This document shows, one piece after another, positions 1-50,016 of a stretch of DNA of 50,016 nucleotides (its first letter is position 1; every line of letters begins with the position of its first letter). The notes beneath the pieces were generated by a model. It searched no databases. It worked only from the letters and a program-made list of their open reading frames with translations, and was not told the origin of the DNA. The translations under genes were made by a program, and so were the position numbers. Source of the DNA: Burkholderiales bacterium (lineage in GTDB: Bacteria; Pseudomonadota; Gammaproteobacteria; Burkholderiales; Ga0077523); the NCBI GenBank assembly GCA_019745565.1, contig JAIESW010000004.1:1-50016 (forward strand), in the 5' to 3' direction.

Positions 1-368
1 TGAACGCGATCTTGAAGTCTGGAATCCCGTGGAAGTCCCCGTCCAACGCCATCGCTTGACACGGTTGCTCCCCCGGCTTCGCCGGGGGAAGGTTGGGATG
101 GGGGCCAACCGCCCGCCGTCAGCGGGCAGTGGTACTCATGCGAGGAATAGCCACCGGCACTCGCCCCGCAGCACCGAAGTCGGTCATCCGGAAATCCATC
201 TCGAAGCACTCCGCCAGACTCGCCGAGGGCCTGAAGCATCCGACGTCTCCCTAAAGCCTTAGCCAGTTCATCGAAGCGCTGGCCGCGGGCGCGCGAGCAG
301 GCGCGGGGATCCGTGGGCTGGTGCGGGGAATTTGACCTAGATGAGTATCACTGTTAATTGCGCAGCGC
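1..368. other. Gene-free left edge
   Basis: No convincing gene was found here. Short open frames exist on both strands but lack recognisable motifs and a ribosome binding site. The only structured element is one palindromic repeat at 69-106. The region lies downstream of regA, which reads leftward and stops at 370, so it should hold the regA 3' end; no hairpin followed by a T-run is visible. Confidence 0.6.
69..106. repeat. Modular palindromic repeat, single half-unit
   Basis: The stem CCCCCGGCTTCGCCGGGGG is followed by AAGGTTGGGATGGGGG, the same arm found at 924-1034, 3170-3280, 12260-12417, 13305-13397, 22594-22683, 28732-28934 and 32277-32357. This copy has one hairpin and one tail. It resembles REP/BIME-type intergenic repeats in organisation; the family name is not known to me. 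Confidence 0.85.
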
Positions 369-369
369 G

Positions 370-909
370 TTATTCGCCGGGCGCGCGCTTCGCGAGCTTG
401 CGTTGCAGCGTGCGGCGATGCATGCCCAGGCTGCGCGCGGTGGCGGAGATGTTGCCGTCGTGTTCGCCCAGGATCTTCTGGATGTGCTCCCACTCGAGCC
501 GGTCGACGGACAGCGGCTTCTGCGACACCGCGGCGTCGGCGTTGCCGGCGGTTTCGCCGAAGGCTGCGACGATCTGGTCCGCGTCCACCGGTTTCGCGAG
601 ATAGTGAGTCGCGCCGAGCTTGATGGCTTCCACCGCGGTGGCGATGCTGGCATAGCCGGTGAGCACCACGATGCGCATCGCATCGTCGAGCGCGCGCAAT
701 GCAGGCACAACCGTGAGGCCCGATGCGCCGGGCAGACGGAGGTCGACGATCGCGTGCGTGGGTGTTTGTGCGTGTGCGATGACGAGCGCCTGTTCGGCGT
801 CCCCGGCGACGCGAACCGCGAATCCGCGGCGCTCCATGGCGCGCGCGAGCACGCTGCGCAATGCGGCGTCGTCTTCGACGATGAGGAGTTGGGGGGAGGG
901 GCTCGTCAT
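370..909 (-). CDS. regA: RegA/ActR/PrrA-family redox response regulator
   Basis: 179-residue response regulator. The receiver domain spans about residues 6-120, with acidic residues 12-14 (EDD), phospho-acceptor Asp56 in IVDLRLP, Thr84 and Lys106 (AKPVD). The C-terminal Fis-type helix-turn-helix (about 134-175) holds TARSLGMHRRTLQRKL, close to the nearly invariant recognition helix of RegA/PrrA/ActR/RoxR. Proteins of this family switch respiration, nitrogen and carbon genes in response to redox state relayed by RegB. The start at 909 (MTSPSPQ) is chosen because the family begins just before the receiver domain. The cognate kinase gene is upstream on the same strand, separated by a repeat element. 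Perfect and near-perfect RegR/RegA-type boxes at 4264-4278 and 2369-2383 suggest nearby targets. Confidence 0.93.
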   Translation of the reverse strand: MTSPSPQLLIVEDDAALRSVLARAMERRGFAVRVAGDAEQALVIAHAQTPTHAIVDLRLPGASGLTVVPALRALDDAMRIVVLTGYASIATAVEAIKLGATHYLAKPVDADQIVAAFGETAGNADAAVSQKPLSVDRLEWEHIQKILGEHDGNISATARSLGMHRRTLQRKLAKRAPGE

Positions 910-923
910 AGGGACACGCTGGA

Positions 924-1034
924 GCCCCCGTCCCAACCTTCCCCCACCGAAGGTGGGGGAAGGGGTGTACTTCCCTCCTTCCGGCGGTGTACGTCGCCTC
1001 CCTCAGCTTGCTGGGGGAGGGTTAGGGTGGGGGC
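924..1034. repeat. Full composite palindromic repeat inside regB-regA
   Basis: Three-part element: a hairpin with CCCCACC..GGTGGGG flanked by the CCCCCGTCCCAACCTTCC arm, a middle GTAC...GTAC palindrome, and a second hairpin CCCTCAGC..GCTGGGGGAGGG ending in TTAGGGTGGGGGC. It fills almost the whole regB-regA gap (910-1048), so any regA transcript started upstream of regB would carry it. A role in mRNA processing or differential expression is inference. Confidence 0.85.
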
Positions 1035-1048
1035 AAACGCTGGCAACT

Positions 1049-2308
1049 TTACGCCGCGATCCTCTCGAGCGGCAGCTCGAGCCGCGTGCACGCACCGCCG
1101 CCCGCTCGATTCGCCAGCGTGACTGTGCCGCCGAAACGTTCGATCGCCGCCGTCGCGATGAGCAACCCGACCCCGTGGCCGTCGGGCTTCGTGGAGATGG
1201 CGGTGCGACCGGCGTTGCGCGCGACTTCCGGCGACACGCCTGTACCGCGATCGCGGATCTCCAGGCTCAGGGACCGTGGCGTCCAGGAGCCCACCATCTC
1301 GATGCCCTCCGGACTCGCATCCGCGGCATTGTCGAGCAGCGAGATCAGCGACTGGCCGAGCGTGAGTTCGTTGACGATGCGCGGTGCAGGCTGCGGACCG
1401 TTCCATGCGCAACGGACGGTCACCCCGGGCCGCAGCGCCTGCCAGCTTTCGATGGCGCGTGCGAGATACTCGTCGAGCGGCTGGCTCGTACCACCCTCGG
1501 CGCGCTGTTCTCCGGCGGAAGCGGCGATGTCGGAGATGATCCGTTTGCAGTGATCCACCTGCAGTCGCAACTGATGCAGGTCCTCGCTCAATGCGGGATC
1601 GGCACCGTGGCTGCGCTGCAGTTCGCGCACCACCACCGCCATGGTGGCGAGCGGTGTGCCGAGCTGATGCGCCGCACCCGCCGCGAGCGTGCCCATGGCG
1701 AGCACCTGACTGTCGCGCAGGGCATTTTCGCGAGCCGCGGCGAGTTCGCGATCGCGCGTGCGCAGCGACTCGGCCATGCGCACGACGAAATACGCGATCA
1801 CGCCGGCCGACAGCGCAAAACTCACCCACATGCCGATCACGTGCAGTCCGAATTCGCTCTCGCCGTGGTGGATGTGCGGCAGCGGCACGAAGAAGAAGCC
1901 GAGCAGCGTGTAGCAGCCGAAGGTGAGTGCCGCCATGCTCCACGCGTAGCGTGCGGGCAGCAGCGTGGCAGCGATCATGAGCGGCAGCAGGAACAGCGTG
2001 ACGAACGAGTTCGACCAGCCGCCGGAGAAATAGAGCACGCCGGTCAGCACGGCGACGTCGGCCAGCAGTTGCAGGAACAGCTCCGGATCACCGACCGGCC
2101 GCTTCGAACGCAATCGCCAGCCGGTCCACGCGTTGAGGACGGCACCGCAGCCGATGACGATGCCGAGCGACAGGACAGGCAGGTCGATTTCCGCCACGCG
2201 CTGCGCGAGCATGACCACCCCGGCGGTCGCTGCGAGTGCGATCCAGCGCAGGATGAACAGGCGCCGCAGGTTGCGCGCGCCGGTGTCGGAGGAGGGCAGG
2301 GTGGACAT
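1049..2308 (-). CDS. regB: RegB/PrrB-family membrane redox sensor histidine kinase
   Basis: 419-residue sensor kinase. Residues 15-180 are hydrophobic and fit the six-helix RegB membrane domain. The H-box reads GTLAAGAAHQLGTPLATMAVV, with phospho-acceptor His214 in the RegB-specific H-x-LGTPL signature. Cys254 (DHCKRII) lies where RegB has its redox-active cysteine. The N, G1 and G2 boxes appear as LLDNAADAS, DRGTGVS and GHGVGLL. The quinone-sensing motif GGxxNPF is present as GGWSNSF (96-102), with Ser in place of Pro. The start at 2308 (MSTLPSS) is chosen because upstream residues of the longer frame are basic, low-complexity and unlike the family. It is transcribed divergently from napG; a palindrome at 2369-2383 may be an autoregulatory RegA site. 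Confidence 0.93.
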   Translation of the reverse strand: MSTLPSSDTGARNLRRLFILRWIALAATAGVVMLAQRVAEIDLPVLSLGIVIGCGAVLNAWTGWRLRSKRPVGDPELFLQLLADVAVLTGVLYFSGGWSNSFVTLFLLPLMIAATLLPARYAWSMAALTFGCYTLLGFFFVPLPHIHHGESEFGLHVIGMWVSFALSAGVIAYFVVRMAESLRTRDRELAAARENALRDSQVLAMGTLAAGAAHQLGTPLATMAVVVRELQRSHGADPALSEDLHQLRLQVDHCKRIISDIAASAGEQRAEGGTSQPLDEYLARAIESWQALRPGVTVRCAWNGPQPAPRIVNELTLGQSLISLLDNAADASPEGIEMVGSWTPRSLSLEIRDRGTGVSPEVARNAGRTAISTKPDGHGVGLLIATAAIERFGGTVTLANRAGGGACTRLELPLERIAA

Positions 2309-2368
2309 CGATGGCTGCTCGTGACGGCAGGCGAATTGTAGCGAGCAGGGCTCCCGAGCGACCCCGGT

Positions 2369-2383
2369 GCGGCGATTTGCCGC
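2369..2383. promoter_or_regulatory. RegA/RegR-like palindrome between regB and napG
   Basis: GCGGCGATTTGCCGC is a palindrome with arms GCGGC/GCCGC and matches the RegR-box consensus GNGRCRTTNNGNCGC at every defined position but one (A for T at position 7). It sits 60 bp upstream of regB and 70 bp upstream of napG, so it could serve both divergent promoters. The consensus is from memory of Bradyrhizobium RegR work; binding is inferred. Confidence 0.45.
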
Positions 2384-2453
2384 GGCCTCGCTTGCACCCC
2401 ATGAGGAACGAGGCAGAATGCGGTGCAACAGGGGAAACGTCCCGGAGGGTGCC

Positions 2454-3137
2454 ATGGCAGACAACGAAGCCAAACCCGGCCGCCGCCAGTTCGTGGCGAG
2501 TTGCATCGGCATGGCCGGTTCTGCCGGAGTGCTGGGTTTGCTGCTCGGCACCTATAGCGAGCAGTCGAAGGCCCGGCCGGCCTGGGCGATCCGCCCGCCG
2601 GGTGCGCTGGCGGAGGAGGATTTCGCGGCCGCCTGTGTTCGGTGCGGGTTGTGCGTGCGCGCCTGTCCGTTCGACACGCTGAAGCTCGCCGAGCTGGGTG
2701 ACGGTGTGACTGCGGGGACGCCGTATTTCGTCGCGCGCCAGGTGCCGTGCGAGATGTGCAAGGACATCCCGTGTGTCGAGGCCTGTCCGACCGGAGCGCT
2801 CAGCAAGAACCTCACGGACATCCGCAAGGCGGAGATGGGCGTGGCGGTGCTGACCAGTCGCGATACCTGTTATGCGGTGGCGCGCGGCGCCAACTGCCGC
2901 GCCTGCTATCTCGCCTGTCCGATCAAGGACGAGGCGATCAGCATGGAGCGGCGACAGACCGACGGGCGCGGCTACTTCGAGCCGACCGTGCATCGGGACA
3001 AATGCACCGGCTGCGGCAAGTGCGAGGAAGCGTGCGTGACCGCGGAGGCGTCGATCAAGGTGCTGCCGCGGGATCTGGTGCGGCACGACCGGCCGGGAGG
3101 GCCGGTGAAGAAGAGCGGGGTGGCGGGGAATCGCTGA
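2454..3137 (+). CDS. napG: NapG-type periplasmic ferredoxin, quinol dehydrogenase component
   Basis: 227 residues. The N-terminus carries a twin-arginine signal, RRQFVASCIGMAG, so the folded iron-sulfur protein is exported by Tat. Four cysteine groups follow: CVRCGLCVRACP, CEMCKDIPCVEACP, CRACYLACP and CTGCGKCEEACV, fitting four [4Fe-4S] clusters. In known systems NapG works with membrane NapH to pass quinol electrons to periplasmic nitrate reductase through NapB/NapC; related pairs also accompany nitrous oxide reductase clusters. The start at 2454 has a CGGAGGG site about 5 bases upstream. napH follows after 159 bp occupied by a repeat. No napA, napB, napD or nosZ is in the window, so the acceptor is unknown. 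Confidence 0.9.
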   Translation: MADNEAKPGRRQFVASCIGMAGSAGVLGLLLGTYSEQSKARPAWAIRPPGALAEEDFAAACVRCGLCVRACPFDTLKLAELGDGVTAGTPYFVARQVPCEMCKDIPCVEACPTGALSKNLTDIRKAEMGVAVLTSRDTCYAVARGANCRACYLACPIKDEAISMERRQTDGRGYFEPTVHRDKCTGCGKCEEACVTAEASIKVLPRDLVRHDRPGGPVKKSGVAGNR

Positions 3138-3169
3138 TCGGTTTGGTTTGCGAGTGGTCAGATTGCTTG

Positions 3170-3280
3170 CCCCCATCCCAGCCTTCCCCCAGCAAAGCTG
3201 GGGGAAGGGGCGTACATCTCTCCCTCCGGGGGTGTACATCCCCTCCCCCAGCTTGCTGGGGGAGGGTTAGGGTGGGGGCA
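3170..3280. repeat. Full composite palindromic repeat between napG and napH
   Basis: Same three-part element as at 924-1034: hairpin CCCCCAGCAAAGCTGGGGG, middle palindrome GTACATC...GTGTAC, hairpin CCCCCAGCTTGCTGGGGG, with outer arms CCCCCATCCCAGCC and GGTTAGGGTGGGGG. It separates two genes that are normally adjacent or overlapping. Confidence 0.88.
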
Positions 3281-3296
3281 GCGAACGCATCCAGTC

Positions 3297-4139
3297 ATGA
3301 CGACCACAACCCACCCTCGCAGCTTCCTCGCCCGCAACCAATGGCTGCTGGCCCGGCGCACGTCGCAGATCGCGATCCTCGTGCTGTTTCTCATCGGCCC
3401 GTGGTTCAGCGTGTGGTGGCTCAAGGGCAACCTCGCCTCCAGCGTCTTCCTCGACACGCTGCCGCTCACCGATCCGCTCGTGCTGCTGCAGTCCTACGTC
3501 GGCGGGCACACGATCGAGGCGACGGCGTTGGTCGGGGCGATCACCGTGTTTGCGATCTACGCCCTGATCGGCGGCCGCGTGTATTGCTCCTGGGTCTGTC
3601 CGATCAACATCGTGACCGATGCTGCCCACTGGTTGCGCACGAAGCTGCACATCGGCGTGAACTGGCAGCCGCGCAAGGCGACGCGGCTGTGGATCCTCGG
3701 GGCCTCGTTGGCCGTATCGGCCGCGGCCGGCGCCATCGCCTGGGAACTGGTGAATCCGGTGACCATGTTGCAGCGAGGGCTCGTGTTCGGCCTCGGGCTC
3801 GCGTGGATCATCGTGCTGGCGGTGTTCCTGTTCGACCTGATGGTGAGCCGCCGCGGCTGGTGCAGCTATCTGTGCCCGGTGGGGGCGTTCTACGGCATCG
3901 CGGGCAAGGTGGCGCTGATCCGCGTGAGTGCGGTGCGGCGCAGCGCCTGTACCGACTGCGGTGACTGCTTCCGCGTGTGCCCCGAGCCGCACGTGATCTC
4001 GCCGGCACTGAAGCCGCGCGACCCGAACACTTCGCCCGTGATACTGAGCGGGGACTGTACGAACTGCGGGCGGTGCCTGGACGTCTGCGCGGACGATGTG
4101 TTCGAGATGGGGGGGCGGTTCCGGAAGCGTCCAGGATAG
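3297..4139 (+). CDS. napH: NapH-type membrane quinol dehydrogenase component
   Basis: 280 residues. Four membrane segments are visible (about 24-45, 75-95, 135-155, 165-185) with the paired CxxxCP motifs CSWVCPIN and CSYLCPVG typical of NapH. The C-terminal cytoplasmic part has two [4Fe-4S] motifs, CTDCGDCFRVCP and CTNCGRCLDVC. NapH is thought to oxidise quinol and pass electrons to NapG across the membrane. The start ATG at 3297 directly follows the repeat element, and no strong Shine-Dalgarno sequence is seen except the G-rich repeat tail itself (GGGTGGGGG, about 20 bases upstream). Most likely co-transcribed with napG. Confidence 0.92.
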   Translation: MTTTTHPRSFLARNQWLLARRTSQIAILVLFLIGPWFSVWWLKGNLASSVFLDTLPLTDPLVLLQSYVGGHTIEATALVGAITVFAIYALIGGRVYCSWVCPINIVTDAAHWLRTKLHIGVNWQPRKATRLWILGASLAVSAAAGAIAWELVNPVTMLQRGLVFGLGLAWIIVLAVFLFDLMVSRRGWCSYLCPVGAFYGIAGKVALIRVSAVRRSACTDCGDCFRVCPEPHVISPALKPRDPNTSPVILSGDCTNCGRCLDVCADDVFEMGGRFRKRPG

Positions 4140-4151
4140 CCGCGAAAAGCG

Positions 4152-4242
4152 TTCAACGCGAAGGACAGGAAAAATACGAAGTTGACACGAAGGTGACCGA
4201 ATCCTCGCGTGCCTTCGTGCTCTTCGTGTCCTTCACGTTTCA
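4152..4242. repeat. TTCGTGTCC inverted-repeat element, copy 1
   Basis: Left arm like GCGAAGGACAGGAAA and ACACGAAGG, right arm CCTTCGTGCTCTTCGTGTCCTTC, with a spacer of about 50 bases. A close relative with perfect 16-bp arms occurs at 43982-44076. The element sits between the napH stop and the promoter region of the TonB receptor. Confidence 0.75.
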
Positions 4243-4263
4243 AGATTTTCGCACGGGGCGGGT

Positions 4264-4278
4264 GCGACATTTTGTCGC
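4264..4278 (+). promoter_or_regulatory. RegA/RegR box upstream of TonB receptor operon
   Basis: GCGACATTTTGTCGC fits the RegR-box consensus GNGRCRTTNNGNCGC at all defined positions and is a palindrome with arms GCGACA/TGTCGC. It lies 91 bp upstream of the receptor start, a usual place for a RegA-type activator. With regBA in the same window, control of 4370-8159 by redox state is a reasonable inference. Confidence 0.6.
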
Positions 4279-4369
4279 GCGGCAACGGGTCACATTCCGC
4301 CGCTCGGCCCGGGCACCTAGACTCGCCCCGGTCTTCCGATGAACCGGCGCGCGAGGCGCCCAGCAGGTC

Positions 4370-6508
4370 ATGCGTCTTCCCGTTCTTCCGACGGCCGCTC
4401 TGGCGGCCTTCTGTGTTGCCCATCCGGCCGCTGCGCAGAGCGAATCCCCCGCACCCGATCAGCGCACGCCCGAAGTCACCGTCACCGGCACTCGTGAGAA
4501 GGCGTTGCTGTCCGAGACCCCGGCCTCGATCGGCATCGTCAAGCCCGAGGTGATCCACCAGACCGGGCCGATGCATCCGCAGCAGATCCTCGGTCAAGTG
4601 CCGGGCGTCGCGGTCGCGGTGACCAACGGCGAAGGCCACACCACCGCCATCCGGCAGCCGTTCACCACGAGTCCGCTCTATCTGTTCCTGGAGGACGGCA
4701 TCCCGATCCGTGCGACCGGGATGTTCAACCACAACGCGCTGTACGAGATCAACATCCCCATGTCGGGCGGGATCGAGGTGACGCGAGGACCCGGTACCGC
4801 ACTGTACGGATCGGACGCCATCGGCGGCATCATCAACGTGCTCACGCGCGGACCTTCGGCCGAACCGGACGCGCGCGTATCCCTGGAAGGCGGCAGCTAT
4901 GGCTGGGCGCGCCTCATGGGTACCGCCAGCACCGGCATGACCGGCTTCGGCGGTCTGCGGACGGATCTCAACGTCACGCATACCGACGGCTGGCGCGACA
5001 AGACTGCGTACGACCGCCAGAGCGCCGGACTGCGTTGGGACTACGAACTGGACGGACGCACCACCTTCAAGACCGTCCTCGCGTTCGCCAACATCGACCA
5101 GGAGACCGGAGCCAATTCGCCGCTCACGCTGGGCGACTACGAGAACAATCCGACGAAGAACAACTTTTCCATCGCGTTCCGCAAGGTGCAGGCGCTGCGC
5201 CTGTCCACCGCCTTCGAGAAGGAGTTCGACGGGAGCCTGCTGTCGCTGACGCCTTACCTGCGCGACAACAGCATGGATCTCAACGGCTCCTTCAACCTGA
5301 GCTCCGACCCGCGCATCGAGACGACGCAGAACATGTCCTACGGATTGCTCGCCAAGTGGCGGCAGGACTTCGCAGGCGCATGGCGGCCGCGTGTCATCGT
5401 CGGCATCGATCTCGACCGGAGCCCGGGATCGCGGGTCGAGGACAACATCATCACGTCGCGCACCGGTACCGGCGCCAATACGTCCTACAACAGCTACGTG
5501 CTCGGCACCCGCATCTACGACTACGACGTGACCTTCACCAGCATCTCACCGTATATCCATACCGAGGTGTCGCCCTTCGAGCGCTTGCGGATCACGGTCG
5601 GCGCTCGGTACGACGATCTGTCGTACGACATGCGCAACAACCTGGCACCGGGTGCCGTCCAGGCGAACGTGAACGGAGCAACGCGCTTCTACGGGCAGAT
5701 TCCCGACGCGTCCCTCAACTTCACGCAGGTGAGCCCGAAGTTCGGCGCGACGTTCCAGATCGACGCCGAGACCACGATCTACACGTCGTACAACCACGGT
5801 TTCCGCGTGCCGTCCGAAGGCCAGCTCTTCCGGGCCGGCAACGACACGACGGCTCAGCGTGCCGTTGCGCGGGCCAACGCGCTGCTGACCCTGAAGCCGA
5901 TCCAGGCCAATCAGTTCGAAGTGGGCCTGCGCGGCGAGGTACGGAATGTCGCCTACAACGTAGCGCTCTACGATCTCATCAAGTACGACGACCTGGTGAG
6001 CCAGCGCGACCTCGCGACCAACGTCACCACCAACGTGAATGCGGGCAAGACCGAAAGCCGCGGAATCGAGGTGGGTCTGGGCATCCCCTTCACACCGCAG
6101 TGGCGCCTCGACGTGGCCGGGTCCTACGCGATCCACAAGTACGTGAACTTCGCCACGGCCACGGCCGATTTCAGCGGCAGGGAGATGGAAGCGGCGCCGC
6201 GGGTCATCGGCAACACGCGGCTGACCTGGACGCCCACCGAGAAGACGCTGCTGCAGCTCGAATGGGTGCGCATCGGCTCCTACTGGCTGGAGGCCTCCAA
6301 CTCGGCGGCGTTCGGGAAGTATTCGGGCTACGATCTCATCAATCTGCGCTTCAACCAGACGGTCAACAAGTCCGTGTCGTTCTTCGCCCGCATCATGAAC
6401 CTGCTCGACGAGCGCTATGCCGACAGCGCGTCGGTGTCGTCGAACACGCCCGTGTATTCGCCCGGGCTGCCGCGCACCTATTACGCCGGAGTCGAACTGA
6501 AGTGGTAG
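4370..6508 (+). CDS. TonB-dependent outer-membrane receptor, probable metal uptake
   Basis: 712 residues. A signal peptide (about 1-23, ending HPAAAQ) is followed by a TonB box (EVTVTGTRE), a plug domain (about 45-155, with GGIEVTRGPGTALYGSDAIGG) and a 22-strand-type barrel ending in aromatic-terminated VELKW, as outer-membrane proteins do. Such receptors import metal complexes, cobamides or other scarce ligands using TonB energy. The substrate cannot be read from the sequence. The next two genes (a propeller with Cys/His motifs and a thioredoxin) are only 2 bp away and overlapping, and the context of Nap genes suggests copper or another redox metal; this is inference. No Fur-like site was noticed; a RegA-type box lies upstream. 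Confidence 0.9.
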   Translation: MRLPVLPTAALAAFCVAHPAAAQSESPAPDQRTPEVTVTGTREKALLSETPASIGIVKPEVIHQTGPMHPQQILGQVPGVAVAVTNGEGHTTAIRQPFTTSPLYLFLEDGIPIRATGMFNHNALYEINIPMSGGIEVTRGPGTALYGSDAIGGIINVLTRGPSAEPDARVSLEGGSYGWARLMGTASTGMTGFGGLRTDLNVTHTDGWRDKTAYDRQSAGLRWDYELDGRTTFKTVLAFANIDQETGANSPLTLGDYENNPTKNNFSIAFRKVQALRLSTAFEKEFDGSLLSLTPYLRDNSMDLNGSFNLSSDPRIETTQNMSYGLLAKWRQDFAGAWRPRVIVGIDLDRSPGSRVEDNIITSRTGTGANTSYNSYVLGTRIYDYDVTFTSISPYIHTEVSPFERLRITVGARYDDLSYDMRNNLAPGAVQANVNGATRFYGQIPDASLNFTQVSPKFGATFQIDAETTIYTSYNHGFRVPSEGQLFRAGNDTTAQRAVARANALLTLKPIQANQFEVGLRGEVRNVAYNVALYDLIKYDDLVSQRDLATNVTTNVNAGKTESRGIEVGLGIPFTPQWRLDVAGSYAIHKYVNFATATADFSGREMEAAPRVIGNTRLTWTPTEKTLLQLEWVRIGSYWLEASNSAAFGKYSGYDLINLRFNQTVNKSVSFFARIMNLLDERYADSASVSSNTPVYSPGLPRTYYAGVELKW

Positions 6509-6510
6509 GG

Positions 6511-7680
6511 ATGCGCTCGGGCCTGGTCGCTGCGTTGCTCTGCGCGAGCATCGCGACGGCACAGGATCATGCGGCCCATGGCGCCGCGAAGACACCGCGT
6601 TTCGCGCTCGGGTCATCCGCAGCGGTGGATGGTTCGGGGACGATCTGGGCCGTGCACTTGGATGGCGGCCGGGTGGTGGTCCGTCAGAGCGCGGGGGTGG
6701 GGCAGCTCTGGTCGGCTCCCGTGCCGCTATCCGCGCCAGAAGAGCGTATAGAGGCCGACGGCGATGCCCGGCCCAAGATTGCGGTCGGAGGGGTGAACGA
6801 ACTTTACGTGACGTGGACTCATCCGCTTGCGAAGCCCTACACCGGCGAGATCCGCTTCGTCCGATCGGTCGATGGTGGCCGGACTTTCAGTGCGCCGATG
6901 ACCGTGCATCGCGATCGCCAGGAGATCACCCATCGCTTCGACTCGGTCGCCGTCTCGCAACGGGGGCAGGTGTTCGTCGCCTGGATCGACCGGCGCGATG
7001 CCGTGCTGGCGAAGGAGCGCGGGGCCGACTACCGCGGCGCCGCGGTCTACTACGCCGTCTCCGACGACCGGGGGGCGAGTTTTCGGGGCGACTTCAAGGT
7101 GGGCGACCACAGCTGCGAATGCTGCCGCATCGCGATGCGGCCGCGCAGCGACGGCGGTATGGACGCGCTCTGGCGGCATGTGTTCGAACCCAACGTGCGC
7201 GATCACGCGCTTGCCGTGCTCGAACCGGACGGCGCGGTGACCGATCTGCATCGTGCCACCTTCGACGACTGGCGCATCGATGCCTGCCCGCATCACGGTC
7301 CGTCGCTGGTGGCGGATGGGGCGGGGACGCTGCACTCCGTATGGTTTGCACAGTCGTCCGATGATGCCGGCGCCTTCTACGGTCGACTGATCGACGGCAA
7401 GGTGGAAGGTCAGCGCAAGCTCGGGGGTGGAGCTGCCGAGCACCCGGACATCGCGGCGGCAGGCAACAGCGTCGTCGTGGTGTGGAAGGAGTTCGATGGG
7501 AACGTCACGCGATTGCGTGCGATGACCTCGGACGATCGGGGCGCGCACTGGAGCGAGCGGGAACTCGGCAGCACCACCGACGCGTCCGGTCAGCCGCAGT
7601 TGCTGCAGATCGGCGAGCGCTTCGTCGTGTTCTGGAACACTCGGGCAGACGGCTTGACGCTCACGGGGATCTCCCGATGA
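6511..7680 (+). CDS. Exported Asp-box beta-propeller with CECC and CPHHGP motifs
   Basis: 389 residues. Signal peptide 1-17 (ending ATAQ) followed by a His-rich start, DHAAHG. Three Asp-box (BNR) repeats are clear: SVDGGRTF (119-126), SDDRGASF (184-191), SDDRGAHW (340-347), so the fold is a sialidase-type propeller. No sialidase catalytic set (arginine triad, Tyr/Glu pair) was recognised. Instead there is CECC at 202-205 (DHSCECCRIAMR) and DACPHHGP at 257-264, which look like metal or redox sites. The gene starts 2 bp after the receptor stop and its last 4 bases overlap the thioredoxin start (ATGA), so the three are translationally linked. Databases may label this exo-alpha-sialidase; metal binding in the periplasm seems likelier but is inference. 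Confidence 0.75.
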   Translation: MRSGLVAALLCASIATAQDHAAHGAAKTPRFALGSSAAVDGSGTIWAVHLDGGRVVVRQSAGVGQLWSAPVPLSAPEERIEADGDARPKIAVGGVNELYVTWTHPLAKPYTGEIRFVRSVDGGRTFSAPMTVHRDRQEITHRFDSVAVSQRGQVFVAWIDRRDAVLAKERGADYRGAAVYYAVSDDRGASFRGDFKVGDHSCECCRIAMRPRSDGGMDALWRHVFEPNVRDHALAVLEPDGAVTDLHRATFDDWRIDACPHHGPSLVADGAGTLHSVWFAQSSDDAGAFYGRLIDGKVEGQRKLGGGAAEHPDIAAAGNSVVVVWKEFDGNVTRLRAMTSDDRGAHWSERELGSTTDASGQPQLLQIGERFVVFWNTRADGLTLTGISR

Positions 7681-8159
7681 GCGTGCTCCGCCGTCTGCTG
7701 TGCCTGTCGCTACTGCTCCTGTCGCCGTTCGTGCAGGCCGAGCCGCGCCTGACGCCGTTCGATGCCGGCAGTCCGGCGGCGTTGCGGCAGGCGAATGCCG
7801 GCCACGCCTTCGTGCTCGTCTTCTGGTCCGTGCACTGTGCCCCGTGCTTCGCCGAGATGGCGCAGTGGCGCGCCTATCGCAAGCAGTTTCCGGGCATCCC
7901 GATCGTCCAGGTGGCGACGGAGTCGCTCGACGAATCCGCCGCGATCGTCAATGTGCTGGACCGCTACGATGCCGGAACGACCGGTCACCGGGCGTTCGCC
8001 GACGACTATGCGGAGAAGATCCGCTACGCGGTGGATCCGGCCTGGCGCGGTGAGACACCGAAGGTCTATTTCTACGATCGCGAGCACAAGCGCATCGCTC
8101 GCAGCGGCGCGCTCGATCCGGATTGGGCACGACGCTGGTTCGAGCAGCAATCACGTTGA
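7677..8159 (+). CDS. TlpA-like periplasmic thioredoxin-fold protein
   Basis: 160 residues with a signal peptide (1-21, ending VQAEP) and one thioredoxin-like active site, CAPC at 54-57 in LVFWSVHCAPCFAEM. Downstream KVYFYDREHK follows the cis-Pro position (ETPKVYF). Periplasmic TlpA/ResE-type proteins keep cysteines of partner metalloproteins reduced. The start overlaps the propeller stop by 4 bases; the propeller carries CECC, an obvious candidate partner. The gene ends 13 bp before the convergent receptor gene at 8173, leaving no room for a separate terminator. Confidence 0.85.
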   Translation: MSVLRRLLCLSLLLLSPFVQAEPRLTPFDAGSPAALRQANAGHAFVLVFWSVHCAPCFAEMAQWRAYRKQFPGIPIVQVATESLDESAAIVNVLDRYDAGTTGHRAFADDYAEKIRYAVDPAWRGETPKVYFYDREHKRIARSGALDPDWARRWFEQQSR

Positions 8160-8172
8160 CCGCATACCGTTT

Positions 8173-10287
8173 TCAGAATCGGTAGCGCGCCTCGAGATAG
8201 AAGCTGCGTCCCGGCATCGGATAGTAGGTGGCGCTGTAGCCGACGGTCGAGTAGACCTCGTTGAACAGATTGGCCGCGACTGCCGACCACAGCCAGCGTC
8301 CTTGCGGGATGCGCAACGCGAGGTCACAGACCACGTACGAGGGCAGCTTCGGGTAGAGGTTGTTGTTGGGATCGTTGCCGTCGTAGCGGCTGCCGACGTA
8401 GCGGGCGGTGAAGCTGGTCCGCAGCCATTCGCGCGGCGTCCACAGGAGTTCGGTGCCGGCGGTTACCGCGGGCACCAGCGGGATGTGCGTGTCGGTGCTC
8501 TCGAAGCGGGCATTGGTGAGGCCCAGACTCCCGCGCACCGCGAAGGTGGAATGCGCACGCCATCGCAATTCCAGTTCGGCGCCCGTGCGCCGGGTCGGCG
8601 AGTCCGCATTGCGGTTGACCGCGAGGCCGGTGGTCGGATCGCGACCGAAGAGGATCTCGTTCTCGATGCGCATGTGGAACAGCGTGACGGAGGCCTCGAG
8701 GGTATCGGCGAGGCTCGCGCGCAGTCCGGTCTCCACCGTGGTACCGGTCTGCGCGCGCAGGTCTGCAGATGCGAGCAGGAGTTCGTCGACGTTGGGATTG
8801 CGGAAGTTCCGGGTTACCCCTCCGAAGAGCGTCAGGCCGGGCGCTGCCTGCCAGGTCGCTCCCAGTTCCGCGCCGCGGTTGCGTGCCGTGTTGTTGCGGG
8901 TGCTGACGGTACGATAGGCATCCGTGCAGCCGACCTGCTGCAACACGGGTGTCGGTACCAGGACCACGCCAGGCCCGGGGTCGACGTCCACGAGTACGAT
9001 CGTGGTGATGGTCTGGCAATCGCCGCTGGTGTAGTTCTGGGACTCTTCGCGCATGTCCCACCAGTCGCCGCGCAGGCCGGCGTTGATGGCCAGCGATCGG
9101 GTGGCCGACAGAGTGGTGCCGGCCCATGCGCCGTAGTTGTTCAGCCGGCCGGTTCGCCGTGTGGAACTGCCCGCCACGTTCTCGCCGTTCTCGCTGCGGC
9201 CATAGTCCGCGCGCTGGGCGTCCATGCCGACCTCGAAGGTCTGCGGGAGTCCGAAGACGGTCGTGCCGACCGAATAGCGCGCGTTGACATCGACCCGCTT
9301 CGATTCGATGACGGAGCGCTGCTGGTCCGGCGGGATCGCCGGGTTGTAGCCGATGAAGTAGGGGTTCTCGCGGTCGCGGAAGGTGGTCTGCAGGACGAAG
9401 CGGCCGGCGTTGCCCAGGTCGATCGTGCCGCCGGCGGTGACGCGCTGATCGGTGGTGCTGCTGTTGTCGTTGGGAAAACTCGATGCGCGGCGTTGCGACT
9501 CCGAACCCGCGAATGCGCTCGCGCTCACCGGCCCCGGCAGTCCGGAATCATCGTGGTGGTAAGCGGCGCGCAGGTACGCGTCGATCAACCCCGTGTCGCG
9601 CTCGGGCAGCCAGCGCAGTTCCGCCGCCACGTCCCGGGCGGTGACGAAGCTGTTCTGGCGGTAGCCGTTCGTGTCGAACGCGCTGGCCGTCACGTTGCCG
9701 GCCCACGACCCGATGGACTTGCCGGCATTCAGGCGCACGTCACCGGTCTGGTGGGAGCCGCCGCGAGCGAGGATGTCGAGCGTGCCGGGGCCGGTGCGCG
9801 CCCGTTTGGTGATGATGTTGATGACGCCGCCTACGGCGCCGTTGCCGTAGCGCACGGCACCGCCGCCGCGGACGATCTCGATGCGCTCGATGCGCGAGAG
9901 CGGGATGACCGACAGATCGGCACCCGACAGGTCAACTTCGTTCAGGCGCTCGCCGTCGACCAGGACCAGCACATTGCTCGAAGCGGTGGCGCCCATGCCG
10001 CGGATGTCGACGGTGGCGCGCTTGTCCGAACCGAAGTAACTCTGCAGGTTGAGGTTCGCTTCGCGTCCGAGCAAGTCACCGACGGAGCTCGCCGTGCTGC
10101 GCTCGATGTCGGCCGCGGTGATGACCGAAACGCCGTGCGGCGTCGTGCGTACGGTCCCATCCACGCTCGGGGCCGTGACGACGACTTCCTTCGCTTCGAG
10201 GAAGTCGTCGTCCTGGGGTGCGGCTGTTGCGGGAGCCAGGTCGAGCGCGAGCGCGGCAGCGATCAGCGCCGGCGCACGGAGGCGCAT
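8173..10287 (-). CDS. BtuB-like TonB-dependent cobamide receptor
   Basis: 704 residues: signal peptide (1-22, ending ATAA), TonB box KEVVVTAP, plug (about 45-160, with IERIEIVRGGGAVRYGNGAVGGVINIIT), then a barrel ending in EARYRF. The plug and barrel signatures fit the BtuB/vitamin B12 receptor group. The strongest evidence for cobalamin is regulatory: a cobalamin riboswitch lies at 11972-12205 at the head of this transcription unit. Its start overlaps the end of the upstream PEP-CTERM gene by 25 bp, implying translational coupling. No btuCDF or cobalamin synthesis gene is in the window. btuB is plausible, but the symbol is left blank because specificity for B12 itself versus related cobamides cannot be told. 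Confidence 0.88.
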   Translation of the reverse strand: MRLRAPALIAAALALDLAPATAAPQDDDFLEAKEVVVTAPSVDGTVRTTPHGVSVITAADIERSTASSVGDLLGREANLNLQSYFGSDKRATVDIRGMGATASSNVLVLVDGERLNEVDLSGADLSVIPLSRIERIEIVRGGGAVRYGNGAVGGVINIITKRARTGPGTLDILARGGSHQTGDVRLNAGKSIGSWAGNVTASAFDTNGYRQNSFVTARDVAAELRWLPERDTGLIDAYLRAAYHHDDSGLPGPVSASAFAGSESQRRASSFPNDNSSTTDQRVTAGGTIDLGNAGRFVLQTTFRDRENPYFIGYNPAIPPDQQRSVIESKRVDVNARYSVGTTVFGLPQTFEVGMDAQRADYGRSENGENVAGSSTRRTGRLNNYGAWAGTTLSATRSLAINAGLRGDWWDMREESQNYTSGDCQTITTIVLVDVDPGPGVVLVPTPVLQQVGCTDAYRTVSTRNNTARNRGAELGATWQAAPGLTLFGGVTRNFRNPNVDELLLASADLRAQTGTTVETGLRASLADTLEASVTLFHMRIENEILFGRDPTTGLAVNRNADSPTRRTGAELELRWRAHSTFAVRGSLGLTNARFESTDTHIPLVPAVTAGTELLWTPREWLRTSFTARYVGSRYDGNDPNNNLYPKLPSYVVCDLALRIPQGRWLWSAVAANLFNEVYSTVGYSATYYPMPGRSFYLEARYRF

Positions 10288-11813
10288 CGGCGGCGTGCGA
10301 TTGCGAGCATCACCAGTCCGGCAGCGATCAGCGCCAGTTCGGACGGTTCCGGCACTGCGGTGACCGTGAGGTCATCCAGGGCGAAGTAGGCCGGCGTGTT
10401 CATGCCGAATCCGCCGTTGTCCGAGGAGGCGAGACCGAATGTCAGCTTCGATACGGCGCCGAGGGGTGCCAGGTTCACGAACCTCCAGTCGCGCACGATG
10501 TAGTCGGACGAGTTGTTCGCGAAGCGGTAGTCGGCGAGGTAGAACTCCACGGAGCCGGTCTCCTGGTTGGCCGCATTCCACCCGGTGACGGTGAGCTTGA
10601 AGAAGTCGGCGTCGTTGCCGGTCGCGCCACCGAATTTCTTGGCGAAGCTGTCGCCGGTCAGCATGGACAGCGCGGCGTAAGTGGTGTTGGTGAAATAGCC
10701 GCCAGCGACGATCGACGGCATGTCGAACGTGATGGTGGGAGCACCAAGGAACGCGACGCCGTAGTTCGCAGATCCGGCGTTTCCACTACCAGCGTAGGCG
10801 CTGTACTGGTTCGTGAAGCCTGGTGTGGTCGTGTCTGTGGTGTTCGAGTACGACCAGCCGTTCCAGCAGCAACCGCCGCCGAAATCGGTGAAGTCGTGAT
10901 TGAACTTTGCCATGCCGGACTGGAAAGTCGCGGGGATGCCGGGCAAGTAGAAGCTGTTCGGCGCGAGGGTGAGATCGTCGAAGGTCGTGATGGCGGCAGA
11001 GGCCGGCAGCGCAGCAGCGCCGGCCAGCACGAGGACCGCTTTACGCATCCTTCTGCGTCCCAGCAGAGCGAACACGGCGAGGCCACCCAGCATCAGCACG
11101 ACGGTCGACGGCTCCGGCACCGGGGCCGCATGAATCACGCCCACCGCATCGAGATCGAAGCCCCCGCTGCCCACGGTGGGGTGGGGGTCGTAGATGGCGC
11201 GGCCAGCGCTGTCGAGGGCCGTGCCGTTGCCGACGATGTCGACGATCCGTACGTAACGTACGGCGTTGACGTCGATTCCCGGGACCGCCTTGAAGATGTC
11301 GAGATCGAACGGTGTGCCATAGCCGCCGCGGTACTTGCCGGCGAGTCCGCTAAGGTTCGTCGGGTCGAGACTGCCGAAGGCGCCGATCGCGCCAGGGGTC
11401 AGGGAGAAGTTGGGAAAGCGGTAGAAGTTCGCCCCGTTGGACGAGACCTCCACCCAGGCGAGTTCGAGGAACGTGTCGCTGAAGCTGTTCTCGAACACCG
11501 CGAAGTCGGCGCCCGGGCCGTTGGTGATGAAGCCGTTGAAGGTGAGGGTGATGCGGCCCGAATCCCCGAGTACGACGACGTCGGTCGGGTCGCCGGTCGC
11601 AGCGCCGAGGGCCTTTGCCGGCGTCTGGAAGCCTGCGTCGACGTTGGGCCCTGGCAGATAGTCGAGGTAGCCGGTGGCCCAGCCGACGAAGCTGGGGCTC
11701 GTCTGGATGATGGCGGTGGAACCGGCCAAGCCCGCGGCTGGCGCATAGGGGCCGGCGTGGGCGGTGGCAGCCAGCGCAAGCGCGGCTGCGAGGAAACAAC
11801 GGGTGAAGAACAT
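10263..11813 (-). CDS. Tandem PEP-CTERM fusion: two exported precursors in one ORF
   Basis: 516 residues made of two complete precursors. Half 1 (1-255): signal peptide MFFTRCFLAAALALAATAHA, a beta-rich domain with GPGADFAVFENSF, RYVRIVDIVG and GGFDLDAVGVI, then VPEPST, a hydrophobic segment and RRR. Half 2 starts at Met256 (base 11048): MRKAVLVLAGAAALPASA reads as a new signal peptide, followed by a domain of DUF4465 type (TFDDLTLAPNSFY..., FFKLTVTGWN, YFALDDLTV) and a second VPEPSE, hydrophobic segment and Arg-rich tail. PEP-CTERM tails are sorted and cut by exosortase/EpsH systems. Start 11813 has GGAGG upstream. It lies directly behind a cobalamin riboswitch and overlaps the BtuB-like gene. 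DUF4465 proteins are, from memory, linked to B12-binding surface proteins (BtuH) in Bacteroidetes; a cobamide capture role is inferred. Confidence 0.85.
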   Translation of the reverse strand: MFFTRCFLAAALALAATAHAGPYAPAAGLAGSTAIIQTSPSFVGWATGYLDYLPGPNVDAGFQTPAKALGAATGDPTDVVVLGDSGRITLTFNGFITNGPGADFAVFENSFSDTFLELAWVEVSSNGANFYRFPNFSLTPGAIGAFGSLDPTNLSGLAGKYRGGYGTPFDLDIFKAVPGIDVNAVRYVRIVDIVGNGTALDSAGRAIYDPHPTVGSGGFDLDAVGVIHAAPVPEPSTVVLMLGGLAVFALLGRRRMRKAVLVLAGAAALPASAAITTFDDLTLAPNSFYLPGIPATFQSGMAKFNHDFTDFGGGCCWNGWSYSNTTDTTTPGFTNQYSAYAGSGNAGSANYGVAFLGAPTITFDMPSIVAGGYFTNTTYAALSMLTGDSFAKKFGGATGNDADFFKLTVTGWNAANQETGSVEFYLADYRFANNSSDYIVRDWRFVNLAPLGAVSKLTFGLASSDNGGFGMNTPAYFALDDLTVTAVPEPSELALIAAGLVMLAIARRRCASVRRR

Positions 11814-11971
11814 GGTGCCTCCGGTCTGATCGGGCACGACCCCGCGCCCTTTGGAACGACACAACCGGATGCAACGATGGAAAGAGGCGTCGGCGAGGGC
11901 GGTGCACGCGACATCGATGCGAGAAACCGCCCTGTTCTCGACCTCGAAGCCGCCCACCGCGACTGCCGGTC

Positions 11972-12205
11972 AACCTGTGTCAGGCCGGTCTCCGGGCTCG
12001 CGGGTGACGGGAACCGTCGGTTCCCATCGGCGTCCCGCCTTCCCATGCAGCACCTGCACAGTGGCCGGAAGGAACGCCGTTACACGCTTACCGTTGCGGG
12101 GGCAGCGCCGAAATTGCGCCGCGCTCGGATGAGGAGTGCAGCACGCATCGGACTTCCCGTTTCACCTTGTCGACCTTGCGATCTCGAAGGCACCTGACAC
12201 GGGCT
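11972..12205 (-). promoter_or_regulatory. Cobalamin (AdoCbl-class) riboswitch
   Basis: Read on the minus strand from about 12205: the AGGTGCC opening segment, AAGGTGAAACGGGAAGTCCG, the CCCCCGCAACGGTAAG core, the B12 box GCCACTG (about 12058-12064), GGGAAGGCGGGAC, and the closing segment CCCGCGAGCCCGGAGACCGGCC...GACACAGG ending near 11975. These are the hallmark conserved blocks of the cobalamin riboswitch in the right order. About 160 nt separate it from the first start codon at 11813; the expression platform was not resolved. It should repress the PEP-CTERM/BtuB unit when cobalamin is plentiful. Confidence 0.95.
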
Positions 12206-12259
12206 GGAGAGTAATCAGGTGGCATGGGGGGTGTCAAACCATGCATTGGTGAGGCTGTT

Positions 12260-12417
12260 GCCCCCACCCTAACCCTCCCCCAGCGCCGCCGGCGCTTCGC
12301 TTGCCCCCACCCTCCCCCGGCGTAGCCGGGTGAGGGGACGTACACCCCTTCCCCCACCTGCGGTGGGGGAAGGTTGGGATGGGGGCCTGCCGCGCCCGCG
12401 AGCTTGAGATGGGGGCA
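12260..12417. repeat. Composite palindromic repeat with degenerate flanks
   Basis: Arms CCCCCACCCTAACCCTCCCCC, a GC hairpin around GCGCCGCCGGCGC, a second partial arm, a GGACGTACACC middle segment and a CCCCCACCTGCGGTGGGGG hairpin ending AAGGTTGGGATGGGGG. A further fragment, GAGATGGGGGCAG, follows to 12417. The nested order suggests one copy inserted into or fused with another. Confidence 0.85.
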
Positions 12418-12435
12418 GCGGCGCTACTTCGCCGC

Positions 12436-13146
12436 CTACTTCCTCTTCAGCCGAATCGGCATCATGGCATTCGGGTCGGCGCTGCTCAACGATCCGTCGT
12501 CATTGCCGTTGAGCACCAGATCTTCCCCGTCGAATGTCACCGTTGCACCGTTCGCTGTCTGTTTGTAGGTGCATGCGCCGGTCATCGGGCCGAAGGAGAT
12601 GAAGCACTTGTTGCCTGCCTTGGCTTCCAGCTTGACGGTCCCATCGGCGTTCTCCCAGTTTCCCTGGAGTTTGACGGGAACACCCTTGCCCGCAGCGGCG
12701 GGCGCAGGCTTGGCGGGTGCCGCGGCCTGGGTCGCGGTGCGCAACGCCTTGCATTCGATCCAGCCGATGGTCGTGGCGTTTGCCGTCTTGACCTGGCACC
12801 AGTTGCCGTTGACCTTGACGACGTTCCCGTTTTCGGCGACGCCGCCGTCGACCCATTTCACCGGCTCGCCGACGCCGATCGGCGCATTGGGTGTGCCCGC
12901 ACTCTGGATGAGGCGCAGCTTCTGGGTGTTGACCGGAATCTGCTTCCCGGTCGGCAGCGCTATGACGACGTAGCCCGAAGCATCCGGTCCCTCGACGATC
13001 TCCGCCAAAGTCGGACCGAGGCCGCTGACGAACTCGACCAGGTCACCCACTTTCGCGCGATTCTGCGACACGGCCTCAGGTGCAAGCGCCGTGAGTGTCA
13101 CTCCAAGCATCAATGCGGCGAGCCAGTTCGATTGCGCGTTGTTCAC
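12436..13146 (-). CDS. Exported protein of unknown function
   Basis: 236 residues, not recognised. The N-terminus (NNAQSNWLAALMLGVTLTALAPEAVSQ) is a signal peptide. The middle has two short beta-rich stretches that look like small barrel or SH3-like segments (KVGDLVEFVSGLG...IVEGP and VGEPVKWVDGG), then an Ala/Pro-rich linker (about 160-178) and a C-terminal beta region (VKLQGNWENADGTVKLE..., VTFDGEDLVLNGNDDGS). The GTG start at 13146 is chosen because AGGAG lies 7 bases upstream and the signal peptide begins there; earlier residues of the open frame are basic and unlikely. It stands alone between two repeat elements. No function is proposed. Confidence 0.75.
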   Translation of the reverse strand: MNNAQSNWLAALMLGVTLTALAPEAVSQNRAKVGDLVEFVSGLGPTLAEIVEGPDASGYVVIALPTGKQIPVNTQKLRLIQSAGTPNAPIGVGEPVKWVDGGVAENGNVVKVNGNWCQVKTANATTIGWIECKALRTATQAAAPAKPAPAAAGKGVPVKLQGNWENADGTVKLEAKAGNKCFISFGPMTGACTYKQTANGATVTFDGEDLVLNGNDDGSLSSADPNAMMPIRLKRK

Positions 13147-13304
13147 CTTCGTTCTCCTCGCACAGGACCATGGTTGTTCGGGAGCAGCGACTGAGCGACG
13201 GGCAAATCTTGTCACCTGAGTCACTGTATCGCCGCGTTCCGGATGGGGCAACCGACGCCGTTGCCTGCCCTGCGGAGGGCCGTCCACGAAGGTGCGCTGA
13301 GTTC

Positions 13305-13397
13305 GCCCCCGCCCTAACCCTCCCACGGCTTCGCCGGGGGAGGGGATGTACGGCTCCTTCCCCCAACTTCGTTGGGGGAAGGCTGGGATGGGGGTAG
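13305..13397. repeat. Composite palindromic repeat, shortened
   Basis: Arm CCCCCGCCCTAACCCTCCC with hairpin ACGGCTTCGCCGGGGG, the GGGATGTACGG middle piece, and hairpin CCCCCAACTTCGTTGGGGG ending in AAGGCTGGGATGGGGG. Located just downstream of the cytochrome c stop (13403) and upstream of the exported protein gene. Confidence 0.85.
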
Positions 13398-13402
13398 CGG
13401 TG

Positions 13403-13762
13403 CTACTTCACCGCTTCTTTTCTCTTGCGATTCTCATCCCGCAACCAGGTGATGATGGTCCAGATCTGCTCGTCGGTCAGATCACCCGCAAATCCGGACA
13501 TCGCTGTTCCCGAGCGCCCGTTCTTGATGGTGTTGAACACCATCTCGTCGCTCGGGGCGCGCATCCATTCGTCATCGGTGAGATCGGGCCCCACGGCACC
13601 GCGCGCGTTGTTGCCGTGGCACGCGAGACAGCCGGTGCGGTTGTAGAGCTTCTTGCCCTCGGCCACGATGGCCGGTTCGGGCGACAGCGGATTGGTGAGC
13701 GGCTCTGCGCCGCTCGGCCCTGCGATCAGCAACAGGGCAAGAATCGAAACGGTTCTGTACAT
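13403..13762 (-). CDS. Periplasmic mono-haem cytochrome c
   Basis: 119 residues with a signal peptide (1-19, ending SGAEP), haem-attachment motif CLACH at 45-49 and a likely axial Met88 in SGTAMSGFAGDLTDEQIW. This is the size and layout of a class I cytochrome c. It is 72 bp downstream of the PQQ alcohol dehydrogenase gene on the same strand, so it is a good candidate for that enzyme's electron acceptor, as cytochrome cL or c550 is in methanol and ethanol oxidisers. A strong hairpin in the gap (13785-13817) may set different expression levels for the two. Confidence 0.9.
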   Translation of the reverse strand: MYRTVSILALLLIAGPSGAEPLTNPLSPEPAIVAEGKKLYNRTGCLACHGNNARGAVGPDLTDDEWMRAPSDEMVFNTIKNGRSGTAMSGFAGDLTDEQIWTIITWLRDENRKRKEAVK

Positions 13763-13784
13763 GAGATCCGGTGAAGTGGTCGAA

Positions 13785-13817
13785 GCAACGGCGAACCGCA
13801 GTGCGGCTCGCCGTTGC
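13785..13817 (-). other. Long hairpin between dehydrogenase and cytochrome genes
   Basis: GCAACGGCGA and TCGCCGTTGC are perfect 10-base arms, extended inward by CCGCA/TGCGG. There is no T-run in either direction, so it is not a classical intrinsic terminator. An RNA-stabilising or partial-termination role is inference. Confidence 0.7.
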
Positions 13818-13834
13818 GATGCAACGAAAGATGC

Positions 13835-15559
13835 TCAGCGGTCGAACAGCGCGAAGACGTACACCGTCCCGCCCTTGCGCATGTTCTTGAGATGCGGCGC
13901 GCCGCCCTTGCCGCCCCAGGTGGCCCAGCCGGTCCAGCCGCCCCAGCCCGACGGTACCGCGATGTACTGCTTGCCGTCGATGGCGAAGCTGATGGGGCTG
14001 CCGACGATGCCGGAGCCGGTCTGGTAGGACCAGAGTTCCTCGCCGGACTTGAGGTCGAAGGCCTTGAACTCGCCTTCCGGCGTGCCGGCGAAGGCGAGAC
14101 CGCCGGCCGTGGTCAGCACGCCGCTGGTGAAGGGCGACGGCGCGATGACCTGCCACTTCTTCTCGCCGGTGACGGGGTCCATGCCCACGAGCTGACCGTG
14201 ACCCTTGATCCAGTCGGCCTCGGCGATGCCGAGATTGTACTTGCCCTCGACCCGCTCCGACTTGCCCGCCAGGATGTCCGCGCAGATCTCGCGACTCGGG
14301 ATCACCACGATGGAAGCATTCGGGTTGTAGCTCATCGGGTTCCACCACTTGCCGCCCTCGGAAGCGGGGCACACGTTCATCGCCTTGTGGTCGTACGTGG
14401 GTACCTTGTCCTTGGCGATGATGGGTCTGCCCTCCGGCGTGAAGCCGGTGGCCCAGTTCACCTTGGAGATCTCCTTGGCCCAGATGAACTTGCCGTTGGT
14501 GCGGTCGATCTTGTAGAGGAAACCGTTGCGATCGCCGTGCAGCCACACCTTCTTGCCGCCGACGTCGGCGAGGATCGTCTCGTTGACGCCGTCGAAGTCC
14601 CACACGTCCCACGGCGTGTACTGGTAGTGGAACTTGATCGAACCGTCGTCCGGATTCAGGCCGAGCGTCGAGTTGGTGTACAGGTTGTCGCCGATGCGGC
14701 CCATGCCGTCCCAGTCCGGATTCGGGTTGCCCGTGCTCCAGTACAGGATGTCGAGGTCCGGATCGTAGGAACCGGTGATCCAGGTGGAACCGCCGCCGTA
14801 GGCGGAGGCTTCGGGATCCTGGTCGCCCCAGGTGTCGAAGCCGGGTTCACCCGGGCCGGGGATGGTGTAGCGGCGCCAGACCTGCGCACCGGTTTCGGAG
14901 TCGAGCGCGTCGATCCACAGACGCGTCGGATACTCCGCGCCCGACATGCCGACCACCACCTTGCCCTTCACCACGAGCGGCGCCACGGTCATGGTCTGCG
15001 CCTTGGTCCAGTCGCCGATGGTGACGTCCCACACCTTCTCGCCAGTCTCGCGTTTCAGCGCGATCACGTGGGCGTCGGGCGTGGCGTAGAACACCTTGTC
15101 GCCGTAGACGGCGGCGCCGCGGTTGCCGACGTCGCAGCACATCATCTTGCCGATGTTGTCCGGCAGGGGATGGGAGTACTGCCAGTACTCCTTGCCGGTC
15201 TTGGCATCGAGCGCGTAGATCTTGCCGTGGGAGGCCGTGACGTACATCACGCCATCCACCACCAGTGGCGTCGTGTTCTGCGCGTCCAGCGTGCCGAGCG
15301 AGAACGAGTAGACCGGTACCAGCCTCTTCACGTTCTTCGGCGTGACTGTGGCGAGCGGGCTGAAGCGAGTGCCCGAATAATCCCGCCCGGCCATCAGCCA
15401 GTTGTTCGGTTCCTTGCTGGCACTCAACAGCATGGCGTCGGTCACGGGGGTGTGCTTCTGCGCCTCAACCGCGCCGGGCAGCGCGGCGGCTAGCAGCACG
15501 GTGCCGAGCGCGATGGTCCTGCGCCAAGCGGGAGCTTGCGAACTGTTGTTCGGTTGCAT
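13835..15559 (-). CDS. PQQ-dependent alcohol dehydrogenase, lanthanide-type site
   Basis: 574 residues, the usual size of the large quinoprotein alcohol dehydrogenases. Signal peptide 1-33 (ending VEAQ). The vicinal Cys141-Cys142 (MMCCDVGNRG) stacks on PQQ. Metal and PQQ ligands are suggested by Glu209 (SGAEY), Asn278 (STGNP) and catalytic Asp321 (VWDFDG). Asp323 lies two residues after the catalytic Asp; this extra Asp marks the lanthanide-dependent XoxF/PedH/ExaF enzymes, while calcium enzymes have Ala or Ser there. Tryptophan-docking repeats (ALDAKTGKEYW, ALKRETGEKVW, AFDLKSGEELW) support the eight-bladed propeller. Start 15559 has GGAGAGGAAAC upstream. Reaction: periplasmic oxidation of a primary alcohol, electrons to a cytochrome c, probably the next gene. 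The substrate is not known. Confidence 0.92.
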   Translation of the reverse strand: MQPNNSSQAPAWRRTIALGTVLLAAALPGAVEAQKHTPVTDAMLLSASKEPNNWLMAGRDYSGTRFSPLATVTPKNVKRLVPVYSFSLGTLDAQNTTPLVVDGVMYVTASHGKIYALDAKTGKEYWQYSHPLPDNIGKMMCCDVGNRGAAVYGDKVFYATPDAHVIALKRETGEKVWDVTIGDWTKAQTMTVAPLVVKGKVVVGMSGAEYPTRLWIDALDSETGAQVWRRYTIPGPGEPGFDTWGDQDPEASAYGGGSTWITGSYDPDLDILYWSTGNPNPDWDGMGRIGDNLYTNSTLGLNPDDGSIKFHYQYTPWDVWDFDGVNETILADVGGKKVWLHGDRNGFLYKIDRTNGKFIWAKEISKVNWATGFTPEGRPIIAKDKVPTYDHKAMNVCPASEGGKWWNPMSYNPNASIVVIPSREICADILAGKSERVEGKYNLGIAEADWIKGHGQLVGMDPVTGEKKWQVIAPSPFTSGVLTTAGGLAFAGTPEGEFKAFDLKSGEELWSYQTGSGIVGSPISFAIDGKQYIAVPSGWGGWTGWATWGGKGGAPHLKNMRKGGTVYVFALFDR

Positions 15560-15851
15560 GTTTCCTCTCCTCGAAACGGCGAATCGGTTCGTGTTGTTGC
15601 ACCCGTCGCGGGGGCGCGGCGGGCGAGCGGCAGACCGCAAGAAGCCTGCCGCGGGAACAATTCTGATCCGGTTCGGGAGGATTGAGGCAACGACCCTGGA
15701 AAAATCCGATGGCTTGCGGGTACTTACAGGGCAACCCGACCGCGTGCAGCCGTCATGTGCGGTCGCAGGCCCGCTGCGACGACGCGCACGACCGCATCAC
15801 CGCAGTGCATCGCACCGCGGTCGCACCCTCAGTTGGTGCCGGCGGCGATGC
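15560..15851. other. Leader and promoter region of the dehydrogenase
   Basis: 292 bases without a convincing gene. It must contain the dehydrogenase promoter (leftward) and the end of the hypothetical gene stopping at 15852. No operator or riboswitch was recognised. Confidence 0.5.
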
Positions 15852-16325
15852 TCAGGCCGCCACGTCGAGCAGCGACCCGATGCCGGGTGCCGTCGCGTCC
15901 GCGCCGCCGAAGGCCTGGATGGTCGAGAAGATGCTCGCGAGCGACGCGGTCAGGACGCCGGCATCGCGCTCGCTCAAACCCTGCAGAGCGGCCGGCAGGC
16001 CGCTGCGTCCCAGCAGGCCATCGACACCGAGCGCCGTGAAGAGTGCCGTCTCGTCCTGCGGGAGCGCCGTGACGCCGGTGATGCCCTGGAAGTTCGAGAC
16101 CAGATCCCGCATGAGGGATTGGTCGAGCAGGGACACCAGATTGGTCTGGCCGACGGCTGCGTCGAGCCCGCGCGTCGGCAGCGGTCCGTTCGTCGCGCGG
16201 GCCGTTTCCACGATCCGGTTGAACATGTCCACCGGCGACTGCGGCACCGTCGGGGGGACGAACGCCGGAATGAAGTCGGCACCACGGACGGTCGGGGGAA
16301 GGGCGGGGATGGGGGTCAGGGCCAT
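15852..16325 (-). CDS. Hypothetical protein whose N-terminus derives from a repeat
   Basis: 157 residues, not recognised. It is Ala/Leu-rich, without Cys, signal peptide or membrane segment; the stretch from about residue 33 looks helical (FNRIVETARATNG, LVSLLDQSLMRDLVSNFQG, LSERDAGVLTASLASIFSTIQAFGG). The first residues, MALTPIPALPPTV, are encoded by a copy of the palindromic repeat arm (TGACCCCCATCCCCGCCCTTCCCCC read on this strand). No clear ribosome binding site precedes the ATG at 16325; the next internal Met is residue 34 (VDMFNRI), giving a protein of about 124 residues if the repeat is not translated. Confidence 0.55.
   Translation of the reverse strand: MALTPIPALPPTVRGADFIPAFVPPTVPQSPVDMFNRIVETARATNGPLPTRGLDAAVGQTNLVSLLDQSLMRDLVSNFQGITGVTALPQDETALFTALGVDGLLGRSGLPAALQGLSERDAGVLTASLASIFSTIQAFGGADATAPGIGSLLDVAA
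16291..16318. repeat. Repeat arm fragment inside a coding region
   Basis: GGGGGAAGGGCGGGGATGGGGG matches the outer arm of the palindromic family (compare AAGGTTGGGATGGGGG). It is one arm only, without a hairpin partner, and overlaps codons 3-12 of the gene at 15852-16325. Confidence 0.65.
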
Positions 16326-16478
16326 GGAGAGATTTCAACGTTGCAGGCCCGGGAAAGTCAAGCCATGCACTCTGCATGGAGACACTGCCCAAGACGGGGC
16401 GTTCCCTGAAAAAAGCCGCGATGGCTACTTGTTCTGCAGCGACGCGCACTGGGGTATGTGGTCGCCGAAATTTCCGGA

Positions 16479-17120
16479 CTATTTCACTTCCGCAGCCACC
16501 AGTTCGCGCGTGAAGCGCTCGCCGTAGGAGTTCTTGTACTCGGTCTTCACGGGCACAAGCTTGCCGTTGATCGTCGCGAACCAGTCGGTGTTGCTTTCCT
16601 TGCCGGTCGACGGACTCGTGCCATTCTTGTCCGTAGCCTTGATGCGGCCGCTGCCGGACACACGATAGGCCTCGAACTGACCCGCTGCCGTCTTGATCTT
16701 CTCGATCCCTTCGACGGTCCGCTCGTACGCGACCTCCGAGATGAACGTTTCTCCGGTGACCTTCATCGTGCCCGACCACTTCCTGCCTTTTTCCAGCGGG
16801 AACGTGACCCAGACATACGCGGGTGAGAACTCGCACGCCTGGCCGTTCGACAGGCAGATGCCCTTCGGATAGGACATGTCCTTGTTGGACAGCATTGCGT
16901 CGTAGCTCCGGTCGCCGACCTTGTAGGTGATCTTCGTTTCGGTCTCCGTCACATCCACCGTCTCCTCCAACATGCGCTGGGCCTTTCCGCTCAACACCCA
17001 ATTGAACGTGAGCTTGTCACCGACTTCCCAGTTCTTGGTCCGCTCCAGTTTCTGGGCGGAAGAAATCAAAGGGAAGGTGCAGGCAACCATGACGGCGAGG
17101 AGTCGCAGTGTCTTGCTCAT
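16479..17120 (-). CDS. Exported beta-rich protein of unknown function
   Basis: 213 residues with a clear signal peptide (1-22, ending ISSAQ). The mature part alternates short beta-prone and charged stretches (VGDKLTFNWVLSG, KITYKVGDRSYDAML, FPLEKGRKWSGTMKV, VEGIEKIKTAAGQFEAYRVSGSG), the style of a periplasmic or outer-membrane-associated lipocalin-like or DUF3108-like domain; the assignment is by general appearance only. Two cysteines (CLSNGQAC) are five residues apart and may form a disulfide. AGGGAAACCC precedes the ATG by a proper distance. It is transcribed alone, divergently from the desaturase. Confidence 0.75.
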   Translation of the reverse strand: MSKTLRLLAVMVACTFPLISSAQKLERTKNWEVGDKLTFNWVLSGKAQRMLEETVDVTETETKITYKVGDRSYDAMLSNKDMSYPKGICLSNGQACEFSPAYVWVTFPLEKGRKWSGTMKVTGETFISEVAYERTVEGIEKIKTAAGQFEAYRVSGSGRIKATDKNGTSPSTGKESNTDWFATINGKLVPVKTEYKNSYGERFTRELVAAEVK

Positions 17121-17327
17121 TGGGTTTCCCTATGGCTTGTGAGTTGTCGGATTCGCCATCTGTCGAGCTCGATCAAACTGGCGAGGCGGATGGACGATAC
17201 GCCGTGGGAACTTACAGATCGACTACCGATCGAGCATGACAATGCCCAACCAGGGCCTGGATCCCGTCGATTCGCTGTTGCGAAATTCGCGGTAATCTTC
17301 CGCCGTGGCCAAGGACGAGGAGTCCCG

Positions 17328-18323
17328 ATGTCTATGACCGCTTCGGCCAGAGGCGAGGAGTTTCGCGACGACGTGCGCAAGCGCTTGCCGCGCGAGGTTC
17401 TGGCGCCGTTGACGCGCATCGATCCGTTGCGTTCCACCGTTGCGGTCATGCAAACGTTCGCCATGCTCGCCGTCGTGGTCGGCTTCGCGGTGACGTTCTG
17501 GTCGTGGTGGGCCGCACTCATCGCCATCGTGCTCATGGGGCCGCTCGCGCATGCGTTGTTCATCCTGTCGCACGATGCTGCGCACTACCGCCTGTACGAG
17601 ACACGCTGGCTCAACGATCTCGTGGGGCGCATCTGCGCGACATTGCCGGGGTTGTCGATGTGCACCTACCGGATCACGCACCGACTGCACCACAACAACC
17701 TCTACGGTCCGGAGGATCCGGACATCGCCCTGCACGGTGGTTACCCGCGCGGCAAGGCATACCTCGTGAAGAAGCTGGCGAAGGATCTCGCCGGACTGAC
17801 GGCATGGAAGACCTATGCGTATTTCTTCGGGGCGCCGGCGGCGAACGCGGACACGAACAAGGCGGCCAATCCGCTGGGCGACACCAGCCCGCGATTGCGC
17901 GAAGCAGCGTTGCGGGACCGCTGGGTCGTGCTCGGCTTCCACGTGACTGCGCCCGTTGCGGCCTTCGCGGCGGGCTGGGGCTGGTACTACGTCGTGCTCT
18001 GGGTCGTGCCGCTGCTCACGGTGACGCAGGTGATCCTGCGGCTGCGCGCCATCTGCGAGCATGGCGCGCTCACCGATTTTTCTTCACCGCTGACCGCGGC
18101 GCGCACCAACCTGCCGACGTGGTGGCAGCGCTACTTCCTGTTCCCGCACCACGTGAACTACCACATCGAACACCATCTCTATCCGGCGGTGCCGCACTAC
18201 TATCTGCCGAAGCTGCACGATGCGCTGCTCGCGCACGGCATTCTCGAAGGGGCGGAGATTCGGCGGCTCGACGCGACGTTGCCGAGGATCTTCGCCGATC
18301 GAGTTGCCCGGGCGGCCGCCTGA
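17328..18323 (+). CDS. Membrane fatty acid desaturase-family protein
   Basis: 331 residues. The three histidine boxes that bind the di-iron centre are present: HDAAH (82-86), HRLHH (117-121) and HIEHH (near 277-281, NYHIEHHLYPAVPHY). Hydrophobic pairs flank them (about 41-80 and 205-240), fitting an integral membrane enzyme. Family members use O2 and reduced ferredoxin or cytochrome b5-type donors to introduce double bonds or hydroxyls into acyl lipids or related substrates. The start at 17328 has GAGGAG 5 bases upstream; the second Met (residue 3) is an alternative. It is followed after 164 bp by a small PepSY protein, with no sign of an operon. Confidence 0.88.
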   Translation: MSMTASARGEEFRDDVRKRLPREVLAPLTRIDPLRSTVAVMQTFAMLAVVVGFAVTFWSWWAALIAIVLMGPLAHALFILSHDAAHYRLYETRWLNDLVGRICATLPGLSMCTYRITHRLHHNNLYGPEDPDIALHGGYPRGKAYLVKKLAKDLAGLTAWKTYAYFFGAPAANADTNKAANPLGDTSPRLREAALRDRWVVLGFHVTAPVAAFAAGWGWYYVVLWVVPLLTVTQVILRLRAICEHGALTDFSSPLTAARTNLPTWWQRYFLFPHHVNYHIEHHLYPAVPHYYLPKLHDALLAHGILEGAEIRRLDATLPRIFADRVARAAA

Positions 18324-18487
18324 CCAGCAGGCTACGATCAGGACCGTGCCGGGAACCCGTGCCGCATTCGATGGTCGATCTGGTGGGAACGCGAGATCCC
18401 GATCGACCAGTCATCCCTGCAAGGGCTTCAGGATCAGCCAGCAGAGGCGAGTTGATCCGAGCCGATCGTCAAGACAGGAGAACCGAT

Positions 18488-18769
18488 ATGAAGACTGCCG
18501 CCAAGATTGCCTTGCCTCTCATACTGGCCACCGCGCTCGGTGTAGCCGCGAATTCGTTTGCCGGCAAGGACCGGCCGCCGACGCCGGAAGAACGCGAGAA
18601 GATCATGAAGAAGCTCGAGGCGCTCGGTTATTCGTCGCCTGGCGAGATCGAGATAGAAGGCAAGTACATCGAAGTGGAGGACGTGCTCCACACCGATGGC
18701 AAGCGCTACGAACTCAAGCTCGATGCCAAAACGCTCGAGGTTGTGAAGCGCAAGGTGGACAACGACTGA
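18488..18769 (+). CDS. Small exported PepSY-like protein
   Basis: 93 residues: signal peptide 1-26 (ending ANSFAGK) and one small alpha/beta domain, TPEEREKIMKKLEALGYSSPGEIEIEGKYIEVEDV...RYELKLDAKTLEVVKRKVDND, which has the helix-strand-strand pattern and the LDAKTLEV ending of PepSY/YpeB domains. Such domains occur as protease propeptides and as stand-alone periplasmic proteins of unclear role. AGGAGAACCGAT precedes the ATG. Stand-alone gene. Confidence 0.8.
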   Translation: MKTAAKIALPLILATALGVAANSFAGKDRPPTPEEREKIMKKLEALGYSSPGEIEIEGKYIEVEDVLHTDGKRYELKLDAKTLEVVKRKVDND

Positions 18770-18799
18770 GAACCTCCCGGCAACCCGCCGCTCGCTGAA

Positions 18800-20620
18800 C
18801 TACCTCCAGCTGCGCGCCAGATCGGCGGGTGACGGTTCGCCGGATGCGGAACCGGTATCACGGTCCTGCTCGAACAAGCTGGCCAGTTCGACGATCGCGT
18901 CCTTGGAAGTCTGGATGAGTTGCGCCTCGTCCTGGCGGACGGCGAACTGGCGCAGCAGGACTTCCTCGTCGTGGCGGCGGAAGCGGGCGACAGTGTCGCG
19001 CGCGTCCACTTCGGAGAAGCCGATGCCTTCCAGCGTTTCCTGCGCCATCGAGAGGGAAGAGAGGAAGGTCTCCCGCGTGATCAGCTTGACGCCGAGCTCC
19101 ATGAGGTTGTGCGCGTGAAAACGATCCCGTGCACGGGCGATGATCTTCACATGGGGGAAATGCTTGCGCACCGTCTCGACCGAACGGATCGAGGCCTCGA
19201 CGTCGTCGATCGCCAGCACGAAGATCTCGGCCTGGTCGAGTTTGGCGGCGCGCAGCAACTCGAGCTTCGAGGCGTCGCCGAAGTAGGCCTGACGACCAAA
19301 CCGACGGACGGTATCGACGTGATCGGCGCTGATGTCGAGCGCCGTGAACGGTACCCGGCGCGCGTTGAGGACGCGTCCCACGATTTGACCGACGCGGCCG
19401 AAGCCCGCGATCACGACGCGTGGCTCCTCCGTGTCGGGGATCGCGTCGAACCGCGGTTCGACCTTCGGTCGCAGCCTGGGCGTGATCACGTTCTCGTTCA
19501 GGAGGAACAGTAGCGGCGTCAGCGCCATGGACAGGGTCACGGTGACGATCAGGAAATCGACGGTCTCCGATGTCATGACCTTGGAGGTCAGTGCCACGTG
19601 GAACAGGACGAACGCGAATTCGCCGGCGTGGCAGAGCAGGACGGCAAGGCTGCGCGAGCCCTCGGGACCGTCGCCCGACAGCTTCCCGATGGGGTAGAGG
19701 ATCGCGGCCTTGACGACCATGAGGCCGAGCGCTGCGCCGACCACCTGCCAGGGATGCGAAAGGAACAGTCCGAGATTCGCCGACATGCCCACGGCGATGA
19801 AGAACAGGCCGAGGAGCAGTCCTTTGAACGGCTCGATGCTCGCTTCGATCTCGTGGCGGTACTCGGAATCGGCGAGCAGCACACCGGCGAGGAAGGCACC
19901 GAGCGTCATGGAAAGACCGACCGATTCCATCAGCACCGCGACCCCCAGTACCACCAGCAACGCGGCGGCGGTGAAGATCTCCTGGATGCCGCTTCCCGCC
20001 ACGGCCTTCAGCACCGGTCGCAGCAGGTAGCGGCCGCCGACGATCACCGCTGCGATCACGGCAGCGGCCTTGAGCGCGCCCAGCCAGGGGTTGATCGCAT
20101 GAGCGCCTTCGCCGGCCACCAGGAGCGGGATGATGGCGAGCATCGGAATCACCGACATGTCCTGGAACAGCGAGATGGCGAACGCGGAGCGTCCATGGCG
20201 CGAAGCGAGCTGCTTGCGTTCCGCCAGGAGCTGCAGGACGAACGCGGTGGAATTCATGGACAGCGCGACGCCGATGATCAACGCGGCCTGCCAGGGCGAA
20301 CCGAACGCGAGTGCGATGACCGCGAAGGCGAGCGTCGTGATGCTCACCTGCAGTCCGCCCAGGCCGAACACCGACTTGCGCAGCACCCAGAGCCGCGAAG
20401 GCTGCAGTTCCAGTCCGATCACGAACAGGAGCAGCACGACCCCCAGCTCGGCGAAGCCGAGGATGCTTTCCACCTCGGTGATGAAGCGCAGACCCCAGGG
20501 CCCGATGATGAGACCCGCGGAGAGGTAACCGAGTACGGCGCCGAGCCTCAGCCGCTTGAAAATCAGAACCAGGACGACGGCGGCGGCCAGGAAGATTGCG
20601 GTTTCGGAAAGCAGGGACAT
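18800..20620 (-). CDS. Kef-type (CPA2) cation:proton antiporter with RCK domain
   Basis: 606 residues. The first 385 form a Na+/H+ exchanger domain of about 12 membrane helices (opening MSLLSETAIFLAAAVVLVLIF). A cytoplasmic RCK/TrkA-N domain follows (about 405-520) with the nucleotide-binding GFGRVG and acidic LDISADHV at the end of strand 2, and a polar tail. KefB/KefC homologues release K+ in exchange for H+, usually under glutathione-adduct control. Whether this one is glutathione-gated cannot be read; no KefF/KefG ancillary gene is adjacent, but glutathione-related genes lie at 22.7-25.6 kb. The region just upstream of the ATG carries one AGGGGCTAGGG, an inverted copy of the downstream heptamer array. 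Confidence 0.88.
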   Translation of the reverse strand: MSLLSETAIFLAAAVVLVLIFKRLRLGAVLGYLSAGLIIGPWGLRFITEVESILGFAELGVVLLLFVIGLELQPSRLWVLRKSVFGLGGLQVSITTLAFAVIALAFGSPWQAALIIGVALSMNSTAFVLQLLAERKQLASRHGRSAFAISLFQDMSVIPMLAIIPLLVAGEGAHAINPWLGALKAAAVIAAVIVGGRYLLRPVLKAVAGSGIQEIFTAAALLVVLGVAVLMESVGLSMTLGAFLAGVLLADSEYRHEIEASIEPFKGLLLGLFFIAVGMSANLGLFLSHPWQVVGAALGLMVVKAAILYPIGKLSGDGPEGSRSLAVLLCHAGEFAFVLFHVALTSKVMTSETVDFLIVTVTLSMALTPLLFLLNENVITPRLRPKVEPRFDAIPDTEEPRVVIAGFGRVGQIVGRVLNARRVPFTALDISADHVDTVRRFGRQAYFGDASKLELLRAAKLDQAEIFVLAIDDVEASIRSVETVRKHFPHVKIIARARDRFHAHNLMELGVKLITRETFLSSLSMAQETLEGIGFSEVDARDTVARFRRHDEEVLLRQFAVRQDEAQLIQTSKDAIVELASLFEQDRDTGSASGEPSPADLARSWR

Positions 20621-20708
20621 GGGGCCAGGGGCTAGGGTGCTCGGCAGGCAACCGACGAGACGGCGCCTAATCTACAGCGAACCGACGATGCCGCGGACCT
20701 CCAATCCC

Positions 20709-20757
20709 TAGCCCCTAGCCCCTAGCCCCTAGCCCCTAGCCCCTAGCCCCTAGCCCC
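20709..20757. repeat. Heptamer tandem array, seven TAGCCCC copies
   Basis: Seven perfect copies of TAGCCCC ending exactly at the base before the ridA stop codon (20758-20760, TCA on this strand). On the minus strand the transcript reads TGA then GGGGCTA repeated, with more than four G4 runs three bases apart, which is a strong G-quadruplex pattern. An identical seven-copy array is at 45069-45117, and an inverted single unit (AGGGGCTAGGG) lies at 20627-20637. Confidence 0.95.
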
Positions 20758-21108
20758 TCACCGGGCTGCGATGACCCGAATCTCCACCTTGTACTTCGGC
20801 CGGGCCAGCTTCGACTCGACGCAGGCGCGGGCAGGGGCGTGACCTTTCGGCACCCACGGATCCCACACGGAATTGAGGGGATCGTAATACGACATGTCCG
20901 CCAGCCAGATGGTCGCCGACAGGATCTTCGTCTTGTCGGTGCCGGCTTCGGCGAGCAGCGAGTCGATCTGTTCCAGGATGTCGCGGGTCTGCGCCGCCGG
21001 ATCCTCGGGCACCGGGTCGCGGGCGACGATGCCGGCGGTGTACACGGTGTCGCCGTGGATGACGAGTTCGGAGAGGCGGGGGCCGACGTGTTTGCGTTCT
21101 ACGGTCAT
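20758..21108 (-). CDS. RidA (YjgF/UK114) family protein
   Basis: 116 residues with the RidA layout: GDTVYTAGIVARDP near the start, then QTRDILEQIDSLLAEAGTDKTKILSATIWLADM and the C-terminal RACVESKLARPKYKVEIRVIAA, which contains the conserved Arg of imine deaminases. RidA hydrolyses reactive enamine/imine intermediates made by PLP enzymes. It begins 10 bp after the Nramp-like transporter stop, with AGGACCTGAA as ribosome binding site within that gap, so the two form an operon. The stop codon is immediately followed in the transcript by the GGGGCTA array. Which RidA subfamily this is was not determined. Confidence 0.9.
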   Translation of the reverse strand: MTVERKHVGPRLSELVIHGDTVYTAGIVARDPVPEDPAAQTRDILEQIDSLLAEAGTDKTKILSATIWLADMSYYDPLNSVWDPWVPKGHAPARACVESKLARPKYKVEIRVIAAR

Positions 21109-21118
21109 TTCAGGTCCT

Positions 21119-22525
21119 TTAAGCGAACAACTTCATGAGTTCCGCGTACAGCGACGGAACGACGAAACCGGTGATGAACAGGAAGGCGATCCACAGCAGC
21201 GCGATCATCCAGGGTGTGGCGTGCAGCGACTTGCGCATGTGCTTGTAGTACAGGTAGAGCGTCGCGCCCGAGATGATCGGCAGCATCGCCGCCTGGGCCA
21301 TGCCGCCCCAGGTGACCATCTGCACGGGTGCCTGGCCGACGACGAGGAACATGCCGACCGGGATCGCGGTCAGCACCACCACGAAGATGTCGCGGTAGCG
21401 GTTGCGCGCGCGCAGGTCATCGTGCTCGAAGCCGCCCAAGATGCGCACGAGATCCGAGCACATGCGCGAGTGCCCGGCGGTGGCCGCGACGATCGTGCCC
21501 CACAGGATGATGATGGCGCCGAGGTAGAAGAGATACTTCGCCCAGCCCCCGAGGGTCTGCGTATAGATGTTGGAGAGCACTGGAATCATGTCCGTGCCCT
21601 TCGGCACCTGACCCATCGCGTGCAGGATGCCTGCACCCAGGAGATAGAACGCGACGGTGGCGACGGTGTAGATCACCATCGAGAAGACCACGTCCACGTT
21701 CATTACGCGTGCCCAGCCGCGCGCGCGACGGCGCCAGGCCTCGGCGTTCTCGTAGGGCCCCGTGTACCGCGCATAGCCCTTCTCGACGCACCAGTACGTG
21801 TAGATGTAGAGCTCCGTTGCCCCGACGCCGGTGATGCCGAACACCGCGATGGCGATAGCGAGTCCCTCGGGCGGCGTCTGGAACGTGAGGCCCTTGCCGA
21901 GATCGGTGATGTGGAAGTCGGGCGAAGCGATCAGGAGGATGGCCGCGAGCAGGGTGATCAGCGTGAAGAGGCCCACCTTCACCATCGCGAGCTTCTCCAT
22001 GCGTGCGTAGCCGCCGCCGAGCAGCAGCACCAGCGTCAGTACCCAGAACGTCAGTACCCAGCCCCATACCGGCAGATCGGTGATCTGAAACATCACCTGC
22101 GACACGCCGATGAACATCGCCGCTATCTGGAACAGCGTGAGGAATACCATCACCGCCCACGCGGCGACCACCCAGTTGATGCGCTTGCCGCGCGGGCCGG
22201 GGATGTGATTGACGGCATCGAGGCCGGTCTCGGCGCGGGCGATCACGTAGCGGCCGAGGAATGCCTGCACCACGGCCTTGATGAGACAGCTGATGATCAC
22301 CAGCCACAGCATGGTGTAGCCCACCTTGGCGCCGAGCGCGGTGGTCGCGATCAGTTCGCCGGAGCCCACGATGGAGGCTGCGAGCACGACACCGGGCCCG
22401 ATCTTGCGCAGGATCTCGCCCATGGTCTTGGGCGGTTCGAGGATGTCGTGCGGGTCGAGCTGATACGGGTCGAAGTGCGGCTTGGGGGCCGACTCGGCCG
22501 GCGGCTGCGTCGCGATCGTGGTCAT
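21119..22525 (-). CDS. Nramp-related transporter lacking canonical metal-site motifs
   Basis: 468 residues with about 11 membrane helices and the general Nramp order. In helix 1, where metal-ion Nramps have DPGN, this protein has GSGE (LAASIVGSGELIATTALGAKVG). In helix 6, where they have MPHN, it has GATE (GITGVGATELYIYTYW). The usual Asp, Asn and Met ligands are therefore missing and replaced by Glu. Such divergent Nramp-like proteins have unknown or magnesium-type substrates; none is proposed here. Start 22525 has AAGGAGGAGACC upstream. The gene is co-transcribed with a downstream RidA, hinting at an amino acid or amine-related substrate, which is weak inference. Confidence 0.8.
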   Translation of the reverse strand: MTTIATQPPAESAPKPHFDPYQLDPHDILEPPKTMGEILRKIGPGVVLAASIVGSGELIATTALGAKVGYTMLWLVIISCLIKAVVQAFLGRYVIARAETGLDAVNHIPGPRGKRINWVVAAWAVMVFLTLFQIAAMFIGVSQVMFQITDLPVWGWVLTFWVLTLVLLLGGGYARMEKLAMVKVGLFTLITLLAAILLIASPDFHITDLGKGLTFQTPPEGLAIAIAVFGITGVGATELYIYTYWCVEKGYARYTGPYENAEAWRRRARGWARVMNVDVVFSMVIYTVATVAFYLLGAGILHAMGQVPKGTDMIPVLSNIYTQTLGGWAKYLFYLGAIIILWGTIVAATAGHSRMCSDLVRILGGFEHDDLRARNRYRDIFVVVLTAIPVGMFLVVGQAPVQMVTWGGMAQAAMLPIISGATLYLYYKHMRKSLHATPWMIALLWIAFLFITGFVVPSLYAELMKLFA

Positions 22526-22593
22526 GGTCTCCTCCTTGTGGTTTTATGAGTACTGCCGATCGGCCAGGCGTCACTCTACGTCAAGCGGCGAGT

Positions 22594-22683
22594 GCCCCCA
22601 CCCTAACCTTCCCCCGGCAATGCCGGGGGAGGGGATGTACACCCCTTCCCCCACCTTCGGTGGGGGAAGGTCGGGATGGGGGC
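22594..22683. repeat. Composite palindromic repeat, compact
   Basis: Arm CCCCCACCCTAACCTTCCCCC with hairpin CCCCCGGCAATGCCGGGGG, middle GATGTACACC, and hairpin CCCCCACCTTCGGTGGGGG ending AAGGTCGGGATGGGGG. It lies between the 3' end of the glutathione reductase gene and the 5' end of the Nramp-like gene, both on the minus strand. Confidence 0.88.
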
Positions 22684-22694
22684 CGGGCGCGTGC

Positions 22695-24068
22695 TTAACT
22701 CGCCGACAATTTCCCCGGCCGAGCCGTCTTCATCGTCACCATCTCCTCGGCGACGGTGGGGTGGATCGCCACGGTGTCGTCGAAGTTCCGCTTGGTCGCC
22801 CCCATGTGCACCGCGACGGCGAACCCCTGCAGCAACTCGTCGGCCCCCGGGCCGATCGCGTGGCAGCCGACGATCGTCTCCTCCGGTCCCGTCGCCACGA
22901 GCTTCATGTACATCTTCTGCGCACGGCCCGACAGGCCATGCAGCATCGGCGTGAACCGGGTCTCGTAGACCTTGACCCCGTCACCGAACTTCGCGATCGC
23001 TTCGTCTTCGGTCATGCCGACGGTCCCGATCGGCGGATGGCTGAAGACCACCGTGGGGATGTTCACGTAGTCGAGCTTGCGGTCCGTCTGACCGTTGAAC
23101 AGACGGTCGGCGAGCCGTCGACCCGCTGCGATTGCCACCGGCGTCAGCTGATGATGGCCGACCAGGTCGCCGATGGCGTAGATGCCTGCCACGTTGGTCT
23201 GCTGCCATGCATCCACCGGAATGACGCCGTCCGACGCGACCTGCACGCCCGCCGCGGCGAGATCGAGCGAGGCGGTGTTTGGTCGCCTGCCGATGGCCCA
23301 CAGCACGCAATCGAAGGGACCGTGACGGTCGAAATCCGACTGGAGCCACAACCCCTGGGCATCGCGCTCGAGCGTCGTCGGGGTGAAACGCGTGACCAAC
23401 GTGATGCCGTCGGCACGCATCTGGTCCGTGAGCGCATCACGCAGCATCGCGTCGAAGCCGTGCAGCAGGTGATTGCGGCGCACGAACAACGAGACCTTCG
23501 ATCCCAACGCGTGCATCAACCCGCCCATCTCCACCGCGACGTAGCCGCCTCCCACCACGGCGAAGCGCTTCGGCTGGGTGGTCAGGTCGAAGTAGCCGTC
23601 GGACGTGATCCCGAGGTCTGCCCCCGGGATGTCCGGTAGCGTCGGATGGCCTCCGGTCGCGATGACGACGTGATCGGCCGAGAGGATTTCACCGTTGACC
23701 TGCACCGCCTTCGGACCGGTGAACGCGGCGCGGCCGCGCACGATCTCCACCTTGTTCTGTCCCAGGTAGCGCTCATACGCGGCGTTCATCGCGCGGACGT
23801 AGCCGTCACGGGCCGTTTTCAGCTTCCCCCAGTCGAACTCGCGCGAAGGCACCGTGAAGCCGTAGCCGAGCGCGTCCTCGAAGCCGTCCGCAAACTGCGC
23901 GGCGGTCCACATGATCTTCTTCGGGACGCAACCGACGTTGACGCACGTGCCGCCGAGGCGGCCCATCTCGATCAGCCCGACCTTGGCGCCGTAGCTTCCG
24001 GCGCGGTTCGCGGTGGCGACGCCGCCGCTGCCGCCGCCGATGCAGAGAAGGTCGAAATGTCGTGCCAT
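22695..24068 (-). CDS. gor: Glutathione reductase (class I disulfide oxidoreductase)
   Basis: 457 residues. FAD-binding [14 protein letters not shown] at 11-24; redox-active disulfide Cys42/Cys47 in [18 protein letters not shown]-domain [13 protein letters not shown]; second FAD motif YAIGDLVG; and C-terminal His436-x4-Glu441 (HPTVAEE), the catalytic base pair. The NADPH domain has [11 protein letters not shown] downstream of the glycine motif, with the Arg residues expected for NADPH preference. Reaction: GSSG + NADPH to 2 GSH. The ATG at 24068 (MARHFDLL) is preferred over a TTG 15 bases earlier because GAGGG lies 8 bases upstream. It is divergent from two glutathione transferase genes, making a local glutathione cluster. 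Confidence 0.93.
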
Positions 24069-24202
24069 CCGGGAGACCCTCAATCGTCAAACGGCTGAAC
24101 CTTACCTGCAATCCCGGGGACGGTGAAGCGTGTATCGGGCTGGGGAGTCTCCGTATACTGGCCGTTTCCACACGAGACCCCGCCCGACGGACCACCGTTC
24201 CC

Positions 24203-24898
24203 ATGATCGATCTCTACTACTGGACCACGCCCAACGGGCACAAGATCACCATCTTTCTGGAGGAAACCGGACTGCCCTACACCGTGAAGCCGATCAACAT
24301 CGGCCGCGGCGAGCAGTTCGATCCGGCGTTCCTGGAGGTTTCGCCCAACAACCGCATTCCGGCAATCGTCGATCGCGATCCCGCCGACGGCGGCGAGGCC
24401 ATCCCCGTCTTCGAGTCGGGGGCGATCCTGATCTACCTGGCGGCCAAGACCGGCCGGTTCCTGCCCCGCGAGACGCGGGCCTGGGTCGACGTGCTGCAGT
24501 GGCTGATGTGGCAGAAGGCGGGGCTCGGTCCCATGGCGGGGCAGAACCATCACTTCTCGCAGTACGCGCCGGAGCAGCTGCCCTACGCCATCAACCGGTA
24601 CGTGAAGGAGACTTCGCGTCTTTACGCCGTGCTCAACAAGCGCCTCGCGGATCGCGAGTTCGTCGCCGGCGAGTACTCGATCGCCGACATGGCCTGCTAC
24701 CCGTGGACCGTGCCGCACGAGCGGCAGGGGCAGAAGCTCGACGACTTCCCTCATCTGAAGCGCTGGTTCCACGCCATCAAGGAGCGGCCGGCGGTGCAGC
24801 GCGCCTACGAACTCGCGCAGCGGGTCAACGTGAAGCCGACGGTGGACGACGAGGCGAAGAAGGTGCTGTTCGGTCAGGACGCTTCGATCGTCAAGTAG
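24203..24898 (+). CDS. YfcG/Nu-class glutathione transferase-like disulfide reductase
   Basis: 231 residues. The N-terminal thioredoxin-like domain starts [22 protein letters not shown], with the TPNGHK segment that defines the YfcG/Ure2-like Nu class, followed by NNRIPAIVD (cis-Pro) and [11 protein letters not shown] (glutathione gamma-Glu site). The alpha-helical C-terminal domain has the N-capping type segment [12 protein letters not shown]. coli YfcG has strong disulfide-bond reductase activity with glutathione and weak transferase activity. It is the first gene of a likely operon with 24903, pdxH and 26267; the next gene is 4 bp away. Confidence 0.9.
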
Positions 24899-24902
24899 CG
24901 CC

Positions 24903-25598
24903 GTGGCGATCCGCCTCTTCGAGCTCGCGGGTGCCGATCCCGCCCGGCGCTTTTCGCCGTATTGCTGGCGCACATGCCTGGCGCTCGCCCACAAGGGACT
25001 CGAATGGGAAACCCTGCCGTGGCGATTCGCCGAGAAGGATCGCCTCGCGGTCCACGGGTCGCAGACGGTGCCCGTGCTGCTCGATGGCGAACGCGCCGTC
25101 GCGGACTCGTGGACGATTCAGGCCTATCTCGACGAAACCTATGCCGGACGTCCCCCGCTGTTCGAGAGCGGGGAAGCGCGTACCGAGGGCCTGTTCATCA
25201 AGCTGTGGGCGGAACGCACCCTGCATCCGCTGCTGTCGCGGATGGTGCTGCGCGACATCCTGGACATCCTGCACGACGGCGACCGGGAGTACTTCCGGAC
25301 TTCCCGCGAAAAGCGCTTCGGGAAGCCGCTGGAGGCGATCGTCGCCGACCGCGACGCGACGCTGGTCCGCTTTCGTGAAGCCCTCGAACCATTGCGGGCC
25401 ATGCTTGCGACCCAGCCCTACCTGGGTGGCGGTGCCGCGAACTACGCGGACTACACCGTGTTCGGTGCGTTCCTGTGGGCGCGGGGCGCATCGCCGTTCC
25501 GGTTGCTCGCGGAGGACGATCCGGTGTATGCATGGCGTGAGCGGTTGCTCGATGCGTTCGGCGGCCTCGCGCGCAACGCCCCCGGGTTCGCGGTCTGA
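24903..25598 (+). CDS. Glutathione S-transferase family protein (beta-etherase-like)
   Basis: 231 residues from a GTG start four bases after the previous gene. The N-terminal domain has [50 protein letters not shown]: thioredoxin fold with TVPVL cis-Pro and DSWTI as the glutathione-binding segment. SPYCWR is like the start of LigE/LigF-type and maleylpyruvate-type GSTs, but the active residue (Ser or Cys) is uncertain. The C-terminal helical domain ends [13 protein letters not shown]. Substrate unknown. Co-transcription with a YfcG homologue and pdxH is likely from spacing. Confidence 0.82.
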
Positions 25599-25623
25599 TC
25601 TTCCCCAGCCCCCTCATTCACGC

Positions 25624-26259
25624 ATGTCCATCGCCCATCTTCGCAAGGAATACCGCCGCGAGCGCTTCGACGAAGCGGATGCGGCAGCGGATCCGGTCGA
25701 GCAGTTCGCGCGCTGGTTCGACGAAGCGCTCAAGGCCGAGCTGCCGGAGCCCAATGCGATGACGGTAGCCACCGTCGATCGTAGCGGCAGACCGAGCGCG
25801 CGCATCATCCTCATCAAGGCGTTCGATGCGCGCGGGTTCGTCTTCTACACCAACTACGCCAGTCGCAAGGGGCGAGAGCTCGCGGAGAATCCGCACGCGG
25901 CGCTGCTGTTCCACTGGGTGGAGCTGGAGCGCCAGGTGCGCATCGAGGGTGTGATCGAGAAGGTGGATGCCGCCGATTCGGACGCGTACTTCCGCGAGCG
26001 TCCGCTCGGCAGCCGTCACGGGGCCTGGGCATCGACCCAGAGCGCCGTGCTGCCGGATCGCGAGACGCTCGAACAGAAGGTGGCGCAGATCGCACGGGAG
26101 ATGGGCGACGATCCGCCGCGTCCGCCCCATTGGGGCGGTTATCGCCTGGTGCCGGACCGCTTCGAGTTCTGGCAGGGGCGACCGAGCCGGCTGCATGACC
26201 GGTTGCAGTACGTCCCGCAGGGCCAGGGGCTCTGGAGGATCGAACGGCTGTCGCCATGA
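25624..26259 (+). CDS. pdxH: Pyridoxamine/pyridoxine 5'-phosphate oxidase
   Basis: 211 residues, the usual length. Recognisable blocks are [64 protein letters not shown] (FMN site), [30 protein letters not shown] and the C-terminal [17 protein letters not shown], with the PLP-binding Arg and His. Reaction: PMP or PNP + O2 to PLP with FMN as cofactor. Starts 25 bp after the GST gene; the next gene begins 7 bp after its stop, so it is inside a four-gene unit. Confidence 0.96.
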
Positions 26260-26266
26260 CGTCGAG

Positions 26267-27310
26267 ATGAAGGCGATCGTCACCGGCGCGACCGGCGTAG
26301 TCGGCCGGTATCTGCTGCAACATCTCGTCGAACGCGGCGGCTGGGACGTCGTCGCGGTGTCGCGACGCAAACCGGACATCGCGGGCCGGTACGAGCATCT
26401 CGCGGTCGATCTGCTCGACCCGGAGGATTGCCGCCGGAAGCTCGCTGCGCACCACGATGCGACGCACGTGTTCTACTCGGCCTTTCTCCAGGATGCGGAT
26501 CCGGTCCGGCACGTGGCGCGCAACACCGCGATGCTCGTGAACCTCATCGAGGCCGTCGAATCCGCAGCACCGGCGTTGACGCACGTGAACCTGGTGGAAG
26601 GGACGAAGTGGTACGGGAGCCATCTGGGCCCGTTCCGCACGCCGGCCAAGGAGGTACATCCGCGGCACGCCGGGACCAATTTCTACTTCGATCAGCAGGA
26701 TTGGCTGGAAGCCCGGCAACGGGGCAAGGCATGGAACTGGTCGGTGGTGCGGCCGCACGCCGTCTGCGGTTTCAGCGTCGGCAGCCCGATGAATCTCGCC
26801 CTGGCACTGGCGGTGTACGGAACGCTGTGTCGCGAGCTGAAGCTGCCGTTTTCCCATCCCGGACCGGCCGCGAACTGCCATGCGCTGTATCAACTGACCG
26901 ACTCGACGCTGCTCGCGAAAGCGATGGTGTGGATGGCGACCGAACCGCGTTGTGCCAATCAGGCGTTCAACATCACCAACGGCGATCTGATCCGTTGGGA
27001 GAACCTGTGGCCGCGCCTCGCGCAGTTCTTCGGCATCGAACCCGGGCCGCAACGGCACTTCAGCCTGAAGGCGGAACTCGGCGGCAAGGCCGAGGCGTGG
27101 AACGACATCGTCCATCGCCATGGATTGCAGCCGCATCGTTTCGAGGACGTGGCTGCCTGGGCGTTTGCCGACTTCGTGTTCGGCTCCACCTGGGACATCG
27201 TCTCCGATACCGGCAAGGCACGCCGTTTCGGCTTCTGCGAGGCGGTGGATTCGGAAGCAATGCTGCTCGCGCTGCTCGACGGGTTCCGGCGGCAGCGGGT
27301 CATTCCCTGA
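26267..27310 (+). CDS. PRISE-like SDR reductase (progesterone 5-beta-reductase/iridoid synthase type)
   Basis: 347 residues. NAD(P)-binding TGATGVVGRYLLQHL at 7-21, then VSRRKPD, which carries Arg residues for NADP. The family-specific active-site segments are GTKWYGSHLG (Lys) and NFYFDQQDWL (Tyr, in place of the usual NFYYxxED), which set PRISE enzymes apart from classic YxxxK SDRs. The C-terminal part FNITNGDLIRWENLWPRLAQFFG is also typical. Plant members reduce activated C=C bonds of enones; bacterial substrates are largely unknown. The gene starts 7 bp after pdxH and ends the likely operon. The remaining 111 bp to greB show nothing recognisable. Confidence 0.82.
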   Translation: MKAIVTGATGVVGRYLLQHLVERGGWDVVAVSRRKPDIAGRYEHLAVDLLDPEDCRRKLAAHHDATHVFYSAFLQDADPVRHVARNTAMLVNLIEAVESAAPALTHVNLVEGTKWYGSHLGPFRTPAKEVHPRHAGTNFYFDQQDWLEARQRGKAWNWSVVRPHAVCGFSVGSPMNLALALAVYGTLCRELKLPFSHPGPAANCHALYQLTDSTLLAKAMVWMATEPRCANQAFNITNGDLIRWENLWPRLAQFFGIEPGPQRHFSLKAELGGKAEAWNDIVHRHGLQPHRFEDVAAWAFADFVFGSTWDIVSDTGKARRFGFCEAVDSEAMLLALLDGFRRQRVIP

Positions 27311-27421
27311 CGTCAGTCCTGCGCTGCGTAGTTCGGGTGAGTCCTGATCGTATCGGCCACGAAAGCGGTCACCGACGCGGGTAGTCGTGCGCTCGTGTCG
27401 GCTGGAGCGCTTCCAGCACGC

Positions 27422-27982
27422 TCAATCGAGCGCCTTGTATTCCACGGCGACGATGTCGAGCGTTTCATCGCCGCCGGGCGTGTGCACCACCACGCGATCG
27501 CCTTCGCGCGTCTTCAGCAGCTGGCGCGCGAGAGGGGAGATCCAGCTGATGCGGCCGCGTGCCACGTCCGCTTCGTCGATGCCGACGATGGAATAGGTCC
27601 GTTCGGCGCCTTTCTCGTCGGCGACGGTCACGGTGGCGCCGAAGAACACCTGATCGGTCGGTTCGCGTGTGGCGGGGTCGATCACTTCGGCGTTGTCGAG
27701 CCGGCGCGTGAGGAAGCGGATGCGGCGGTCGATCTCGCGCAGGCGCCGCTTGCCGTAGATGTAGTCGGCGTTCTCGGAACGGTCGCCGTTCGACGCGGCC
27801 CAGGCGATGACCTTGGTGAGTTCGGGGCGCTCCTTGTCGAGCAGGTGCAGCGCTTCGTCCTTGAGGCGCTTGTGGCCCCCGGGGGTCATGTAGTTCTTGG
27901 TGCCGACCGGCAGCGGCGAGGGTTCGTCGACTTCCTCGTCTTCCGGTTCCTGGTCCGATTCTTTGGTGAACGCTTTATTCAT
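27422..27982 (-). CDS. greB: Transcript cleavage factor GreB
   Basis: 186 residues. An acidic, poorly ordered N-terminal extension (about 1-28, DQEPEDEEVDEPSP) precedes the family core: NYMTPGGHKRLKDEALHLL, then the coiled-coil finger AWAASNGDRSENADYIYGKRRLREIDRRI with the acidic tip residues (D, E) that reach the RNA polymerase active site, and the FKBP-like C-terminal domain ending RISWISPLARQLLKTREGDRVVV. The YIYGKRRLREIDRRI sequence indicates GreB rather than GreA. It rescues backtracked RNA polymerase. Start 27982 (MNKAFTK) is chosen because upstream residues are not family-like. Divergent from the peroxiredoxin gene. Confidence 0.93.
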   Translation of the reverse strand: MNKAFTKESDQEPEDEEVDEPSPLPVGTKNYMTPGGHKRLKDEALHLLDKERPELTKVIAWAASNGDRSENADYIYGKRRLREIDRRIRFLTRRLDNAEVIDPATREPTDQVFFGATVTVADEKGAERTYSIVGIDEADVARGRISWISPLARQLLKTREGDRVVVHTPGGDETLDIVAVEYKALD

Positions 27983-28164
27983 GGATCTTCGGCCGAAGGT
28001 TTCGCGCCGCGCCTGGTGGCGCTGCACGAAGCTTTCCGCCGCTTATGTAGTGTGATTCGGGCTTGGGGCGGCCTGGCGCCCGAATCAGGGACAAGGGCAC
28101 GCAACACCAAGGAGTCACGAATTATAGGCGGGGATGCGCCAGGCCAATGGCGGATCGGGCGGCG

Positions 28165-28170
28165 TAGAAT
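28165..28170 (+). promoter_or_regulatory. Likely -10 element for the peroxiredoxin gene
   Basis: TAGAAT followed by CC, the same context as TAGAATCC before glyA. It lies 29 bases before the ATG at 28199. No good -35 hexamer is obvious at the expected distance. Confidence 0.4.
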
Positions 28171-28198
28171 CCTTCGCGGTTCAATCGGGAGGATGACC

Positions 28199-28726
28199 AT
28201 GACGATCAAGATTGGAGACAAGCTGCCCGCGGGCACGGTCTGGGAGTTCATCGAGGAGGAGACGCCGGGTTGCAGTGTCGGGCCCAACAGCTTCGAGGTG
28301 GACAAGATCGCGGCGGGCAAGAAGATCGCGCTGTTCGGCTTGCCGGGAGCGTTCACGCCCACGTGCTCGGCCAAGCATCTGCCGGGCTACGTGCAGCAGG
28401 CTGAGCAGCTGAAGGCCAAGGGTTTCGACGAGATCTGGTGCCTGTCGGTCAACGACGCGTTCGTGATGGGCGCGTGGGGACGGGAGCAGGGTGCCACCGG
28501 CAAGGTCAGGATGCTGGCCGATGGGTCCGGCACCTACGCGAAGGCGCTGGGCCTCGAGCTCGATCTCAATGCCCGCGGCCTCGGCACGCGCGTGCAGCGT
28601 TTCTCCGCCATCGTCGTCGATGGTGTGGTGAAGAGCCTCAACGTCGAAGGGCCGGGTAAGTTCGAAGTGTCGGACGTCGAGACCCTGCTCAAGCAGGCGG
28701 AGAAGGTCGTCAACTACATGCCGTGA
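28199..28726 (+). CDS. Peroxiredoxin, Prx5-like
   Basis: 175 residues. The thioredoxin-fold peroxidatic motif is PGAFTPTCSAKHLPGY, with Cys56 activated by Pro49 and Thr53. Other family blocks are LSVNDAFVMGAWG and MLADGSGTYAKALGLELDL, both typical of the Prx5/hybrid subgroup. Two more cysteines exist (25, and in IWCLSVND), either of which could resolve the disulfide. It reduces H2O2 or organic hydroperoxides, usually with glutathione or glutaredoxin in this subgroup. Of two in-frame ATGs, 28199 is chosen since GGGAGG lies 6 bases upstream; the ATG at 28193 would touch it. Confidence 0.92.
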   Translation: MTIKIGDKLPAGTVWEFIEEETPGCSVGPNSFEVDKIAAGKKIALFGLPGAFTPTCSAKHLPGYVQQAEQLKAKGFDEIWCLSVNDAFVMGAWGREQGATGKVRMLADGSGTYAKALGLELDLNARGLGTRVQRFSAIVVDGVVKSLNVEGPGKFEVSDVETLLKQAEKVVNYMP

Positions 28727-28731
28727 CGCCT

Positions 28732-28806
28732 GCCCCCATCCCGGCCTTCCCCCGCCGTCGGCGGGGGAAGGAGAGGAATGCGACGATCGGTGAGGCCGAT
28801 CGTCGG
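28732..28806. repeat. Repeat half-unit plus CGACGATCGG hairpin module
   Basis: The arm CCCCCATCCCGGCCTTCCCCC and hairpin CCGCCGTCGGCGG are followed by GAGAGGAATG and a perfect 10-base hairpin, CGACGATCGG-TGAGG-CCGATCGTCG (28781-28805). The second module recurs, slightly decayed, at 32329-32353 after the same GAGAG link. Confidence 0.85.
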
Positions 28807-28819
28807 AAACCGGGACGGC

Positions 28820-28934
28820 GGCCCCCATCCCAACCTTCCCCCACCGCAGGTGGGGGAAGGGGCGTACATCATTCCCTGCGGGGTCGTACATCCCCTCCCC
28901 CAGCTTCGCTGGGGGAGGGCCAGGGTGGAGGCAG
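28820..28934. repeat. Full composite palindromic repeat
   Basis: Same three-part element as at 924-1034 and 3170-3280: hairpin CCCCCACCGCAGGTGGGGG, GTACATC...GTACATC middle, hairpin CCCCCAGCTTCGCTGGGGG, right arm slightly decayed (CCAGGGTGGAGG). Together with 28732-28806 it fills the space between convergent prx and mog. Confidence 0.88.
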
Positions 28935-28952
28935 CGGTGACAGCGGCAGCGC

Positions 28953-29549
28953 CTAGCTCTTCGGCGCCCGGATCGCCGACTTCGGCCGGAACGTCTTGCT
29001 GATCTCCGGCCGGGTCTCCAGGTAAGGGCCGCCGATCAGGTCGATGCAATAGGGCACCGCAGCGAAGATGCCCGGCACGAGTTGGTCGCCTTCGCTGCTG
29101 CGCAGGCCCTCGAGCGTTTCGCGGATCGACTTGGGCTGGCCGGGCAGATTGATGATCAGCGCCCCCTTGCGGATCACCGCCACCTGACGGGACAGGATCG
29201 CGGTCGGCACGAACTTGAGGCTGATCTGACGCATCTGCTCGCCGAACCCGGGCATCAGCTTTTCGCCCACGGCGAGCGTGGCTTCCGGCGTCACGTCGCG
29301 TGGAGCCGGGCCGGTGCCGCCCGTGGTGAGCACCAGATGGCACTTCGCCTCGTCGACCAGGGTTTTCAATGCTGCTTCGATGTCCGGTTGTTCGTCCGGG
29401 ATCAGGCGCTCCTCGAACCGCACCGGGTTCAGCAATGCCCGCTCCAGCCATTCGCGCAACGAGGGCAGGCCTTCGTCGCGGTAGACGCCCTTCGAGGCAC
29501 GGTCGCTGACCGAGACCAGGCCGATGGTGACGGATTCGTGGTCGCTCAT
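28953..29549 (-). CDS. mog: Molybdopterin adenylyltransferase Mog
   Basis: 198 residues. Opens with VTIGLVSVSDRASKGVYRDEGLPSLREWL, and contains the MPT-binding signature LTTGGTGPAPRDVTPEA and LPGQPKSIRETL, as in E. coli Mog/MogA. Reaction: adenylation of molybdopterin with ATP, preparing for molybdate insertion. This serves molybdoenzymes such as nitrate reductases, which fits napGH elsewhere in the window. Its start overlaps the darP stop by 4 bases (ATGA), so translation is coupled. No molybdate transporter is adjacent. Confidence 0.94.
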   Translation of the reverse strand: MSDHESVTIGLVSVSDRASKGVYRDEGLPSLREWLERALLNPVRFEERLIPDEQPDIEAALKTLVDEAKCHLVLTTGGTGPAPRDVTPEATLAVGEKLMPGFGEQMRQISLKFVPTAILSRQVAVIRKGALIINLPGQPKSIRETLEGLRSSEGDQLVPGIFAAVPYCIDLIGGPYLETRPEISKTFRPKSAIRAPKS

Positions 29550-30079
29550 CGTGACTCGCCTGAAGTCGATTCCGGGATCAGTTCGCGCAATACCTGGAAC
29601 AACTCGCGGAACGCACGCGGCGGCTTCGCTTGTGCCTGTTCGCGCTGCGCGTTGCGGATGAGCGCGCGGATGCGTGGGATGTCCGCACCGGGATGGACGG
29701 CGAGCAGTTCGGTCAGCGCATCGTCCTGCGCCAGCAACCGCTCGCGCCAGCGTTCGAGCCGGTGCAGCCAGGCGTTGTGGACGCGTGAATGGCCTTCCAG
29801 CGCATCGATCTGGGCGCGGATGGGCGCGGGATCGACATCGCGCATGAGGCGCCCGACGTATTGCAATTGCCGGCGCTGCGCCCCATGTTTGCTGACGGCG
29901 ATGCGTTTCGCTTCGCGCACCGCTTCGCGCAGTTCCTCGGGGATGTCGAGGCCGGCGAGGCGGTCGTCCGACAGTGCGACGAGTTCCTCCCCGAGGGCCT
30001 GGAGCGCGAGCATGTCGCGTTTAATCTGGGTCTTGCTGGGGCGGTCGTCGAGCGGTTCGTCGTGCTGCGTTTCGGTCAT
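29546..30079 (-). CDS. darP: DarP (YjgA, DUF615) ribosome-associated protein
   Basis: 177 residues, close to the family's usual 180. Opens with the conserved PSKTQIKRDMLALQALGEELVALSDDRL, followed by AKRIAVSKHGAQRRQLQYVGRLMRDVDPAPI and a charged C-terminus RAFRELFQVLREL. DarP is a dual-action 50S assembly factor that binds precursors of the large subunit near the peptidyl-transferase centre. It is the first gene of a two-gene unit with mog and is divergent from pmbA; this darP/pmbA arrangement is common in proteobacteria. Confidence 0.93.
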   Translation of the reverse strand: MTETQHDEPLDDRPSKTQIKRDMLALQALGEELVALSDDRLAGLDIPEELREAVREAKRIAVSKHGAQRRQLQYVGRLMRDVDPAPIRAQIDALEGHSRVHNAWLHRLERWRERLLAQDDALTELLAVHPGADIPRIRALIRNAQREQAQAKPPRAFRELFQVLRELIPESTSGESR

Positions 30080-30305
30080 GTGGGTGCGAAGCTCACTGCC
30101 GCCAAGGCCCCGCGGCCGGCGAAGCCGGGGCGCGTGGGGTCTCTCGCGATGAACCTCGAGATGGTTGTGGCCGGGCCGCCCCGAGATCTCGACGCGCCCC
30201 TTCGGGGGGTGGAGAGCGCAGCCAATGCGGGGGCGCCTGCATCTTAGACGGTATGATAGCCGATCGACCTGTCGAACCTCCCTCTTCGAGAAAGTCCGCC
30301 GCACC

Positions 30306-31649
30306 GTGCCCGCCGCCAATCGCTTCTCCAACGACCTCGCCACCCTCCGTTCCATCGCCGCCGACGTGCTCCGCCATGCGGCCGCGCAGGGTGCGAGCAG
30401 CGCCGAGGTCGACGTGAGCGAAGGATTCGGGCAAGCCGTCACCGTGCGCCACGGTGAGGTGGAGACCATCGAATACAACCGCGACAAGGGCGTGGGCGTC
30501 ACGGTGTACGTGGGGCAGCAACGGGGTCACGCATCGACCTCCGATCTGTCGCCCAAGGCGCTCGAGGACGCCGTCCGGGCGGCGCTGACCATCGCCCGTT
30601 ACACGGCGGCGGACGAATGTGCCGGCCTCGCCGACGAACAACTGCTCGCGAAGCAGGTGCCCGATCTGGATCTGTACCACCCGTGGGATGTTTCGGTGGA
30701 GCGGGCGATCGACATCGCGCGCGAGTGCGAGGCGGTGGCGCTGGCGGTGGATCCGCGCATCGCCAACAGCGAAGGTGCGTCGGTGCACACCCAGGAATCG
30801 CAGTTCGTGTACGCGAACTCGCTCGGCTTCAATGCCGGCTATCCGGGCTCGCGCCACAGCATCTCGTGCTCGGTCATCGCCGGCAAGGGCGACGACATGC
30901 AGCGCGACGACTGGTACACCATCTCGCGCGTGCCCGATACGCTGGATGACGGGCGCAGCGTCGGCGAGAAGGCGGGGCGGCGCTGCGTGGCGCGCCTCGG
31001 CAGCCGCAAGATTCCCACCACGCAGGTGCCGGTGCTGTTCGAAGCACCGATCGCCGCGTCGCTGCTGGGCCATTTCGCTGGGGCGGTGAGCGGCGGCAGC
31101 CTCTACCGGAAGTCGTCGTTCCTGCTCGACAAGCTGGGCGAGCCCGTGTTCTCCCGCAACGTCGTGATCCGCGATCTCGCGCACGTGCCGCGCGGCCTGG
31201 CGAGCAGTCCGTTCGACGACGAAGGCGTGGCGACGCGCGATCGCAGCGTGGTGACGGACGGCGTGCTGCAGGGCTACTTCCTCGGCAGCTACTCCGCGCG
31301 CAAGCTCAAGATGCAGTCCACCGGCAACGCCGGCGGCAACCACAACCTGGTGCTCGAATCCACGGGCGAGAGTTTCGAGACGTTGCTCGCGAAGCTCGGC
31401 ACCGGTCTGCTGGTGACCGATCTCCTGGGGCACGGGATCAACATGGTGACGGGCGACTATTCGCGTGGTGCTGCCGGGTTCTGGGTGGAGAACGGCGTGA
31501 TCGCCTATCCGGTGCAGGAGATCACCGTCGCGGGCAACCTTGCCGACATGTTCCAGGACATCGTCGCGGTGGGTACGGATGTGATCGCGCGCGGCGCGCG
31601 GCAATGCGGCTCGGTGCTGATCGGTCGCATGACGGTGGCCGGAGACTGA
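30306..31649 (+). CDS. pmbA: Metalloprotease PmbA (TldE)
   Basis: 447 residues from a GTG at 30306. Family blocks are AEVDVSEGFGQAVTVRHGEVETIEYNRDKGVGVTVYVG, the middle segment YSFT-like SISCSVIAGKGDDMQRDDWY, VPVLFEAPIAASLLGHFAGAVSGGSLYRKSSFL and the C-terminal GHGINMVTGDYSRGAAGFWVENGVIAYPVQEITVAGNL. PmbA/TldE pairs with TldD to form a heterodimeric protease that acts on unfolded peptides such as microcin B17 precursor and CcdA; TldD carries the HExxH and is not in the window. The N-terminal start is uncertain by a few codons. A TATGAT-like -10 occurs at about 30252. It is followed after 1 base by the lipoprotein esterase gene. Confidence 0.94.
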   Translation: MPAANRFSNDLATLRSIAADVLRHAAAQGASSAEVDVSEGFGQAVTVRHGEVETIEYNRDKGVGVTVYVGQQRGHASTSDLSPKALEDAVRAALTIARYTAADECAGLADEQLLAKQVPDLDLYHPWDVSVERAIDIARECEAVALAVDPRIANSEGASVHTQESQFVYANSLGFNAGYPGSRHSISCSVIAGKGDDMQRDDWYTISRVPDTLDDGRSVGEKAGRRCVARLGSRKIPTTQVPVLFEAPIAASLLGHFAGAVSGGSLYRKSSFLLDKLGEPVFSRNVVIRDLAHVPRGLASSPFDDEGVATRDRSVVTDGVLQGYFLGSYSARKLKMQSTGNAGGNHNLVLESTGESFETLLAKLGTGLLVTDLLGHGINMVTGDYSRGAAGFWVENGVIAYPVQEITVAGNLADMFQDIVAVGTDVIARGARQCGSVLIGRMTVAGD

Positions 31650-31650
31650 A

Positions 31651-32268
31651 GTGAACGGCAGGTTGCTGCGGACCGCGTGGTTGCTGGCGGTCGTCGCGGC
31701 ACTCGTTGCCTGCAGTTCGAAGCCACCGTCGCTGCCGCGGCTCGGTCCGGACGATGTCATCGTCGCGTTCGGCGACAGCCTGACTTTCGGTACGGGCGCG
31801 CAGCCGGCGGAGAGCTATCCGGCGGTGCTCGGCGATCTGATCGGCCGCGACGTGGTCGGTGCCGGCGTGCCCGGCGAGACTACCGCTCAAGGAATGCAGC
31901 GCCTGCCTCAGGTGCTGGACCGCTATCGTCCGCGGCTGGTGTTGTTGTGTCTCGGCGGCAACGATCTGCTGCGCAAGGTGGATGAACCGGTCATCGAGGC
32001 GAACCTGCGCGCGATGGTGCGCACCCTGCGCGACCGCGGGATCGCGGTGGTGCTGATCGGGGTGCCGAAGCCGAGCCTGCTGCCCGGGACCGCGGCGTTC
32101 TACGAGACGATCGCCGACGATATGCAGGTCCCGCTCGAAGGCGAGGTGCTCGAGACCGTTCTCGTGAAGAACGAGTTCAAATCCGATCCGATCCATCCCA
32201 ATGCGGCGGGGTATCGCAAGATGGCGGAGGCGGTGGCGAAGCTGCTGCGGGGGAGCGGGGCGATCTGA
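31651..32268 (+). CDS. TesA-like SGNH esterase, lipoprotein
   Basis: 205 residues from a GTG start directly after the pmbA stop. The N-terminus is a lipoprotein signal with lipobox LVAC (Cys21). The SGNH blocks are all present: GDSLTFGTG (nucleophile Ser43), GAGVPGETT (Gly), GGND (Asn) and DPIHPNAAGY (Asp and His). E. coli TesA (thioesterase I/lysophospholipase L1) is a soluble periplasmic member; this one should be lipid-anchored. It likely hydrolyses acyl esters or thioesters in the envelope. Downstream lies a repeat element and then the convergent ybdD. Confidence 0.9.
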   Translation: MNGRLLRTAWLLAVVAALVACSSKPPSLPRLGPDDVIVAFGDSLTFGTGAQPAESYPAVLGDLIGRDVVGAGVPGETTAQGMQRLPQVLDRYRPRLVLLCLGGNDLLRKVDEPVIEANLRAMVRTLRDRGIAVVLIGVPKPSLLPGTAAFYETIADDMQVPLEGEVLETVLVKNEFKSDPIHPNAAGYRKMAEAVAKLLRGSGAI

Positions 32269-32276
32269 GAACGCTT

Positions 32277-32357
32277 CCCCTATCCCGACCTTCCCCCAAG
32301 CTGATCGCGTGGGGGGAGGAGAGCAGTGCGACGATCGATGAGGCTGATCGTTGTGGG
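32277..32357. repeat. Decayed repeat half-unit plus CGACGATCGA hairpin module
   Basis: A worn arm (CCCCTATCCCGACCTTCCCCC) and stem (CGCGTGGGGGG) are followed by GAGAGCAGTG and CGACGATCGA-TGAGG-CTGATCGTTG (32329-32353). The same two-module order occurs at 28732-28806, showing that the modules move together. Located between convergent genes. Confidence 0.75.
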
Positions 32358-32380
32358 CCCGCTCTACGCGACGAGTGCCA

Positions 32381-32590
32381 TCAGCAGCACCGCGTAACCC
32401 CATCCCACTTGCGGTCCTGCTCGGCCTTGAAGAATTCCTGGCGAGTCATGGGTTCGAGATCCGGGTGGACCTTCGAGTGCCGCTTCAGGTAACGCTCGTA
32501 GGCATCGTCGCCCGACACCTCGCGCACGAAATCCCAGAGCTTCTGGAGATCCTCGCGGAGGTTGCCGGGCAGTCCGAGCGGGGTGCTCAA
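32381..32590 (-). CDS. YbdD/YjiX-family small protein (DUF466)
   Basis: 69 residues, typical for the family. The sequence LREDLQKLWDFVREVSGDDAYERYLKRHSKVHPDLEPMTRQEFFKAEQDRKW, ending in CC, fits YbdD. The start is a TTG at 32590 that overlaps the cstA stop codon (TTGA), since no ATG or GTG begins the conserved block. YbdD-like proteins are almost always encoded directly after cstA or btsT and are thought to assist these peptide/pyruvate transporters; the molecular role is unknown. Confidence 0.88.
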   Translation of the reverse strand: MSTPLGLPGNLREDLQKLWDFVREVSGDDAYERYLKRHSKVHPDLEPMTRQEFFKAEQDRKWDGVTRCC

Positions 32591-34653
32591 TCGCGCGCCC
32601 AGGCGAGTTGGGTCGGGGAGTGCGGCGCTTCGGAGAGCGGCTGCACCTGTTTGCCGTTCAGGAACCGGTAGCTCATGCGCAGCATGTCCGCGATGACGAT
32701 CCAGAGGATGATCGCGAATAGCAGCGCGAGCGCCGCGTCGATGCGCTGGCCGAGGATCAGCGCAGGGGCCGAGGCAACCTTGTCGGGCGGCAAGGCTCCG
32801 GACGCGAGCTTCTGGGCGAGATCGTTCGCGCCGGCGAGGAAGCCCACGGCCGGATTGGTGCTGAAGACCTTCTGCCAAGCAGCCGTGGTGCACACGATTG
32901 CGAGCCAGGTGAGCGGCAGACCGGTCACCCATGCGTAGCGCACCTTGCCCATCTTGATGAGGATACCGGTGGCCACGGTGAGCGCGATCCCCGCGAGCAG
33001 CTGGTTCGAGATGCCGAACAGCGGCCACAGGATGTTCACGCCGCCCAGCGGGTCCTGCACACCCTGCACCAGGAAATAGCCCCAGGCCGCCACGAAGATG
33101 GCACTCGCCACGACCGTGGCCGGATAGGAGGACACGTTCCCGAGCGGTTTCGACACGTGCTTCAGCAGGTCCTGCAGCATGAAGCGGCCCACGCGGGTGC
33201 CGGCGTCCAGCGTGGTGAGGATGAACAGCACCTCGAACATGATCGCGAAGTGGTACCACATGTCGAGCAGCTTGCCGCCGAAGGTGGTGCTGAAGATGGT
33301 CGCCATGCCGACGGCGAGCGAGGGCGCGCCGCCAACCCGCCCGAACAGCGTCTTCTCGCCCATCTCGGTGGCGAGCGCACTCATCTGCTCGACCGTGACC
33401 GGGTAGCCCCACGAGGTGATCTTCGCCACCGCATCGGCCGCTTCCTTGCCGACCACGCCGGGCGGGCTGTTGATGGCGAAGTACACGCCCGGGTCCATCA
33501 CGCAGGCGGCGATGACGGCCATGATGGCGACGAACGACTCGAGCGCCATGCTGCCGTAGCCGATCATGCGGATCTCCTTCTCGTTCGCGAGGAGCTTCGG
33601 CGTGGTGCCGGAGGACACCAGCGAGTGGAAGCCCGAGATGGCGCCGCACGCGATGGTGATGAACACGAACGGGAAGAGATCGCCCTTGAAGATGGGGCCG
33701 GCGCCGTCGATGAACTGGGTGAGCGGCGGCATCTTCACCTCGGGGGCGAGGATCAGGATCGCGCCGGCCAGCATGAACACGACGCCGAGTTTCAGGAAGG
33801 TGGAAAGATAGTCGCGCGGCGCGAGCAACAGCCAGACCGGCAGGGCCGCAGCCGCGAAGCCGTAGATCATCACGAACCACGCGCAGGTCATGTCGTTCCA
33901 GTCGAAATACCCCTTGAGCGACTCGGACCCGTTGATGACGCCGCCGCCCCATACACACACCAGCAGCAGGGCAATTCCGATGATGGAGCCCTCGAGCACT
34001 TTCCCGGGACGGATGCCACGCATGTAGATGCCGATCAGCATGGCGACCGGAATGGTTCCCAGCACGGTCGCGGTGGCCCAGGGGCTGTGCTTCATCGCCT
34101 TCACGATCACGAGACCGAGCACCGCGATCAGGATGACGATGATCATCAGCGAGCCCACCAGGGCGGCCCAGCCGCCCACCGGCCCCAGTTCGTCGCGGGC
34201 CATCTGGCCAAGCGAGCGGCCGTCGCGGCGGGTGGAGCAGAACATGATCACCATGTCCTGCACGCAGCCGCCGAGGACTGCGCCAGCCAGGATCCAGAGG
34301 GTGCCGGGCAGGTAGCCGAACTGCATCGCCAGGGTCGGCCCGATCAGCGGGCCGGGGCCGGCGATGGCGGCGAAATGGTGCCCGAAGGCGACCCACTTGT
34401 TGGTGGGGACGAAGTCGCGGCCGTTGTTGAACCGCTCGGCCGGCGTGGCGCGGGTCTCGTCCAGGACCAGCACCTTGGCGCAGATCCAGGCGCTGTAGAA
34501 CCGGTAGGCCACGAGGTAGGTGCCCGCGGCCGCCGCGATGAACCACAAGGCGTTGATGTGCTCGCCGCGGTGGATCGCGATACCACCGATGGCCGACGCG
34601 CCCATCACGGCGATCGCCAGCCAGACCAGTTTCGACAGGATGCTCCGAGGCAT
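32587..34653 (-). CDS. cstA: Carbon starvation protein CstA (pyruvate/peptide transporter family)
   Basis: 688 residues with about 16-18 membrane segments, matching the family in length. Characteristic blocks: NNGRDFVPTNKWVAFGHHFAAIAGPGPLIGPTLAMQFGYLPGTLWIL, GAVLGGCVQDMVIMFCSTRRDGRSLGQMARDELG, SGFHSLVSSGTTPKLL, and FGISNQLLAGIAL. CstA and BtsT homologues import pyruvate or peptides when carbon is scarce. The start at 34653 follows GGGAGGGAG. ybdD is translationally coupled behind it. Control by CRP is known in E. coli, but no CRP site was recognised here. Confidence 0.95.
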   Translation of the reverse strand: MPRSILSKLVWLAIAVMGASAIGGIAIHRGEHINALWFIAAAAGTYLVAYRFYSAWICAKVLVLDETRATPAERFNNGRDFVPTNKWVAFGHHFAAIAGPGPLIGPTLAMQFGYLPGTLWILAGAVLGGCVQDMVIMFCSTRRDGRSLGQMARDELGPVGGWAALVGSLMIIVILIAVLGLVIVKAMKHSPWATATVLGTIPVAMLIGIYMRGIRPGKVLEGSIIGIALLLVCVWGGGVINGSESLKGYFDWNDMTCAWFVMIYGFAAAALPVWLLLAPRDYLSTFLKLGVVFMLAGAILILAPEVKMPPLTQFIDGAGPIFKGDLFPFVFITIACGAISGFHSLVSSGTTPKLLANEKEIRMIGYGSMALESFVAIMAVIAACVMDPGVYFAINSPPGVVGKEAADAVAKITSWGYPVTVEQMSALATEMGEKTLFGRVGGAPSLAVGMATIFSTTFGGKLLDMWYHFAIMFEVLFILTTLDAGTRVGRFMLQDLLKHVSKPLGNVSSYPATVVASAIFVAAWGYFLVQGVQDPLGGVNILWPLFGISNQLLAGIALTVATGILIKMGKVRYAWVTGLPLTWLAIVCTTAAWQKVFSTNPAVGFLAGANDLAQKLASGALPPDKVASAPALILGQRIDAALALLFAIILWIVIADMLRMSYRFLNGKQVQPLSEAPHSPTQLAWARD

Positions 34654-34977
34654 TGCCACTCCCTCCCTCAATCTCATGGTTCTCGTGCCGATACCTTTCC
34701 ATCCGATACCGGTTCGACGCCATGATACTAGCTGCGCCCCGGATAGGCCCGTCCGGAAAACAACATAGCGCTTTCAGGGGGCTAGGGTTCCGCCCCGGAC
34801 CTGGATTAGACTTCCCGAAGGGGAAAAAAAAGTTTACGGAACGGTCGATGCCCGATGCACTCGACGCGGGCCCTGGCTTGTGTCGCGCCTGGAAGAAGCG
34901 GTCCCCGGTCAGCCCTCTGACCGCCCCGGAGCACCGGCAACGGTGGCCGCGCCGGTGCCCACCTGCGGGGAGGCTGC
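34654..34977. other. Divergent intergenic region, possible structured leader
   Basis: 324 bases between divergent cstA and the receiver-kinase gene. It holds GGGGGCTAGGGTTCCGCCCC (about 34778-34797), which resembles the CTAGGGTTCCG segment of ykkC-type riboswitches, followed by CTTCCCGAAGGGGAAAAAAAAG. The second conserved ykkC half (ACACGG and GGGATAAAAGCCCGGG) is not found, so a riboswitch call is not supported. The A-run of eight (near 34824-34831) follows the CCCGAAGGGG hairpin. Promoters for both genes must be here. Confidence 0.35.
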
Positions 34978-36081
34978 ATGGCTGAGCCGCTGCGCGTGCT
35001 GCTGGTGGAGGACATGGTCACCGATGCCGAGCTCGTCATGCACGCGCTGAAGCGCGACGGCATCGACGCGATATTCGAACGGGTCGACTCGGAGCCGGCG
35101 TTGAACGACCGCATCGGCGCGTTCGCACCGCAGGTGGTGCTGTCGGATTTCTCGCTGCCGGGCTTCAGCGGCATGGCGGCGCTCGAGCTCGTGCACCGCG
35201 TGAGCCCGCAGACACCTTTCATCTTCGTCTCCGGCACCATCGGCGAGGAGCGCGCGATCGAATCGCTGAAGAGCGGGGCGATCGACTACGTGCTGAAGAC
35301 CAACCTCGCCCGGCTCGGGCCCGCCGTGCGCCGTGCGCTCGAGCATGCCGCCGAGCGGGCCGCCCGCACGCGCGCCGAGGAGGAGCTGGCCCAAGCCCAT
35401 CAACGGCAGAGGATGCTGTCGCGCCGCCTCATCCGCGCCCAGGAACGCGAACGCGCCGAACTCGCGCGCGAACTGCACGACGAGGTCGGCCAGGCCTTCA
35501 CGGCGCTCAAGATCCAGCTCGAGATGCTGCGCCGGGCCAAGGATTCCGCCGAGTCCGCCACCCGGATCGACGATTGCGCCGAGATCGTCCGCGCGGCGCT
35601 GGCCCAGGTACGCAATCTCTCGCTCGGCCTCCGACCGCCGCAGTTGGACGAGTTCGGGCTGGTTTCGGCGCTGCGCTCGCACGTCGAGCGCATGGCGCGC
35701 ACCGGGACCACCGAGATCGCCTTCGAGGCCGATCCGCAGATCGCACGGCAGCATCCCGATATCGAGATCGCCTGTTTTCGCATCGCGCAGGAGGCGCTCA
35801 CGAATGCATTGCGGCATGCGCAGGCGGACCGCATCCGCATCATGCTGCGGATCAACGCCGACACGCTCGCCCTGATCGTAAAGGACAACGGGCGCGGCTT
35901 CGACGTGCGGCTCGCGAACGAGCAGGCGCTGCGCGGCACCAGCATGGGAGTGGCGGGCCTCCAGGAGCGGGCGCTGCTGGCGGGCGGCACCGTGCGCATC
36001 GATTCCGAGGTGGGCAGCGGGACCGAGGTCGTGGCGCGGTTCCCCTTGAAGCCCCCGACGCGTGGCCAGTCGGGGCATTGA
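34978..36081 (+). CDS. Receiver-linked NarL-type histidine kinase
   Basis: 367 residues. N-terminal receiver domain (about 6-120) with EDM(V)TD acidic pocket, phospho-acceptor Asp57 (VLSDFSLPG) and Lys107 (VLKTN). A coiled coil (about 120-160) leads to a HisKA_3 dimerisation domain with RELHDEVGQAFTALKIQLEML, His167, then HATPase with EALTNALRHAQ, DNGRGFD and GTSMGVAGLQERA. The order receiver-then-kinase is reversed from ordinary hybrid kinases and suggests a kinase whose activity is gated by phosphotransfer from another kinase. HisKA_3 kinases usually signal to NarL/FixJ-type regulators; none is in the window. The kinase gene at 36089 follows within 7 bp. Confidence 0.9.
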   Translation: MAEPLRVLLVEDMVTDAELVMHALKRDGIDAIFERVDSEPALNDRIGAFAPQVVLSDFSLPGFSGMAALELVHRVSPQTPFIFVSGTIGEERAIESLKSGAIDYVLKTNLARLGPAVRRALEHAAERAARTRAEEELAQAHQRQRMLSRRLIRAQERERAELARELHDEVGQAFTALKIQLEMLRRAKDSAESATRIDDCAEIVRAALAQVRNLSLGLRPPQLDEFGLVSALRSHVERMARTGTTEIAFEADPQIARQHPDIEIACFRIAQEALTNALRHAQADRIRIMLRINADTLALIVKDNGRGFDVRLANEQALRGTSMGVAGLQERALLAGGTVRIDSEVGSGTEVVARFPLKPPTRGQSGH

Positions 36082-36088
36082 GTCCGGG

Positions 36089-37906
36089 ATGATGATCCTC
36101 GACCCCCTTGCGGGGATGGTGCAGAAGGCCGACGCGAAGACCGGCGGCTCGCTGGCCCGCTACGGGTTCGCGGTGGCGATCGCGGTGGCCATCGCCGTGG
36201 CCGTCATCGCACTGGCGAAGCTGTCCGAGTTCATGGCTGAGGCACGCTGGGTGGACCACACGCACCAGGTGATCCGCGGTCTCGCGCGCCTGGAGTCCGC
36301 CATCGTCGACGCGGAGGCCGCCGAACGCGGCTACGTGCTGTCGGGTTCCGAGGCCTTCCTCACGGCCTATCGCGAGGCCCGTCGCTCGGTGGACGCCGAT
36401 CTCGATTCCCTCCAGAACCTGCTCGCGGACAATCCGGAGCAACTGCTGCGGCTCGACGACGTGCGGCTGCGGACGGCCCGGGAAATGGAGAACCTGGAGC
36501 GCATCGTGCGGCTGGTGGAAAGCGGCCAGCGCGCCGCCGCGAGCCGGGCGATCAACGCGAGCACCGACGGGGAGAGGATGCGGGCGACGCGGCTGCGCCT
36601 GCGCGAGATGCTTGACGTCGAGGAGGGGCTCCTGGTGCGGCGGCACAAGAGCGCCGATCAGGGAGCCGCCATTGCCCGCCTGCTGGTGGTTGCCGGGTCT
36701 GCCGTGAGCCTGGGCCTGCTGCTCTTCGCGTACGCGGCCCTGCAGCGCGAGAACGCGCGCCGGACCGCCTCGGAGGCCACAACGCGGGAGGCGAACGTCT
36801 TCCTGGACCGCCTGTTCGAGGCGGTGCCGCACATGCTGTACGTGAAGTCCGCTCCCGGCTTCCGCTACCTGCGCGTGAACAAGGCGCACGAGGCCATGTT
36901 CGAGATCCCGCGCGAACGGTTGGTCGGGAAGACCGATGCGGAACTGTTCGCTCCGGCGCAGGCGGAACACATCAACGCGGAAGACCGGTCGACCCTCGCC
37001 GGCGGCAGCGTCTACGAAGCCGAAGTGGATCAGCTGGTGAGCGCGAACCACGGCGTGCGCACGCTCCACAAGAAGAAGGTGATCATCCCAGATGACCAGG
37101 GACAGCCCATGTACCTCCTCGGCATCGCCGAAGACATCACCGAGCACAAGGCCGCGCAACGGGAGATCATCCGCCTCAACGAGACGCTCGAACGCCGCGC
37201 GCGGGAGCTCGAGATCACCAACAAGGAACTGGAATCGTTCACCTACTCGGTGTCGCACGACCTGCGCGCGCCGTTGCGCGCCATCAACGGTTTCGCGCTG
37301 ATGCTGTCGGAGGATCATGCCGACAAGCTGGATGATGAAGGCAGGCGCCTGCTCAACGTCGTGCGTTCCAATGCGCAGCGCATGGGGGCGCTGATCGACG
37401 ACCTGCTCGCGTTCTCGCGCATCGGTCGGGCGACGCTCACCCGCATCGACGTGGATATGGGCGGGCTGGTCGCATCCGTCATGCAGGAGATCGGCGAACC
37501 GAAGGATGTGGTCATGCCGGCCTGCGACGTCGGATCGCTGCCCGCGGCGGTCGGCGATCCCGCGCTGCTGAAGCAGGTCTGGTTCAACCTCATCTCGAAC
37601 GCGATCAAGTACAGCGGCAAGAACCGGGCGGCCCGGGTCGAGGTCCGTGGCGAGCGCGTCAATGGCGAGTGCGTCTACCGGGTGGCGGACAACGGCGTCG
37701 GTTTCGACATGCGATATGCCGATAAACTGTTCGGGGTGTTCCAGCGGCTGCATCGCGTGGAGGAGTTTCCCGGCACCGGCGTCGGGCTGGCGATCGTCCA
37801 GCGCATCGTGGTGCGCCACGGCGGCCGGGTCTGGGCCGAGGGCAAGGTCAACGAAGGTGCGACATTCCATTTCGCCCTTCCCATCGAGGAGCGGGTACAT
37901 GGGTGA
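36089..37906 (+). CDS. CHASE3-PAS sensor histidine kinase
   Basis: 605 residues. Membrane helix about 24-46, periplasmic CHASE3-type four-helix sensor (about 50-190: QVIRGLARLESAIVDAEAAERGYVLSGSEAFL is diagnostic), helix about 194-218, PAS domain (about 235-355, HMLYVKSAPGFRYLRVNKAHEAMF), coiled coil, HisKA with FTYSVSHDLRAPLRAINGF (His390), HATPase (about 490-600) with NAIKYS, DNGVGFD and GTGVGLAIV. This is the phytochrome-like/bacteriophytochrome HisKA type. The ATG at 36089 is chosen; a GTG at 36062 overlapping the upstream gene would add 9 residues. The downstream response regulator starts 8 bp before its stop. Confidence 0.92.
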   Translation: MMILDPLAGMVQKADAKTGGSLARYGFAVAIAVAIAVAVIALAKLSEFMAEARWVDHTHQVIRGLARLESAIVDAEAAERGYVLSGSEAFLTAYREARRSVDADLDSLQNLLADNPEQLLRLDDVRLRTAREMENLERIVRLVESGQRAAASRAINASTDGERMRATRLRLREMLDVEEGLLVRRHKSADQGAAIARLLVVAGSAVSLGLLLFAYAALQRENARRTASEATTREANVFLDRLFEAVPHMLYVKSAPGFRYLRVNKAHEAMFEIPRERLVGKTDAELFAPAQAEHINAEDRSTLAGGSVYEAEVDQLVSANHGVRTLHKKKVIIPDDQGQPMYLLGIAEDITEHKAAQREIIRLNETLERRARELEITNKELESFTYSVSHDLRAPLRAINGFALMLSEDHADKLDDEGRRLLNVVRSNAQRMGALIDDLLAFSRIGRATLTRIDVDMGGLVASVMQEIGEPKDVVMPACDVGSLPAAVGDPALLKQVWFNLISNAIKYSGKNRAARVEVRGERVNGECVYRVADNGVGFDMRYADKLFGVFQRLHRVEEFPGTGVGLAIVQRIVVRHGGRVWAEGKVNEGATFHFALPIEERVHG

Positions 37907-38345
37907 ACTGGGAGCGGTGGAGATCCTGCTGGCGGAGGACAGCGAGGCGGACGCGGAGATGACCATGCGCGCGCTCAAGAAGAACAAGGTCACCAACAAC
38001 GTCGTCTGGGCCCAGGACGGTGCCGACGCGCTCGACTATCTCAAGCGCCAGGGCCGGTTCGCGGACCGTCCCAACACTCTGCCGCGCCTGGTGCTGCTCG
38101 ACATCAAGATGCCCCGGGTCGACGGCATCGAGGTGCTGCGCGCCATGAAGGCCGACGTGGCGCTCAGGACGATTCCGGTGGTGATGCTCACCTCGAGCGC
38201 CGAGGAGCGCGACATCGTCGAAACCTACGAACTGGGTGTGAACAGCTATCTGGTGAAGCCGGTGGAGTTCGAGCGCTTCGTGGACGAAGTGGCCCGCGCC
38301 GGCTGCTACTGGACCCTGATGAACAAGGTGCCGTACCACGCCTGA
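37899..38345 (+). CDS. Single-domain response regulator (Rcp1-like)
   Basis: 148 residues, one receiver domain only. [13 protein letters not shown] (acidic pocket), Asp68 in [15 protein letters not shown] and Lys121 (YLVKPVEF). The length, and the insertion before the phospho-acceptor ([16 protein letters not shown]), match the Rcp1-type regulators that pair with phytochrome-like kinases. Its start overlaps the CHASE3-PAS kinase by 8 bp, so they are very likely cognate. With no output domain, it probably feeds phosphoryl groups on or acts by protein contact, for example with the receiver-kinase at 34978. Confidence 0.92.
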
Positions 38346-38357
38346 AGGCGCGGCGGT

Positions 38358-38379
38358 GCCCGGGTGGCCGCACCCGGGC
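38358..38379 (+). terminator. GC hairpin after the signalling cassette
   Basis: GCCCGGGT-GGCCGC-ACCCGGGC, perfect 8-base stem, 13 bases after the response regulator stop. No T-run follows, so intrinsic termination is weak or Rho-assisted; the place between two transcription units supports a terminator. Confidence 0.5.
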
Positions 38380-38401
38380 GGGTCGCGAGCGGCGCGAATG
38401 C

Positions 38402-38407
38402 TAGAAT
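38402..38407 (+). promoter_or_regulatory. Likely -10 element of the glyA-rib operon
   Basis: TAGAAT in the context GCTAGAATCCGCG, 33 bases before the glyA start, placing a transcript start near 38414. The -35 region (about 38379-38384) is GC-rich and unlike TTGACA. Confidence 0.5.
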
Positions 38408-38439
38408 CCGCGCCCTTGGCCCCCGGAGGAAATGCGCCC

Positions 38440-39717
<1,278 letters not shown>

Positions 39718-39747
39718 CGCCTCGCGCCTGACGCTGCAGGCCCGCGC

Positions 39748-40233
39748 ATGAAATGCCCGTTCTGCGGCCACGACGATACGCAGGTGGTGGACTCGCGCGT
39801 GAGCGAGGAGGGCGAGAGCGTCAAGCGCCGCCGCCGCTGCCTCGCGTGCGACAAGCGCTTCACCACCTGGGAGACGGTGGAGCTGCGCATGCCGCAGGTC
39901 ATCAAGTCGAGCGGCACGCGCACGGCCTTCGACGAAGACCGGTTGCGCACCAGCTTCACGCGCGCACTGCACAAGCGGGCGGTGGAGACCGAACTGGTGG
40001 ACGCCGCGATCCAGCGCATCACCCAGAAGCTGCTCGCCCTGGGCGAGCGCGAGGTGGCCTCGCGCACCATCGGCGAGATGGTGATGAAGGAGCTGTACAA
40101 GCTCGACAAGGTGGCCTACATCCGTTTCGCTTCGGTCTATCGGAGCTTCCAGGACGTGGACGATTTCCGCGACGCCATCGAAGCCGTCGCGAAGCCGCAG
40201 CCGAAGCGCCGCCGCACGACCGCAGGCCGCTGA
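39748..40233 (+). CDS. nrdR: Transcriptional repressor NrdR
   Basis: 161 residues. Zinc ribbon with Cys3, Cys6, Cys31 and Cys34 ([17 protein letters not shown] ... [15 protein letters not shown]), then an ATP-cone domain (about 49-139, [24 protein letters not shown]). NrdR senses ATP/dATP and represses ribonucleotide reductase genes by binding NrdR boxes. Its stop overlaps the ribD start (TGATG). No nrd gene is in the window. Confidence 0.97.
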
Positions 40234-41327
40234 TGCCGTTTTCCGCCGACGATCACCGCCACATGGCGCGGGCGCTGCAGCTTGCCGCGCGCGGTCTCGC
40301 CACGACCACGCCGAATCCGCGCGTGGGCTGCGTGATCGTGCGCGACGGCGTCGTGCTCGCCGAGGGTTGGCACCGCAAGGCGGGCGAACCGCACGCCGAG
40401 GCGCTGGCCCTGCAGGCTGCAGGAGCCGACGCACGCGGCGCCACGGTGTACGCGAGTCTCGAGCCGTGCTCGCATCACGGGCGCACGCCGCCCTGTGCCG
40501 ATGCGCTGATCGCGGCCGGTGTCGCCCGCGTGGTGGCCGCGATGGAGGATCCCAACCCGCGCGTGGCGGGCGAAGGCATCCGGCGTCTCGCTGCCGCCGG
40601 CATCGTGACGGAAACGGGATTGCTCGAGTCCGAAGCGCGTGAGCTCAACGTGGGTTTCGTGTCGCGGATGACGCGCGGCCGCCCGTGGATGCGCGTCAAG
40701 ATCGCCGCCAGCCTCGACGGCAAGACGTCGCTCGCGAACGGCGTGAGCCAGTGGATCACCGGCGCCGCCGCGCGGCGCGACGGTCATCGCTGGCGCGCGC
40801 GCTCGTGCGCCGTGCTGACCGGCATCGGCACGCTGAAGGACGACGATCCGCGCCTCACCGTGCGCGACGTGCCGGCCGAGCGGCAGCCGCTGCGCGTGGT
40901 GGTGGACAGCCGCCTGCGCATCGGACTCGATGCCCGGATTCTCGAAGGCGGCGGCGTGGTGGTCGCCACGGCCACCGACGATCCGGCCAAGGCCCGGGCG
41001 CTGGCAGCGGCGGGCGCGGAGGTCTGGGTGCTGCCGGACGTCAACGGCAAGGTCGAACTCGCGGCGCTCGCGCGCGAACTCGCGCAGCGCGGCATCAACG
41101 AGGTGCTGGTGGAAGCGGGAATCAATCTCCACAGTGCCCTCGTCGCTGCCGGTGTCGTGGACGAGTTCGTGATCTATCTCGCGCCGCATCTGCTGGGCGA
41201 TGCGGGGCGCGGCATGATCCGCCTGCCCGGCATCGAGCGGCTGGAGGAACGGCTGCAGCTCGAGGTGCGGGATCTGCGCGCCTTCGGTTCCGACCTGCGC
41301 TTGATCGCGCGCGTCGGGGGGCGCTGA
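40233..41327 (+). CDS. ribD: Bifunctional riboflavin deaminase/reductase RibD
   Basis: 364 residues. The N-terminal cytidine-deaminase-like zinc domain has PHAE (His54, Glu56) and ASLEPCSHHGRTPPCADAL (Cys79, Cys88). The C-terminal domain (from about 147, RPWMRVKIAASLDGKTSLANGVSQWITG) is the NADPH reductase, with VLTGIGTLKDDDPRLTVR. It carries out the second and third steps of riboflavin synthesis: deamination of the pyrimidine and reduction of its ribosyl chain. Starts inside the nrdR stop (TGATG) and ends inside the ribE start (TGATG). Confidence 0.97.
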   Translation: MPFSADDHRHMARALQLAARGLATTTPNPRVGCVIVRDGVVLAEGWHRKAGEPHAEALALQAAGADARGATVYASLEPCSHHGRTPPCADALIAAGVARVVAAMEDPNPRVAGEGIRRLAAAGIVTETGLLESEARELNVGFVSRMTRGRPWMRVKIAASLDGKTSLANGVSQWITGAAARRDGHRWRARSCAVLTGIGTLKDDDPRLTVRDVPAERQPLRVVVDSRLRIGLDARILEGGGVVVATATDDPAKARALAAAGAEVWVLPDVNGKVELAALARELAQRGINEVLVEAGINLHSALVAAGVVDEFVIYLAPHLLGDAGRGMIRLPGIERLEERLQLEVRDLRAFGSDLRLIARVGGR

Positions 41328-41932
41328 TGTTCACCGGCATCGTGCAGTCGCTCGGCACCGTGGTGCGGTTCGATCGTTCCGGTCCGGGCGCGCGCATCGC
41401 CATCGATGCGGGCGGACTGGATCTCGGCGACGTCGCCGTCGGCGACAGCATTGCGGTCAACGGCTGTTGCCTCACCGTCGTGCAGCACGATGCCCGCACC
41501 CTCGAGATGGATGTGTCGAAGGAGACCCTCGACTGCACCGCGGGCCTGGCAGCGGATGCGCGGGTCAATCTCGAGAAGGCCCTGCGCGCGAACGACCGTC
41601 TGGGCGGCCACCTCGTGACCGGTCACGTCGACGGCGTGGGCAGGGTGGTGTCCGTGGAGCCGGTGGGAGACAATCGCGGGTTCGTGTTCCGCATCCCGCT
41701 CGCGCTCACGAAGTACGTCGCGCGCAAGGGATCGGTGACGGTGCACGGGGTCAGCCTCACGGTCAATGCCGTGAGCGCCGACACGTTCGCCGTGAATCTC
41801 ATTCCCCAGACCCTCGCGGTCACCAATCTCGGAACCCTGAAGGCAGGCGATCCGGTCAACATCGAGATCGACCTCATCGCCCGCTACGTCGAGCGCATGC
41901 TGACGGGCGATCCGGAAAGTCATTCCCCATGA
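41327..41932 (+). CDS. ribE: Riboflavin synthase alpha chain
   Basis: 201 residues with the two lumazine-binding repeats: MFTGIVQSLGTVV...VNGCCLTVV and GGHLVTGHVDGVGRVV...VHGVSLTVNAV. The MFTGIV N-terminus is diagnostic. Two molecules of 6,7-dimethyl-8-ribityllumazine dismutate to riboflavin and the pyrimidine. Sometimes named ribC in other species. It overlaps ribD (TGATG) and ribB (ATGA) at either end, so translation is continuous. Confidence 0.97.
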   Translation: MFTGIVQSLGTVVRFDRSGPGARIAIDAGGLDLGDVAVGDSIAVNGCCLTVVQHDARTLEMDVSKETLDCTAGLAADARVNLEKALRANDRLGGHLVTGHVDGVGRVVSVEPVGDNRGFVFRIPLALTKYVARKGSVTVHGVSLTVNAVSADTFAVNLIPQTLAVTNLGTLKAGDPVNIEIDLIARYVERMLTGDPESHSP

Positions 41933-43044
41933 GCATCAGCACCATTCCCGAAATCCTCGCCGACATCGCCGCCGGCCGCATGGTCGTGCTGGTGGACGAG
42001 GAGGACCGCGAGAACGAAGGCGACCTCGTCATGGCCGCCCAGTTCGCCACGCCCGAGAGCATCAACTTCATGGCGAAGCACGGGCGCGGGCTGGTCTGCC
42101 TCACGCTCACCGAGGAGCGCTGCCGGCAGCTCGATCTGCCGTTGATGGTGTCGCAGAACCGCTCGCAGCTCGGCACCAACTTCACGCTGAGCATCGAGGC
42201 GGCGCACGGGGTGACCACGGGCATCTCGGCGGCGGATCGCGCTCATACCGTGCAGGTGGCGGTGCGGCGCGACGCGAAGCCCGCCGACGTCGTCCAACCC
42301 GGCCACATCTTCCCGCTCATGGCGCAGAAGGGCGGGGTGCTGGTACGTGCCGGTCACACCGAGGCCGGCTGCGACCTCGCCCAGATGGCCGGGCTCGAAC
42401 CGGCAGCGGTGATCTGCGAGGTGCTGAAGGATGACGGCGAGATGGCGCGGCTGCCGGACCTGATCCCGTTCGCCGCCGAGCACGGCCTGCGCATCGGCAC
42501 CATCGCCGACCTGATCCACTACCGCAGCCGCACCGAGTCGCTGGTGACGCGCACGCACGAACGGACAATTCAGACCGCCCACGGCGAATTCCGTGCGGTG
42601 GCCTACAGCGACAAGACCACCCGCGAGACCCACATTGCGCTGATCCGGGGCTCGCTGGCCGGCGAGGAACCGGTGCTGGTGCGCGTGCACGAGCCGCTGT
42701 CCGTGATCGATGCCCTGGACGCAGGCAGCACCACGCACTCGTGGAACCTGCATCATGCGCTGGCGCACATCGCGCGCGCCGGGGCCGGCGTGGTTGTGCT
42801 GCTGCACCGGACGGAGAACGGCGACGACGTGCTGGCGCGGTTTCAGGCCACTCCCGATGCGCCCGCCACGGGCCGTCGCAAGATGGACCTGCGCACCTAT
42901 GGCATCGGCGCCCAGATCCTGCGCGACCTGGGCATCAAGCACATGCGGCTGCTCGCGCATCCGCGCCGCATGCCCAGCATGGCCGGTTTCGATCTGGACG
43001 TCGCGGGCTACGTGCTGCCCGACGGCGCGCATTCCGAGGGATAG
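41929..43044 (+). CDS. ribB: 3,4-DHBP synthase fused to a degenerate GTP cyclohydrolase II domain
   Basis: 371 residues. The first 200 are a complete DHBP synthase: [17 protein letters not shown] (metal-binding acidic loop), [31 protein letters not shown], and [14 protein letters not shown]. The C-terminal half has the fold cues of GTP cyclohydrolase II ([27 protein letters not shown]) but lacks the zinc motif CxTGDxxxSxRCDC: the matching stretch reads [28 protein letters not shown], with no cysteine. It is thus RibB with a RibX-like tail, as described for many proteobacteria, and GTP cyclohydrolase II must be supplied by a separate ribA. Overlaps ribE by 4 bases. Confidence 0.93.
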
Positions 43045-43049
43045 CAAGC

Positions 43050-43523
43050 ATGAATCATGAAGGCGGCGTGAAACGGCTCGATGCGGACCTGGATGGTGAA
43101 GGCCTGGTGATCGGCGTCGTGGTGAGCCGGTTCAACGAGGCGGTGGTCGATGCTTTGCTCGATAACTGTGTGCGCGAACTCGCCGAGCTGGGGGTGCGGG
43201 CAGCGGATATCTCGGTCGTTTCGGTGCCGGGGGCGCTGGAGATTCCGCTGGCGCTGCAAGCCATGGCGCAGACCGATCGCTACGATGCCTTGGTGGCTCT
43301 CGGTGCCGTGATCCGCGGCGAGACCTATCATTTCGAGATCGTGGCGGAGACGTCCGCGGCCGGCATCCAGCGCGTCCAGCTGGACACCGGCGTTCCCGTC
43401 GCGAACGGCGTACTGACCACCGATACCGACGAGCAGGCCGAGGCACGCCTGGAAAAGGGTGCCGAAGCGGCGCGCGTCGCCATCGAGATGACCAATCTGC
43501 TGCGGGCGATCGACGATGAGTGA
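43050..43523 (+). CDS. ribH: 6,7-dimethyl-8-ribityllumazine synthase
   Basis: 157 residues. Family blocks in order: [92 protein letters not shown]. The catalytic His lies in the GETYHF block. It condenses the ribD product pyrimidine with DHBP from ribB; the cytoplasmic enzyme forms large assemblies. Starts 5 bp after ribB and its last 8 bases overlap the nusB start. Confidence 0.97.
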
Positions 43524-43974
43524 AGCGGCGCGACCGGAGAGCCCCGGAAAGCCGAAGTCGGCCCGGCGCCGTTCACGCGAACTGGCGTTGCAGATGCTGT
43601 ACGGCTGGCTGGTGAATCCGGCCGACGCCGACAGCGTGAAGCGCGAGGCGCGGACCGATCCGGATTTCCGGAAGCTCGACGCCGAGCTGTTCGATCGGAT
43701 CATCGAAGGCGTGATCGCCGACGCGGAAGCATTGCGCGCCCGGCTTGCGAGTCATCTGGACCGGCCGCCGGCCGAACTGTCGCCGGTGGAGCACGCGATC
43801 CTGCTGATCGGTGCCCGGGAACTGTCGGCGCACCCGGAAACGCCGTACAAGGTGATCATCAACGAAGCGATCGACCTCGCGAAGAGCTTCGGCGGGACCG
43901 ACGGTCACAAATACGTGAACGGGGTGCTGGACCGGCTGGCCGCCGAGCTGCGGCCCGGCGAGGTGAAGCGGTAA
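43516..43974 (+). CDS. nusB: Transcription antitermination factor NusB
   Basis: 152 residues, usual size. [15 protein letters not shown] near the start (boxA RNA-binding helix) and the C-terminal [53 protein letters not shown] are canonical. NusB with NusE binds boxA RNA and supports rRNA antitermination. Overlaps ribH by 8 bp and ends the operon. In many betaproteobacteria thiL follows nusB; here thiL is 5.8 kb away. Confidence 0.97.
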
Positions 43975-43981
43975 CGCACAG

Positions 43982-44076
43982 CGAAATCTTTCAACACGAA
44001 GGACACGAAATACTCGAAGGAAAATCGGAAGGACCTTCGTGCTCCCTCGTGCGCTTCGTGTCCTTCGTGTCGAAAG
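43982..44076. repeat. TTCGTGTCC inverted-repeat element, copy 2
   Basis: Perfect 16-base arms ACACGAAGGACACGAA (43994-44009) and TTCGTGTCCTTCGTGT (44055-44070), with an internal TCGAAGGA/CCTTCGTG pair in the loop. Copy 1 is at 4152-4242. It occupies the gap between nusB and panB and may act as a transcript 3' end for the rib-nusB operon; this is inference. Confidence 0.85.
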
Positions 44077-44108
44077 CGGTCAGATTCTCATAAGAGGGAG
44101 GAGACGAG

Positions 44109-44972
44109 ATGGCACAACAGGCACCGAAGAAGCTCACCATCTTCGATCTGCAGGCGAAGGTGGCCCGCGGCGAGAAGGTGTTCCAGGTCACGGCGGTGGA
44201 TTTTCCGACGGCGCAGCTGGTGGATCGTGCCGGCGTCGACTGCATCCTGATCGGTGACTCGCTGGGGATGACCGCGCTCGGCTACTCGAGCACGGTGCCG
44301 GTCACGCTGGACGAGATGATCCATCACGCGAAAGCGATCTCGCGCGCGGCGAAGTCGGCGATCCTCGTCGGCGATCTCCCGCTCGGCGCCTATCACGCCT
44401 GCACGGCCGACGCGGTCAACAGCGCGATGCGCATGGTGAAGGAAGGCGGAGCGGACGTCGTGAAGCTGGAGGGCGGTGAAGACTTCGCGCCCATGGCCGA
44501 GGCCGTGGTGAAGGCCGGCATTCCCGTGATGGCGCACATCGGTCTCACGCCGCAGCTCATGTCGAAGTTGGGCGGGTTCAAGGTGCAGGGCAAGGACGCC
44601 ACGGCCGGCGTACAGCTGCTGAAGGACGCACTCGCCATGGAGAAGGCCGGTTGCTTCGCGATCGTGCTGGAGGCGATTCCGGATCGCGTCGCGCAGGTCA
44701 TCACCGAGCGGCTGCAAATCCCCACCATCGGCATCGGGGCTGGCCCGCATTGCGACGGCCAGAACCTGGTGCTGCACGACATGGTCGGCCTGTTCGACCG
44801 GTTCACGCCGAAGTTCGTGAAGAAATACGCCAACGTGTGGGAGATCATCGAGAAGGCGCTGGCCGATTTCCAGGCCGACGTGAAGGCGGGCGGCTTCCCG
44901 AAGGCCGAGCACAGCTTCACGATGAAGGACGAGGAATACGAGGGGTTTTTGAAGCAGCTGCCGAAGCAGTGA
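44109..44972 (+). CDS. panB: 3-methyl-2-oxobutanoate hydroxymethyltransferase
   Basis: 287 residues. Family blocks: VTAVDFPTAQLVDRAGVDCILIGDSLGMTALGYSSTVPVTLDEMIHHAKAISRA (metal-binding Asp residues), VGDLPLGAYHA, VKLEGGEDFAPMAEAVVKAGIPVMAHIGLTPQ, and CFAIVLEAIPDRVAQVITERLQIPTIGIGAGPHCDGQNLVLHDMVGL. First step of pantothenate synthesis: 2-oxoisovalerate + methylene-THF to ketopantoate, drawing one-carbon units from glyA. Strong site AGAGGGAGGAG before the ATG. panC is not adjacent. It is about 20 residues longer than the E. coli protein, by a polar C-terminal tail (EHSFTMKDEEYEGFLKQLPKQ). Confidence 0.96.
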   Translation: MAQQAPKKLTIFDLQAKVARGEKVFQVTAVDFPTAQLVDRAGVDCILIGDSLGMTALGYSSTVPVTLDEMIHHAKAISRAAKSAILVGDLPLGAYHACTADAVNSAMRMVKEGGADVVKLEGGEDFAPMAEAVVKAGIPVMAHIGLTPQLMSKLGGFKVQGKDATAGVQLLKDALAMEKAGCFAIVLEAIPDRVAQVITERLQIPTIGIGAGPHCDGQNLVLHDMVGLFDRFTPKFVKKYANVWEIIEKALADFQADVKAGGFPKAEHSFTMKDEEYEGFLKQLPKQ

Positions 44973-45047
44973 GGGGCTGGGGAAGGGCAGGGACTACGGA
45001 AGGGTAGGGACTAGGGGCTAGGGAAAAGCAGGGGCTAGGGAACTTCA
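44972..45047. repeat. Degenerate G-rich copies of the heptamer unit
   Basis: Starting at the panB TGA stop: GGGGCTGGGGAAGGG, then AGGGACTACGG, AGGGACTAGGGGCTAGGG and AGGGGCTAGGG. These are worn copies, opposite in orientation, of the TAGCCCC array at 45069-45117, so the two could pair as a large inverted repeat between the convergent panB and GGDEF-EAL genes. Confidence 0.75.
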
Positions 45048-45068
45048 AAACCCGCGACGCTCCATCCC

Positions 45069-45117
45069 TAGCCCCTAGCCCCTAGCCCCTAGCCCCTAGC
45101 CCCTAGCCCCTAGCCCC
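45069..45117. repeat. Heptamer tandem array, seven TAGCCCC copies
   Basis: Identical in unit, copy number and placement to 20709-20757: seven perfect TAGCCCC units ending at the base before the stop codon of a minus-strand gene (45118-45120). The G-rich form is in the sense strand of that gene's transcript. Confidence 0.95.
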
Positions 45118-47496
45118 TCAAGCTGACGCCGCCTCGGGCTTCTGCTCCACCGCCCGGCGTGCCTTCAGCCATTCGACGAACTGCGGCGTCGGCAGTGGCT
45201 TGCTGATGTAGTAGCCCTGCACCTGGTCGCAGCCCAGACGCTTCAGGAACTCCATGCCGGAATGATCCTCGACGCCCTCGGCGACCACTTCGAGGCCCAT
45301 GTTGTGGCCCAGTTCGATGGTCGAGCGCACGATGATGGCGTCGTCCTCGTCCTCCACCATGTGCATCACGAAGGAGCGGTCGATCTTGATCTCCTCGACC
45401 GGCAGCTTCTTCAGGTACGCGAGTGACGAGTACCCGGTGCCGAAGTCGTCCACGGAAAGGCGCACCCCGAGCGCATGCAGTCGCCCGAGGGTCTCGAGCG
45501 CGCGCGCCGGGTCTTCCATGAAGCTGCTTTCGGTGATCTCGAGGCACAGTTGTTCCGCCGGCACCGCGTGCTTCTGCAGCAGCGCGGCGACCAGGTCGAC
45601 CAGCTCGTTGCTCATGAGGTCGCGCGTGGAGACGTTGACCGAGATCGCGATGTCAAGCCGGTCGCGATGCCATTCCCCCGCCTGCTGCACCGCCCGCTCG
45701 ACCACCCAGCGCGTGACGCGCTTGATGTAGCCGGTCTGCTCGGCGAACGGGATGAACTCGACTGGCGGCACGAAGCCGCGGGTCGGATGGATCCAGCGCA
45801 CCAGCGCCTCGGCCCGCCGGATCATGCCGGTCTTCAAGTCGATCTTGGGTTGGTAGAACAGCGACAGTTCATCGTTCTCCACCGCGCGGCGCAGCTCGGA
45901 GAGCAGCGACAGCTGCGTCTGGCGGCCTTCCTCGTAGCGCGGATCGTAGATCGCGTAGCCGGAGTTGGCCCGCTTCGCGACGTACATCGCCACGTCGGCA
46001 TGCCGCAGCAGCGAATCGCCCTCGTCGTCGTGCTCGGGGAAGCTCGCCACCCCGATGCTGGCGCCGATGTCGACCGGCTGGCCTTCCAGCATGATCGGCG
46101 CCTCGAGCGTGCGGAGGATGCGCTGGGCCACGATGGCCACGCCGTCGGACGTGCCGGTGGGCAGCAGCACGGCGAACTCGTCGCCGCCCAGCCGCGCGAC
46201 GGTGTCCGAATCACGCAGCAGCTCGCGCAGCCGGTGCGCCACTTCGCGCAGCACCTGGTCGCCGGCGGCGTGACCGAGGCTGTCGTTGATGACCTTGAAG
46301 CGGTCGAGATCGAGCATCATCACCGAGACCGGATCGTTGGTGCGGCGGGCGGTGAGCACGGCCTGCTGCAGGCGATCGAGGAACATCGCGCGGTTGGGCA
46401 GCGCGGTCAGCGTGTCCTCGTAGGCGAGCCGCAGGATCTCTTCCTCGCGCGCCGAGATGCCGTCCAGCATGTGGTTGAAGCTCGCGGCGAGTTCGCCGAT
46501 CTCGTCCTGCCCCTCCACGGCGGCCTTCTGGCTGTAGTCGCCGTCCCGGATGCTGCGGGCGATGGTGGCGAGGCGGTTGACCGGACGGCTCACGCTGCGG
46601 GCGATCAGCACGCTGCCCGCGATGGTCATGCCGATGCTGAACAGCGTCATGACGAGGAGGATGCTGCGCAGGCGTTCGAAGGGCTCGAGGCTCTCCCGCA
46701 GCGAGCGCTGCAGCAGTGCCACCACGTTGCCCTCGGGGCCGCTGCCCAGCACGGGAGCGAGCGTTTCGTATTCCTCCCCCGCGAGCTTGACGAAGCCGAG
46801 GCCGACCTTGCTCCCGGCGGCGCTGCCGGATTCGATCAGCGCGGCACGCAGCGGGCCGGGCAGGGTAGACGCGTGCAGTGTCCATCTGCCGTTCCGGCGC
46901 TCGGAAAGGAACGTGACGTGCAATGCGGCGACCGCCCGCAGATCGTGCGCGACGCGATCGTCGATGACGAAGCCCATCGCGACCCAGGCGATCGGCACCG
47001 GGGCGAGAACCGGTACCACGACCACCTGGTAGGGCTTGCCGTCGATCAGGACGATCGAGGACGCCTGCCGGTCGCGTTCTGCCAGCGCGATCAGATCGGG
47101 GAACGGGAATTCGGTGGCACGCTGCTCCGGATGCAGGGTATCGGCCAGCAGCTTGCGATCCAGGTCCGCGAGCATCACGACGTTGGCGTCGATGCGCGCA
47201 CCGTGATTCGCGAGTACCGACACGATGGTGCCGTAGTCGCGTGTGGCGATGGCGGTGCGGAACCCGAAGTCCGCCGCGAGAATGCGCGCGGCGTCGGCAA
47301 GCTGGCGGTTGCTCTGCTCGATCAGCCGGCGGAACACGCGCTCGCCCACGAGCAGATCCTGGGCAATGCGATCCTTGGCGATGCGCTCGCCGCTCACGCT
47401 CACCAGCAGGACGAGCACTGCCTGCACCGTGATCAGGAGGATCACGAAGAAGAGGGCGATGCGCGCCTGGAGGCTGCGCAGCTTGGGCAGGCTCAC
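45118..47496 (-). CDS. Membrane GGDEF-EAL cyclic-di-GMP protein
   Basis: 792 residues. Membrane helix about 8-30, periplasmic sensor of double-Cache-like type (about 31-285), second helix about 283-305, HAMP linker (RPVNRLATIARSIRDGDYSQ), GGDEF domain (about 355-515) and EAL domain (about 530-780). Both catalytic motifs are intact: ARLGGDEFAVLL and RAEALVRW, plus DDFGTGYSSL in the EAL domain. An inhibitory I-site RxxD (RDSD) stands exactly five residues before GGDEF. The protein could make and break c-di-GMP. The start is a GTG at 47496 without a strong ribosome binding site. It is the last gene of a unit with the cupredoxin-like and haemoglobin genes, which suggests signalling of O2/NO or redox state. 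Confidence 0.92.
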   Translation of the reverse strand: MSLPKLRSLQARIALFFVILLITVQAVLVLLVSVSGERIAKDRIAQDLLVGERVFRRLIEQSNRQLADAARILAADFGFRTAIATRDYGTIVSVLANHGARIDANVVMLADLDRKLLADTLHPEQRATEFPFPDLIALAERDRQASSIVLIDGKPYQVVVVPVLAPVPIAWVAMGFVIDDRVAHDLRAVAALHVTFLSERRNGRWTLHASTLPGPLRAALIESGSAAGSKVGLGFVKLAGEEYETLAPVLGSGPEGNVVALLQRSLRESLEPFERLRSILLVMTLFSIGMTIAGSVLIARSVSRPVNRLATIARSIRDGDYSQKAAVEGQDEIGELAASFNHMLDGISAREEEILRLAYEDTLTALPNRAMFLDRLQQAVLTARRTNDPVSVMMLDLDRFKVINDSLGHAAGDQVLREVAHRLRELLRDSDTVARLGGDEFAVLLPTGTSDGVAIVAQRILRTLEAPIMLEGQPVDIGASIGVASFPEHDDEGDSLLRHADVAMYVAKRANSGYAIYDPRYEEGRQTQLSLLSELRRAVENDELSLFYQPKIDLKTGMIRRAEALVRWIHPTRGFVPPVEFIPFAEQTGYIKRVTRWVVERAVQQAGEWHRDRLDIAISVNVSTRDLMSNELVDLVAALLQKHAVPAEQLCLEITESSFMEDPARALETLGRLHALGVRLSVDDFGTGYSSLAYLKKLPVEEIKIDRSFVMHMVEDEDDAIIVRSTIELGHNMGLEVVAEGVEDHSGMEFLKRLGCDQVQGYYISKPLPTPQFVEWLKARRAVEQKPEAASA

Positions 47497-47527
47497 GTCA
47501 GGGTACAGATGATCACGAGGCGCTCAA

Positions 47528-47603
47528 CGCGGCGGACGCGGCGGACGCGGCGGAAAGGCAGAACCGGAAGACGATGGGTTCGGTTTTCCCCGCGTCCGCC
47601 GCG
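47528..47603. repeat. CGCGGCGGA tandem triplet with inverted copy
   Basis: Three direct copies of CGCGGCGGA (47528-47554) and one reverse complement TCCGCCGCG (47595-47603), with AACCG/CGGTT pairing inside. It can form a long GC stem in the 165-bp gap between the cupredoxin-like gene and the GGDEF-EAL gene. Confidence 0.7.
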
Positions 47604-47661
47604 TCGGGAGATTCCGTTCGGTGGGCATCGACATCGGAGAGTGAGGAGACGGTCCGTCTCA

Positions 47662-48264
47662 TCAGTGGGGCGTCGCCTTGGGCGGCGGATTCAGATCGAC
47701 CCTGAAGCTCGCCTGGGCATCGGTGCCGCTCACCTTCACGCGCTGTGCAGGCAATTCGGCCCGCAGCCACGGATGCCAGACCTTGAGGTCGTACTCGCCG
47801 TCCGGCAGGTCGAGCCGGGCGCTGCCGGTCTTCGCCGTCTTGGCGAACCACGGTGATTCCACCACGTAGACGAAACCCACCATCCAGTCATGGATGTTGC
47901 AGCCCAGTGCGACAGGACCGGGTTTGTCGAAGACGACCGGACTGGACGGCTTGCCGGAGTACAGCTTGAGGTCGAAGATCTTCGCCGGCGAGAACGAGTA
48001 GACGTGGTGGCGGATGTTGTCTTTGTTCGGGAAGGTGACCGAGCTGCCCAGCTGCACCGGGATCACGAACGGCACGAACTCCTTGTTGATCTGGTCCATC
48101 ACCGCCGGGCGCGGCGCCGTTGCCGGCAGCTTCCCCGACGCAGGCAGGGCGTAGATCACCGCTTCGGGCACGGGAGCTCCCGCCGCATCGGTGACCATGG
48201 CGCTGACGGCCGCGGCATCGACCTCGACGGCTGCCAGCAGAACGACGGGAACCAGCGCGCGCAT
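47662..48264 (-). CDS. Periplasmic cupredoxin-like protein (methylamine-utilisation type annotation)
   Basis: 200 residues with a signal peptide (1-18). An early SAMVTDAAGAPVPEAVIYA segment looks like a carboxypeptidase-regulatory-type beta strand pair, followed by a plastocyanin-like domain. Probable type 1 copper ligands: His86 or His87 (NIRHHVYSFS), Cys122, His125 and Met128 (LGCNIHDWMVG). Such proteins often receive the label 'methylamine utilization protein', which is not supported here. The ATG at 48264 is chosen; a GTG at 48273 overlapping the haemoglobin stop (GTGA) would add 3 residues. It is transcribed with the haemoglobin gene upstream. Confidence 0.82.
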   Translation of the reverse strand: MRALVPVVLLAAVEVDAAAVSAMVTDAAGAPVPEAVIYALPASGKLPATAPRPAVMDQINKEFVPFVIPVQLGSSVTFPNKDNIRHHVYSFSPAKIFDLKLYSGKPSSPVVFDKPGPVALGCNIHDWMVGFVYVVESPWFAKTAKTGSARLDLPDGEYDLKVWHPWLRAELPAQRVKVSGTDAQASFRVDLNPPPKATPH

Positions 48265-48269
48265 GAAGT

Positions 48270-48737
48270 TCACTTCGTCACCACGTCGCGCTTCATCGGC
48301 GCGAGCCGCGCCAGCAGTTCGTTCTTCTCGCGTGTGCCGACGCCGTGCGCATCGAGGATGACTCGCAGATGTTCCACCAGACGATAGAAGTCGGCCTCGT
48401 TGATGTTCTGTCCCGCGTGAACGCTCTTCATGTCGTCGCCGTCGTAGACGCAGGGACCGTCGGACACTGCGCAAAGCTGGATGCCGATCTGCTGCTTGAG
48501 GCGCTTCAGATTCACTTTGGCGAAGTGATGGGCGCTCACGGGATCGGCGCGCGACACCTCCACGAGTTCGTCGGCGACCTGAGCCAGGAAGGCAGCGCCG
48601 CCGAGGCGATCGCACAGCGTGGGCCGTTCATCGGCCAGAGCGATCGAGGCCTGGACGACGCTGCCCAGCAACAACGCGCTGCCGACGATGCGACTGCGCA
48701 TCTTCGCTGATCGGGAGGAGGGCTTTTTCGGGTGCAT
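48270..48737 (-). CDS. Exported group 1 truncated haemoglobin
   Basis: 155 residues from the ATG at 48737. A signal peptide (MRSRIVGSALLLGSVVQASIALADE, residues 13-37) precedes a truncated globin: LCDRLGGAAFLAQVADELVEVSRADPVSAHHF, VNLKRLKQQIGIQLCAVSDGPCVYDGDDMKSVHAGQNINEADFYRLVEHLRVIL. The proximal haem ligand is His107 (SVHAG). An exported trHb is unusual, since most are cytoplasmic; related proteins bind O2 or NO. An alternative start at 48701 begins right at the signal peptide. An FNR-type site lies in the divergent region upstream (48796-48809). Downstream cupredoxin-like and GGDEF-EAL genes form the rest of the unit. Confidence 0.85.
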   Translation of the reverse strand: MHPKKPSSRSAKMRSRIVGSALLLGSVVQASIALADERPTLCDRLGGAAFLAQVADELVEVSRADPVSAHHFAKVNLKRLKQQIGIQLCAVSDGPCVYDGDDMKSVHAGQNINEADFYRLVEHLRVILDAHGVGTREKNELLARLAPMKRDVVTK

Positions 48738-48795
48738 GCAGGTCTCGCGTGGGGTGGCAAGGGACACAAACTTTATCGGCCTTGAAGCAGCGATC

Positions 48796-48809
48796 TTGAT
48801 TTCCCTCAA
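48796..48809. promoter_or_regulatory. FNR/ANR/DNR-type site between haemoglobin and DUF3034 genes
   Basis: TTGATTTCCCTCAA matches the consensus TTGATnnnnATCAA in nine of ten positions (C for A at position 10). It is 59 bases upstream of the haemoglobin start and 22 upstream of DUF3034, so it could activate the former and overlap the promoter of the latter. Control by oxygen or NO is inferred. Confidence 0.55.
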
Positions 48810-48830
48810 ATTCCTCGGGGTGTCGCCGTT

Positions 48831-49697
48831 ATGAGCACCACCATGCGAACTCCGTGCCTCGTCCTTCTCGCGACGCTCCTGCCGCTTGCCGCCCATTCGG
48901 AAGGCCCCGGCGACCGCCTCTACGCCACCGGCGGAGTCACCCAGATCGAAGGGGCGGCCGGCGGCGGCTTGACGCCCTGGGCCATCATCGCGGGCTACGG
49001 AACCCGCGATCAGATCGGGGTTACCGCCTTCTTCACCCGGGCCGACCCCACGGATTTCGACCTACAGGCCACCGGGGTGGCCGTGGGCTTGTACGACCGC
49101 GTCGAGATTTCCTTTGCCCGTCAGGAGCTTGGCCTGGGCAGCACGGTGCCGGGACAAACCATCGCCATGGATACCGTGGGCCTCAAGGTGCGGGTCATCG
49201 GCGACGCGGTCTACGATCAGGACCGCTGGCTGCCGCAGATTGCCGTCGGTGCCCAATACAAGCACAACCTCGACATGACCGTTCCCTCGCTGCTGGGCGC
49301 GAAGGACGGCAGCGGTGTCGACTGGTACGTGGCTGCCACCAAGGTCTGGTTGGGGGGATTCTTCGGGCGCAATCTGCTGCTGAACGGCACCCTGCGCGCG
49401 ACGCGCGCGAACCAGCTGGGCCTCCTCGGTTTCGGCGGGGACCGCAATGACGCCTACCGCTACATGCCGGAAGTGTCAGCGGCGGTCCTGATCACCGATC
49501 GCCTGGCGGTGGGCGCGGAGTATCGCGTGAAGCCCGACAACCTCAGCGTGTTCGCGGAGGACGATTTCAAGGATCTCTTCATCGCGTGGTTCCCCTGCAA
49601 GCGGGTCTCGCTGACCGCGGCCTATGTGCAACTGGGTCAGATCGCCGACAAGAAGGACCAGAACGCGATCTATTTTTCAGCGCAGATCAACTTCTAG
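48831..49697 (+). CDS. DUF3034 outer-membrane-type protein
   Basis: 288 residues with a signal peptide (about 1-23, ending AAHSEG). The mature sequence starts with the family hallmark YATGGVTQIEGAAGGGLTPWAIIAGYG and continues as beta-barrel-like strands (VTAFFTRADPTDFDLQATGVAVGLYDRVEISFA, AAYVQLGQIADKKDQNAIYFSAQINF) ending in an aromatic residue. The function of DUF3034 is unknown; a barrel or porin-like outer-membrane role is inferred from strand pattern. It is divergent from the haemoglobin unit and shares its FNR-type site. Confidence 0.85.
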   Translation: MSTTMRTPCLVLLATLLPLAAHSEGPGDRLYATGGVTQIEGAAGGGLTPWAIIAGYGTRDQIGVTAFFTRADPTDFDLQATGVAVGLYDRVEISFARQELGLGSTVPGQTIAMDTVGLKVRVIGDAVYDQDRWLPQIAVGAQYKHNLDMTVPSLLGAKDGSGVDWYVAATKVWLGGFFGRNLLLNGTLRATRANQLGLLGFGGDRNDAYRYMPEVSAAVLITDRLAVGAEYRVKPDNLSVFAEDDFKDLFIAWFPCKRVSLTAAYVQLGQIADKKDQNAIYFSAQINF

Positions 49698-49777
49698 CGA
49701 TAATTCGCGGGATCGCAGGCATGGAGTCGACGGGCCTCGAGGGCGTGGCGCGGCCCACCCGATGAATGGCGCATCGG

Positions 49778-49783
49778 TAGAAT
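49778..49783 (+). promoter_or_regulatory. -10-like element immediately before thiL
   Basis: TAGAAT followed by GCGCGTG. If used, transcription would begin close to the thiL GTG at 49790, giving a leaderless or nearly leaderless message. No TTGACA-like -35 is seen. Confidence 0.35.
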
Positions 49784-49789
49784 GCGCGT

Positions 49790-50016
49790 GTGCTGTCCGA
49801 ATTCGAACTGATCCGGCGCTATTTCTCGCCTTCCACCCGCCATACGCTGCTCGCCGGCGGTGACGATGCGGCGCTCGTGACGGTCGCCGCGGGCCAGGCC
49901 CTCGCGGTGTCGGCCGACATGCTGGTGTCCGGCCGGCACTTCTTCGCCGATGCCGATGCTGCCGGCGTGGGCCATAAATCGCTCGCAGTGAATCTGTCCG
50001 ACATGGCGGCGATGGG
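49790..50016 (+). CDS. thiL: Thiamine-monophosphate kinase, N-terminal part (runs off window)
   Basis: First 75 codons only; the window ends inside the gene. From the GTG: LSEFELIRRYFSPSTRH, GGDDAALV (nucleotide/Mg site), VSADMLVSGRHFFADAD and HKSLAVNLSDMAAMG, all diagnostic for ThiL of the PurM-like fold. Reaction: thiamine monophosphate + ATP to thiamine diphosphate. No ATG start fits the family N-terminus, so GTG is used. It normally sits close to nusB in betaproteobacteria. Confidence 0.93.
   Translation, partial: MLSEFELIRRYFSPSTRHTLLAGGDDAALVTVAAGQALAVSADMLVSGRHFFADADAAGVGHKSLAVNLSDMAAM

Follow-up and report, generated by a model that had tools for sequence, protein, structure and literature searches.

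A cobalamin riboswitch-headed operon predicted to join PEP-CTERM-tagged BtuH-like and DUF4465/BtuJ capture domains to a BtuB-like receptor in a Burkholderiales bacterium

In the 50,016-nucleotide stretch of DNA from a Burkholderiales bacterium that was analysed here (the window), a cobalamin riboswitch heads an operon that probably encodes a PEP-CTERM-tagged pair of B12-capture proteins, one BtuH-like and one of the DUF4465/BtuJ family, sorted by exosortase and feeding a BtuB-like receptor. A B12-capture module in an exosortase setting is real and widespread, and its capture and sorting roles are predictions from sequence. The riboswitch aptamer lies on the minus strand at 11966..12212 (RF00174, 109 bits, E 1.7e-26, gathering score 31.5) and was the sole match above any gathering score in a covariance-model scan of the window. 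It is followed on the same strand by a 516-aa ORF (10263..11813, with its ATG at 11813 and the end of its stop codon at 10263) that holds two secretion/sorting units, BtuH-like and then DUF4465/BtuJ; a GGAGG four bases 5' of the ATG (11818..11822, minus strand) is its likely ribosome-binding site. The receptor gene comes last and overlaps this ORF by 25 bases. The scan for promoters and terminators found none. RF00174, the translation and Pfam together confirm what the first-pass annotation had read from the letters alone, a riboswitch, a gene for two PEP-CTERM-tagged domains and an overlapping BtuB-like receptor on one strand; the riboswitch is present as claimed there, but the end given for the feature, 12205, stops 7 bases before the Rfam boundary.

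The 704-aa product of the last gene (8173..10287, minus strand) is a TonB-dependent receptor, with PF00593 and PF07715 both over their cut-offs. Like BtuB, it has the TonB plug and barrel and its operon opens with a cobalamin riboswitch, and the solved structures nearest to it by sequence are those of BtuB (best E 4.6e-21, the best stretch being the plug region). However, its score against TIGR01779, the curated BtuB model, was 154.7 bits, under the cut-off of 599.7, and we therefore name it BtuB-like only; it differs further from BtuB in that its gene is accompanied by capture proteins of another type. The low TIGR01779 score would also suit a reading in which the receptor and the capture proteins serve some other ligand and the riboswitch merely couples them to B12 status, but the proximity to BtuB structures and the eight other DUF4465 members published as binding B12 (PMC13398666) make this highly improbable. 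One more cobalamin riboswitch over the cut-off is present in the genome, and it precedes a second such receptor. The genome encodes a B12-dependent MetH. De novo B12 synthesis is probably missing, as judged from CbiF alone in a genome that is 92.6% complete: the best match to the CbiF family scored 151.9 against a cut-off of 259.65, a sub-cut-off score that is itself uninformative, with the control search giving matches in 13 of 14 genomes and exceeding the cut-off in 5.

The second half of the fused ORF, which had been thought to look like DUF4465, is matched by PF14717 at 10368..10868 (minus strand; E 4.5e-54, 183.9 bits against a cut-off of 25). DUF4465 is the BtuJ family (PMC12751083, PMC13398666) and not, as the first-pass annotation had it, linked to BtuH; the BtuH-like part of the protein is instead its first half. 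The augmented jelly-roll fold of DUF4465/BtuJ is kept in the second domain. In an alignment to 9fct, the HI-loop motif with the B12-binding tyrosine reads NTPAY (10386..10400, minus strand), with N217, T218, P219 and Y221 invariant among 28 aligned sequences; this loop motif touches B12 in BtuJ1 and BtuJ2 (PMC12751083, PMC13398666). Compared with BtuJ1 and BtuJ2 of Bacteroides thetaiotaomicron and with D5EK51, the protein described here carries a PEP-CTERM tag where those have a lipid anchor, and its DUF4465 domain is fused behind a second tagged domain, in a betaproteobacterium. In the papers cited here, it was mostly gut Bacteroides in which surface proteins for B12 capture were characterised.

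The first domain has no Pfam family. When its fold was compared with solved structures, as had been proposed for BtuG and BtuH, BtuH-domain entries ranked first in both comparisons (8blw in one, 7biz in the other), the best match being the B12-binding C-terminal domain of BtuH2 at 17-20% identity over the match. Its best sequence match in the PDB was BtuG1, at E 0.1, and a single hhalign comparison of the first-domain family profile with BtuH gave 82.8% and E 9.4e-6. BtuH2 N399, the phosphate-contact Asn, aligns with N109 of the first unit, an Asn conserved in 98 of 98 first-domain sequences, and F401 with a Phe in 79 of 98, whereas the BtuH2 contacts Q333, H476, Y510, W511 and W577 have no counterpart in the first-domain alignment. 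Against single ORFs, the profile gave 4.6, 4.7, 27.7 and 44.0% for four BtuH-type ORFs and at best 5.1% for 146 others, such that single-sequence hhalign fails to separate BtuH-type ORFs cleanly where family profiles do separate them; the global mode of hhalign gave no useful alignment for the first domain. An initial guess that the domain was BtuL was dropped because the comparisons favoured BtuH, BtuL itself not being among the structures compared. Overall, BtuH2 and the H domain of BtuG1 (B. theta) have the fold, a weak profile match and the type of locus in common with the first domain, which differs from them in lacking Ig/PKD and in forming a large family of its own (7219 proteins at E <= 0.001 among 7999 scored). 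The family members listed are hypothetical proteins or are named by their sorting tag at most.

We call the first domain BtuH-like and consider B12 capture its likely role, the sequence support being weak. In line with the original proposal, the second half is a member of a cobamide-binding family, DUF4465, and the first half is similar to one. A different view is that only the DUF4465 half binds B12 and that the first half is a glycan or polysaccharide module of the CBM32/discoidin fold, which anchors the protein in exopolysaccharide. The top rank of BtuH-domain entries in both fold comparisons, the match between profiles and the alignment of the invariant Asn with N399 make such a module unlikely, and the genomic neighbourhood of the family also speaks against it, as follows.

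We scanned named genomes for the first-domain family and took the best 80 of at least 572 confirmed loci, keeping those cut by a contig end; all locus counts below refer to these best 80. Direct scans placed a cobalamin riboswitch, in the same orientation, at 60 of the 80 loci, or at 53 without seven weak matches (L044, L063, L067, L074, L075, L082 and L084; under 41 bits of a purpose-built model, six of them partial). DUF4465 was found at 52/80 and the receptor at 44/80, the latter an undercount for distant phyla and for receptors cut by contig ends, as its scan used one query. All three elements occurred together at 27 loci and at least one of them at 76/80, even where no PEP-CTERM tail was present; because these B12-type neighbours persist without PEP-CTERM, a B12 role fits the first domain better than a role in exopolysaccharide. 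Moreover, 39 of the 50 searched genomes of these loci have just one or two such riboswitches, and the riboswitch neighbourhood is therefore not a matter of chance. The same can be said of the gene set, because the first domain, DUF4465 and the receptor are found together in all nine DUF4465-bearing genomes of the genus of the window and in many others.

Far from being unique to this genome, the gene order thus belongs to a set that is widespread in the locus survey. Relatives of the protein from named strains include those of Methyloversatilis sp. XJ19-49 (L018) and Methylobacillus arboreus VKM B-2590 (L024). The first-pass annotation had suggested a proteobacterial counterpart of the Bacteroidetes system; the module is indeed present in Proteobacteria but is not confined to them, since Planctomycetota, Verrucomicrobiota, deltaproteobacteria and Bacteroidota have it as well, partly with other sorting tags. 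Recurring as it does over several phyla, the two-domain set is likely a widespread route of B12 scavenging. Both domains lie in one ORF at 12 of the 80 loci, comprising L014 from the genus of the window, eight loci in Planctomycetota, two in Bacteroidota and L060 from an unclassified bacterium. In the Planctomycetota fusions up to three DUF4465 copies follow one first domain, L060 has the order DUF4465, first domain, DUF4465, and in the two Bacteroidota fusions, of which the one tested ends in a T9SS tail, the domain matches are 7-8 residues apart. Such repeated fusion suggests that both domains act on one shared ligand.

Within the window, the first unit (11049..11813, minus strand) comprises a signal-peptide-like start, the BtuH-like domain and a PEP-CTERM signal made up of VPEPST, a hydrophobic helix and RRR, which is internal to the fusion (11049..11123, minus strand; PF07589, first-unit residues 231-255). 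Without a stop codon, this signal and its arginine run lead into a second signal-peptide-like segment, MRKAVLVLAGAAALPASA (10995..11048, minus strand), called from the sequence by eye, and then into DUF4465. The second PEP-CTERM signal lies at 10266..10355 (minus strand) and is matched by TIGR02595 (40.9 bits, cut-off 16) and by PF07589, each in two stretches; PF07589 scores 27.6 in the 516-aa ORF against a cut-off of 20.7. DUF4465 is present in 9 of the 12 genomes of the genus, in frame with the first domain in six of these nine (the window's included) and as a separate gene in three; at L012 the frame is open, yet the two genes lie in different frames. Because the fusion is seen in six genomes of the genus, an assembly error was ruled out as its cause. 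At the junction of all six fusions we found a PEP-CTERM signal, an arginine run and a hydrophobic segment with an Ala-x-Ala-like end.

We suggest, tentatively and with slightly less than even confidence, that the fused ORF is a sorting polyprotein cut into two capture proteins, and that the first of these founds a BtuH-related cobamide-binding family that is paired with DUF4465 and variously sorted. Scarcity of B12 would cause the riboswitch to permit expression of the operon, and the fused chain would enter the Sec route, in which the PEP-CTERM helix would form a hairpin with the internal signal peptide, the arginine-rich turn lying inside the cell. A hairpin with a positive turn inside agrees with the usual topology rules. 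Signal peptidase and exosortase would then cleave on either side of the hairpin to give two mature capture proteins in equal amounts, and these, attached to the envelope or to envelope polysaccharide, would hold cobamide tightly and hand it over to the TonB-driven receptor.

Alternatively, the units could stay uncut, and the internal hairpin would then keep a single tethered chain, with its two B12 sites, in the inner membrane. That no stop codon separates the units in six of the nine genomes of the genus with DUF4465 is compatible with such a chain, as are the two-domain fusions of Bacteroidota and Planctomycetota and the single chain with two B12 sites that PMC10404256 describes for BtuG1 of B. 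theta. However, the junction retains a PEP-CTERM signal, an arginine run and a segment resembling a signal peptide in 6/6 fusions of the genus, whereas no more than 7-8 residues separate the domain matches in the two Bacteroidota fusions, and the genes are separate in three genomes of the genus; an uncut chain is thus a doubtful reading, though one with some weight. It could also be that the fusion reflects a neutral loss of the stop codon and that most of the second protein comes from initiation within the ORF. An ATG is indeed present at the junction of two of the six fusions, including that of the window, where GGGA stands 5' of it, and CTG (L007), TTG (L009) and GTG (L010, L011) could serve in principle in the other four. 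In these four, no clear Shine-Dalgarno sequence was discerned by eye save for a purine run abutting the L007 CTG. Because four of the six junctions have CTG, TTG or GTG instead of ATG, internal starts are less likely, with the non-ATG codons as remaining candidates, and we regard neutral stop-codon loss as an unlikely account of the fusion.

Cleavage of the polyprotein would depend on exosortase, and the genome, which the original proposal had required not to lack this enzyme, encodes two (TIGR02602, 227.7 and 155.3 bits against a cut-off of 105.55). We searched the whole genomes of 45 of the best 80 loci, hand-picked for spread, and found exosortase over the cut-off for 27, below it for 5 and none for 13. 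Where the first-domain or DUF4465 ORF had a PEP-CTERM-like tail, scored by a tail HMM (a regular expression gave false matches such as PYP), exosortase over the cut-off was present in 19 of 23 cases, compared with 8 of the 22 others (Fisher p 0.002, uncorrected for kinship). The tailed exceptions were L015, probably from a 64%-complete congener genome, and L057, both with none, and L069 and L078, with weak matches. Across the order, DUF4465 occurred in 5 of 200 genomes, and exosortase in 4 of those 5 versus 74 of 200 overall, the five genomes being too few and too related for a test. The first-domain protein carries a T9SS tail in L065, L088 and L090 and a CFI-box in L051; because PEP-CTERM, T9SS tails and the CFI-box all occur on first-domain proteins, the phyla seem to use different display routes. 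With the PEP-CTERM/exosortase (EpsH) system the window's protein shares two C-terminal signals that exceed the cut-offs of their families, and two exosortase genes in the genome; it differs in that the cargo is likely to be B12-capture proteins and in that one signal sits mid-chain, ahead of a second signal-peptide-like segment.

BtuJ, BtuH and BtuB are already known in kind; what appears to be new is the family of the BtuH-like domain, the pairing of this family with DUF4465 and, in the genus, a fusion that keeps a putative internal PEP-CTERM and signal peptide. We take IPR013424 to be the PEP-CTERM entry. The first-pass annotation knew of no described system of this kind, and the literature searched (most subscription papers and all of bioRxiv lying outside it) agrees in holding no description of riboswitch-linked, PEP-CTERM/exosortase-sorted B12 capture, nor is such a system described in the accessible parts of PMC7726332 and PMC12530212, but IPR013424 had already been recorded on 88 of 824 DUF4465 sequences in a published survey (PMC12751083). 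If our proposal is true, the Bacteroides strategy would extend to environmental Proteobacteria, Planctomycetota and Verrucomicrobiota, many of them displaying the capture proteins via exosortase and not as lipoproteins. PEP-CTERM cargo would thereby gain a concrete nutrient function, over 7000 database proteins of one family would be given a candidate function, and the fusion would offer a natural test of a sorting signal acting mid-chain.

Besides the BtuB-like receptor, a second TonB-dependent receptor is encoded on the plus strand of the window (positions 4370-6508), and its PqqU-like similarity, at 109.6 bits, fell below the cut-off. Near this receptor lie a NapH-type gene (window 3297-4139; 387.7 bits, over the cut-off) and an ORF without an NCBIfam match (window 6508-7680). 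The minus strand carries a PQQ-dependent dehydrogenase of the methanol/ethanol type (window 13403-15559; TIGR03075 over the cut-off), the gene of which is adjoined by a small c-type cytochrome. The second cobalamin riboswitch of the genome (locus L122:7508-9846) is followed by a TonB-dependent receptor, and no capture genes adjoin that receptor among the ORFs listed.

In four Planctomycetota loci (L052, L064, L071, and L077), a cobalamin riboswitch precedes fused ORFs of ∼2000 residues each, in which one BtuH-like domain is combined with three consecutive DUF4465 domains. Two deltaproteobacterial MAGs (L027:5417-6042 and L028:3228-3615) have a c-di-GMP-I-GGC riboswitch no more than ∼400 bases downstream of a cobalamin riboswitch, and the DUF4465 and BtuH-like genes lie downstream of both; the pair represents tandem signals, B12 and a cyclic dinucleotide.

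For the BtuH-like first-domain family, NF033170 (LIC_13355 lipoproteins) recurred as a weak match (∼16 bits against a cut-off of 120), and a distant relationship to a lipoprotein family is possible. CFI-like motifs were seen in some protein tails from deltaproteobacterial MAGs (L050:3662-7774 and L036:5758-6681), which gave no NCBIfam CFI-box match, and in a spirochaete MAG the first-domain protein has a CFI-box-CTERM (L051:6662-8056; 89 bits). Therefore, the proteins of these three loci may use a different sorting or anchoring route.
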